Program-made: the position numbers and the translations under genes
From: Lyophyllum atratum
Lineage: Eukaryota; Basidiomycota; Agaricomycetes; Agaricales; Lyophyllaceae
Assembly (NCBI GenBank): GCA_014905825.1
Contig: JACGCN010000016.1
Coordinates: 806,001 to 870,000, forward strand
Direction of reading: 5' to 3'
Length of the DNA stretch: 64,000 nucleotides
In this document: positions 1 to 64,000 of the stretch, one piece after another
How the letters are laid out: every line of letters starts with the position of its first letter
How positions within the stretch are numbered: position 1 is the stretch's first letter
Notes under the pieces: generated by a model
Told to the model about the DNA's origin: nothing
Seen by the model: only the letters and a program-made list of their open reading frames with translations
Databases searched by the model: none

Positions 1-2904
1 TCTTCGTATACTCCGGGGTCCCCGATCTCCCACAGGTTTGTCCTCCCCACCTCCCATTAAGATTGGCCAATAACTAAAAACGGGCTCGTAGTTCTCAGGG
101 TTCATACGCACTTCTTGCATCGAACTTAGGTGGGCAACGGCTTCCTGACCAAAGGGCGTGCGTACTCTCGATACACTATCGTCCATCTTAAACTGACCTT
201 GTCTTCCTTCAGAATCATCGAAGAGGGAAGCGGCGGTATAACTTCGCAGCAGACGGCTACCCCTGAATCGAGGTGGGCTTCACACACAATTCTCGCCCTC
301 CTCCGCTCATCATAACGTCGAAACAGTCCATTCGCTCGAACGAACCCTCGCTACACGAACCCTGTGACGCCCAAATACAAGTATGTTTCTTCTGAAGAAT
401 GCAGGCACCGTCTTGAATATGTATTGGTCTAGTCGATCTCCTTTTGATATGGAAACCGCGATGCCGAAGGGCAAGCATACGTAGTGAGTTGTCCAGTCAC
501 GTTAATCATGTTTTCTGAACGTTCTCTGTTAGCGCGCCATTCGAAACCCCAATGTCTTCCTCTTCACTTGCTCCAGCGCACCGCATCTCCTCCCCAGTTT
601 CTTCTCCGTCGGAATCCCGCTCTTCCCGCTTATCGTCACCCTTCATGGCAAAGTTGTCCATTGCCGAACCAAATCTCAAATTAAAGTCCACAATTCGATC
701 CCGACCTCAATCACACACACCAGAACCTCATACTATGCAGGTCGACGACGTATTTTCTCCCTCTGCCATTGCCACCTCTAGACATTCAAATCCGCCCGCT
801 ACGTCGTTATCACCGTCCAGTTCCAGTCCGCCGTCTGTATCGCCTCCCATACCCGCTGCAGGAGGCGAGATGGAACGTATCCGCCAATCTATGATGCAGG
901 ACCGATTAGCCCACTTCCAAGAGGCTGAAAGCCGGCGGCCAGAGTACTTGAAACGAGCAAAGCGGACTCTTTCAGAGGCGGACCCGACCGCCCCTGCAGA
1001 GGGTGAGAGTATGAGAGAGAAAGAGCCAGAAGCAGTCGTTGGTATCATGGAAAGTCCGATGAAAGGAAGAAGGTTGAAGCTGTTTCAAGAGACGTCAGAG
1101 GAAAGTTTTGAAGAGAGTCTGATGGCCGGTGGATATGGTCGCTATGTAAGATCAAGTTATTTACCTTTCCACCTGGTGATTAGTCCGATTTAACGTCCGC
1201 GTCTCACAGAGAACTGCTGATTGGGTCCGCCAACCACAGCCAATTCTGCTGGCGACTCCTGGATCTGCAGGACCCTCGAATATCATATCAGCACTTGAAC
1301 AGGCTGAGGAGCCGGCTCCGCCGACGGAGAGAGAAATCAAGAAACGCAAGAGACTAGCCGCCTTTGGTGAGCGAACCTACGCTGATGGACCCACAACGAA
1401 GCTGCACCCAGTAGAGCTGGAAGGTCGTGGACGTGTTCTCTTGGACCTCCCTGCTGAAGGAGAAGATGTTTCTGTGATGGAAGGCGGGCCTCCGAAGAAG
1501 AAAGGCGGTACCCAACGAAAGAAGAAAGGGGAGTTAACCGCAAGGGAGAAGAAAGCTCTCGCTCTCGCGGCTGCGGCGGCAGGAGATCTCCCGGAGAAGC
1601 CGAATTGGCCGGATGCTGAGTTCCCATGGCGGCTGAGGACTGAAGAGCGGGCGGAGGAGCTTAAAGCGGAAGAAACAGAAAAGATGAAGTGGATAGAGAG
1701 GTTCCTGGATCGTGATTCGGATGATGAGGAGGACGATGGAGTCATGGCAGGTGGACACAAGGATCCTTGGGGAGTGTTCAGCGATGATGCACCGCCTGTA
1801 AGAGGCCGTGGCAAGATGGTTCCACTTCCTGAAAATCCTGGCCGAAACTTTCATCTGCGGAAGAGAAGCGCATTCTTTCCTAGTGATCCCGCGGATGCGC
1901 GTGCAGCCTTAATGTCAAAGAAGAGCGTTCGAACATTGTCTTATCGGCAGCAGAAGAGACAAAGGCAGCAGGCTGAGGATGAGAGTGACGAAGAGATCCT
2001 GTGCGTCTGCAACGGGAGGGACGACGGACGGGAACTGGTGCAGTGCGATGGGTGCGAGACCTGGTATCATCTGCAGTGCATAGGGATCAAAGATATCGCG
2101 CAGTTGGGTAAGGAGGAGGACCCGTGGTTCTGCCGCGTATGCAAGTCTCGTGGATCGCCCTCCTCGGAACCAGAGTTGTCAAGTGAGCCGACGTTCGTTC
2201 CTACCGATGACCGACCACGCGTGAGCCCTTCCTATGATGCGCCGTTCTTTCAACCATCATCTCTGCAAGACTCGCCCATGGCTTGGCACCCACCGACAAT
2301 GCCACGGACACCAACACGAAACCGAGATGCTGGATATGACCCCGGATTATCTTCTGGGTCATCCTGGGTGGAGTCATCGAGGCCTAGACCATCGACTCCT
2401 CAATATCCTGCGCACGGAGTTAGGGTGTACACCACAAGTACACCTAGTTCTTTCGACAACTACAACCATCCATACGACGAATCACCGTTTGACCCCACCT
2501 CCACTCCTTCCCGAGGAATCAGGTTCGGCGCTCCTTTTGCAACGCCGAAGAACAATGTTTGGGCGTCGCGAGCGAATGGCCTTTTTCAGACTCCATCGAA
2601 GGCTACTAGTGGACGTAGCTTGCCGAATAGGACTTTTGGAGGTCCTGGAACGCTTTCCTCAGCCCTGGACGATAGTAGTGGCGGACACAATGGTGGATCG
2701 GTGTATGAGCGGACTTACCCTGATGAAGACTCACCCATCAGACGCGTAGGCGGTGGTGGCGGTCCAAAGGCGCGACGTATCATGGATTCACCATTAGCAT
2801 CGCGTTCAACCATGTCTATATCCCACCATCTAGAGGAGTCGCCAATCATGCGCTATAACGACATTGAAAGGCGTCACGATCTGGGTTATGGCTCCATGCA
2901 ATGA
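1..2904 (+). CDS. PHD-finger protein, 5' end outside window
   Basis: Predicted chromatin reader of unknown target. A C4HC3 PHD finger lies near 2004-2145 (ILCVCNGRDDG, QCDGCETWYHLQC, WFCRVCKSR), with all eight metal ligands present. The finger is flanked by long Ser/Pro-rich tracts with many S/T-P sites and by a basic Lys-rich stretch just after 1490. The reading frame stays open through exons <1-35, 130-157, 213-272, 327-380, 433-480, 533-1145 and 1210-2904; each junction has GT/AG ends and matching phase. That gives 843 visible residues running off the left edge. A shorter model starting at the ATG at 552 is possible but leaves the well-formed small exons unexplained. No other domain was recognised. 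The PHD call is firm; the upstream exons are inferred from splice signals and frame. Confidence 0.85.
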
Positions 2905-3423
2905 AGGTGCATTGCTCGTTTTATGAAGTTTCGCCGGTTCCTGACATCTGATATGCATCTTAGAAAGTGTTGATTGGTACTTTATTTAGTGCCCTTCAAT
3001 CCAGGGAATATCTGAACATACGGACCTTCTCGGGGCCCCGACGTGCGTTGTACATTTTATCGCCTGGTCTTGGGATACCTTCCTTTGTGACTTCCCATTC
3101 TGCTACTGGTACTGTTAGTTCGTATACACTATGATATTGCATAGGCTGGATAGTTTGTACACTCATCAATGAAATAAATAGCTGACCTTGCCCACGTCAC
3201 TCGGTCGTGGTCGAAGAGCATACATGTGAGTGTCACGATTCGCGACGCGACGCGAAGTGTGACACATCTTGGACATTGGCAAACGTTTCAACGGAACGGC
3301 GACGGCGACCTACGGCTCGAAGCTTGAACGTTGAACCTTTACTACTGCTACCACTACTACGACATGCAACTGTCCTCGATCTACAGCGATTGACTTGCGA
3401 CTGGGAGATTGCCTACGTTCTAC
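2905..3423. other. Intergenic: 3' flank of PHD gene and upstream region of next gene
   Basis: There is no convincing coding frame. AT-rich stretches after 3160 (ATGAAATAAATA) could serve as a poly(A) signal region for the PHD gene. The stretch 3200-3420 is presumably the leader or promoter of the following gene. Confidence 0.5.
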
Positions 3424-5662
3424 ATGGCCTCTAACAGTGATCGAATTCGCCTGGCAATTGTCCGTTAAATCCATGCCTGGGGAGGCCTGGGGTCGTAGCT
3501 GATCTCGAATCATTTTGTTTTCGCAAGGCTCTTTCCGCGTTAAAATTCAAACCTAAGTTCCAGTCGTGTTCAGGTGAGTACAGCATTTAGAATATTTTCG
3601 TTGACACTAATGGAGCATAGCATATGTCCTGGAACTGCAGTCAAAGTTTCCGGCTTCATCTCCAGACACCTCCAACAACTCGTGGCGGACTCTTGCGCTT
3701 TCATTAGAACATGACTTTGCGACACTCAAAGGAAAATATGAGGCCGAGCAGATAAGTATGTTTGCCATCCATTCTAGTAATTGCTGTCTATCTCTGAGTC
3801 GATTTAATGGGCGTTATCGAAGGGTCTCTTGCTTTGGAAAATGCGTTGTCCGCGCCCTCCGAAGCTATGCCAAACTCTAGTTCGGAGCAACCTGCGCCCG
3901 CGAAGAAAAGGTTGAAGAAGAAACCGATACTATCTTCCATAGCCTCTAGCTCCCATAAACAACCAGAAGTGCCCCACAGAGACTTGAAATCCATCCTGGA
4001 AGAACTTTCCGTCCTACCAGGAATAGGTATAGCCAGGCTTCCACCCTCGCATTCTCTGTTCTCAAGTCTGGACAACTTTGTTCGACTGATGTCATTGCCT
4101 GAGGTCCAGATGGAGTTGCTTCTATCTGTTACTCATCGCGTAGTGCAAGCCGTTGCGCTAAGTGTTAGCAGCATCACAATTCCGCCAACTCCAAATATTC
4201 CTTCAGATCCCGACACTTTGGAATGTCTGGGACGTGCCTTGCATCATGTTCTGAATGTCGCCTTACCCTTGCTCGGATCAGGGACACAGAAGTCAGCTGA
4301 GCCTCAGTCCGTCATTACACTGTTGGAGAGAACGACAACACTTGTCTTGAATCCACTAATCCATGCGTTTAGTCGCAGATCTGAGACGTACCTCGACTCC
4401 TTGTTTCTCTCTTCCCCCGGCGGCGTCAGCGCCACCACCTCTTCCACCGCGGCGGGAGGCCTGAAGCCGCCGGTGGCTCCACATGGACCCCTTCCGGTTG
4501 ACGTCCGCACAGACATACTATCCCTCTTCAGGATGATCTTTTGTTTTCTTGACGGACAAATCCAATCATCTTCGACGCTTGCTAAACCATCTTTGGTATC
4601 ATATACCTTGCGGGCCTCATTGATCTTGGAAACTGTGCGGGAGATCGACCGGCTTTTGTCTGCTGCTCCAACGATAGGCTCCTCCGGCCCTAGTCGTGGC
4701 GTCGACAGTGACACCAAACAATACCACCGACTGCGACCTGAACGTGCGAAGAAGCTTGCGATGAAAGACTCACTTTGGTTTCTGTGTACTGTCCTTCATA
4801 TACTGTTTGGCGAATCTTCCAGCGCAGGTTCCCTCGCGTCGCAGCCAATGACTGTTTCAATCATACCTGGGAGAAGGGACGAGCATAACTCCGAGGGAGA
4901 AACAGGCGACGCGGCTGTAGATCGGAAGGTCGATGTTCTTCAGGGTAAGAGCAGGCGGCTATTGAGCGAGGGAGTATCGGATGCTCTTGTTAGGCTCCTT
5001 ACACGGTGCAAGAGGCCGGCGTTGACAACTTTACATCAAACTCAAGCTCAAAGTTTTCCAGCATCTGAGCTTGGGATCGAGGGGCAGCAGGCAGCAAATT
5101 CGGCGGACGGAGCAGATAAAGAGAAGCGGGCAATAGCACTGAGAGGTAACGAAGAATGGAGCAATCTCGAAGTGCCTTTCCGTGTTCTAGGATATGGGGA
5201 TAAGGGCAGGGATGAAGACCGTGGGGATGGGCATGATGGCAAGAGGATTGACGTGGGTGTCGAGATTGATGTTGAGGCTGTTGTCGATGCCGCCGGACAG
5301 CTCAGACAAGACAGCGGCAGTGACCAGGGCGGCGCTTCGCTGCCGCAGGGTGCCTCCGAGGTACGCGACGAATTTCGTCATGATAAGCCGTTCGAGCTAG
5401 ACGAGGTTGAATATGGGATGCTGCTTGGGGTTATGGAGCGTTATTGGGTCTGGAGTAAGTATTGGGAACTGTAAGCGCCTAAGTAGAAGTTGATATTCGT
5501 TACTTAGGCTGTCAAACATGTTGGGCTCATCTAGCGTTGACGTTACTTAGTTTAGTGAGTGCATGCGAGAGGAAGGTAGGAAGACTGCACGTGAATACGT
5601 CCCGGCTAATGGATATCTGCGCGATGCGCCACTCCTTATGGCTACATGCTTCATCCTTTTAG
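3424..5662 (+). CDS. Predicted helical protein with MEI4-like N-terminus
   Basis: Five exons (3424-3459, 3528-3573, 3621-3755, 3799-5454, 5508-5662) give 675 residues with consistent phases. The N-terminus reads ALSALKFKPKF, then YVLEL, then SWRTLALSLEHDFATLK. By eye this follows the pattern that opens MEI4 proteins: a short helix ending in K-x-K-P, a Tyr-containing helix, then a Trp followed by a Leu/Glu-rich helix. MEI4 acts with REC114 in meiotic double-strand-break formation. The rest is mostly helical, Leu-rich and without another recognisable domain, with an acidic stretch near 5200-5300. The first exon is the weakest part: its donor is GTCCGT and its acceptor CGCAAG. Exons 3-5 have standard signals. 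The family assignment is a tentative memory-based resemblance. Confidence 0.6.
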
Positions 5663-8128
5663 GTGGCTGAGGGGATGTGAAGAAGGGCGTCAATGTACGC
5701 CATCTACACGCGGTGATATCGGGGGCTCAAGTAAAACGAGAACTGATAGGTAGGTTGTGCAGATCTATGGCGACCACATCGACACTCTCATCCTAACTGC
5801 TCGAAGGAGAACTAAATACACTTGCGGGTTCTGGCGGTTTGATGTACACAGATGATGCTGGGAACGTTTTCAACTGCTCAGCCTTCTGCCGGCATATTTG
5901 GAGGGCGCTCGCTGTCTACCCTTCCTCGGCCTCATCACAACGTGATGTTCAACTTTATCAATGCTGGCATCGAGGTTCACTTGCTGAGAAAAGATGTGAT
6001 CCTTCACCCTCGGGAGTCGATCAAAACCATGTCCTGCAATTTGAGTATATGAGCGAAACAGCATCAATAACCAGTCTTGATGTTAATGTAAAATTAATCT
6101 AAAGCCACATATCAACTAGCAAGGAAGTTCATGGCTTATGCCAAATTCCAATTGTTGTTGAGAACTCCATGAAGCGTATCAACACATTCCATGGCTGGTA
6201 ACAAGGCACATTACTGACACATGCCGTCACTTTCGCATGCTTCCAGGCTTGCACTTTTATTCTCCCCGTTCATGTTGACTTATCAATGTCCGTACTCTAG
6301 GCCGGTATGTAAGATCGTCAAATCTGTGTACAACTCCACCCGTGTAAGTCAAAGCCTCTTCAATGGCGCTTCTTAAGCTTATCAAGTAGAAAGGCCGGGG
6401 TAAAATTATCACGATCTTGAAGTTCATCATCCCCCACATTCCCAACTTGCTTGTTGAAGATCAGCGTTCCTTCTCCGCCTGGAGGTCAATGCCTAAAGAA
6501 ACATCATGTATGATCAAGATCAAGCCTTTGAGTTTGCGTCTAGAAGTCACTTTCCGCAGATAGAAAGTCTCAAGGGTTCTAGTCTCACTGCTGAGGATTG
6601 GTTCATTCGTGAGGAAAGGAAGGGGTAACCTTGCTTAGCTCTCAACAGAGTGCACCCCGATTAACGTTCTATTAACTTTGCTCGGCGAAGTAACTTCATC
6701 TCTAACAGAACGGCGACCAGAAGACATACCCTAGCACCCTCAAAAATTAACACCCCTGTACCCCGAGAAAAATCTACGGGAAGCCCGAGTCGGACGATGT
6801 ACCCTTGAAGGGCCTTAACACCCCATCCTTGCGAACTTTAAATTTCATGAGGCCCGTTGACATGGCCTGGATGGACCTCCCTTCAAGGTCAGCCGATGTG
6901 CTACTGAAATACACGAGCGAGGAGTGGAAGCACGAACAGATGCGACGCGATTCACGCCCTAGAATCAATCCATCGATTAGCAGCGATTAGCCATTGTAGC
7001 GCTGTCGGGACCCTGAACAACACCCAAACATAGCCCTCGAAGAGACTTCTTGCTTGATTCCGATGGATGATTAGATGGCCTTCTGCAGCGACATCGATAA
7101 GCAAGCGAGAGCTCCCCGTGACGGGGTCATAAACAGATGGGTCCCCGTTTTGAGCTTCGTCTTCCTATGTTCGAAGATCGTCTCTCTACATTGTTGCTCA
7201 ATCGAGCTGGGACGCGTCCCCTTGGACACAAGGAGCTGTCGATGAATGTGGAAGTGGGGGTTGCAATGTCCTGATGATGTGCAGATGCCCTCTACACATA
7301 GAACGGGGCCACATGACAGGACACACAGGCTAGGTTGCATGTTGCCGGAGGTGATCAGGCAATCAGCTTCTGTTGTGGAATTTCCTGGAATTCATGGTCG
7401 TACGACTGAGGGCCGAGCGCCGAAGACGACTATGATGATCGACGTGGTCACTCTCTTCTAAGACGCAAAAGGCTCCGGCACGCATGCACTGGACTGCGCT
7501 GAAGTCGAAGAGAACTCCGGGCACCTCGGATGAGCATTGCGTTGATTACGAAGTTGTTTTTGCAAGCGTATGATGACTGGCAGAAGCTATTAGTATTACA
7601 CTGAATGCGAGTCGTATGATTTGCGCGGCTAAAACCACCACAAAATGGCTCAGGTACAATGCAGCATCCCGGCTTCGTGACCCGCTTGTAATTTTACGCC
7701 TGCTTACGCCGAGGCGCACCGAGGCGCAGAATGGTTCCGTCCCAATTGCAAAGCAAGCTTACCAAGTAGCAAGCATAGCACCGGTAATGAGACTGCAGAC
7801 ACACCCGAGCTCACAGCCTCTCACAGCCCGCCCCGACGCAGAATTACAATTTAGCCTCCCGGCACCGACCGCTTTCCGTGGAGTCGCGGATGACGTGAAT
7901 GCCAGCAAAAACTGCGGTATTGCTAAGTTCCAGTAGGTTCTCCAGCATTAGTTCATAGTGACATATGCGCCCCATCGACCACCGGAGCATATCCAACGCC
8001 TAGGTGGCCATAACCGCGAAGCACGCGTCAGCGATGTGTCCCATGCCCCCAGGTTGCCCCAAAGTTTCCGCAAAGTAGCCAACAGTACCCACCACAAATC
8101 GATCAGCCGCGCTCATCTGAAAAAGGCA

Positions 8129-8148
8129 GCGACCGCCTCGGCGGTCGC
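8129..8148. repeat. Perfect 9-bp inverted repeat with 2-nt spacer
   Basis: GCGACCGCC and GGCGGTCGC are separated by TC. It could form a GC-rich hairpin or be a dyad protein-binding site; no coding gene overlaps it. Confidence 0.8.
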
Positions 8149-9177
8149 GGTCAGGATCGGGCGGGGATCGAGATATTTTGCTTTTTGCAAATTCGTTTCG
8201 ACAATCCTCTCGAATTGGATTTTGGCGCGGCGCCATGTGGCGATCAGTCAATTAGTTATTGCGATCCAAGATGCGCCGGCATCTCATCCAGTTCATGATA
8301 CACGAGTACACAAGCCTGGAAGAGAGAAGCTGACGGAGGGATCTACGCCTTCGTCGAGGGCCTCGAGGCTCGCGGGTCAGCCAGTTAAGTGACTTTCATC
8401 TTCCTATCCTGGGTCGACTGTTGGTTGCACATGAATTGGCATCTCGGATGTTCGAGCGCGAATGGGGCTCGGCTGGAGTATGGCAGCTGGGCCTTGGGAT
8501 CCGCATGTGCCTCAAGTGGACTTGGGCTAGACTGTCGTAGACTGTCGTACTTGGAGTTGAAAATTACAGATATTTGATGCATGTCGTTTTCTCAGATGGG
8601 CGGTCAGCTGTGCCGGTGGTAAATAACGATTGGCTGATGAGTGCCCGTCGCAGGACAGTTGGAGCATAAGTAGTGGAGATTTCAAGTTGGAGTGGGTAAG
8701 TAAATGTCGGCTTTGTAGCGGGCTGGTCGCGGGGTATAGAAGGGGAGAAAGGTGGATTTGGCTTCCAGCCTGAATCAACAACAAAGGGTGTACTTGAAGT
8801 TTGGAGCGCCTCAATCTGACATCTCCCCAACCCTGCCGAGACCTCCAAATATGCAGACGCAAAATGCAAACGGAGAAGGTCGAATTCTGTATGTAAATGA
8901 AGGCTTCCTCGTAAAGACTTGTGCGGCGGTTTTGCCAGGGCAAGCTCCATCCAGCAGAGTTTGGCTCCGTCGACGGACGAGTAAGGAAACCAAGAAAGGT
9001 TAGCACCATACATGCATGGCGACCACTCCGTCGTTACCTATACCTCTCCGTCCCGCATTTGAACCGAAAAGGATACAGAATTGAAATTGAACATGACGTT
9101 TTGAGGGTGGGTATGTCAGGGTAGATGGGTGGGCGTAGAGGGCGATACTTGTTATGGTGATATGGATCGACGTGCTT

Positions 9178-9223
9178 GACTGGACAGATTCTGCGGGCTG
9201 GACTGGGCAGATTCTGCGGGCTT
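9178..9223. repeat. Two-copy 23-nt tandem repeat
   Basis: Two adjacent copies, with core CAGATTCTGCGGGCT, differ at two of 23 positions (A/G in the middle, G/T at the end). This is a recent local duplication in non-coding DNA. Confidence 0.85.
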
Positions 9224-10229
9224 GTGAAGCTTGAATGACGAAAGACTGTTAAGAGTTCAGCGCCGAGACGGGCGTGATGGAAGGAAATTTGGATGTGTCA
9301 GTGCAGCTGAGGCGTCCTGGCAATCATGATAGACAGCGGTGAACCCTGGTGAATGGTCTCTGTGGCGGCGGCATCCCTGTGGGGGGTGGGACAAGGATGA
9401 GGACGGGACGGCACTGGAGCTGCGGCATCCCTGGCCCATCCTTAACGAGGGAATAAAAAACAGTATTGACAAAAAAAATAGACATAGGGCTCGGGCCGAG
9501 AAGTGGGTGGTTTAGTAATAGCCACGCTGCCAAACACACGAAACCAGGTCAGGGGCATCGGTTGCCATATCGGTCGAGGAGGATGTTCCACGTGACAGCC
9601 GATTTTTCGTGGATCGATATTTGATGTTTGATGCGGACTTGATATGAGCCTGCGAGGTCGCGCAGGCCTAGGCAAGGGTTGTCAGGTCGCGCTAAGTAGA
9701 GGCAGATTTCATGTGGAAATGGCGCATGAACATTTGTGGCGTGTATTGCTGGCTGTGCAGAGAGCGATCCAGCGGAAGGCAAACGGAAAAGCACATGGAA
9801 TTGCGGGCTGAGAGAGAGAAGTTCAGAGTTGGACAGGTATACGTGTTAATAATTCTGACGAGCCCGCGGGGGGGTAGAAGTGGACGAATTGGATATAGTT
9901 GTTACGATGTGTTTGGTGGTGGCCCTGACGGAAGTGGTTGTCAGGGAAGGACGAGCCCTTTGGAGGAGAGGAGGAGGAAGGAGGAGGAGGAACATCGGCC
10001 GGGGATTGGACATGGATGGAGAACGAGCGCTGGCAGTGTGCAGAGGACTCGTGTGCTGGAGGGTGTGCTAATCCTCCGGCGGTTCTTCCGATGAATTGAC
10101 GGATGGGGACAGCGATCGGGATCTGAGATCTGAGGTGTCGATAATTCCCACACGGTTGGATTGGTGGCGAATATAACGATCGTGAAGTTACGAGTAGATG
10201 GATCCTGACCGAGGTTTCCCCCAGCAAAC

Positions 10230-11497
10230 ATGTCTGCTCTCTCCACTTCCCGTCCCCGTGGCCCCGTCGTCCTCATCCCCGACGACGCACACGTCCCCCT
10301 CGCCACGCCCGCCCCCGCTTCCCCCACCTGTAAGATCCCCCTAGCCGACACGCTTCCTCGCGCTTACCCGCCGTCGACAGCCTCTCCCGAGTCCTGCTAC
10401 TCGCCCCTCCCATCACTTACACATAGCTCGCCCTCTTCATCGTCGTCCAGCATCCACAGTGTGCCTGAACGGACCAACGAGCACCTCGCCATCCTCCTTC
10501 CCAAACACCTGTGGAAGGTACATGGTCTCACCCGCCTCACCTTGACGCGTACTCAATCTATTTTTCAATAGCCCGACTCATTCGCATCCCGTTGCGACAA
10601 CCTTTACTGCCCCGTCCGCTTCTCCGTCTTTGAGCGAAGACATGTGAGTGTACACAACGTCATGGAATCAACCCCGCCTGATCATCTCCCCCACAGCACT
10701 GTCGCAAATGCGGTGGAGTATTTTGCGCCTCTTGCACAAGTCGCTCCACTTCACTCCTCGACACATCAAATCTTTCATTCCTTCATCCCCCGCGAAACGT
10801 CCCCATATCCTCTTTTGCATCCCCCATATCCCCGTTCAGTCCATGTCGTGTATGCGATGATTGTTGGGACCAAGTCCACGGCAACCCTACGACCCCCCGC
10901 ACTCCAGATATCATCCGACCCACTCTCACCCGCATGCTCAGTTCGCCGATATCAATGCTGAAGTCACCGCTGTCCTCCTCCCCTGCCACTAGTGGCAACT
11001 CCTCCCTTGCGTCCAGCGCCGACCTGCCCCGCAATATGGGCCAGCACCCTCTTGCCGCCTCTGAGACCATTTCTTTACTTGCGACCGCCGCTCCACTTGC
11101 CCGGAAAACACGGTCGCTGCGTACGGCTCCGAGCATATCCAGCCTCAACGGCCACCGCCGTTCAATTATTCGTGCCTCCCACCTCACCCTTCCTCCTGAG
11201 CTCGATCGATCCTATGGCGAACTCGATGCTTATCCCCTTCGGCGCTCGAGTATCCTTTGCAAAGCCACCGGCGGTGGCCGTTGGGAGCCCAAGCAGGAGC
11301 CAGCACTCATCGGCTACCGGCCTCCTGTGCCCGGTGGCAAGGCCCAGTATGAACTCGAAATGGAGCAACACGCACGCGAGGAACAAACCCGCAAGGAGAA
11401 CCCCATCGTTAAGGATGGGGACTTCCAATACCGCTTTACCCGTGAACCGGACAGCATGGTGATGGCCCGCAGTCCGTTCGCAATGTCGACCTTTTAA
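10230..11497 (+). CDS. FYVE zinc-finger protein
   Basis: Predicted PI3P-binding protein of endosomal or vacuolar membranes. Three exons (10230-10517, 10572-10643, 10697-11497) give 386 residues, all junctions in phase 0. The FYVE finger is split over the introns: WKPDSF (matching the WxxD start), then CDNLYC, then the signature ERRHHCRKCGGVFC around residues 117-130, CASC, and CRVCDDCW. The basic R-R-H-H-C-R patch that contacts the PI3P headgroup is intact. Residues 1-90 are Pro/Ser/Thr-rich, and the C-terminal half is Ser-rich with no recognised domain. The start ATG has a CAAAC-type upstream context and sits just before good coding sequence. The partner or pathway cannot be told from sequence. 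Confidence 0.88.
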
Positions 11498-12346
11498 GGT
11501 CACGCTCGCCCTCCCGCCCCCTCGTCCATTCGCAGACGCTCATTACACCTCAGCCTTGCCACACCTGCCTGCTCGCTCTCATCTGCTGTGATCCAGCCCG
11601 CATCTGTTATTCTTATTACTGTATATTGCTTGACCCTCCCCGTCCACGCTCCCTGGCCGTTGCATGGCCAGTTGTATTTCTATTCCACACGTCCGCCGTG
11701 ATCTAATGGGCATGCGACATTATCGACCTGGTTGGAACCCCGTCATGGTTCCGCCTCACCGACAACATTAATACCCATCCATCCATCCATCCCATCCTTC
11801 TTGTGCCCCATTGCCCATATATACCACCATCTGGCTATTTTGCCTCATCCGCTGCCCGCCCTGCGTCCCAAAACCCTATGCGCCACCTCCATTAGTCCCG
11901 CTCTGGCCGGCCGCTTACAGCTCCCCCCAGCATTCATACATTTACACTTTATACGTAGCTACTTACATCTACATGCTCGCTCTGCTGTCATCTCCCTTCC
12001 ATTCCCCCCATGCATACTTAATTGGCCTGCTCTCATCCCGCGTCTATTGCTTCTCTGTCATCTCGCGCTGAGCCACCGAGCGCCGGACCCTTCTTGTACT
12101 CCTACCACGTACATATGTACCTAGAATCTCCCGTTATTGTTGTTGTGCTTTTCTGGTGTTGGGTTGTTGATTAATAGAACTCATCTGGTCGTTTTCTCCG
12201 TTAATTGCCCTTGTGAACTTGAAGTTGAACTGGAGTTGATTGAACAGATTCAACGCAATGCGCTCGCCCAAGCTCTTGCCAAACAGAACCATACAACGTT
12301 CCAAATTTTTGTTTTAGCGAAACGCGTCAAGGACTCTCTGCTGACG
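11498..12346. other. Intergenic, CT-rich
   Basis: This is the 3' flank of the FYVE gene and the 5' region of mL38. It is pyrimidine-rich, with a short ATCC microsatellite near 11775-11795. The frame of mL38 extends open upstream to 12137, but that extension reads as leader and is not counted as coding. Confidence 0.6.
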
Positions 12347-14091
12347 ATGCTAGCTCTACGCAGACTGCGAGTCTCGAACTCGACTGCAGCTGCTCTCCTG
12401 CGACGGGGAAACGCCACCCTTCAGAACGCGGGTGACGGTGTCGCCACCTCCGACCCGGTCCCGCCTCAACCTACGCCAGCGAAAGCGAAACCTACCGCCC
12501 AAAAGCCCGCGCCCGCGCCCACCCCAGCGTTCACTGAAACCGATGTCGAGACCCCCACAACGCAAGGTCGCCGTCGTCATAAGCGTGCCATCCCGCCCCA
12601 ACGGCCGCCCATTTCCGCTGAGGCACCCCGCAAGTGGAACAGGCCTATTGCAGAGGGCGTGCTCCCTGCGTATGACCTCGCCCTGAAGCTCATACGTACG
12701 GACAGCATTCGCGTGGGAGAAGAGGCAGACGCGGTACGGCAGACCGTAAAGGAGCTCGAAGGAAAAGTGGAGGAGCTCGGGGGTTGGGGGAGTGAGGCGG
12801 CGCGAGAGGTCGAGGTAGAGCTGGAGAAAAAGCGGGCGAGGTTGAACATTCTCGAGGTCCAGAGTCAGGTTAACTTACCCGAGGTGAGATGGAGGGTTAC
12901 GAATGCTATGGGTGTGTTCCTTTCCCCGGTGGTTCGCAGAAGGGTAATGCTTATGCTGTTTTGGGCCTTTCCTAGCGGATATGAAGAAGCCTGCGCATCG
13001 TCACTTGGTTGAGCAGCGGTGGCGGTCAGAAGGTGATTTGGACTTGCTGGTTTGTGTTCTTGGAAGTCTTTTATTTTTGTGGTATCCTGATTCCGTACTC
13101 TAGATGGAGCGGATACACCAAATGAAAGTGGTGCCGGACGTCCTGCCAGACTTCCGTCCATCAATCGACGTGCATCTGGCTGCTCGAACGACTGCTCGGG
13201 ATCTCAAAGTAACCAATAAGAGGCACATCACAGTCGAACCCGGTACATTCTTGTTGCCTGAGCAGGTATGTCATGTGCAAGACCCTGCTGCGTTTGTACT
13301 CATATGATTTTCAATTTTAGACGATGGAACCTCCTAGCCTCTACGCGAATGTCTTCCATACTGACACAAGGCTTTACACCTTGCTTCTTGTGGACCCCGG
13401 TTTGTTCCTCGCGTCTTTGATTCCGCTGCTTGTGCTAACATATCCTCCTAGATGTTCCGGACGAGGAACATGAATCGTTCCGTACATTCCTCCATTGGTT
13501 AAAGTGCGTTCCGCCTTCTTCTAACTCGTGTTTGAACAATTCTGATCTTCAACTACTTTCGACCTCCCAGGCCGAATGTGCCTCTCTCGGCAACCCAACA
13601 AGCGCGTATCAGCGGGCTGGACGATCACACGCCTTACATACCTCCCCACCCGCAGCGTGGCACTCCGTACCACCGATACGTTCTTCTGCTGCTACCGCAA
13701 CCGCCGATCGGAGCTGCCACATACACCCTGAACACCGAAGCCCGGGCACAGCCCGGCGTGCCGACATCGGTGCACCTCGAAATTCCGCCTGTGGAGGACG
13801 CGGAGCGCATGGACTTCAACGTGAGGGCATTCATGGATCGCTGGGGCTTGGACGGTACACAGGGCGGCGGTGCACATATGTGGAGAGAGATCTGGAACGA
13901 GAAAGTGCCGGGGATATACAAGAACGTGCTAAGTAAGCTGACACCGGTTTACTTACCCATGTTTTCCGCCCCTCCTGGAAGCTGTCAGATGCTAATGTAC
14001 TGTGTCCACAGAGATGCCAGAGCCACGGTATGGCAGACCGCCAAAGGCCGACCCGTATGCGGACCTGAAGCAAAGAAAGCGTTATATCTAG
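12347..14091 (+). CDS. MRPL35: Mitochondrial large-subunit ribosomal protein mL38 (PEBP fold)
   Basis: Structural protein of the mitochondrial ribosome large subunit; the yeast name is Mrpl35. Seven exons (12347-12911, 12976-13049, 13104-13265, 13321-13399, 13452-13503, 13571-13932, 14012-14091) give 457 residues with all phases matching. The first 30 residues are rich in Arg, Ala and Ser without acids, as expected for mitochondrial import. The middle carries INLPEV-type sequence (VNLPEVRWRV) and the HRHLVEQRWRSEGDLDLL block typical of mL38. The C-terminal half has the phosphatidylethanolamine-binding fold: LLLVDPDVPDEEHESFRTF, then YIPPHPQRGTPYHRYVLLL. It ends in a basic tail. The start was chosen at the ATG that gives the presequence. 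Confidence 0.95.
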
Positions 14092-16258
14092 TGGACGAAG
14101 GACTGTTAAATATTACACTAATGGACATTCCGTACCCAATATGCTCATCGACCATCGTGGTCTATGCCAAGTCCCATTCAAGACTAAATTCAACCTCCAG
14201 AACGAGCCCGTCGTTGTTCTCGTACCAGATGCCGGTCGCCCCCGACCTGCCAGCACATCCTCCTTGTGAATTAACGCATCTTATGGGTCATGAGATGCAC
14301 GAGGCATGTCAATTCTTTGAACATTACATGACTTACCACCGCACCAGGCGACGTAGCGCTTCTCCCGTCTTATTTCTGGATAAGATCTGATAAGAAAGTG
14401 CACAGCTGGCACTGCCCTAAAAAAGCGTAAAACGTCCGCTCCTTCGATTCTTCGAGTTCTTCGAGTTCGATGGCGTTTTTTGGCGTTATGTGGAGTGCCA
14501 GTGTCACGAGGAACAGGCCCCAAGCGATTCCGTTTTTGGATTGATCTCTCGAAGACCAACTTCGGGAGCCTGTTATGTGAATTAACATTGACATCGGTTG
14601 GGGAGAGTGATTGCGCCCCGTGGGGAAAAAAGCCGGGAGAAATGAGGGTCGGGGCATTCGGTCATGATGCTGATCAGTATGTGCCGATCGTGAATTTCAT
14701 TGAGATTACGCCGTATTGAGGTCGGAAACAGATAGGAACAAGCCTGGACTCCTGGAGGGCTGCAAGCTCGGTGCCGACGACGTTTGAATGATCGCACCCA
14801 TGGAGACCCTTGCCGACCCTTCGTTAGTCTCATCCAAGAACGTCCACGCGGACCCTTCGTATGGCTGCGTACCACATGTGTTTCGACCAGCGCATACCGC
14901 ATATGGCATACCCGACGATGCAATTCCTGAAATCACGGAAAAGGGTGGACAGTAAGATCATTTATGGATCTGCTCAGAAAGGCCCAGGTGCGCTGTTGTG
15001 CCCATCGAGCAAGGCTTTGAAATAAAAATTCGGTAGGTCGCTTACCTACTCTTCGCGGTCGCAAAAATCTCGGCGGAGATTTAGATGTGTCAGAATCCGG
15101 ACCTCATGTGAGGCTCGAAGCATGAGTCCTTGTCTGCTACATTGTTTGAACCGCAAGGATCGTCGTTTGCCCTGTCGGAGGCTTTTGAGCTTCGCTTAGG
15201 TGGGTCACCTCTCCAAACTCGCGTAACAGCAGGCCCGTAGCTCCGAACGAGCTTATGGGTTTCTGCTCCCCTCATGAGTACTTATTGGCGTCCCCGAAGG
15301 TTGGGGACAGAAGTTCCAATGGAATCGAATCCACGTTGACTTTCTTTCCACTCTACCACAAGGTATATCGTCGGTGAAAAGGCTGAACTCGTACCATGGA
15401 ATTGGGGTAATGTGCGCCGATTTAGACGTGTAGTGTTATCTATGGCTATGCGGCCACCAAGCCCCATTAAAAGTGCTTCATGACAATGATGCGTGGAGTT
15501 GTGGCTACATCGAGGTAACTTCCATCATAGCAGTAGTTCCACTATTCAACGAGTCTCGCTTCACGCTCGTTTTACAAGCCACATGATCCGTCCCGTCGAG
15601 TAGCAAGAGTACCTCATCTTCAGCTTCGATATCTTGAATCTATATCGCAGATTGAAGGCTCCGTGAAACTGGCTGGAAGTGTGGTTACGGCAACAGCAGG
15701 ATGATCCGGTTATAGAGCTTTCAAGACATTGTGGCGCAAGTATTTGATCAGCAGTTTTATTTCACCGTAAGCATTTCGAACCTGAAGCAAATCAGGGACT
15801 CAGATAGAACACTAAGCCACTAGGTCCTTCATTCAATGAGTTGCCATTGCAGTGTTCAAATCATACAAGAAACCAGCACTTGGGCGAAGGCAAATAACAT
15901 TGTCCAAACACTGTTTGACAGCATTGAACGGGTGCAGTGTTGCACTGGCTAGCGGGGATGGTCCGACGGGTCGGCGTGGCAGCTGCAAGGGTAGCGACAG
16001 CGAGGGTGACAAGAACGGGGGGGCTTGGACTGTATGTTGGAGATAGGATTTACTGAACCACCAGAGTTGCATACATCCCCTGCTATGGGTCAGAAGTCCA
16101 CATCAGGCAGTATTCGCATAGAGTGTCACTCGCAGAAGCCATGACATAGAAGCGAAAGAAGGACCGGATGGCGACGCCCAATGCAAGGCAACTTTCTGAC
16201 GGAAGGAAGTCCAAGATCAGCAGCACTGACTAAGGGTGGTCATAAATCTGGGATAGCG
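14092..16258. other. Gene-poor region, about 2.2 kb
   Basis: No gene was recognised. A TTCTTCGAG-type direct repeat lies near 14446-14468 and a small GTCCCC/GGGGAC dyad at about 15291-15309. Part of 15850-16258 may hold the 3' exons of the minus-strand membrane protein: a GMYATLVV-like segment is encoded near 16000-16025. Confidence 0.5.
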
Positions 16259-17333
16259 CTATAGCCGTAGCTTCCTGCGCCCGTGTAGTCCACAGTAGAC
16301 GACACCTGAGTCCACCAAGAGGCCTGATACCTTCTGCACACGCATCTGTCTTCGTTCACCCTTGCCCAGATGGGCAATGAAGAGTCTCCCATACACCCTG
16401 ATAATTCAGCTTTATCAATTGAATACTCTTATAGGAAAGCACTTGACACGCACCATGACCCGTAGCCGATGAGACAGGTAGCAACACAGTTTATTGCAAG
16501 TGACAGAGTGACATTCATCAGGTCGAGAATGGCCGGCAAGTTGTTATCAGGATGGCGTAGGCTATAAACCCAGCGAAGTTCGAGATAAGAGTAAGGAATG
16601 TGATGGCCATCACTTGATGTATAGCGGACTTAGACTAACGACCAGGTTACTCCAGGAGATATGGAATGGAGAGCTCGCCGAACGATGACACACATAGGAA
16701 CAGGCTGAGCACAAGTGCCCATCGATATCGTCGTTCAGGAAAAAGTAGCCAGCCTCGCCATATTACGACCAAGTCATTGATGATCGGCTAACAAGTGTGA
16801 TACTTCCTCAGACTAGGAGCGAAGGCAACGACAACAAGATTTGAGTGATATAAATTCACCCTCAGTCTTCCAGTCCATGTCGTGGTAATTTTGAACTGTA
16901 ACTGATAACCATGTCGGTTGACCAAGCTTCGCTTCTCGGCCAAGGGAAGATCCAAGTTTTCTGCGAGATCTCCCCTAATCATCCGAGCCAAGTACGCGAT
17001 GTTGAGTGACCAAGTTACGCTGGCGATGAGAAAGCCGAAGATCGACACTGCAAATAAAGCCCGTGCTGAACGAGACGACAGTCCTCGATTTCTGTGACTT
17101 GATTTGGGAGACCATTTGGCGCTAAAACATTCATGCCCACGCACATCGTTGCATATGTCGAAATAGAAAACGGTAAAACAAAGGTCCCTGAAGAAGAATA
17201 GCCTCAGACAGATATGGTTGCAGTATAAGATAGTAGACACACCGTAGACCACCGACTGGATCGTAGAATATGCAAAGTTGTCCATGATAGATTTCCCAAG
17301 TGCCTGGAGTAAATCTCTTTCTTCTGGCGACAT
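16259..17333 (-). CDS. Multi-spanning membrane protein of a basidiomycete family, 3' end uncertain
   Basis: Function unknown. The 5' half is clear: exons 17333-17243, 17187-17145 and 17091-16860, then one starting at 16787, joined in phase. It begins MSPEERDLLQALG and continues with a first membrane helix (VLPFSISTY), then ALFAVSIFGFLIASVTWSL and NDLVVIWRGWLLFPERR. Further down the strand are LSLAINCVATCLIGY and LLVDSGVVYCGL. These segments, the FPERR turn and the SGVVYCGL helix recur in a large agaricomycete family of predicted seven-helix membrane proteins. Joining the exons between 16690 and 16450 requires two less certain introns. An in-frame stop lies at 16259, although a GMYATLVV segment near 16010 suggests the original protein was longer. 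It may be a decaying paralogue. Confidence 0.55.
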
Positions 17334-18225
17334 GAAGTCAGTGAACGGGATAGCTGCTATAGTATCACAATGCGTATAAGGCCTGGAGCCTGAGCGATAA
17401 CATGATTTCAATGCCTTGTGGAGAGTAAGTCTCCTGAAACAGATTTTTCTACAAGACATGACCGAGCATGACAGCCAAGGAACAAATGCCAGTCGACAAG
17501 TGAGCGTAGTCTTACTATAGAGACACTTTCCGTGCGGGTCGGAGGTGTGCACACTGCAAACGGTCGCTGAGTCCAATCCACAAGAATATAGGAAAGGATT
17601 CGAGCCAGCCGCGATAGGCTTGTAGGGAGTCTTCTGAAATCGAGAATCGCGAATCAACATCCCGCCTCGCCCTCGCGATAGCCCCCGCCCAGCTCGCGGG
17701 CTTGTGGATTGATCCAAGTGGGATTGTGATACCTAGAATCTGCCACTGGATCAAAGTAGGTGGGAGTGATGCAAATAACACGATCGGTAGCGAACTTGCC
17801 GACTTGGATGCTTAGGTCACAAGTTGTACCGCCTCCGTTTGCCCTTGGTTTGCCCCATTCAAGACCGCTGCACCTTCATGCAGCGAACAGTGTCAGGTTT
17901 CGAAAGCAAAAGCGCTCTTTCGATTCCGATCGATAGTGTACACACAACAGCAAAACGGAATGGATCAACATCTGCAGCACAAATACAGCGACGCCTTCGT
18001 ATCAGGAAACCAGGTAAAAACTGGAGTAGGTAAGTAAGCAAGTAAGTGAGAACGCAGTAATATAAGCGATTCTAGAGCTCGAGAATTAGGGTAAAGAACT
18101 ATCAGATGCACCGCGAAACTGAAGGGCGGTATCCGAGTCCACGAAGTTGGTTCGAGATAAATTCACCAGCTTGTACCACCCCAGGACGTCGTCGCTTGTA
18201 TATTGCAGTCATGGTCGAACGGACC
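17334..18225. other. Intergenic between the membrane-protein gene and DOT1
   Basis: This is the upstream region of the minus-strand membrane gene and the 3' flank of DOT1. The open frames seen here lack family resemblance and splice support. Confidence 0.55.
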
Positions 18226-20463
18226 TCATTTTTTGAGCCGTGTGGTCCTCCCGGTGCCCGCCCTCGAGTTCTCAAAACGCTTCCGTATCTCTGCGTAACC
18301 TCCGCGATCGACACGGTGGATGTAGTAGCTCCCGCCATTATTGCCCCAAGAAACACTGCCCGAGTGGTACGACCGTTCCGTTACGTCAAAGATTGCGCTA
18401 ATGTCATCGACCTAGTAGAAAAACACATCAGCTCAGAAAAAGGCGAGTTGTACAGGGCGGCAACCCACATTCCGCTCTGTGACACGTGCATTCAGCGACG
18501 ACACGAAAGGCTTGAGCGAGATAACGATTGCGCCTTCCTTGAGATCCAAGAATTTTGGCCGTAGCGCCTCATTCACTACCCAACAAATCCTTCTTAACAC
18601 TATAAAAAGACAGTAAACGTGAAACACTCACAGCTCTCCTCAAAGACCTTGTTATCCACCAATACCACGTCCGCCTGCGGAATGAGCTCGTTCACCCTAG
18701 GGCTCTCCAGCATATCTCCCTCCTCGAGCTCAATCTCCCCCAGCCTCACGCCCCACATCCGACAGCGCACCTTCAGATGCTCCTTCATCTCCCTTGCGAT
18801 CTTAGCTGGGCCGGGCATCAGCTCAATCCCATAGCTCCTACACCCCGTTTGGAGGCTTGCCTGCACACACACGTTGCCGACACCACTCCCGAGGTCCAGG
18901 AAGAGCGAGTCCTGGCTAAGCTTCGTGAGCTCGATCATCTCGTGTGCGAGGCTGGGCATGAGCTCGCCGTAGACGGTGCTCGAGAACGCCTCGTACTGCT
19001 TTAGGCTTTGGACATGCGGTCCAACACTGCGCTGGTAATTCTCCTCAATGATGCGCATGAGCACCTTCTTTGGCATCCCCGTATCACGCCACGACGCCAC
19101 GCTCTGCTTGAGACTGTTATTTGGAGCCCGGGAGAACAGGTCCTTGGGGATGGGCGGGTACTTGAGCGCTCGGATAAGCTGGTTTACCTCTGCCATGGCG
19201 CGGAGGAAGAGAGGCCCATCTTGGCGGTGGATGGCGCGCTGGACGGCACGGAGGACGGGCGTGGATGTGGCACGAGAATTGGAGGCGGAGGTTGCCGATG
19301 TGAAGGAAGAGAGGGAGGAAAGGCTGGAGTTGGGGGAGTCAACGGAGCTTAACGAGGAGGTGTATTCGGAGCCGGATGACTGTGAGTTTGGGGGCGAAGG
19401 GGACGGTGATGGTGGAGGGGAGACTGCTTCGGAGAGGGTTTCGTTGGGTATTGAGCCAAATGAGCTTTGTTGTGCGGGATTTAAATAACCTAGAAAAGCG
19501 GTCAGACGAGGGTCTTGATACAGTGGGTCGTGCGCACATTCTATGATGGTGTACAGTGATCTTTCTAGGTCCATGATTGGGTTGTAATGATCCTTGTCTT
19601 TAGGAGCAAGAAGAATAAATCTGCGTGGACGGGTCAGGATGAGTGTCATTGGATGCGCCACAGAGCATTTCCAGAACAGTGCAGACACTGGAAAGTCTCC
19701 TGGGCTAAGCCTGGCGATTGGAAATCCCACGCACCGTTCTACAGCGCCATTATTTGGATACTCCAATTCCGCGATGGGATAGTTTGTGGGGTGCGGTTTG
19801 AAAGAGTAGTCGCTCGCATCGTCGTGATTTTTGAAATCTAAAAAGTCAGGGAACGCGTGAGGGAGTGTATATACGCGACAGACATCCGGGATACCCACAA
19901 GGCTTGTATGATTTCATGAGGCGTTTGACGACCATTTCTGAGCTCAAATGGGAGGGGCCAGGCTCTCCATCCCTGGAACAGATCCATTTGCGGGGTATAG
20001 GCGGGGCGTCGTCGTCCCATCCGGGAAATAGAGAGGTAGAACGCGACCTACTACTGCGATAGATAGGTTCGGGAGATGGTGGAAGACTCTCCTGACGGCT
20101 TGGGGCGCGTGAATTGTGTTTGGAGGAGTGAGTAGACGGGTGCTTTCGCTGTCGACCTGCTTTCTTGGGGACAGAGGCACGCAGGCGCTTGACCTCGCGA
20201 GGCAGGTCGGCCACCTCTGGAGGGCTAGACTTGCGCTTTTTGAGGCTGGGTGGGCTAGAAAGAGGTGAGGAGTCTAGGCACGAGGAAGGCGTAGACTGAG
20301 GTCTGGAGACGGGGGAGCTGCGTTGCTGGGGAAGCGCGGGCCTATGGGTGATACGCGTCTTGACAACGACGGAGGACGTGGAGGCAATGGCATTGGAGAC
20401 CTTGGACGATGAGAAGAAGCTGAGGTCGGACGAGGAGGGGCGCGGGGGCGGCGTAGAGAGCAT
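18226..20463 (-). CDS. DOT1: Histone H3 lysine-79 methyltransferase DOT1
   Basis: Nucleosomal, S-adenosylmethionine-dependent methyltransferase acting on H3K79 in telomeric silencing and DNA-damage signalling. Five exons (20463-19899, 19837-19735, 19620-18632, 18575-18469, 18411-18226) give 649 residues with every phase matching. The N-terminal 190 residues are Ser/Pro/Lys-rich and disordered, as in fungal Dot1. The catalytic domain shows the D1 and SAM motifs: VYGELMPSLAHEM, FLDLGSGVGN, SYGIEL, VLVDNKVF. It continues with NEALRPKFLDLKEG, ISLKPF and SGSVSWGNNGGSYY, followed by a basic end (RLKK). A Ser/Pro/Thr-rich insert sits between the region around DLERSLYTIIE and the catalytic core. The start codon lies only 128 bp downstream of the neighbouring gene's stop, so the promoter is short or overlaps that gene. 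Confidence 0.96.
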
Positions 20464-20591
20464 CGGGGAGGTCGTTGGCCACAAAGGACGCTGCCAAAAT
20501 ATAACAATGGTGGCTGTGCAGCATCATGCTTGTAAGTTTTTTGTTCCGTGTTCAACGAAATAACAATGGCTACTATATCTAGTACAACTAT

Positions 20592-21872
20592 TCAGTACTC
20601 GTCCTCGTCGTCCGAAGAAGAATACTCGTCATAAGTCATCCCACTATGCCTGTACAGCTCAAAGAACCTCCTGTATCGGCGGCTGCCAACGGGGTTGGCC
20701 TGCGCTTTGCTTAGCCCTCCACCCAAGCCGTAATCAGAATCGTCATCGTCAAAGTCATCGTCGTCGCCAAAGTCATCCAAGGCACTCGCGCCGACTGACC
20801 CTCCCTGATTAGCAAGATCTGCCACATCCCCCTCCTCTAGTCCATCTCCTTCCCTCGATTTAATAGATCTCCCCGTCACCGCTCTTCCACACTGGCACCG
20901 TCCGCATCTTAAACTCTCCTTGCGCCGAGGAGACGCCACAGTCCGACTCCGCGAGCATCGCCGTGCCCACCACACCTTTGATGTCAGCGCCCGCAGACGC
21001 CAATCCGGTTAGCATAACGCGACCCTCCTCTCGGAGCCCCGCAATGCCAATGTCATACGGCTCGTCCCCCATCGGCTCACTGAACCCATAGTTCCTGGAC
21101 CTAAACCGCCCGTAGCCCTTCCCCCCACCAGAGGGGAAGTGGACGTAGGCTTGCGCCGTGCGGTCGGGTTTCAACTGCAACTCCAGGAGCTTGGCCAAAA
21201 GCGCGGCATAGTTTTTCGTGCCGGCTTTGCTGACGAGGGCCTCTTTCAAGAAGGGGAGTGACATGTTGTAGAGGCAGAAAGATCCACTAGAAGGCATGCC
21301 GACGGACGCCGTGACAGCTGGAGCTACAGCGCTAGCGTTGGTGATGCTCGTGGCCGCAGGAGGCTAAAGACGCGACAAAAGCCTTAGAGCGCGTTCGGTT
21401 CCAGCGGACTATTGGGCACTTACTGGAACCACGGGGGCTGGTGCGGACACATTCTTGGTTGGAACAACAGGCTTCTCTATGACCGAGGGAAGCTGGAAAC
21501 GCGAGTCAGACATAAACCAAAGCTGCGTGTGCAGTCTCGAAGACTCACCGCGGTCCCGGCAGTGTTGTTGCTTTGAGCAGAGGGCTCAGCTGGCGCGGAT
21601 GCCTAGGGACGCGACATGACAGTGAGTTTTTTTCGGGCTTGTTGACCCGTCAAGGAACTTACATTTGTTTTTCGCTTCTTCTGTGGAGGCTGGGCAACCT
21701 CGGCCTCCTCTGCGGGCTCAGGAGGCGCGCTCCCTGCACTCGCTTTGCGCGCTGCATTGGCCTTCCTGAGGTTCGCTGCTCTCGCCTTGGCAACCTTCGA
21801 TCGCTGGGCGTAAAAAAATTGTCAGGACGCGTCTTCATGGCGAGAGGAAGTGGGGACACGTACTCCAGCCAT
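20592..21872 (-). CDS. Basic/acidic-tailed protein of unknown function
   Basis: Not recognised. Six exons (21872-21864, 21803-21663, 21602-21549, 21492-21424, 21363-20880, 20818-20592) give 327 residues. Phases are consistent and introns are 53-61 bp. The first coding exon is 9 nt (Met-Ala-Gly). Residues 4-55 are strongly basic and Ala-rich (RSKVAKARAANLRKANAARK, then KKRK), which could be nuclear or nucleolar targeting or RNA binding. Residues 70-115 are Pro/Val/Ala-rich. A compact central domain of about 140 residues follows (LYNMSLPFLKEALV, NYAALLAKLLELQL, GGGKGYGRFRSRNYGF). The tail is very acidic (DDFGDDDD, then SSSDDEDEY at the end). If the last intron (20819-20879) were retained, the protein would stop at about 20862 without the acidic tail. 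Confidence 0.75.
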
Positions 21873-22511
21873 TTTTTGTAAGTGCGGGTGGATGTGGGAG
21901 GAGGAAGAAAAATGGTTCGCGAACTTGCCTCTAACAAGATCGCATTATAATGCATTACTCTGGTCACGGTCACGCAGTAGCATCAGCGTTGCAATACGAT
22001 ACGTAAAAGCGTGCAGATCCAGTCCAGATGTGTATTGTTGCGGAAGGTCTGGTCCTCGATATGATATATCCTTACTTACAAGGAAGCATGTGGCTTTGAG
22101 TGGTTTATTTGTGACGGGCCAGGATGAATGGCCAACCTCGGACTTGCCACGTCGAGCCTGAGCCCTCTACAATGGAGTGTGTAGTGGTCGGAGTGCGCTC
22201 CCTCCTTTGTGTACGCCGAGTGCGTTGAGTGGACATTGTAGTTTGTCTGTTGTCTAAATGAAAATGGATCACACGTGTTCTGGATTTGGCCGAACATCAA
22301 TTTGCGAGAAGTTGTGCCTTGTCCCAGCCTTCCACCTCCTCCGTGGACTTCTCTGGTCGTCGCTGGAGGTCCTCTCGCACTCCGGGTTCGGTTCTCTCCT
22401 ATACCCTTCTCTCTGCGGATTTCCATATACCTCTCCTGATACCAAGGCTCCGTCAGCGTTCTGTCCCATCATCTCGTTGCCAGCTCTGCATAATTTCCTG
22501 GTAGTTTCCTA
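21873..22511. promoter_or_regulatory. Shared upstream region of two divergent genes
   Basis: This 639-bp gap separates the start codons of the minus-strand unknown gene and the plus-strand coiled-coil gene, so it must hold both promoters. No defined motif was assigned, and no coding frame has support. Confidence 0.5.
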
Positions 22512-25500
22512 ATGGCTAGATCTAGAGAGCCCCTACCGCGGCTCAGCCTCAACCCTCAGATGATCATGCCCCAGCCAGGCATGAATTATCAAGGACAGCC
22601 CATGTTCTCTCCCGCTTTACAAGGCTTCCATCCCCCTTTCCCCATGCCAAACGCCATGCAAACACCAATGCAGCCCGCTTTCTTCAATCCCCAGCCACCT
22701 CCAGCTCCAGGTCGTCCAACCCATCATCAAGGCCGCGCAAGCATTGCCCACCTAGCTGCCGCTGGCATCCATCCCCCAAACGGATTCCCTATGACACCCC
22801 TTGGCGGTCACTTCCCTCGGGCCTCTATGATGGGTATTCCCGGGCAGCCCTCTGCGCACCCATTCCCTAATAGAAATAGGCGGCAGCTAAGCATTGGTGG
22901 GCCTCCCAAGGCTGTTCTTGGCGGCCCCGCGCGCAAACTCAGCCCACTTCCCGTGGCTGCCGTGGCAGCAGCCTCACCCGCGCCCCAAAAGGTCAAGAAG
23001 ATCAATGTCAACCTCCCGAAAGAAACAATCCCCGGGGAGGATGGACAGCCTTCGACTCGGGCCGCGTGGGCACGGACGGTGCTTGATGGATTCGAGTACA
23101 AAGAACAAAACATCGCGCCTGTAGAATTGAACACGGCAGAGTCCTATCCTCCAGATGAATGGAGGAATCAAGTGCCCGCCACACTAGATGTCTTCCTGCC
23201 AGGAAAGGTTTGTTCTATGCTACCATTATCTTACGTTGTTAGCTGTCTGACGCATCATTCTTTCATAGCGTTCATGGGACGACATGAAACAAAAAGCGAT
23301 CGAGGAGAAACTAGAAAAACTAGGTGTTGAGCGGGGATCAGGCAGCAACGTGCCCCATATTCACGCGCCGCACGCCCGAGCAGCATCGGTAAATTGCTTT
23401 GTCACATACAACACGTGTATCAGCCCGTTGATCTGCCTTTTAGATATCTTCTCCTGCAGACCCCCAAATCCTGCTCTACAAGTTGAACAAGCTCCAGCAA
23501 ACGCAAGACGGTAGCGGTTCTGGCAATAACTCCCTCACAGCATCGCCAAATCCGCCCTTTGGCGTTCTCTCATCCTCGCCACACCGTCCCTCGCCGCGTT
23601 TTCTGACCAACCGCCACGGGCACACAATGTCTCTCGCGCCACCTTCCTCTCAATCCTTCTTTGACGGAGGGTCTGGCACGTTCGATCCCTTTGGCCCTAA
23701 CATCGAGCTCGAGGTCGAACCAATCCCATATTCCGGTCCCGACGCGCCACAGGAAGCTCTCTATGCACCCCAGGGACGCGCCCCAGTCTCATTGTCCTCC
23801 TTGGCTCCGCCACAAGTCTCGCGGCCTTCTAGTCGCCCTGACTTCACTCGTGGGTTCGGCCTGGACATCCCCGAAGAGGAGGAGGAAGCCGTGGAGGAGG
23901 AGCAGCTCCCGCAGGATACTGCTGGTGAGGAGCAGCAGGACTTAGAGTATACGCATGAAAACATGCATAGTGGTAACGGAACGGCCACCGCGTCTCAGAG
24001 TCGCTTCCATTCGCGTCACGTGTCGAGGTTGTCTGCGGCGTTATCGACGCGTTCTGCTGGAGCGCTTGATGACGAAGAGTTTATAGGAGAGGAAGATCTG
24101 GTGCCAGACGTGAACGTCGAGGAGGCTCAAGGTGGTGAGCAGGAAGACGTGGATTTGGAGGATGTTGTCGGAGAATGGACGGGCTCGGAAGATGTTTATC
24201 TCGAAGAAACTTCCGATGGAGAAGAGGTACGGCTTTTGGTTCTTGCCCACTTCAAAGTTATTCATAGGTTTATACTCAGAGTATCGGGGAATGGTCGAAT
24301 CCATCTGATGAAGAACGCGCGCGTAAGCAACGTCTCGAACGTCGCAACCGCCGTCGTGCCTCGCTGCAAATCGACATGCCAAGGCGCTTGCCGAATTTCC
24401 CTCGTCCACCGGACAATACTGTGGCCATGCGTATGGAAGACGACATGATCTCAAATCCAAGTGAGGAAGGCCGACACATGACGCACGGTGAATACCTTGG
24501 AATCGATTACTACTCGCGTCCCCCCTCCAATCTCAGCGGAACGTCTCGTCCACTCCCTCCTCTCCCCCATTCTCGTGTCGCCTCTGCTCAGCACACTGTC
24601 TATGACCCCGCCCACGCACACTCTCGCGCCACCTCTGATCAGTTCGTCTATCCCCAGCCACAGCCTGCCCAGCCGGCCTTTGCACCCCGCCGGGATTCCC
24701 TCAACCCCTTCGCCAAACCCTTTGTATTCGGTGCCGCGCGCGATTCCGGCTCCTGGGGCCAAGGCTCTGTTGACTTGAAACCACCTCAAGCTCCCATGCT
24801 AGGCCACACTCGCCTCCCCTCCCTAGGCAAGCCCCTCAACATCGCAGCACCTGAGTTTAAACCCGGCGGATTCACCTTCCGCCCACCTCCTGGTGTGCCT
24901 TCAATGCCCGCCCTACCCCAATCCGAAGCATCGAGGCCCCTGCCAGACGTCCCAGGAGAGGAATCCCCCTTCAAGGTACAAGGCCGCGAGAAGAGGCAGC
25001 GCCGTGGTTCGAGTGCGTCTATGGAGGAAGGCGACAGCATGACATCTTTCCGATTCCCTGGTAATCTGGAGTCTCCCCAGAGCATACGCCACGCCCCCGC
25101 TGCCCGCACCCATAAACTGAACCCCTCTGCCGAGCCGTTCACATTTGCAGGGTTTTCAGCTGTCGCCAACCTTCCCCGTGTTCCCAGAGAGTCCGAAGCT
25201 ACCGAGCTCGAGCCCGTTCCTAAAGCCGTCAGCGCCAGCCTTGAGGAGACGCTCGACGATGAGAGCACCGCGAAGGCCGAGAACGGCGAGGCTCGGGTCG
25301 AGGAATTCAGCCTACCCTCCGCGGCGAAGTCGAAGCGTGCACCAATCCCGCTGGACTTCAAGCATCCTGTCTCGAGCAACACCGTCCCTGCCGGCCTGTT
25401 CAAGGCTTTGGTGAATAACGGCGACGACCGCACTCGTAGGACTGTTCGCTCGCGTCTGAGCTCGCGGGAGATCTTCGAGCATAGCCACCTCCCGTCCATG

Positions 25501-28473
25501 GACGACTCGAATATTGCCCTCATTGCTAACCAAGTTAATCGAAGCCGGAGCCGGCTTGTCACAGACCCTGGACACCGGGAGCAAACCCCGACAAACGATG
25601 TCTTTGGCAGCGTTGCGAATCACCTCAGACGTCGCTCGTCGTTCACGGATGCCATCCGACCAAGCGGCCACCTTGCGAGCTCGGATGGTCGTCCTGATTC
25701 AGCAACCTCGGAGATGAGCCTCACTGGGCGTTTGGAGGTGCAGCAGTCAGAGCGCAGAATAGAAGCGATGCTCGAGGAAGGATTCGCGACCCTGCTTCGC
25801 GACATCAAGAGACAATCTGGCGAGCAGCATTCATCCGTACACACCATGATTTCCGAGATACAGTCACTCTTCCGGACGCAGCTTCGGGACTCTGCCGCTC
25901 GTAGCCTCGAGGCCACTCAGCTCGATGCACGTGGGGAATTAGACTTCCAACTCTTCAGAGACGTGGTAGAGGAATCGAACAAGGAGGTATTAGAAACCTT
26001 GAGGAATGACCTTCAGGAGCTCCAGCAGCAAGTTTGGCAGGCACGTTCCGGCGATGATGGATCCGCCGAAATCCTTCCCGCCGTGGAGAGACTGGGCAAC
26101 AGGACGATTAATGCAGTCATCGAAGCCATTTCTGAAATGTCGGCCCGCCAAGAAGCTATTGGCCATTCAGCACCCGCGCGCGAACGGGATGCCATTGTCG
26201 AAAACCTTATGACTGTCCTGACACCTGTCATGGCGTCCTTCCGGTCTGAACCCATCGACTATGAGTTCTTGACGAGCGAGCTCACTCAGGCCGTCAAGCC
26301 TCATATATCTCAGCTCATCGACCTGGCGTCGGACAAGCAAGAGACTGCTAATCTTATTATGAATCGTCTCATCCCCATGTTACCATCCTCAAATATCGAT
26401 ATCGACGCGATCACTCACCAGCTTACCACCGAAGTTCGCCGTGCAATTGCACCTATCGATGCGTTTGAAATCAAGGAACAAGTTGCTGATCTTGTTGTCG
26501 AGCGGCTCGACTCGCGCCTTGCAGTCCGGGACAAGGCGTTCAACATCGACAGCCTCTCAAGCAAAGTAATGGACAGCGTCTGGCGATCATTGGAGCCACT
26601 TCAAGGCATCCCAGCAGCCCTCGAACAACTCACGACTTCTCAAACGACTTACGCTGCCCATCAGGAACAGCTTTCGTCTTCTCAAGATCGTGTAACGAGC
26701 TTGTTGTTAGAGTTACCGGACAAACTCAGCCATGACCTGCGAAGCCTGGAGTCGACGCAGAAAGAAATCCTGTCGAAGTTGGAGCAGCCTCCTGTCACAA
26801 TTCCCGAACCGGACGCGAATGTACTCTCTGTCAAGGCCATCGTGGAGGAAATTTCGCTTGGCCAGAAGAGTATCGCCGCTCAGGCGGAAGATCTTGGCTC
26901 CGTTCACCATGCTATTCTCGAGAAGTTGAACGAGTTGCCTGAAATCTTCCAAACAGTCGCTGGCGCTATGCAGAATAGCCATGCTGAAATTTTTTCCTCC
27001 CAGGAAATATCGAAACACGAGTTGGAGGAGCTGCGGAAGGCGAACACCGATTACCAGGTCCAATTGACCAAGGCGCGTGCTGCGCATGGCCAAGTCCGCG
27101 TCGAGAAGGATGTTCTTAGCCAGAAGATCGGGACAATAGAAGCCGACCGCGATCGACTCCGCATACAGGTCAAAGAATCGCAGGCATCGAGTACGGAGAA
27201 AGTCAAGCAAATTGCCTCGCTGGAGGCTAGGAATAACGACCTAGAAGATGCCCTCGCGAAAGCTTTGGAACGTCTTCAGGCTTCTGATGTCGCTACTCAG
27301 GCCAACCGAGAACGTCTCGATGAGCTGGAGAGCAGTAATCGCGAGCTCGCAACGGAGAAGCTAGCTCTCAAGGCCAAGGTTTGTTACATGGTCTTCGCGA
27401 TTAATCTTATGCAGACTAATTTGTATCCTTCTAGGCTGATTCCCTTGACTTGCAAGTTACATTTGCTGCCCGTGATAAAGAGTCCGCGATGCGAGCATTG
27501 GAAAGACTCCAGCAACAGCATGATTACCTTGCATCTCAGCAATCCCACTGGGATGAGCTTCATCGTGCCTCTGAAAAGATTGAGATGCTAACCACGCTCA
27601 TCGGACAAGTTGACAACGAAGAGGTGAAGGACCTCCGACGTTATCGTGATCGCACAAAGGTTCTCGAAGGTGAACATGCTGCTCTTCAAAAGCGCTTCAA
27701 GGAGCAGGAGACGAAGATGGGCAACAACGAGCGGGCTACCGTAACTGCGAGGCAGAGTCTTGCCCAGGCACAACAACGTTCATCTGAATGGGAGCGTCGT
27801 GCTAAGGAGTTTGAAGGCCAGCTGGAGATGACGCAGACTAAGCTAGACCAGGCAGAGCAAACCCAGGCTCAATTGGATGCGGACTACTCTCTGGTCAAGC
27901 TGCAACTCGAAGAGCGGGAGGCTAATGATCGCCTATCTCAGGTACGCTCAGTGCTTATCATATTTCGTAAAGTAAAGCTAAGCATCCTTTTAGGATTCAC
28001 AGCACAAACTCGGAGAACAAGTATCCCTCTTGGAATCCAAAGTCACGCGCCTGCAATTCGAGCTTGAACAAGCCAAAACGGTGAAGGCCCCCGCTCCCCA
28101 GCCGTACCGGAACATCACAAATGGCAACGCACACCCGCTGCCCCGTCCTGACTCTCGTGCGAGTACCATCTACGATAATCGGGTTGCCACTCCCCAGAGG
28201 CGCATGCAATCTCAAGCATCAACCGCACGAAGCGACACCCCACCTTCGGCATCTGTCTGGGACTCTATGCATGCTCCAACTACTGACAAGTACAAATACC
28301 CGGCCCCTACGACCAATGTCCATGCGCCTCGCAGCCGTTACCCCGACCTTGGGCCTACGACGCCTAAGGCGCGCCGTCCTCAACAACAGCCATGGCGCGC
28401 TATGGCCCCTTCGCCCACCCCAAGCACTGTTTCCCTTGCTCCAACCCAGGGCGATGATGGCTGGTGGTCGTGA
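22512..28473 (+). CDS. Large coiled-coil protein of unknown function, 1894 residues
   Basis: Six exons (22512-23207, 23269-23388, 23444-24226, 24280-27378, 27435-27941, 27994-28473) join in phase 0 throughout. Residues 1-155 are Pro/Met/Gly-rich and low in charge, a likely disordered or condensate-forming segment. A conserved-looking block follows (KKINVNLPKE, STRAAWART, SWDDMKQKAIEEKLEKLG). Next come a Ser/Pro stretch, an acidic run (IPEEEEEAVEEEQ) and a basic cluster (RARKQRLERRNRRRASLQ). Roughly residues 930-1730 are helical, becoming a classic heptad coiled coil rich in Glu, Gln, Leu and Lys. The last 130 residues are again disordered, ending in GWWS. The architecture suggests a scaffold, polarity or cytoskeletal organiser, but no homologous domain was recognised. 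Confidence 0.8.
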
Positions 28474-28917
28474 AAACAAACTTTTTACAATCACCCTCTT
28501 ATGTCTCTCTTCCGCTATGCATCTTATATTAATTGTTTTCGCTATTACTACTGAAGTTCTATTTTATCATCAGGGATTCATTCTTAGTACATTCAACATC
28601 GCTCATCGCTTCTTCCTCGATATATACCACCCATCTATATTAGCTAGTTACACGTCATATCCCTCTACATACCACACTCCTTTTTTGCACTCAGTCACTC
28701 CATAACTCTCGTTCATTTCGTTGCAGCGGCAATTGTATATATACCCGTCTACGCATCATCTATACTGTACACTCGGGAACTGGATTGCATTATTCAGAAA
28801 GTACAACCAACGATACATAAAATGCAAGTGGAAGATTAGTTGATGCCGCGGATAGACTGACAAGTGATTGGGTGAGGTGAGTGGATCCAGATTCGATAGG
28901 TGAAGACAACAGACGGA
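28474..28917. other. Convergent 3' flanks
   Basis: AT-rich 3' regions of two convergent genes share 444 bp. TTAATTGTTTTC and TATATATACC stretches may contain the poly(A) signals. No gene is apparent. Confidence 0.6.
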
Positions 28918-30741
28918 TCAGCTTGTACGAGGAGGACTAGACGGTGGTATCGATGTTGTAGATGCGGGTGTTTCTGATGCGTGGCTGAATATCCAGTCTT
29001 CCACTACTCTCGTTGCTTCCTCTGGATCGCTGGGTATGCTATACAGGGAAAAGGAGATATATAAATTTAGCCACGGTCAGTTGGACAACGTTTGGAACGT
29101 ACTCCAACTTGATCTCCCACCGTCCATTCCGGAACGTGAAGAACCGGGGCTCGTGTCTCATACCGCTCTCCTCTAACTGCTTGCGCCGCTCCCGCTGTGC
29201 GTCCTCGACGGCCAATTTTGCAGTCGTGGCAGCCTCCATGTCTTTATTCACAATCGCATTCGTCAGATCTTGCCAAAGCCTTCAGGATCATTATGTTAAT
29301 AAACTTCGCCCGCCACGACAGTACGCATGAAACTAAAGCCCACCTTCTTGATTCAGTAGGTTCTTGTTCTTCTACAGGAGGAACCCATTTAGCCGAGATG
29401 TTTTGTCCGTCCTTGACAGCGTCGAAGAGAACGCGCTTTGAGCCCGTCTAGAACAAGGTCAAAAGAAAGGAGAAGGGGGGATTGCTCGTGACAAGAACCT
29501 TCGTCGATCTGAATTCCATGACGTGACTCCATCTCCCAATGATTTCCCCCACTTCTGTTGAGCCGTGGCGTATTCGCCCTGCAATGGCATTGTATGTTCC
29601 TGAAAAGAAACCCTGCCAAAACATGTCAATTGAGAATTAGAGGCCAGAAAATGCAGTAACGCGCCCTGGTCTTGAACTCGAGATCACAAAACATCCCAGT
29701 CTTCTCATTTTTAGCTATGCATGTATCACCCAGCTCTAGCACCATCTTCCCGAACAATATACCTCGAGCATACATATTAGGCATTGTGATGATATATTCT
29801 GAAGGCGGTTAATCAGCCGCAGCAATCAAACAAATCACAAGACATACCACCATCCTCCGGCACGCCAAGTAGTGTCACGCGATTTTCGCCCTCCATAGTT
29901 GTTGATACACTGTTGCCAAGGAACTTCGACTTGGGCCGCAGCTCTCCTAGGATGCTCACTCGGTTTGCTGGTGAAATATAGAAGAATGCAGAGATGGGTG
30001 GATGGTGTGAGACTGTGAAAGAACCTCAGTTCACATTTCCATAGTCATACTGTGATCGATAATTACCTTGTTCCGCAACGTAAAACCCATGCGTTCCATC
30101 TGGATAGTCGTACCTGCATCGGAAAAACTCTCCAAGCACAGGGTTATATCTATCGTGGAGAGCGATCGGTGCTGTGGCTACGAATGCAAGTGAAGAACGC
30201 ACGGTTTCTTCACCCCCTTGGGTTTAATGTGCCATCCGGCTAGATAATACTGAAGTACGCGAATAAATCGTTCCTCAGGATCGTTGCAGTGTTCGGCTCT
30301 GGAAGATGTGATGTTTATAGAGGGTCAGGACACACACAGGAAACACTTGCCCAAAGATGAGATCTGGATGAGACATGAAATCTGTAATGCGCTCTAACAT
30401 GCTCCGAGGCTCCAATACAAACGTAGGGAATGTCACACGAGATAGATCCATCCCCACTCTTTGCGTGTTCGGACGTCAGGATGTCAGCGAAAGCACAGGT
30501 CAATCACATGGGTAGCCACACCTTAGCTGGGAGATCAGGGATGAGATTATGGAACCTTCATTATCGTCTCTGTTATCGAGGTCAATGGCATAGGACGGCA
30601 TGGAGTGGAGTACACGGACAAGATGGAGGTTTCATCTGATTCTTCATCGGAAGGCGCTTTATCGTCCTCGAGTGAGCCTCGTGGCTTCGGTGCAGTTGCG
30701 GCACGGAAATGGGACCCAGCTTGACTAAAAAGGCCCATCAT
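28918..30741 (-). CDS. Oxysterol-binding protein, Osh6/Osh7-like
   Basis: Lipid-transfer protein of the ORP family. The short form without PH or ankyrin domains resembles yeast Osh6/7, which move phosphatidylserine between ER and plasma membrane. The chain begins [12 protein letters not shown] and runs through an acidic linker ([16 protein letters not shown]). It then contains the lid and entry motif [48 protein letters not shown] and the family signature EQVSHHPP. The domain goes on with [28 protein letters not shown] and [16 protein letters not shown], ending in a C-terminal helix and a Ser/Pro tail. About ten exons are needed. Two introns (29613-29664 and 30299-30350) keep frame only as GC-AG introns, and the first intron (30570-30619) uses a GTCCGT donor. 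The Lys and His residues expected for PI4P binding are present in the signature. Confidence 0.93.
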
Positions 30742-31017
30742 GTTGGAAAAGCAGCTGTACGCAGATTGATGTGTATCGTAGCAGACAGTCTCGCACTTCC
30801 GTTGGAAAGGCTAGCGGAGTGTGGCGCGTACCGGAACACAGATTCAGATAGGTAAGAAGCGGACAACGGCAGTAACTGAATAGATTTCAGTGATATATAT
30901 GAGGCTGGAAACAAGGATGAGGAGATGGTGGTAGTGGAGAGAGCAGAAACTTAGGACAAGACTATACACAGCACGCAGAAATTGATGTCACGGTTTACGT
31001 AAACATGATCGGCTGAC
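30742..31017. other. Intergenic: OSBP upstream and DBP3 downstream
   Basis: A 276-bp gap between two minus-strand genes. It must contain the OSBP promoter and the DBP3 3' flank. No coding frame. Confidence 0.55.
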
Positions 31018-33403
<2,386 letters not shown>

Positions 33404-34693
33404 CTCGATTATATCGTGACGTGGTTAAGGAGACTGTGTCTCCGTGCAGAAAACTAAATGATCAAGCACTGAAAAAATTTGATTTGCACTGCCTGATTTG
33501 GTCATGGCAATTCTAAGATTAGATCGGGTGGCGCGCCTCAGCCTCAAGCTGCCTCAAGGCCCTCAGCTGCTTCATTCAACAAGGTACGGAATTCAAATGC
33601 TGATCACCTGGCACGGATTCTGTACCCAGAGGCGCCCGAGATTAGACACAAGCCTGCATAAAAACCGGCAACACGCTACCTCGTGTCTCTCTAACCCCCC
33701 AGTTCACTTCCACCACGATGATAACACGCCTGAAGCAGAACAATCCCCACCAAAGGACCATGCTCGATGCCTGCAATGCATGCACAGCGCTTTATGTCAG
33801 GACTGCTGCCAATGTAGCTACTATTGCGACTGCTGAACGTTGAACGTTCGACGAAAGAGCATCGTCTGTCCCAACCCCTTATTCTCGGCGTCTTTCTCTT
33901 ACTATGGTTCAGCCACCCGAGGTCCCTCAAATTACTTTCACTTTTATCCTGCTCTTCAAATTCTCTGCCGTACCGCCTCTCTTCACAGAATTGCGTCGTA
34001 CAAAACATGTAAGGCTGACAGTTTCCTTCCTGCTTGCCCCCGTCGAATCTATCTCCGTCAAGTAACACATACTCAGACGTCTAATTTTTCTCGTATAGGG
34101 TAACCTTGTTGACCGTCTGCTCTTTCCCGGTTTAGTTCAGTGAAAGTTCATCGTTTCGAGTCTGTAGGCGGCCTTCTATCACACTTGCTTTCTAGCGACA
34201 GGCAACTTCCTTCGCATGCTCTATAGATTTTGCTTAGTACTCGACTTTCCTCACCTTCATTATCGCCCTTGGGACTTTGTCAGACTTTCTACATCCTCTG
34301 GTCGTGTAGAAAACAGCTCCGAGTTGTAAATGTGTATGTACAAGTTGACATCACTTGGATGAACCGTGAATAATCAAAACATCGTGCGGAAAGTAGTACG
34401 CGACATGCAAAAGGCCTGAAGCGTACAGTTACGGATACTCTGAGATAAGCCGCGAAAAACGCGCCCATCTGGGCTGGAAAGTGAGAAGGTCACCAGCGAA
34501 GTTTGTCGCTGGCAATGTCATGGGGAAGAACATCAGGCATGAATCCGACATATCGAAGGATAATTAAAGTCGACGATGCCATATATATCATCTGCCCGCA
34601 GAAAGGTGGTGAAAGATTCACCTGAATAAGCCTGGAAAAAAAATAAGCCCAGAAACAGTGAAGCCTCGTAAAGTCAGCCACAACTCACCAAAG
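33404..34693. other. Intergenic, 1.3 kb, with a small cysteine-rich frame
   Basis: It contains the DBP3 promoter. A TATA-like CATAAAAACC lies near 33657 and a branch/acceptor-like CTAACCCCCCAG ends at 33702. The following short frame encodes eight cysteines in its last 22 residues (about 33768-33836). No other coding sequence is convincing. Confidence 0.45.
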
Positions 34694-35989
34694 TCATGTC
34701 GCCCTCATAAAATGGATAACTAGCCCCTCAATAACCGAATCTCGAATCTCCGTAATCGCTTCCATTGCCGCCATCTTGCACTGCATCGTCATGGACGGTG
34801 CGTCCGCCATAGCCTTCCTCAGCCCCAACATAAGAGCCTTCATACGTCCCAGAATGTCCGATGAGCCCTGACGGAGCGCTTCATCGATCTCTCCTGCCTG
34901 GAACCACATTAGCTGCCACGCCAGTTCGCATTCCGTATGGGATGGGCACCCCTCGCACGGGAGCGAGGGAGGGAGGGACCGGATGTGCTCCCATAGTTGT
35001 AGTAGTGAGTAACGTGCCGAGAGGAAACGCGTACGTTTCTCGATGTCGGTGGTTTGCGGGAACACAGTATGCGTAGCCCCGCTGTTCCTGCGACTAGGTG
35101 CGCGTTCCATGTTGATCAGCTGCTTGTAGTAACAAACGCCGATGAGCGTCCGCAGTCCATGCTTTTCCGCAACGCCGAGGATAGTCTCTGGTGGCGTGTT
35201 GTACCAGAGTATACGTGAGATGAGATGCTGCGTTGCAAGCTCTTGTAGCTTTTGATGATGGCATAGTATGGCCACACTGAGAATCCGTCCGCAGACATCA
35301 GGAGCCGCAGAATATAGAGGGCCCAAGTTCGGCTCTTTCGCGAGGGTGTAAATGTGCTCTATAACCCAGGCTTCCAAAGACGAAAAGCAATATTTATTAG
35401 CCATTTCTGTAACGTTGAGCAAACGATCAATTCCGGTTTCAAGGAATAGTTCATTCGGCCTTCAAAGCACGTTAATATTAAGGTACCGCCCATAATCCAG
35501 GTAGGACTACTCACGGTGCGTACAAGGCCCACAGCAGGTCGCGAAACTTTTGAACAGTGTCAGACAAGAACACGGGCGTTTCTTGGCTTTCTTCAGTTCC
35601 GCCGACCGGTTGCGGAAGGCTTAACATATCACCAAAAGCAGAAGGTTCCCGTGAAAGGAGAACTTGATGAACCTTAAAAGAAAGTAATTAATCTCAATTC
35701 AAGAGGGAGAAGCGTAACATACATTGAATAGTGTATTTTCTACCTGGAAAGCACAAAAACCTTTTCGAGAGTCCGCGTAATAATCAGGGTCTCGTATCAG
35801 CGCGCTTTCCAAGATGCGAGGAGCCTCAAGCGCCTTGATCAATGCTGTACATGGCTGACTTCGCGGCTGCGAAGACAGCATGGAGTTGGGCTCAGAACCG
35901 AGCCCTAGCATACGTTTCGATCCTCGAAAGAACAGTGTGGATAGCAGGCGCAGCTTGGGCGCTGGGTTGAAGACGTAAAATTGAACCAT
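34694..35989 (-). CDS. BTB/POZ domain protein of the agaricomycete expansion
   Basis: Three exons (35989-35723, 35672-35515, 35459-34694) give 396 residues with consistent phases. The N-terminal region holds a BTB-like fold: DPDYYADSRKGFCAFQVENT followed by LFNVHQVLLSREPSAFGDM, then VFLSDTVQKFRDLLWALYAP. This is the usual arrangement in the large agaricomycete family (strand with displayed residue, the V-H-x-x-L-L-S-R-x-S helix, then the W-A-L-Y helix). The following helical part (LLNVTEMANKYCFSSLEAWV) is BACK-like. Such proteins dimerise and some act as adaptors for cullin-3 ligases; its own target is unknown. The start is the first in-frame ATG and may be too far upstream; MLGLGSEPN at about 35900 is an alternative. 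Confidence 0.85.
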
Positions 35990-37688
35990 CGATATCAAGT
36001 TCTACCAGAGAAGAGCGAAGAGTGAGGTGGGTGAAGTCCGAAACCTGGTGCTTTGGGAGACCATAGTAGGCATTATATCATTACGAGGAGGAAACACGAA
36101 GCATACACGTGGATCTCGTAAACTCGGACCTCTCATGCCCCCTGTTTTAAATCACTTACACGAAGTAGAAGCAAATCATGGATTTGTGAAAGATGGGTTC
36201 GATGGCACCGATGTAGGATAGTGATCGCAAGGTAGGCGTAAGGTGTATCGAATAGACTGGGGTCTGCGGACCTCGGGGGTGAATGCTAGAAGCCAGATAG
36301 GACGGCAACGTTGCGATGGGCTGCCCCTGACGTAGGTTCTACGAGCGGCGGGGGTCGTGGAATCAATCAGCTGTGCATGTCCAGTACCTCAGCCTGAACT
36401 TTGAAGGTTGGTGTGAGTCTAGTCCTCTTCTTCACTTGCCTTCACTGTATGTATGCCCTGATCGTATCACTGATTGGAGTTAAGAGCTAACAGCATCGAG
36501 ATTGCTCAGCATGCGTGGATGAGTGATCTTTGAAGGAAACGCGTGAGCCAGTTTGGAGTCAACTTGAAAGTGATCGTTGCAGTCCAGACAAGGGCAGCAC
36601 TGCACATACCAATGAATTCTCTTCCTCTCTTCCGCTCTCCTTCGGTTGACTGCTCGATACGCTGCCCAAAAATGTAGGGGAAAGCTCCCGTCATGATCAG
36701 TGCCGACCCTGGTCTCCGGATCATGTCTGATACTTGGTATGCCTGAAGGCTGACGCATTGACGACTTCACCATTCCTTTGTGACGGGCTCTCACTTTCTT
36801 CTCCTACTCACAGGGCTCAACATCAACGTAGCATCTGCCACCATACTTGAGCTAGACCACCCACCGACGACGATAATGTACGGAAGCAAACTTAGTTTTC
36901 GCCATACAGTTAAGCAAAGGTTATGCACCCTTCAAACACTCAAAGGTTTCATAAACGCGGGAAAGCCGTGGAAGTGGCCTGGAAACGCGTTCATACCACT
37001 GGACAGCGAGCTTAGCTTCATTCTTCGAAAACCTTTGGAAAACCTGAAACTCTCCGAGGACAAGGCATCTCAATGGAATGACTGGAATATAGTGTGATGA
37101 CTCTACGAGTCTAATCTGGGTGGACTCGATGCTTGTGTAGCCGATTACAAAATGGAGCCCGACAAAACGCTATCAAAGAATAAATCTTGACCATCCACCA
37201 CCATCCGCGGTGCAACTGCCCTCTCTTGACCACCAGCCACTCCACCATCAACTAGTCTCAGGCCAGTTACTTGTTTTCTTTCCATTGTGGACCAATACCT
37301 GGACCCATTGGGGCATAACGTCAACATGCCAGCGCCCGAGAAAATTTGATTCGTTCATCGTCGCATGATCTTACTTCGTAACAGACCGCGCCCTTTGGTG
37401 CTGCATAATGGAGGCCAAAGCAGAACATATCCCACCGGCGCCCTAACTGATCCCAAACGATGCGCTTTCGCTACATAGCCTTTTAGTGATCCCTGAGAAA
37501 CCTGAGTCCACCATTGAGTTCTGGGACCAGATAACCGGCAGGGTACGACGATATTTGCCAAGTTATCACGACTGAGTTACGGCATCATCATATATCGTAG
37601 CAGGATGCTTTCCAGCGGGCACTGCATAGCTAGTTGTACAAGTAATTACAGATCTAAGCACTCTAACATGCTGACTACAGGAAGGTGA
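35990..37688. other. Intergenic, 1.7 kb, no recognised gene
   Basis: Minus-strand frames at 36480-36794 overlap in two registers without family resemblance. The plus-strand frame 36780-37097 (105 residues) also has none. A remnant gene is possible. Confidence 0.45.
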
Positions 37689-40600
37689 TCAATGGACAGG
37701 TCGCTGAGTGACGCTATTATTTAAGGTGGACCCGTCCATCATTGGTATCTCCTCGACGTCCCCAGCCTGGGTATTGATTTTAGGAAGCGTCCTAGATTTG
37801 TGGTCTGTTACTAGCTCGCTTGGCAGAAGGACTGCGCGATCAACAGCCACAGGTAACCCTCGATGACGTCCACGTATCCTGGTGCCGAAGGTAAATGAAA
37901 AGCGCGGAGACAGAGAGACAGATAGATGCGCTCACATGATGATAATAATGACGATTCTTGATAAGGGACTCATCGTCCCCACGAGAGAGTAATTGTCCTA
38001 CACGAAAAAATCGTTGAAAAGGACCCATAAGACGCGATAAGGAAGTACTCACGTCAGGGAATCCAAGACTCATTCCAACGCCAGCAAAGGCCGAGACCAG
38101 TTCGAAAATGAGAGGAAACATGCTGAAATACGGCTTGTCTGGGTTCATGATGTTGCCGCGCTCTATGATGGCTACAGCGAAGATACCCCACACGAGCCAC
38201 CATATATCTAACCAGTCAGGGCGCCGAATGAGTGGATGGATGGGGAATTAACATGGCTCTACATACCAATAGAAATCTGCTGGCGCAAGTGCCAGCCGAG
38301 ATAGCGACCCACGCCCTCGCGCAGCTCAAGTGCTCCAAGGTTATCTTGCAGTTCGCCCTCTTCTGATTCGAAGATACCAAGGGATTGTTCCTCGTACCTG
38401 GATTGAACTGAATGAGAAATCATGCGGTTTGGAGACTTGATAAACTTACACGTTAGTTGCCCTGATACACATCGCTACCTATAAAATAAATATCAGAAAC
38501 TATGGTTCCGAACTGGCGAACCAGGGGGCGACTAACAGGATAAACCTATAAGTAGAGACACATTAGAAAGGGCAAATATTGAGCATCGGAGAACTGACCG
38601 CAATATACATCAGGACGATGTAGAGGAATCTGTAATAATAGGGTCATTTGGCGTCATCGTAGGGAAGGAAATGATAGTTACTGCATAGCGGGCGCGAGCG
38701 CTCCAATGACGACAATGGTGAGTCCGGATGCGCGGACGGCGATACCTTGAAACAGTCCCACGACGACTCGTGCTCCCATGGGTAGTTGTGTCAGAACAGG
38801 AAGACCTAGATCTGTAAGCGAGGTTCAGTCGTAAGCTAAGACTCGAGGTCGAGAAGTAAACTGACTAAGGATCCCAAATGCCGACCATTCTACTGCGCTG
38901 TTCAATTCAGAGTGTCGTTTAGTGATGTGTAACATCGGTGGTAAGTAGAGATGTACCTCAGGCAACATAGAACGATACATAAAAACCACGTTTGAGCGCT
39001 AGGGAATCTTTAACGGTTTGAGTGTTGATAGATAGAAAGTCGATGGATAAGAAGCACATACAGGTATAGATAGCATCTGTGAGAACGCATATTAGTGCCT
39101 CAGGGTCATTTACATGAAAATAAGCGCATGCCTTCGAGGATGCTCTAGGAGAAACCTCAACGTTTGGTCCAACTCGGAGTCCTTTGCTGTAAACAGCGAT
39201 CCTAACCATCTAAAAGCATTTGAGTGGCCTGTCTGAGTAAGGACACGTCTTACACGCACATGATAAAGCGCAAGCTGATGCAGAATTGTCAGTGATTGGT
39301 AATAGGTTGAGGAATATGGACTAACATTATAGGCTGTGCATGATTGCCCGCCAGAAGGGTGAACATAATTCCAACTAGGCCATCGCGTTTAGAATACGAA
39401 TCACGTAGAACAGATGAATGAAATTCACAAATCATGGGGTATGCCTCTTGGAACGGAAGCATTGCTCTGTCATACTTACGTCGGAAACCGAACTGAGATG
39501 TGTTGAATATTTCTTACGTATCGACCAAGTCAAGACCCGTGCCAGAGTAGGCTGACATGGTTAGGAATAGGGCGAACCTAAAGCACAAGTCAATCTAGCA
39601 TAACACTAAGGCTGAATAACATTCTGAACGTACCACGGTTTTGATACAAGACGCGGTTGGGCCTCGAAGACATGATTATACTTCTTTGTAGATGCTAACC
39701 ATGGCGCAAAGATAAGGAAGGAGATCAGCTGCACAACAACAAAATACTGTGACAAAATAAAGAGTTAAATCAACCTGCTCCGCGCATCACGACCGAGGCA
39801 CTCACGATGGGTATGAGATAGCAAAGCAGGTTCACAGCACGGTATTCCACACCACCAATCTCCTCCAGTTCCGTCTCGGACAGGGTCTCAGTGCGGAAAT
39901 TGGAGTTCCTGCCGCTTCTGATGCTGCTTCCGTTCATGTCAAGCGTCGTCGTAGACGGCAGGGTCATCGACCGCTCCAGTTTGCGATACGTCGAAGGAGC
40001 GAAACGTTTGGCGATTTTCTGGACAACCTGGAACGGTCCAGGGAAACCGCCAAATCCCTGGTATTTCTCCTCGATCCCGGGGAGACGCGAGGTAAAGGGT
40101 CCGTGCTGCATGCTCGTCAGTGTCATCCCTCGTTTCCGAAGGGATTGGGTTGGATCTGAAATAGGGTGGTCGGAACTGCTGATAGGAAGTCAGAGCCTAA
40201 AGCCTTACCTTGAAAAGTCAAGACGCGTCGTTGGCGAATGCTATCCATAGATACGGGACTCATAGCTTCTTGCCAGGGATTGTATTGAGAGATGGAAGAG
40301 TCAGTAGGAAGATCGACGTCTAGGCTCTTCGGCGAGGAAGAAACAACTCCTCTGTCGAAGAAAGGATAACCATCTGAGGGGGGCTCTTTTTCAATCTGTG
40401 GGTCGGTATTAGATACAGTGGCTTTTCGAGATGGGTGCGGGGTTGATTTTGGTGTTGGACCGGTAATCTCTATGTCGGGACCTGCGCCCATTTGTTGGCT
40501 GTGTCTGCGGAGGTCCCGAGGTGATGAAATGCCGCCTGCGATTGCAATCTCTTGCCGTGTGGGTAGTCGTCGGTTCCAATATACATAAGTGCACTTGGTT

Positions 40601-41070
40601 CGAATGTAATACCTGCTGCACGTCAGGAAAACATCCAGCATCGAATAATTGACGCCTCACCGCCGAGTGAGCACCATGATCCAAGAAACGGTGGTTTGAG
40701 TGCCCTGACAGGTAAGTTATCTTCCCTGTGCAGGTCAAGGTCAAAGTCAACTCACGAATGCCATTAGAAGCCACAGTTGAACTTGTTGAAATGGTGTGAG
40801 GGTTGACAGGTTGCGTGTCGCGAGACCAGTGCCAGTCATTGCCGAGTAGCAGAGGAATAACGAATCAAGGAATTTGATCTTGAAGCGGCCGTTACACGCG
40901 TAAAAAATTCCGGACATGACAAGTGGGATGAGCACGAATGCGGTGAGATGGAGCCGGAAGAATGTACACTGTTGGTATACCCAATCCCAACCTCGAGGGC
41001 TCTCCGTCACCTGTGGATTTGGAGGATTGGGTTTCGTGTCAGGTTTCTCCTCATCGAATGGCAAGGCCAT
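37689..41070 (-). CDS. TRK1: High-affinity potassium transporter Trk1
   Basis: Plasma-membrane K+ uptake protein of the Trk/Ktr/HKT superfamily, built of four membrane-pore-membrane repeats. It starts MALPFDEEK, then TFFRLHLTAFVLIPLVMSGI. The selectivity-loop segments are visible: YSAMTGTGLAT (loop 1), MSAYSGTGLDLVDT (loop 2), TLLAGNHA (loop 3) and FELVSAFAGVGMSLGFP (loop 4), each with its conserved glycine or equivalent. A large hydrophilic cytosolic loop after the first repeat (about 40640-39800) is Ser/Pro-rich and probably a phosphorylation region, as in yeast Trk1. The C-terminus (VRGRHRGLPVAVDRAVLLP) is the usual Trk ending. Many short introns interrupt the second half. Exon borders there were not all resolved, so the residue count is not given. 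Confidence 0.93.
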
Positions 41071-41834
41071 GGCCGAACGAGCTCCGTAGACGAGGCACAA
41101 GTGGCAAAGGGTGTAGCTGGACTAAAGGGTGCTGGTGAAGGAGTATGGTGAGGTGTGGTGAGGACGTTGGCAAAATGGTTCCGCCTCCAGGAGTGTTTAT
41201 TTAAAGACCGGTCTATTTGAATGACTGAATTAGTAGCCGAACACAAGGCCATGGCCACCTCGATCGCGAGGCCATGGCCACCTCAATGACTGGTGCACAG
41301 CGACCATTGTCGATTATTACTATTGTCCCTGCAGCTAGTCGGGTATTCCATTTCAGGAGTACATCGGGGTCAGTTAGGGTCAGTTATCACGACTGGATTA
41401 AATGGTGCGTATATTGGTGAACTCTGTGTACGATGCAAGCTTGCAATTTTTTAGACTCTCTTCAAACACCCGATCCCCGCAGAAGATGCACTGTCCATGC
41501 GTTGCTTGGACCCGACGCGCTGGTTTGGCGTAGGCCCGGGCATCATGGCAGTGCTTGTTGTCTTGGCTGCGTATTACGTAAGAACGGCGATGAGCGCTGT
41601 ATTGAACGGTGGCAAGGCTTGAGTTGAGGACTATCCAAGACTTTGTGTTCAGCTCTCTCTGACCTGGGTTACCAGGCCGTTCACTCTTTCTTTCCTCGTT
41701 TTCTCCATTTCCGCAGGTCTGTGTCAGGGGCTGCATACACAGCTATAGACTGACTAACGCCAAGCCCGGATATCCTCAAACATATACCTACCCACAATCA
41801 GGGCGGTCTTTTCTTAGTCTTTTCTTCCTCTACC
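41071..41834. promoter_or_regulatory. Shared upstream region of TRK1 and the ADAM gene
   Basis: A 764-bp gap between divergent start codons. It contains two copies of a 16-bp element with a GGCCATGGCC palindrome core, 41246-41261 and 41269-41284, about 175-215 bp upstream of the TRK1 start. A 112-residue minus-strand frame near the ADAM side has no support. Confidence 0.55.
41246..41284. repeat. Direct repeat of a palindrome-bearing 16-mer
   Basis: AGGCCATGGCCACCTC occurs twice, 23 bp start to start, with CGATCGCG between. Each copy includes the self-complementary GGCCATGGCC. Position in the TRK1/ADAM divergent promoter suggests tandem protein-binding sites. Confidence 0.8.
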
Positions 41835-44800
41835 ATGAGGGCCTTCACTCGAATAATTTCGCTGGTCGTTATCCTTGTGTTCTCATGGTCCCCAGGATAT
41901 GTGCATGGTAACATCTTTTTCGGTCCCTGATCTCCTTCCACAATCTCATATGATGATGTAGCTCATAGCGCCCCCGCCAGACCCTTGAAGCGTTTTGTCT
42001 ACCCTTCCACGCTTGCTCTTGAAATTCTACCTAGACAGGCTCCGCAATCCTCTTCCAGCCTACCGTTCAGCAAGCGTCTAGCAACTCCTGCAAGTACCCT
42101 TCGCCATGATGATACTTTCCGCCTCACGATATCTGCTTTCGACGAAACTTATTACTTGCACTTACGCCCCAACGATAACCTCATACATCCTGCAGCGCGC
42201 GTTAATTACTATTCCACCGACCCCTCTGGTCATTCATACGTGACCCACTCAGAGCCCCTTCTTCGTGAATCTGTCAAAGCCTACTGGGGCGAGGTAATCG
42301 CTGCCGCCCATACCGATGACCGCATGCGAGAAGATGCCGCAGGCGCTGTTCCCATGCCCCATCCATCCGAACTCGGATGGGTACGCATCATGGTCCACTA
42401 CCAGGGCGATATGGAACGAGGCATCCCGCCCGAGTTCGAGGGCGCTTTCTCTGTTCATGGGATCACTCACCACATCATGACCAAAGACAACTATCTCCGC
42501 ACTAAGAATGAGCTTGACCCCGACGTCTCTCAGCCCTTGGACGATGCTGACTCTTCCCTCATCATCTGGCGGGAATCCGATGTTATGACTGCGGAGGAGG
42601 AACGTGTTGCCAAGAGGGAAATTGCGCAGTCTAACCATCAGGCCCCCGCACGATCATGTGGCCACGACCGACTGAGATACAACACAGATCCTTTGCAGAA
42701 TCCCATCCTACAGAAGCCTCTCATTTCCGAGTCCTGGTTCAATAATCCTCTGGGCCTCTTCCAGAATGAGACCAAGCAGCGTAGGGATGATGTTAGCAAT
42801 GGAAATGGAGGAATGGGAACAAAGTCAGTTTGATTTGACTTCAACGTCGAATGGTTTGCCTTATACCTTAATCTAGCTTCATCAACAATATTGGTTCCCC
42901 TGACGGTTGCCCACTAACGCAGAAAGTGGTAAGTTTGAAGACGAACCGTCCCGCGTTCGAACGTCTCTTACTTCCCACAGCTCTTTATGGGTGTAGCTGC
43001 AGATTGTAACTATGTCTCTAAATATGGTGCGCAAGACAATGCCACCAGACAGATCTTGACGACCTGGAACTCTGCCAGCGCTCTTTACAAGGTTCGGGAC
43101 TACCACTCCCCTTCTGCCTTATGTCATCCTGACCCAATATCACTAGTCCACCTTCAACGTCAGCCTCGGTATCATCGAGGTTCAGGTACAAGGTCCAAGG
43201 TAGCTTTCAACCCCTTTTCTGCATTTTCAGCATCTGAGAAATATTTCAGCTGTCCAGCAGCTACAGATCCAGCCATTCCATGGAACATTCCCTGCAGTGG
43301 TGCGGAGCTGGATGCACGTTTATCGCTGTTCTCACAGTGGAGGGGGGATAAAGGCGATGACGGTGTCGGCCTTTGGCATCTGATGAGCGGATGTCCTACT
43401 GGATCCGAAGTTGGTATTGCATGGCTAGCTACCTTGTACGTTGCCGTCCACGAGCTTCGTCAATTTCCGCTCAACTTTCGATAGATGCCAGCAAGAGGCG
43501 ACGGGAAATGCCCCCTCGGTCGTATCCGGCGCGGCCGTATCAACAGCAGGTCGTACCGAGTGGCAGGTCGTCGCACATGAAATTGGCCACAATTTTGGCG
43601 CGATCGTACGTGATTTCAGACTTCATTGTATCCGAGTTCTAACACGGCGTCCTCCCAATGAATAGCACGATGTAAGTTCCAAGCTGCTTCTTTGCCATGG
43701 TTCTCCTCTCACACGTTCATCAGTGCGCAGATGGGTGCAATTCAGCCGATGCGTGTTGTCCGTTGAGTGGCACTGGAACATGCGATGCCAAGGCCCAGTT
43801 CATCATGAGCCCAGTCGCTCAGCCTGGAGAAAAAATATTCTCTCCCTGCAGTCTCGGGAACATCTGTAAGCTGACCTCCTATTGGCCCATGGTCTCTATT
43901 AACAGTACACTCTGTAGGTTCAGTGATGAAAGGCGTCGCAGGCGGACGCACCAACACCACATGTCTGGTTGACCCAGACCCAACACGGCAAACAATCTCG
44001 CTCCAGATGTGCGGTAACGGGATTGTCGAGAAGGGCGAGGATTGCGACCCCGGGAAGGGCGTGAATTCCACCTGTTGTGATACGGAGACATGCAAGTTCA
44101 AAAATAACGCCGTTTGTGACCCGGAGAGCAGCCCATGCTGCAACGCCCAGTGTTCCTTCGCACCGGCTACGCAAATCTGCCGGCCGTCCAGAGATGCTAG
44201 CTGCGACTCAGCGGAAATGTGCACAGGCAATTCATCTTCGTGCCCGGCGGATGTAGTTACGCCTAATGGTATTTATCGATGTCTCCATGTTGCCCTAAGA
44301 ATCGGCGAAACTCACATGTTAACTTCTTATCAGGTCAGAGCTGTGGGAGTGGTGACCTTAAATGTGCCAGTGGGCAGTGCACTTCAATTGCTCGTACGTG
44401 TCATATCGCGAAATGCTGGTACACCCGCTTGCAACCCGTAGCCTGACTCCCGATGTTTTTGTAGTTCAATGCCAGACCATTGGTGCGTCGATGGGGCTCA
44501 AGCAGGCCTGCCCCAATCGCAACGACAATAGCTGCCAGGTTTCTTGCCAAGACCCTAAAAGATCCAATCAGTGCATACTTCTAACATCCCTTCTTATCGA
44601 TGGCTCAACCTGTGGTGCGCATAGTTGATTATCTCCACTTATACATCTTTTCTCACCGCGTTGCCCTTTTCCGATACAGGCTACGGAGGAACTTGCGCGG
44701 CCGGCAAGTGCCAAGCAGCTAGCTTCCTCGACACAGCAAAGGTAAACACATCCACTTGGCGTTGTCCACGTCTAATCTATGCTAACTTGGCTTTAAAATT

Positions 44801-45309
44801 AAACTAGGCGTGGTATACCCAGAATCTGCAGATCGCTATACCCGTGACCATCGTCGCCGGGCTCATTACACTTCTTATTCTATGGGGAATTGCTAGAGGT
44901 CGGTTTCATTTGCTCTTGTAACGCGCCGCCCTGACGGTTTTATTTCTCTCTTTTCCCATCGCATAAAGCTATCGCGCGGTGTTGTGGATACCGTAAACCA
45001 GCCGCAGTTAGTCGGACTTCAGACCCGGCACTTGCTAGGACCCAGCACCAACGGATCGAAAGCTACGACAGGAATGGCGGCTATCCCACAGCGCCACCGA
45101 CCTTCCTGCCTCCTGGGACGCCTTCGTTCTTACAGCCAGCGAAGTATACTTACCAATCGCATTCTACTCCTTCATATCCTGATGTGCCTAGCGCTTCCTA
45201 CAGCCGTGTACCACCTGAACAGCAATACCCGCAATACCCGCAAGGTGGTGGAGGACGTGGTAATAATCACGGGAACTGGGTGGACGAGTCTACCTATAAT
45301 GGCCGATGA
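41835..45309 (+). CDS. Membrane-anchored ADAM metalloprotease
   Basis: Zinc endopeptidase of the M12B (adamalysin) family, type I membrane protein. Signal peptide MRAFTRIISLVVILVFSW is followed by a prodomain of about 270 residues. The catalytic domain includes LFMGVAADCNYV, VGLWHLMSGCPTGSEVGIAW and the zinc site HEIGHNFGAIHDC with catalytic Glu, then the Met-turn FIMSP. The third zinc-ligand His and following Asp come from a 6-nt exon (43666-43671). A disintegrin domain follows (CGNGIVEKGEDCDPG, then many cysteines), then a Cys-rich part, one membrane helix (IAIPVTIVAGLITLLILWG) and a Pro/Tyr-rich cytoplasmic tail. Exons are many and short. Fungal ADAMs are known; the substrate cannot be inferred. 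All catalytic residues are present. Confidence 0.92.
43666..43671 (+). other. 6-nt micro-exon in the ADAM gene (His-Asp)
   Basis: CACGAT is flanked by an AATAG acceptor and a GTAAGT donor, in phase 0, between introns 43606-43665 and 43672-43723. Including it completes the zinc motif HExxHxxGxxHD. Skipping it would keep frame but delete the third zinc ligand. Confidence 0.85.
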
Positions 45310-46108
45310 TATGAGTTTTGGAATCGTCGCTTTCATCGTTTACGCAGCATATGTATATCTGGATTGCATTCGTCGTGTTTGGTTTATTTAATGATTTGTA
45401 CCACGGACTTCACATATACTATCCATGCATCACATCTTAGACAATCTGCCTGAGCATGAAAAATAAGGTGACCCTTCCGGAGGATAATCGGTGGCTCCGC
45501 TCTAGAGAGAGCCTAACTCGGGATGATCTGACACAGTTTCCGGCTTTGAGGATCTACTTGAAGTAAACACTAAACCACCGATCAAAGGGCACTGTACCCT
45601 GATTCTTACGAGCTATGTACTATCAGTAGGGAGCTAAGCTACATATATTCCTGTGTCGGCGAATACGAAGAGCCCTTTGGGATGATCGGCGTCAATCAAT
45701 AAGTCTATGGAACACCGGTGCCAATCACTCAGACTGGTCAAATTATTTGACAGTGCCTGCCTTCCTGATTGTCATGCCCTCATTTCCCTTCCTTCCCCAA
45801 TCATCTTATAGCGTTTTGATCATGTCGTTTCAGTACTTTGAATGGGTTCATCCAGCAGCCTCCACGATCAGAAGCGCTCATTGACCAAGAAAAAGCTGTG
45901 TGATCCTGATCCAGGGGATCACTGAGAACAGTTAGAAGGAACACTCTAGCAGATCAGTCGTCGCAATTTGCGAGACTCCCGGCATAGCCTTCTCATAACG
46001 GACAGAGACTTGATAAGCATAGAGAACATTGCACTTGCATACTTAGAATGTTGGTGGCGGATTCGAAGGTCTTCTCTTGATCAAAGATCCAAGACCATCG
46101 TGAGTCGC
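45310..46108. other. Intergenic, 0.8 kb
   Basis: The 3' flank of the ADAM gene and following sequence. No coding frame or repeat of note was seen. Confidence 0.55.
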
Positions 46109-46611
46109 TCATGTGCTGCTCCGCGCAGCAGTTAACTTGTCTAGTGCAAGCCCTTGGCTCTGATAGTTTGGCCATCGACTGACCGACAGCGGCGCGACAC
46201 GTCGAGGTTGGACGTACTTAGAACGGCCTATAAATAGCCCTGCCAAGAACAAGATACAGAAGCTATCGATGATCAGGAGGGTGGGAGGGACGGAAGCCCA
46301 CAATGCCAAAGTCACAGCAGCCGCGTGAGCGTAGATCCTCGTCTGCTCGATAGTGGGTGGCATGGGAGAAGTACTGCACAATCCAGTAATATGGAAGCAG
46401 TTCCTGATTCCGATTTCACTGCTTCGTCTTCTTTGCCTACGCAGGCAAGTGGCGTGGTCTTGCCTGAGGGGTTTGGGCTATAGGACATGGGAACTGTGCA
46501 TGATGGCTTCTGCGATCGCGCAGTATAGTTCCATACATAGCTATCATCATAAGGGTGCCCAGAACTGTTGGGACGCTCATATCCACGACTCTGGGTGCTG
46601 CTCCTCTGCAT
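46109..46611 (-). CDS. Putative membrane-protein fragment
   Basis: Two hydrophobic stretches on the minus strand look like exons of one small membrane protein: SVPTVLGTLMMIAMYGTIL (about 46590-46530) and WASVPPTLLIIDSFCILFLA (about 46290-46230). The second exon ends RSK before a good GTACGT donor at about 46215. Charged residues flank both stretches as in membrane helices. The joins between the pieces and the true start and stop were not resolved, and no family was recognised. It may be a relic. Confidence 0.3.
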
Positions 46612-47261
46612 GTCCGATCAGAATGCATTGCCTTCCAGGCTCTATGCACATCAGTGTGGGTCAGGGCTGGGGGTGGCCCGAAACTTGAAAGCAGTGGAGG
46701 ATGTCTTAAAGGGCATGGTTTGGGCATGGTCGGCCCAGGGGTTTGGCCAATTTGAACGCCGGACGTCAGATCGTGATCTCAGTTCCAAGACTGAGATCAT
46801 AATTGCGCACATGGGTGACGCCTCAAGGGGGTCCAGGGCGCGGTTCGGGTCTGAGAGAATGTATTTTGGGGGTTGCCGCAGGGCGAATGAGCGTTAAAGC
46901 CGCAACCTTATTTCATTCGTGGATGGAGTTAACTTACATCTGGGCGATATGATGTGATCCTGGCGATAGGAACTTGCCATCCAGGTTCAGCACAGCACTT
47001 GATCAGCTGGGAGGTGACCGGTGGAAGGCGACGTGCGAATTTGGCGTCAAGTCGATATGACCAGAAATGCTGATTGGATCAGGATCGCGACATGTTATAG
47101 GAGAGTTAGCTTGGTGACTAGGCGAAATTTGTACAGACGTTCCCGAGCAACTGAATCTAGATAGAGTCCACGGGAGAGCAGAACAGCCACACCTGATATT
47201 CTTGATATCCTCTGGTACCAAGTAAATGTCAACTGAATTGAAAAGGCGTTCACAACGTGGC
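46612..47261. other. Intergenic with a strong hairpin
   Basis: No gene recognised. A perfect 10-bp inverted repeat lies at 46774-46799. The right end is the 3' flank of ClpP. Confidence 0.55.
46774..46799. repeat. Perfect 10-bp inverted repeat with 6-nt loop
   Basis: TGATCTCAGT and ACTGAGATCA flank TCCAAG. The stem is perfect and not embedded in coding sequence; its role is unknown. Confidence 0.85.
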
Positions 47262-48427
47262 TACGTATCCGCTTTCGGCCGTTTCTCCAGGATGCCATCG
47301 ACAATGCCGAAATTCATAGCTTCCTGCGCTGATTATTCGGTCAGTACACACCGTTCTCACTGGAAAGATATATGAAAAGGAAGAATAGACACACCGGTCA
47401 TATAGTAGTCTCGTTCTAGCGCTCTCTCTGCAAGCAACCAAGCCCGACTCAGTCGTCAATTCTCAGATGCAAGTGCCGTAAGGACGTACCAAATCGTGCG
47501 AGCCCATCGGCCTCATTCTCGCCTTCGTTGGAACAATGCCGCTGGTATATACCGGTGAGAAGCTGCCTTACACGGAGGATCTCTCTGGCGTGTATGGCGA
47601 TATCGGACGCTTGCCCCGACGCACCACCGGAAGGTTCTGTGACATACCCGGTCATGGTTGTCAGTGCCATTGACATGAGAATGTGGTAGTGTTAACACAT
47701 GGAGCTTACGGTGAATCATGATACTGGCATTTGGAAGACAGTGTCGTTTTCCTTTTTCACCACCCGCAAGAAGTACTGATCCCATGGACGCGGCGAGTCC
47801 TAGACCGTAGGTGTGAATCGGGGAAGAAACATACTACACGAACAGAAGTCAGTGGCTGAACAGATGTCCTCGTGATAATGTCTTGTCCACCTGCATCTGA
47901 GAAGTTCAGGTTTTCTCTGCATAACACGGAATATTGTTCGGAACTCACTGTGTCATAAATTGCCAAACCGGCGGTCACACTTCCACCCGGCGAATTAATG
48001 TAGAGATGGATAGGTTTTGATGTCTCCTCTGCTTCCAAAAAGAGAAGCTGAGCGACAATTAGGGTAGAGTCTGTGTCACGTATCTGTATAAGACAGGTGA
48101 GGCGGATGTCGACCTATTGAGTGGGGTACGAACGTACTGGACCATGGAGCATGATAACGCGTTCGCGAAGGAGTCGCGAGAAGATGTCATACGAACGTTC
48201 ACCCCTACCCTACCAGCTAAACATGAGAGGTATCCAGCGTGACGTGCTAAAAAGATGTTCACAGTTTGTTCGATGACTATTGGCACGAGATTTGCGGACG
48301 GTGGGGTGGCCCATTGATCTTGAATTTCTTGCAGAGACTGGCCCGCTAGTGGGTGAAAACGACGCTTTTGCAGCCGTACAGCAGACGTGCGTATTGAGGG
48401 GGCGACGGAGCGGAGGAGAGAGGCCAT
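47262..48427 (-). CDS. clpP: Mitochondrial ATP-dependent protease proteolytic subunit ClpP
   Basis: Serine peptidase forming a 14-mer that degrades proteins in the mitochondrial matrix. The start [12 protein letters not shown] opens an Arg/Ser-rich import sequence; the mature part begins near [20 protein letters not shown]. Substrate-channel strands [20 protein letters not shown] are followed by the catalytic Ser in AASMGSVLL and the catalytic His in NASIMIH. The acidic residue of the triad is expected in the [10 protein letters not shown] to YQRHC region and after. The C-terminus is [16 protein letters not shown] 6-nt micro-exon (47896-47891, Met-Gln) is needed to give YDTMQYV. The residue before AASMG is Leu (GLGLAASMG), where many ClpPs have Gln. 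About eight exons in total. Confidence 0.94.
47891..47896 (-). other. 6-nt micro-exon in clpP (Met-Gln)
   Basis: ATGCAG lies between a CTTCTCAG acceptor and a GTGGAC donor, in phase 0. The flanking introns are 47897-47948 and 47834-47890. It restores the conserved ClpP sequence YDTMQYV. Confidence 0.82.
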
Positions 48428-48544
48428 TTTGTGATGGTACTCGCAAGAGCACGTTTTTGAAATTAGCCGACGCGTCAACAAACCCAACTTTTGCCGGGCC
48501 ATTCCTGGCCACACGCCGCCACCACCGCCCACCCTGCGCTCATC
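48428..48544. promoter_or_regulatory. 117-bp bidirectional promoter between clpP and BRL1
   Basis: The start codons of the two divergent genes are only 117 bp apart, so both leaders and both core promoters share this segment. GC-rich; no TATA-like box was seen. Confidence 0.6.
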
Positions 48545-50088
48545 ATGTCGCGCAACACTAGAGGCACAGAGGCCCCCATGGACTACGAGTGGACAAATCG
48601 CACCCCAATAAAACCCTCCTGGTCACAGCCATCCCTAGCAGACGACCAAGCCACCCCCCGAAAACGTATGTGTTTGCCATTCTCGACCCTCAGTTTATCT
48701 TAGTAGCTCTCCTCAAGGACCTCACGACGCCCTCAAGCCTACCCCGACACCCTTTGGAACACCCCAGACGCCTTTCTTCGGGTCCAATCAAAACGTGCCG
48801 TTCATCTTCAACCAGAACACGACGCCTCGAACTCCCAACCCCCCTCCATGGCAGCCACCACCCTTCTTTTCGCCCGACAAGGCATTTCCCAATCCGCCGG
48901 AGCCCACAGATATAGACATGTCCGAGCTAAGCCCGAATAAAGGTGACGATCAGCCAACGCAGGACGGCAGGCGGGCTGTTGCAGCTGGGGGCATGCGACG
49001 CGTCCACAAGCAACGACAGAAGGCGCGCAGTATGCAACTATCGAGGGAGCAGGGACCGGTTGAGTACGATGAAGGGGACGTTTTTGATAGTGACGAAGAG
49101 GACGGTGCAGCCGTCGTGCAAAACACATCGAATCACTACACACTCAACATGCCTGCAGCGCCGCCACCCCAGTCTGACCTGCCTTATATTTTATTGGGGT
49201 AGGTTTTCATTCCGAACGCGCTGCGCGAGAAACGCGATCAAGCACTGACCAAACGAATCTCTAGATACCTGCAATTTCTATTTAACTTATCACTCATCCT
49301 GCTATTCCTGTACGTGGTCGTGCAGTTCATCCTTACCGTGCAACGGGACGTGGAACAACGCATATCAGAATATTCCATGGGCAAGTCAAACCTTCTCATA
49401 CCCACCAACCCCGAGCCACACTAACTGCTATCCCTCCACTCTTCTCGAACCATCGTATCCGCATTCGCTTGCTCCACCAGACATAGTCCAGGACATCGCC
49501 ATCTGTGCCTTGCAATACAAAACGAACCTCTGCGCGACGAACGCCATACCCGCAATGGCACAGCAATGTGGCAACTGGGAGACCTGCATGAACCGCGATC
49601 CAGCGATCGTCGGCCGCGCCAAAGTCGGTGCCGAGCTGATCGCAGAGGTAGTCAACGGCTTCGTCGAGCCAATCAGCTGGAAAGCCCTGGTAAGGCGTCT
49701 TCCTTCCTCCTTCGCCCAGAAACCCAAGCACTGATCATCTGCCCTCTTCCTTGCTTCTACCTTATCTCTACCCCTGCAGGCCTTCACGTTAACCTCCCTG
49801 TCATTCCTGACAGTCTTCATCAACTCGCTGCTATCCCTATTCCGCTCACGGCAGCACCACGCTATCCCCGGTGCCCCGACTCATCCGCACCCGCTCCAGC
49901 CGCAACCCTCCTTCCCCGGCCCCAGCCCCTACCCCCCACATTTCGGCGGCTATCTCTCACCCGCGACGACGCCAAGCTGGGGCCGCACAGGCTCGCGCAG
50001 CAGACTCGGCCCGGATGCGAACGAGGATCTACAGACACCGACGAGGAGACGCCGGCTCGAAGGGGGTGCCTCTGTGAAAGTGAAGTAG
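48545..50088 (+). CDS. BRL1: Nuclear-envelope protein of the Brl1/Brr6 family
   Basis: Integral membrane protein needed for nuclear pore assembly and nuclear-envelope lipid homeostasis in yeasts. Five exons (48545-48665, 48718-49198, 49265-49380, 49481-49689, 49780-50088) give 411 residues. The N-terminal half is Pro/Thr-rich and disordered (FGTPQTPFFG). The first membrane helix is LQFLFNLSLILLFLYVVVQF. A lumenal segment carries four spaced cysteines (AICALQ, TNLCATN, QQCGNWETC), the two conserved disulfide pairs of this family. The second helix is LTSLSFLTVFINSLLSLF. The tail is Pro/Ser-rich with a basic end. Intron 3 (49381-49480) must be spliced as GC-AG to keep frame. Whether it is Brl1 or Brr6 cannot be decided; many basidiomycetes have a single member. 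Confidence 0.92.
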
Positions 50089-51059
50089 AGAATAGGGCTT
50101 GGCCGCTGGTTTGGATTGTGCATGCGGTGGTGGCCCAGGAGGTCGGGTACACTGCCGTATACCAACACCACGCACGTTGGCGACCTGGTGTTCCATCCTC
50201 TGGGGCCTTATCGGGCACATATCATTATGGATTATGGTACCTTACTCTTACTGGACATGTATAGCATCCCATGGCCCCTCTCTACACTTATAATTACGCC
50301 CAATAGGATCTATTACAGCACACGGTTAACCTTTGTTGAGTGCATCACATGTCCCTATTTCGACTTCTTCCTATTCAAGTACCTGGATCCGGAACAGCAT
50401 CGCTCAGTGGTCGTCTCCGATACCTCAAGACCAAATTTGGTATTCCAACAGATGTTTTATTATGTAGCAGCACAACGAAGTGATATATACTTATACGATA
50501 ATGAGGCGAACACAAATACAGTCTCTGTAGCCATGGTACACAATGGGATGTGGCTCCTTCCCGCAAGTACTGCGCGAAGTCAGAAGACGAGGTTGGGTGC
50601 CTTAAGTCTCCCGCCACAAAGAGGTATTTGTTCCTCCCCACCGCGTACCTCCTATATAATCGATGAAGTGAGCGAATAAAAAAAGTGAAAACAAGCAGAC
50701 ATGTAATGATACACGAGGGGATACCAAAAGGCGAATTCGACAATGACAGACGGCGATGCGACGATGACGTCGGTGTAGCAGCAAAGTTGGAGCAGAGATA
50801 GCGGATCGAGATGCCGGCCAGTGGAGACAGGGAAATGGCATGAGGAACTGTAGGCAGCCAGCAAACCGTTCCGCCTCAGCACCTCCATCTAACTGCCTTC
50901 CACGCAACCGCGTGATGTGTATTATTTGCGTGCCGATGCCCGATGGCGAGGGGCAGACGGGGCGCGCAAGGGTTATGTTATGACGATGATGATGGCCATG
51001 CGGGGTACGATACAAATGCTGCGAGCTGACCGGGTTTGTACCATGCCGGGATATACCCA
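50089..51059. other. Convergent 3' flanks of BRL1 and bZIP genes
   Basis: The stretch is AT-rich after 50220 with several possible poly(A) signals. A 187-residue plus-strand frame (50116-50679) has no family resemblance and is probably chance. Confidence 0.5.
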
Positions 51060-52959
51060 TTATTTCTTGGGTGTTGATAAGTTTTGGAGTATATGGTTGA
51101 CGCCCTGCGGCTCCAAGACAACCTTGGTGCCATCGCACTTGGCCTTGTTTGTGAATTCCGTACATAGATCGTTGATGTCCACGTCCTAGAGGGGCCATCG
51201 TATCAGGCTCGGTGCTTCATCCTTGAAGAAGAAACTTACTTTAAATCTCGGGTTGGAGGTGATGCTTCGCCATGCGCTCAGCACCTCGACGTTCTGGTCA
51301 CTCTTCTGCGTCTTTGGGAAACTGGTACCCTCGCACATGATCACCGCCCCGAGCACCGAATCCGACCCCTTTCGCAGACTACTTGGGGCGAACGGTGAAG
51401 GCCCAGACGATGCTATCCGCTTAACAAGCTCCCCTTTAGTCTTTGGACACACGCCTTTCTTATGTTCCTCGTCATGTCCGTTGTCCGAGTCCGATGCGGA
51501 ACTGTCTCTGGGGGTATCGAAGAGTGGGTCCGAGACGGTTGATGAGGGTGATGATGAGGAAGAGAATGAGGGAGATTGAGATTTCTTGAGATTGATCTGG
51601 TTGAGATTAGTGTGATGCGTTACTGGGCTTTCCGAGGCCGATGCGGATGATGTAGTCGGCATGTATGAAAAGTCAGTAGTTCCACGCGGCATGTAGGTAG
51701 CCAAGAGATCGTCCAGTGATGTTTCCTGTGAAGTGGATGGGGGAGACGGCCAGGAGGAGAAAGTGTTCATGTCAAAATTGAATTGGTTATTATTGTCATT
51801 GGTTTGCGTTTGAGGCAGGGGTGTATCGAAAGCTGACGCGAACGACATGAACATTGGATTGCTTGCTATGGTCGTAAATGGAGTGTGGGGCGACAGGCCA
51901 GAGTTGTTACCGAAACCAAAGTCAAGCTGCATTGCGCCATCAGTGGCCGTCGGTTGAGTACTGTCGTCGAGAAGATTGAGCACGTTGGGATCAAAGGACG
52001 TCAACGAACTCCACTCGAGGGGATTAGACGATTTTGTTGGTACGGTAGGTGAAGTGGCAATAGGGGAAACGGGTGGCTGAGAGGGGGATGTGGTGAAATC
52101 TCGGGATTGCGACGCAAATGATGTTGGTGCTGGGGCGTTTTCGTCCGAGCTATTGCTGCCATTCTTGGGTACTGCGAAGGTGAACGACGATTGCTTGAGC
52201 GATAGGTTCTCGTGCTGGAGGCGGGTGAGGAGATCACGCAGGTTTTCATTCTCAGACACGGCCTGTTCGTTCTTGGCCTCAAGTGCTGCTACCTTGTCCT
52301 CCAACTAATGGTAGAATTCAGACCTAGGACTACACCGAAGAAAGGAGAAACTGACGTCTTTGACATGTTTTTCTTTGCGCTCCCTAAAGGCACGCTGAGC
52401 GGCTCTATTCTGCTCTTTTCGTTTTAGGAGACGGGTTTCATCCTTTGGCTAATAGGTTACGTCACTCGTGGGTACAGATCGAAGGACGTATGGGAAAATA
52501 CTCACCGGTCCGGAAGCGCCACTCGACTTTCGACGGCCGGAGGAGCCCTTCTTACTGGCTACTGGGAAGGAGGGTTACTCTATTGATGCGAGCGGACCTC
52601 AGTGCGAACTCACAAGTGTGCTGGGACTTGGAGCTATGGCCCTCCTCCAGGTCGTCGTCGCTGGCCTTCCTCTTCAACGCCGGTTCTCCACCATCGTCGT
52701 AGCCATTCTGTTCGTTGTTCATGTTAGGGGGACTGGGGCTGCTGTCCTCTGATGGTGGGGTGAGGCTGGGCAGAGAATACCGAGAGATGTTCTGTGGGTT
52801 CACGCCGTCCACGAAGCCACCCCCACCCCCGTCTTGCTGAACGGTGCCGGTTGGAAATTGCTTTTGCAGGAGGGCAAGAAAGTCGTCATCTGCGAGCTGG
52901 GAGAAGTTTGAAGCATGCGAGAGGTCCCAGAGAGGGGTGTTGTCGATATACGTTTCCAT
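51060..52959 (-). CDS. AP-1-like bZIP transcription factor (Yap1/Pap1 type)
   Basis: Predicted oxidative-stress and drug-response regulator. After a Gly/Ser/Pro-rich N-terminus (METYIDNTPLWDL) comes a nuclear-type Lys/Arg run. The basic region KEQNRAAQRAFRERKEKHV carries the N-x-x-A-A-Q-x-x-F-R signature of the fungal Pap1 subfamily, and is followed by a leucine zipper (DLEDKVAALEAKNEQAVSEN). A long Ser/Thr/Asn-rich region follows. The C-terminal cysteine-rich domain is intact: NDLCTEFTNKAKCDGTKVV, with more cysteines upstream (GVCPKTK, VIMCEGTSF). In Yap1 and Pap1 this domain masks the export signal when oxidised. The final exon (to the stop at 51060) is joined through an intron with a GTAAGT donor. 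Confidence 0.92.
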
Positions 52960-54188
52960 TTGTCAAGAGTACAGTAATCAGAAGGGGTAATTGGTGGCGT
53001 AGTCAGCAGGCGGTCAACGCAGGACTGCTGAGAGTCAGCGAGGAGGGCTTGAGGGGGTTGAGCAGAGTGATGGTCGAGGAGATAAAACGTTAACCGTGGT
53101 CTCAGTGCTTACTCATGACAAATCGTCACGGCTGCGTCACGTTGCCAGTCTCTTTGTTTCCACGGCTAGCACGCGTTGCCCTCTGCCGATTGCAGCCCTG
53201 CCTCCAGCTCCGCCCAACATCTTATCTCCGTCCCTACCGCGGATCCGTCCTCCCTTCTATTTCTCTCCCTAACCTTGCAAGCCCGTCCTACGTGCCTCCA
53301 TGTTTTCTCGTCCTCCCCAGTCTCTAAACCACAGCCTGGTCCATGCCGACCAATTTGCAACGAATTTGCAAAACGCGCCATCGGCGAAATGATGTCTCCA
53401 TTTAGCGCCATGCAATCTGGGTGCTTACGTCAGACGAAACGCGCCGAAAAATGCTTCCGGCCGTCCTTCCGAGCCAATCATCTTTGTGCGCGCAACGCCT
53501 CTCCGTCTCATTCCGTGCGAGGCATCCTCTCCGTCCAGAGGTCAACGCCAAGAGGATTCGCTCAAAATCAAAATGCAACCCCGCAGTCCTGAATTGATAT
53601 CAACATGTCGACGACCATGATCAAACGTGTGATCACGACCATCTGCCTACGCCCGACACGCCCGGATCCAGCGCTGACTCACGCCTAACCCCTTCTCGAG
53701 GCACTTCGCCTCCGAGAACCTCATGAACCTGACAGCAGCTTCAACGCTTCACACCGGTAACACTCATCCGCAATATGTCGCATCAGTCTTAGGAGTAGAC
53801 CCCAATATCACAGCGATGGCCCTGGCGTTCAACAAACGTAGGTTATCATTAAGGGTACGCACTCCTGAGCGTAAACCGCGTGGGTGGTAGAAGCATAGGT
53901 AGAAGATCGAGGTGTATATGGAGATGTTATGGATAGAATATGTGCAGACGGATCGGCGAAGGACTGTGGGGGGATGCGGGACGCCGTGCTGCACAGGGTC
54001 CAGCCAGGCGCACAGAATCCACGCATTCGAGAACTGGAGACGAAGCTTGAAAGGAACTATACGTGGAAGGAACTGCAGCCTGAAAGGTAACTGTGCGTGG
54101 TCGGCTCGTTGCCGCATCGGCGATCAGATGCCTGCGTATGGAGGCACCACCTCTATACGATCAGGAGGATCACTGATTCAATAGTCAG
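52960..54188. other. Intergenic, 1.2 kb
   Basis: It holds the bZIP promoter on the left and the ERF4 3' flank on the right. The frames at 53176-53592 (+) and 53764-54117 (-) lack codon or family support. Confidence 0.5.
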
Positions 54189-55554
54189 TTACACGAGGGC
54201 AGAAAGGGGGGGAAACGACGAGAAACTGACGTAGTATTCGATCTCCAGCTATAAAAAAACACGTTGCAGATCAGTTGACTCGCAGCGATAATGGCGGAGT
54301 TGAGCGAAAACCTACATATAAGAACGCCACGTTCCGAGGCCACAGGATGTTCAGCCCGGCTGGGTTATAAAGTTCGATATTCAAACCGTCGATCAGGCAT
54401 TCAAGCCGTCGCATTTCCTGAAAAAAAAGGTTTGGGTTTAATATGCGCTGGTGTGCCTAACGCGAACGCGGAATTTGCCTTTTCATAGTGTGGAGTCAGG
54501 ACAAGCCTGGAGAGCTGAAGGGTCAACACGACTAGTGTGTTATCCAGAAACGAACGTCGGAGGCTATGTGCAGAGATGAGAAGCTCATTGATGGCGTTGA
54601 TCGATTCGAGAAAGTGGGTCGGTGTTATCTGTAAACCGCATTAGGCGTCAGTGGAGCTTCTCAGCAGCTACTTCTAGGACAGCACACGCACTCGGCCTTC
54701 GAGCTCAAGGGGGTATATTGGCGCAAATTGTACAAGCTCCCCTCCAGTATAGTCTCGCTCTATTCGAATAACTTCCCGAGGATGGTGCACGCCAATTTGA
54801 CCCATTGGGGGTGTGCCAAAGGCAGAGTCTGACGGTGGGGGACCGAAATAATACGAGGACTTGGGTATCAATGGACGGGTATGTCTAGCATGATTAAGAG
54901 TAGGAGAGGGCAGAAGCCGAACGTCAGTTGACAGCATCCAAATAAGATGAAAAAAACGCACGATGCGCTTTGCAGTGTGTGGAATTTATGGGAGCCTAGC
55001 GTCGAATAATAGTCTGGACCGCCCTTATGGCCCTCGCTCTCATGATCAGGCGGGTCTATGACTTCCCAAGGCTGGGGAGAAGGCGGTTTGAGGTTTAAAT
55101 GAAGATGAGAAGTACGCCTCGAAGCAGCGGGAGATGGTTTCTTTTCCAGTGTCGAGTACAGGTCACCCCCAGGCGAATCCGTACCGTCGCCGTCTTCTAC
55201 CACCACCGTCAACTCCTGAGCTTCCGGACCGTGATGCGGAGTTGTCCGTAGAGGATCTATTACCACTTCAGAGTCCTTCTCGTCAGCGTCAAGGTACCCA
55301 TTCTGATTATCAGTCGAGGAACGAGGTAGGGGAGCTTTGAGCGATAGCCTCTTCTCTTCCCCATTCTCCCAATGTGTATCCTCGCTCCCAACCATGGTCC
55401 GCTCCTGAAGTAGCATCGAGTCGTCCAGGAGCGGCGGATTGTCCTCTTGGTTGTTGTGGGAAGGGTGGGTCAAGGGATATGATTCGGGTTCGGAGGGTCC
55501 ATGGTTTTCCAGTTCCCTAGAGGCACGTAGAGGTTGACTAGAATCTGAAGTCAT
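54189..55554 (-). CDS. ERF4: Palmitoyltransferase subunit Erf4/Golgin-A7 family
   Basis: Accessory subunit of the Erf2-type DHHC palmitoyltransferase that acylates Ras at the ER or Golgi. Five exons (55554-54962, 54884-54692, 54628-54479, 54417-54316, 54248-54189) give 365 residues with all phases matching. The N-terminal 230 residues are Ser/Pro/Asp-rich and disordered. The domain then reads VIRIERDYTGGELVQF, YPLELEGRITPTHFLESIN, INELLISAHSLRRSFLDN, LTLQLSRLVLTPHYEKEM, NILWPRNVAFLYLEIEYY. These are the conserved blocks of the ERF4 domain. Intron 3 (54418-54478) has a GC donor (AAG/GCAAAT), and only this splice yields HYEKEMRRLE. The catalytic DHHC partner is not in the window. Confidence 0.93.
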
Positions 55555-56871
55555 GACATTGAAGCAGACGCGAAAGAAGGAACTGGGAGAAAACAAGGGC
55601 TACCGTTGCAGGGTCCCATGTTTGGCTCGTCAACCAAACAACTCAAGCATCACGTCTGTCAGTACGGTCAAGGCCGTCCACCTTGAATGGATGCTGTACG
55701 AACAGGTACGTTGAGTTCAGGGATCTTGTTGACCATTCGAAAGCTCGTTCGTATCTTTGTTGTCAAAACCGTTCATACGTGCGCTGATCTTGTGAAGATC
55801 TCGATGCTGCATGTACCAACTCGGGGCCATTGCCGACATATACCGAGTCAACGCTGCCATACCTGGTGCTACCTAGTGCAGTCTTCGGAGACAGCAGCTC
55901 GTTGTTCTCTACAACAGGTATTCAAGGAACCCCCCGACCCCGAAGCAGCATCCACACCCCCACCGCCTCAGTATCTCCTGCCGAAATACATCATACAGCA
56001 GAACTGTCACAACATCTCGAGCACGCTCAATACACGCGACACTTTCAATCACAATCACACTTATCCCCAGTGCCAGTGCCAGTGACGACAAGGCAACAGG
56101 TATGATTCTGCGATACGTTAATCTAATCCCCGTCTGCTTCCAGGGCTACAAACATAACCTGCATCTCAGTTCCCCAAGTTGTGCCGCAACGTCTCGGTAG
56201 TGGTGCAGCACGTCGCTTTCGCGTATATAATGCGATACATTCCGTGTGCAGAGACGACCACGCAACTGACGCAGCTGTCAACACATTTATGCGTTTACCT
56301 AGGGCCCACCACTTCACTTCCCACCAATCTGTCGGGCACCCATTTTCATGACAGGTACCATATGGCGTACACAGCAGGACCGTAGTCGTGCGTAGTTGTC
56401 GCGTTGATCGCCAAGTCGCGTGGAATTCATGGTTCTCCGGGCGCATGGGACTGTTTAGTCGACGTCAGTTTCTGATTTGGAGAACTGCTCCTTCCGCTAT
56501 GATCTGATTCATGGAGATGTCCCGGCGCAGCTTTGATCATCGAATGAATAGTTGTTGTATAATTTTGGAAGCGTAAGTCCATACGAGCTGGACTCCTGAG
56601 GACATCTACAAGTTAACATCTTGCCAACGCATCTCATCCTTTGCAGCCATGGTTCCATTCACATCTAGGACCGATTGTTGCGAGTGGACTTCATTTGTAC
56701 GAGTACTACACAACGTGTCTAGAGTAATACGTACTTGCAAGAGGATTGTATACATGAGTGCAAAAAAGTGACTTGTAATAGTAGCAATGATGGAGATGAT
56801 AAACTATGAACGAAAGCAAGCAGCAACAGGAGAAAGCAACGTCAGGATATCATACGTGATCGGAAAAGGTC
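55555..56871. other. Intergenic, possible small plus-strand gene at about 55640-56210
   Basis: Around 55890-56100 two plus-strand frames are open together. One is Ser/Thr/Pro-rich (IHTPTASVSPAEI) and the other Gln/Asn-rich, followed by a donor-like GTATGA and acceptor CTTCCAG at 56145. An upstream piece ending EWMLYEQ precedes a GTACGT donor at about 55705. No complete model or family could be given. Confidence 0.3.
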
Positions 56872-59800
56872 TCAAGACGACATGTTCTTCTCTGACGACG
56901 GGGAGGGTGTGTTCTTGGCAGGAGGTGACCTCGAGGATGTTGCCGGAGCGCCACCCTCCTTGGAACGTGATCGTGGTGAGATCGAGCGCTTCGAATCTAC
57001 CTGCATCCTGTCTTCGCGCTCTCGCTGATCGCGTTCACCTGGAGAGGGAACAGTGGAGGTAGGAGAGAGGGTCGCAATGGGCGGAAGCGCAATCGGTACC
57101 GAAGAGGCACCACCATGGGATGCCGATGATGACAAGCCCGCTCCAACAGGACGAGGATGGGGCGGAAGAACAGCAGGTAGGGTAGGGCTCGGCGGATAAG
57201 GATCGTGGGGCTGGCGAGCCTCGGGGGAGTGAGAAGGAGGGACAGCAGGGACAGGCTGTGTTCGGAAGGGGATAGGCGAAGGACGAGTGGAGGGGAGAGG
57301 GGTACCACGACCTGAGGGCGAGGATACGCGACGCTTGTTGTTGTCGATCCTTGAACGTTTGTTGTCAGACTCATCAGACCCAGGGCTGAGGGGACGCTTA
57401 AGAGAAGCTGCTTGTATTGGCGGTGAGACATGACTTCTCGTCGACGAGACGGAGTTACGATGCGACGGGGCGGGACGAGGAGAAGGGTGGCTGTGGCGAC
57501 TGCCGGATGAAATGGTTGGCGAATGTGAAGGCTCCACTGGTATCTGAGCTCCCGGAACACGGCCAGATGCCAGGCTCATCAAAGCGGCAGTGACCCCACC
57601 CTCGTCGTAGTCCTCATCGACGACTCGTGATGGCGGCCGCGCAGTCACGCTCGTAGGTGAAGGCTGGACGGACCTCGACGAACCTGACCCATTCGAACTG
57701 ACCTCTGGAGACCCAGGACCTTTCAAGTATGGACCAGGCATTTTGTACCCACCCATGTTTGAACTCGATAAACGATGCTCCCCGAGCCCGAATGGTTTCG
57801 GCGTCTCAGACTCGCGATCATCCTTGGGTCGTTTCGACGTGCGCTTCTTCCTCTGCTTCTGCGGCGCCTGTTCCTGAAGAGGGGTAGATACGGGAATGGG
57901 AGGTTCAGGCTCCTTATCCCTTGCGACACGGCGGCGACGCTCCTTGGGTTCTGACGGTCGTGGGCTTTCAGATCCCCGCGAGTTACTACCAACTATGGTA
58001 TGAGGCTGGGGGTTGCGGATTACATTCCTGGAGCTTTCCGGCGAGCCGCTGTAGTTTCGATCCTCGTACTCACGCTGTTCGCGGGGAGCGTCGTAGCGTG
58101 GGTCGTACCGGCGGCCGGCGGTCTCGTGTGGAGGGGGTGGCGGAGGAGGTGACGCCCTACCATGGGAGGAGTGTCCAGCCAGCGGTCCAGTCGGTGGCTT
58201 AGATTCCCAGTAGCGGCTGGGGTGTGGTCGCGGAGACGGTTCAGGAGGCGAGTGAGCCCTTAGATTACCCGAACTGGGGGATCTCGGAGGATAGAATGAA
58301 GATGGCTGAGACGTAGGAACGTATTCAGGGCCGTGCCTCGAACGCGTATCTCGCTCCTTTTCCCACTCCCGATGATCATTGGGTGCGGGACGACGGTCCC
58401 ATCCACCCTCCGACTCGATAGCGCGACCAGATTCATGCCTCGGATACATGCGAGGAGAGCGTTGTGATGGCACAGCGCTGGGCTGAGCAGGCCCCACCTG
58501 TTGACGGCTTGAAGAATAGCTCGGGAAAGGTGGCGGCGGTGGCGGTGGGGATCGTGCACGGACAGGGGCATGCGAATGCGGTGAGGGGGATCTCGACGAA
58601 GGGCGACCATTGCGTGTGAAGTAGGACTCTTGATGGTGGCCATGGGGGTCACTACGTAGCTCTTCAACACGAGCTTGCTGCTGTGGAACTGGGTGCTGAA
58701 GGAGAAGGCTTTGATGACCAACGGGTCCTCGCGCTGGTCCCTCGCGCGTCGGTGGGCCGGGGTAGTCACGACTATCTCGAGTCTCCCGAGTATGTGGCCT
58801 GTCGACGTCCATAGGAGCCAGCGGCGTATGAGACTGTGGATGTCTCGATTCATCTAAAACGACGGGCGGGGGAGGGCCACCTCGGAACGGTCCAGGTGAG
58901 GTATGACTCGCGCCAACCTGTGACGGTGGAGGGAGGGCGATGTCGTTCGGTGGTCCCCTTGAATCCGCTCGGAAAGCTGGGCGGTGGCTTGAAGATTGCA
59001 GAAGAAGGGGTGGTCCTGTAAGGCCGTGTGGCGGGACAACAGCGCTTGCGTATGCAGTGGGATGAACGTCCTGAGGACCAGGTGCCGCTGGCAATTGACC
59101 CCCAGTGGCTTGAGCAGTCTTCAACAATTGCAGTCTCTGGGAAATCGCCGGGTTGCTGGGATCGAGCTCGCTTGCCCTAGCGTAAGCATCGATGGCGTCC
59201 GAGATCTGGTTGTTGCAGCTTTCATACAAACTGCCGAGATCGAACCATACCTCGGAGATATAGGGGTTGATACGGATAGCGCGAGAGTAGGCATCAAGGG
59301 CGTCACGGAACTGGTTGATCTGGAAATATAGAACGCCGATCGAGCACCAGAACGTGGGGTTGCGACCATCACGGTACACTGCCTGCTGATATGCCTCGTA
59401 TGCCTTATTGTATTTTTGGCCCGCCATGTAAGCCCTGCCAAGGAGATACCAGCTCTGAGCATCTGATGGATCTGGAAAGGTAAATTGAGTTTCGATTGTA
59501 GTCTGAAGAAAGGGGCGAGGCTCACCTGCTTCAAGACTCTTTGTCAAGTACTGGATGGCAAGGTCCTGGTTTTGGAAGCTAGTGCCGTCTTGATGATACA
59601 GCCACCCAAGCTGCTGAAGTACCTTCGCGTGCCCGGGGTTATCTGCAACTACTCGTTCATATGCGTCTTTGGCACGAGCATGCTAAAGGTAGAAGAGTGA
59701 GTCAAAGCTAACTTTGTGACAAGCGAATACAGCACGTACGTCCTTCTGTTGCTCGTAAACATGACCGATCTGGAACCAAATATCGGCATGAGCGAGAGGG

Positions 59801-60922
59801 CTCGGAGGACTGCGGAGTATGCGATCGAAACAAGCCAGGGACTCGTCATACTTGCACTGTTGCTTGTATATTATGCCAAGGCGGAATAAGATCTCGTTGG
59901 ACTTGTCAAAATCCAGTTCTAAAGACAAAATGAGTACGCGTTCGACAGACAGAGCGTAGCACCTACCGCCATCCATCCTCAGAACAGATGAGAAGGCCTC
60001 CTCGGCATGATCGAGAGAACCATACCGGTCGTAAAGGATGCCGATGCCATACCATAGCTTGGGATCCTCCTTAACGGAGATTATTAGCGGCGTACAGAAG
60101 CGATAAGGAGAAAAGTACCTTCGGATTTGGCAACAGGTAAAGCGCTTGTTGGTATGCTGAGTAGGCCTTCTGGAGGTCATCCTGCATGAGGTAACAGTGA
60201 CCTAGATGAAGGCAATGAATCAGTGGCGCAGAAGCAAGATGGGTAAGGAAGCCTACCTAAGGCGCTCCAGACCTCGCCATTGTCTTCTTGGAGGCTAAGA
60301 ACACGCTGAAAGTATTCGACGGCCTATGATAACGTCATCATCAGAATGGAATCTAAGATGGGACAGCGAAGGCAAACAAGGACAAGCAAAGGCGATTTAT
60401 CGGCGGTCCGAGATAATCCGCGGATGTAGAGCAGAGTAGGCGAAAAGTTGACTCACCCTGGGATAGTTCTCCTTGATCCGAAAGATGCCTGCGACCTGTG
60501 TAAGGCCTGACAGGGACATCGGGTTGTGCCGCAATGCATTCTCATATGCGGTTAAGGCGTGTTCCAGGTCGCCCATTTGTTCGGCAACCCGCCCTAGAGG
60601 AAAAATCAAACGCTGCACAGCTTTCTGATGGGTTCAGGGACCAACCTATCAGCAGCCACGTCTGCTCATTCGCAACATTGAGTTTGTGAATGACCGATGG
60701 TGTAGAGGCAACTCCGTTGGGAATTGTAGTGGTTGCTACCGCAGGTGAAGAGCCATTCGGAACACCGCCCGGGGTAGTGGTGCCACCATTTAGATGTGGT
60801 GGAGGCGGAGGGTGGGATGGATGTGGTGGGTGGGTGATGATGGCATGGGGGTGGGGGGGAGCAGAGGGGGCGTCGTGTGTACGCTCGCGGTCAGACTGGC
60901 GAGGAACATGGCGGAGGGACAT
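56872..60922 (-). CDS. CYC8: General transcriptional corepressor Cyc8/Ssn6
   Basis: TPR subunit of the Tup1-Cyc8 corepressor. It starts MSLRHVPRQSDRERTHD, followed by a His/Pro-rich stretch. About ten tetratricopeptide repeats follow, encoded over several short exons and the start of the long last exon. Examples are AEQMGDLEHALTAYENALRH, WSALGHCYLMQDDLQKAYSA, LWYGIGILYDRYGSLDHAEE, IWFQIGHVYEQQKD, WYLLGRAYMAGQKYNKAYEA and VWFDLGSLYESCNNQISDAI. The spacing and the W-x-x-L-G pattern match Cyc8. The C-terminal 740 residues or so are Pro/Ser/Arg-rich and disordered, with Pro runs and Lys/Arg clusters (KRTSKRPKDD). No Tup1 gene is nearby. The protein is the usual length class for fungal Cyc8. Confidence 0.94.
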
Positions 60923-62751
60923 GGAGGCACGACGGCGACAGCGCGTCGAGAGGGAATTGAGGGGAAGGGAAAAGTCATCAAAGGTAAACACTTGGTGATA
61001 TATATAATCGACGGGAAAGAGATCAGGGCCCAACAATCGGCTCCTCGCACGATCATGGCGATCAAGCTGGAAGAAAGAGATCCCATCTCGCGTTGCAGGG
61101 AAGTTTAAGATGTCATTTCTTCCTCATTTTAGTATCGAAACGGCCGCGTGCCTTTGCTGTGCCGAATTAGATAGTTTCCGCTCCCCATCGGCTACCTGAT
61201 TTGATCTAGATTCATGTCATCCCCGTCGTCAGGAAATCTTCTGCTCTCCGCTCTAAGTGTCTTCCTGCGGCCGACTTCCATCACGCCACTGCGCTCTACC
61301 CCCAGAATGTCTCCACGGATCCCATCCGGAAGAAGTGATGCACTGTGCGGTTGTAGCGAGCAGATAGCTAACCTTCTGTACTCGGCTACCGACAGTTGTC
61401 TTTTGGAAGCGTCTGGGGAGGTTAGGAAGTCTTCTTTTCAGCACACATGATACCCATTCCTCACGCAGACTGCCGTTCCGGGAGAGCAGGACACGTCGCG
61501 ACGGCCTGTTTTAAACCTGCCCGATGCCATCTCGGATGTTGATGCTGCAGAAATGTTTCCTTCCGTTCCCCCGGTTCTGGGGAAGCAATGATCTAGACTT
61601 CGGCTATCGTTCAATTGCTCTTGTAAGCAGCCTTCTCGTTTCAGGCACGTCACCATTGGTCATCATCACAGACAATCTTATCAGTTCGAAATCAAATCTA
61701 CCATTCCGCATCTTGACTACCACCTTGTTTTCGATCGCCCACAAGTGTTGCCAAGGTCCTCCTTGAGTACAAGGGATATACCCAACGTCGATATTCTAAC
61801 CCTGTACTCACCTATATTGGTCTCTCCCCATAAACATCTTATGATTATGGCACAACTCTCCTTGACGCATCCCTCCCGATTAAGATGAAGGGTTGACGGC
61901 CATTGGATTCCGATTAGCTCAACTCCGTTTTCCGGGCTCCAAATTCCAATTCGTTAGCCACCCTTTACTCGAAATCGTACCTGATTTACAGCGTGCCATA
62001 TTTGATGGCTCGCTCGCAATATGTAGATTACCATATGGCACACCTTACATCCCAAGTTGGGAGCACGACAATACACACCTCGAAGCCTTTCGGTATTCTT
62101 AACTTGCACACCTCCACCTACACGAGGTGTTAGGTAAAATCAACTTAGATGTCGTGGACCAACGGTCCGGCGGCTTCAGGAGCGCTGGAACTTCCACGCA
62201 CGAACCCTTTACATACCAAAAGGAGTATGAGATCCAGGAGCCCAAAGCCCCCGGAAGTAGTATAGTCCTTGGCGGTGATTGCAATATTTATGACACACTC
62301 GCCTCAGCAGCCCCGTAGGACCCTATTTGCTTCGGAATAACCTTCACTGCCACCGTGCATCACATGTCATTAATAGACCGACGCACCGTGGAATGGTCAG
62401 CTCGAGTGCAGGAGTTAAGGAGGGACGCATCTCGATTTAGGAGAATGGTCTCTGGTGGACCCGTAAGTGTTGAACGTTGATGGTTGAAATCAGAACTTTG
62501 GATTATGGTATCGTGCGGTATCCTGACATCCTAGCAATGCTTCATCCTGGGATGGGAACTCGCAGGGTCGCTGGTGTCGCTCGCATGGATGCACCCCTCG
62601 CGGAGCTTGCTTGCCTTTAACTGCGGCTTGAGCGGCTCGGCAATTAGGGGAGCTTTCACGTGGATTCAAACTCAGATGCATCTCCGAACCAATTGGATTT
62701 TTGTGTTGCTCAATCAATCATCCGACCCTCTTCACAGCAACGTGGAATACA
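60923..62751. other. Intergenic, 1.8 kb, no recognised gene
   Basis: Cyc8 leader and promoter on the left. Between 61200 and 62500 several short plus-strand frames exist without family resemblance or splice support. Confidence 0.5.
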
Positions 62752-63169
62752 ATGACTCGTGAGTAGTCAATACTCTCTTCCGCATCTCGTCTTTTATCTC
62801 TACAGCATTGGATCCGCTCACTGAGACGACTTCGTCTGAATGATTAGGAGGAAACCAGCGTGATCAGGATCGCCTAAAGGCTCAGAAGAAAACAGCTGCT
62901 AATGCTAAAAAGCCGAAGGAGAGTGCTACCAACTTGGCCAAGAGGAAAGAAGCGTGAGTTTGCCTTCTTATCTCACTCCGAGCTGTTGAAGCAATTGACA
63001 CGTTGCCTGATAGGGACGCCGACATTCTGAGAGCGAAGCAAAAGGTACGTACCAAGTACTCCAAGGAATTCGTCCGACGGTGGGTTGATTCTGGTCATTG
63101 TGGCACCAGAAAAAGGAGGAAGAGGCAGCAGCGAAAGCTGCCGCAGCCGCGGCCGGCAGTACAAAATAA
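62752..63169 (+). CDS. Small EDRK-rich factor, 4F5/SERF family
   Basis: A tiny 67-residue basic protein in four exons: 62752-62758, 62848-62953, 63014-63044 and 63110-63169 (204 nt in total). The first coding exon is only 7 nt. The spliced start MTRGNQRDQDRLKAQKK matches the conserved N-terminus of the 4F5/SERF family. NLAKRKEADADILRAKQKKK and an Ala-rich end (GSTK) follow, as in fungal members. The human member MOAG-4/SERF accelerates amyloid formation; the normal role is unclear and may involve nucleolar RNA binding. Each junction has GT and AG and correct phase. No frame longer than 60 codons marks the gene, so it is easy to miss. Confidence 0.88.
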
Positions 63170-64000
63170 CCCCGGCTTTCATGGAGTCGCATTATTTATG
63201 GCTTGACTTCATGTTCAAGATGACGCCTTGTTTCGATAGGGGTTAGCTGAGGATCTACGGGGAGGTGCTGTTTTGTAAATTTTTGATCCCCTCCTGGGGA
63301 GTCCTAGGACCTAGGGGCGGCAGATCTGTGGCGATCAAATAAAGCCTTTCCAACCTTCAACTAAAGCGGGCCCCGTGGAGTGAGGGTCTTTGTCAGGAAA
63401 CAAACAGGGTTGCAGTAAGTTACATATCTGATGGATGATGAATGGATGGGATGACCTCCAAGCTGACCAACCGCCGCATGGTCTTTCTTGGCAAGTGAGA
63501 AGCCTCCACGTACAGGGTTCCATATGTCGAAATGTCGTTGTGTGGGACCTGGATCCTCCAACCCTGAAGAAACTGCGGAGTGCACGAGGAAAGAAGTTTG
63601 GCAGCAGTTGGCAGCACAGAAAATAGATCCAAATCTGTCTTCACAAACCTATACAGTTCTAAAGTTATGTTTGGGGTGGCAATGGATGATGCCATCGAAC
63701 GTGGCATGTAAACCGGCAAAGTCGTTGATCAGACGATGCCGACTCGGATTTGTTCCAAGTGCCACGGACACTGAAAAGGGTGGATCGAAGGAAGCCAATC
63801 GCCTGGTTTTACCGAGAGAATAAGCGGTCGCCAAAATGGTGTCTCCTACATGATAGCTATAGATCCTCAATCAAGGGATCAACACCTATCGACACCTTCC
63901 ATTCAAACCCTTCACGCTGGACGAGAAGTACACAAGGAGATGAGCCACGTCGTCGTAGTCTCGTTTCAAATTTAGACATTCCATCTAAACACACCTGAAC
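63170..64000. other. Right edge, unassigned
   Basis: Overlapping frames on both strands; minus-strand candidates at 63649-63870 and 63420-63719 could be exons of a gene running in from the right edge. No motif was recognised. Confidence 0.4.

What the first reader, a model, noticed from the sequence alone, without database searches (positions are those of the whole stretch)
43606..43723. A 6-nt micro-exon supplies the third zinc ligand of an ADAM protease
The exon upstream ends HEIGHNFGAI and the exon downstream starts with Cys. Only CACGAT between two good introns (60 and 52 bp) completes HExxHxxGxxHD. Skipping the micro-exon stays in frame and would give a full-length but probably inactive protease. 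Alternative inclusion could therefore be an on/off switch, and the shortness makes skipping likely in some transcripts.
Basis: partly seen in the sequence, partly recalled or inferred. Interest (0 to 1): 0.75.

Follow-up and report, generated by a model that had tools for sequence, protein, structure and literature searches.

The report
Six-base exon in fungal ADAM protease
A mushroom gene for an ADAM-type protease keeps two essential active-site residues on an exon only six bases long; the exon looks real and routinely used, and seems to recur in other mushrooms where gene-finding software often misses it, but there is no sign that cells switch it on and off.

Summary
CACGAT (43666-43671) lies between a 60-nt and a 52-nt GT-AG intron and supplies His-Asp of HEIGHNFGAI|HD|C in a 15-exon, 886-aa M12B/ADAM gene at 41835-45309. 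Of 8 two-intron solutions listed, only this gives HDC. The other haplotype keeps the exon and its splice dinucleotides.

Of 162 homologues collected, 144 carry His-Asp; 15 lack exactly these two residues and 3 continue with VS instead. All 18 bear annotation (ncbi) source tags; 30 of 30 transcript-like, short-contig proteins have HDC. An Armillaria luteobubalina gene model without His-Asp has a near-identical transcript-like partner with it. The micro-exon is therefore inferred in Agaricales, Russulales and Gloeophyllales.

The on/off switch is not supported: no transcript-like sequence lacks His-Asp. It is not excluded either: isoforms may hide in 90% clusters, and published Schizophyllum figures for coding-region exon skipping vary by method. 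Six-base exons are known in basidiomycete P450 genes. I read this as a constitutive catalytic micro-exon and an annotation trap. RNA from this organism was not available.

The parts
41835..45309 (+). ADAM-like M12B metalloprotease gene, 15 exons / 14 introns, 886 aa conceptual product
   Evidence: open spliced frame; Pfam; homologues; alignment with P0001, without gaps from about residue 298 to 783
43485..43605 (+). exon 7, ends with ...VVAHEIGHNFGAI (zinc ligands 1 and 2, catalytic Glu)
43606..43665 (+). intron 7, 60 nt, GTACGT...TAG; branch-like CTAAC at 43639 (CTAAT in the allele)
43666..43671 (+). exon 8, 6-nt micro-exon CACGAT = His-Asp (third zinc ligand plus conserved Asp)
   Evidence: homologues
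43672..43723 (+). intron 8, 52 nt, GTAAGT...CAG; CTCAC at 43708 is a possible branch site
43724..43865 (+). exon 9, starts with Cys of HDC; contains the Met-turn-like FIMSPV
43918..44268 (+). exon 10, holds the disintegrin domain match (44028-44252)

Best explanation
CACGAT is a constitutive 6-nt exon. Two short, separately recognised phase-0 introns interrupt the zinc-binding motif of the only ADAM-type gene found in this genome (two haplotype copies), and both must be removed to give HEIGHNFGAIHDC, an active-type reprolysin site. The arrangement is inferred to be shared by mushrooms of at least three orders. The apparent 'skipped' versions in databases are most likely gene-prediction errors, not isoforms. 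Shown: the sequence, the open frame, the allele, and the pattern of losses in annotations. Inferred: use of the exon in this organism's mRNA, intron layout in other species, catalytic activity, and how the exon arose.
For: Only 1 of 8 listed two-intron solutions gives HDC. Intact allele: 0 of 6 exon bases differ, while introns 7 and 8 differ at 7 of 110 aligned positions plus 2 gap columns; gene-wide mismatch is 2.2% in exons and 5.7% in introns. 144 of 162 homologues have His-Asp. The exact HD gap (15 of 162) is the commonest internal gap among 709 core alignment columns. 30 of 30 transcript-like proteins have HDC. P0043 (transcript-like) against P0057 (A. luteobubalina annotation): 746 of 760 paired residues identical, and through the catalytic domain they differ only by the missing HD. 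P0001, from a relative of this fungus on a 2917-nt contig, includes HD.
Against: No RNA from this organism. Transcript nature of the 30 is inferred from source tags and contig length; only 14 of 30 have less than 490 nt left outside the coding sequence. The protein set is clustered at 90% identity, so a two-residue-shorter isoform can hide inside a cluster. No genomic DNA of other mushrooms could be read (searches found none). The annotation/transcript contrast is weak as a statistic: Fisher two-sided p 0.067 for the set and 0.024 for+14, the second set being seeded with a skip-annotated protein. Junction reads in S. commune show many coding-region exon skips, and authors of PMC1184071 think micro-exons promote alternative splicing.
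Confidence: 0.86

Rival explanations
1. Regulated micro-exon switch: skipping yields a full-length protein with a dead or altered (HExxHxxGxxC) site, used to tune activity or as a decoy.
For: Skipping is in frame and phase 0. 15 annotated proteins have exactly this form. A fungal micro-exon switch is reported for Xlr2 in Trichoderma virens (PMC11121469). Junction-read analysis in S. commune counts 1,527 exon skips in coding regions (PMC5034255). PMC1184071 proposes that micro-exons promote alternative splicing.
Against: 0 of 30 transcript-like proteins lack His-Asp. The Armillaria model that lacks it has a transcript-like partner that has it. By transcript assembly exon skipping is 1% of coding-region events in S. 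commune. The joined 118-nt intron would be longer than all 14 introns of this gene (49-71 nt).
Confidence: 0.09
2. Not an exon: the real transcript loses His-Asp or uses another acceptor, i.e. the gene is a pseudoprotease or pseudogene.
For: Gene models of 15 of 162 homologues look like this.
Against: Whole frame open on both haplotypes, with exons more conserved than introns. His-Asp in 144 of 162 homologues. No other listed two-intron solution gives HDC.
Confidence: 0.03
3. Inefficient rather than regulated inclusion: a minor fraction of skipped or intron-retaining noise transcripts, without function, beside the included form (compatible with the best explanation). Retention of intron 7 would stop at its own in-frame TAG acceptor.
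For: The in-frame TAG at the end of intron 7 is visible in the frame. Intron retention is the commonest event in S. commune.
Against: No transcript-like protein here lacks or interrupts HDC, but proteins broken by a stop would hardly be retrieved as full-length homologues.
Confidence: 0.3

Closest known systems
Micro-exons of basidiomycete cytochrome P450 genes (Phanerochaete chrysosporium; PMC1184071, passages read; 8-nt exon inside the AGHETT motif cited in PMC12940212, passages read)
   Same: Exons as short as 6 bp (2 aa) between small introns, in a basidiomycete; some sit inside conserved active-site motifs
   Different: Different enzyme family; here the exon encodes a metal ligand of a protease
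Xlr2 switch micro-exon of Trichoderma virens (PMC11121469, passages read)
   Same: Fungal micro-exon in a functionally essential segment, missed by the consensus gene model
   Different: 20 nt, reported as glucose-dependent and experimentally followed; no sign of regulation found here
Single-nucleotide exon of CYP621A in Fusarium (PMC12940212, passages read)
   Same: Tiny exon completing a conserved motif, found by comparison with homologues and prone to misannotation
   Different: Omission there breaks the frame; here it keeps the frame, so the error is silent
ADAM/M12B proteases (ADAM17 8snm, snake factor X activator 2e3x)
   Same: HExxHxxGxxHD motif and disintegrin domain align
   Different: Fungal protein; the split of the motif by introns was not compared with animal gene structures

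Membership tests
ADAM / M12B (reprolysin) metalloprotease | Zinc motif HExxHxxGxxHD | tested here: met
   HEIGHNFGAIHD when exon 8 is included; aligned to HELGHNFGAEHD of ADAM17
ADAM / M12B (reprolysin) metalloprotease | M12B catalytic-domain profile | tested here: met
   Reprolysin_5 E 1.1e-44, Reprolysin_4 2.2e-40, Reprolysin_2 9.8e-40
ADAM / M12B (reprolysin) metalloprotease | Propeptide and disintegrin domain | tested here: met
   Pep_M12B_propep E 4.9e-5 (24.3 bits against a cut-off of 23.7), Disintegrin 1.5e-16
ADAM / M12B (reprolysin) metalloprotease | Met-turn after the zinc motif | tested here: inconclusive
   FIMSPV follows in exon 9; M498 and P500 are invariant in the 56-sequence alignment; geometry not examined
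ADAM / M12B (reprolysin) metalloprotease | Membrane anchor | not tested
   Hydrophobic stretch LQIAIPVTIVAGLITLLILWGIARAI is visible; long helix 732-761 in the P0043 model; no predictor run
ADAM / M12B (reprolysin) metalloprotease | Proteolytic activity | not testable with these tools
   -
Micro-exon (about 3-30 nt, spliced into mRNA) | Very short exon with canonical splice sites on both sides | tested here: met
   6 nt, TAG|CACGAT|GTAAGT, on both haplotypes
Micro-exon (about 3-30 nt, spliced into mRNA) | Present in mature mRNA | tested here: inconclusive
   Supported in relatives: 30 of 30 transcript-like proteins have HDC; no RNA of this organism
Switch-like alternative micro-exon | Both included and skipped mRNAs exist and change with condition | tested here: inconclusive
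   No skipped form among 30 transcript-like proteins, but 90% clustering could hide some; no condition-resolved data

The most novel reading that the evidence does not exclude
An in-frame-skippable exon, conserved across orders of mushrooms, is used to make a second ADAM isoform in which Cys replaces the third zinc His (HExxHxxGxxC), giving a latent, redox-sensitive or decoy protease in some tissue or stage not sampled here.
Probability: 0.07. Interest if true: 0.8.

Novelty: new member of a known kind. Interest (0 to 1): 0.4.

Why it matters
It shows a catalytic metal ligand carried entirely by a 6-nt exon, with indirect evidence that this layout is shared by mushrooms of at least three orders. 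Because skipping keeps the frame, automatic gene models fail silently: 18 of the 162 homologues collected lack the ligand pair and could be read as dead proteases or lineage-specific losses. The gene, with one copy per haplotype found, is a clean test case for micro-exon-aware annotation and for how a spliceosome working on short introns handles a 6-nt exon.

Tried and rejected
Genomic DNA of other mushrooms: alignment A1 scanned against viral contigs and genome contigs gave no relative, and no relatives of the own genome are held (note), so intron layout in other species rests on protein evidence only. Paralogue comparison: no second ADAM gene at E <= 0.001, only the two haplotype copies. Structure: AlphaFold2 models of P0043 (with HD) and P0057 (without) gave mean pLDDT 67.8 and 63.5. 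Around the motif the ten-residue blocks read 63 and 65 (residues 451-470 of P0043) against 49 and 45 (411-430 of P0057), but all are low and P0057 lacks other segments too, so I do not lean on it. No fold search was run. Literature: no paper in the held library has microexon + ADAM + metalloprotease + zinc-binding together (one search). Papers whose passages I saw: PMC12940212, PMC11121469, PMC5034255, PMC1184071, PMC3990503; of the others only listings with the starts of abstracts.

Dropped before counts: of 1387 homologues and 653 only the best 120 each were listed; one search listed 49 of 49. P0153 and P0159 (jgi and lgn, both HDC) were not in that count, nor were P0123 and P0133 (short contigs but ncbi source, both HDC) or P0112 (mixed sources, long contig, HDC).

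Full report
Observation. The window carries one M12B/ADAM gene on the + strand, 41835-45309. Joining 15 exons at GT-AG sites gives an open frame of 886 aa with Reprolysin, Disintegrin and M12B propeptide matches. Exon 7 ends HEIGHNFGAI at 43605. The next exon is CACGAT (43666-43671, His-Asp), and exon 9 starts TGC (Cys) at 43724. The introns are 60 and 52 nt, and the boundaries are phase 0.

Chance and alternatives. AG-CAYGAY-GT occurs once in the window, at this site, with 0.41 expected over both strands in shuffles. Listing canonical solutions with introns of at least 40 nt gave 13 one-intron and 8 two-intron cases; only one, the micro-exon, gives HDC (for 3 of the 13 the donor lies before the motif and the frame was not checked). 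Intron 7 has a CTAAC branch-like site 23 nt before its end. Retaining intron 7 would stop at its own in-frame TAG.

Second haplotype. The assembly (64.76 Mb) holds a second copy on contig C70. A 16.8-kb aligned block around the gene is 96.5% identical, so I read it as the allele. In this copy the exon and all four terminal dinucleotides are unchanged, while introns 7 and 8 carry 7 mismatches and 2 gap columns in 112 alignment columns. Gene-wide mismatch is 2.2% in exons and 5.7% in introns. Apart from these two copies, no disintegrin or Reprolysin_5 match at E <= 0.001 was found in the genome.

Homologues. Three searches returned 162 distinct proteins. Of these, 143 have HDC, 1 has HD followed by VGAN then C (P0034), 15 go directly from GAI to C, and 3 continue VS... 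(P0021, P0069, P0098). VS directly after GAI fits read-through of a GTNAGY donor, and VG after HD fits a GTNGGN donor; this is inference, since their DNA was not seen. In an alignment of all 162, the exact HD gap is the commonest internal gap among 709 core columns (15 of 162); the next are a one-residue gap at window residue 266 (13) and one at 544 (11), and the next commonest two-residue gaps (7 each) lie in the propeptide region. A loss of exactly two otherwise near-invariant residues is expected if a gene finder jumps a 6-nt exon, and hard to explain otherwise. The 15 come from Agaricales, Russulales and Gloeophyllales (names; orders looked up for four species, the rest recalled).

Transcript-like proteins. 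Thirty proteins have only 'lgn' or 'jgi' sources and contigs of 1.9-7.3 kb; all 30 have HDC. I infer that most come from assembled RNA, because the gene here has 14 introns and such continuous proteins would not be read from unspliced DNA; the meaning of the tag 'lgn' is a guess, and intron numbers in those species are unknown. Fourteen of the 30 leave under 490 nt outside the coding sequence. The best pair is P0043 (3092-nt contig, HD present) and P0057, the Armillaria luteobubalina annotation (HD absent). They share 746 of 760 paired residues, and through the catalytic domain the alignment differs only by the missing HD. P0001, 83% identical to the window protein over the aligned length and on a 2917-nt contig, also includes HD. 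All 18 proteins lacking HD bear ncbi source tags and lie on contigs of 59 kb or more, so I take them as genome annotations. The contrast is Fisher two-sided p 0.067 alone and 0.024 added; the latter search was seeded with a skip-annotated protein.

Function. Including the exon gives HEIGHNFGAIHD, which aligns with HELGHNFGAEHD of ADAM17. Skipping would place the following Cys at the third-ligand position (H422 and C432 in P0057 against H460 and H470 in P0043). Whether such a form binds zinc or has any activity is unknown. AlphaFold2 models of the two were of low confidence around the site and are not used as evidence.

The switch hypothesis. Nothing here shows a skipped mRNA. In S. commune, by transcript assembly, exon skipping is about 1% of coding-region events and intron retention is the commonest event; [quoted passage not shown] PMC1184071 suggests that P450 micro-exons may promote alternative splicing. 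The hypothetical joined intron of 118 nt exceeds all 14 introns of this gene (49-71 nt). Clustering at 90% identity could hide rare isoforms. The switch is therefore unsupported rather than excluded; I put it at 0.09.

Known context. Six-base exons and widespread micro-exons are described in P. chrysosporium P450 genes (PMC1184071), an 8-nt exon in the AGHETT motif and a 1-nt exon in Fusarium CYP621A in PMC12940212, and a regulated 20-nt exon in Trichoderma Xlr2 (PMC11121469). The present case is a new member of a known kind; its special point is that it carries a catalytic metal ligand and fails silently in annotation.

Noticed in passing
window left of 33489 against G000:C70 433500-440275: The window matches C70 at 82-97% from 33489 to 56341 (C70 440276-463269, close to the end of the 30 kb fetched), but the 6.8 kb of C70 to the left found no match in the window at E 1e-10, suggesting a structural difference between haplotypes on that side.
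   Followed up: partly
window 43606-43665: Reading through intron 7 stays open until the TAG of its own acceptor, so retention would truncate the protease just after the second zinc ligand.
   Followed up: no
P0140 (Antrodiella citrinella, 1205 aa): This annotation joins the ADAM domains with a P450 domain (PF00067), perhaps a fused gene model.
   Followed up: no
window 18600-19898 (-): ORF with a DOT1 histone methyltransferase match, E 7.4e-44.
   Followed up: no
window 1441-2904 (+), 24376-27591 (+), 56872-59547 (-): ORFs with PHD-finger, PAM2 and TPR matches respectively.
   Followed up: no
P0034 (Mycena venus): Annotation keeps HD but adds VGAN before Cys, as if the donor after the micro-exon had been misplaced.
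   Followed up: partly
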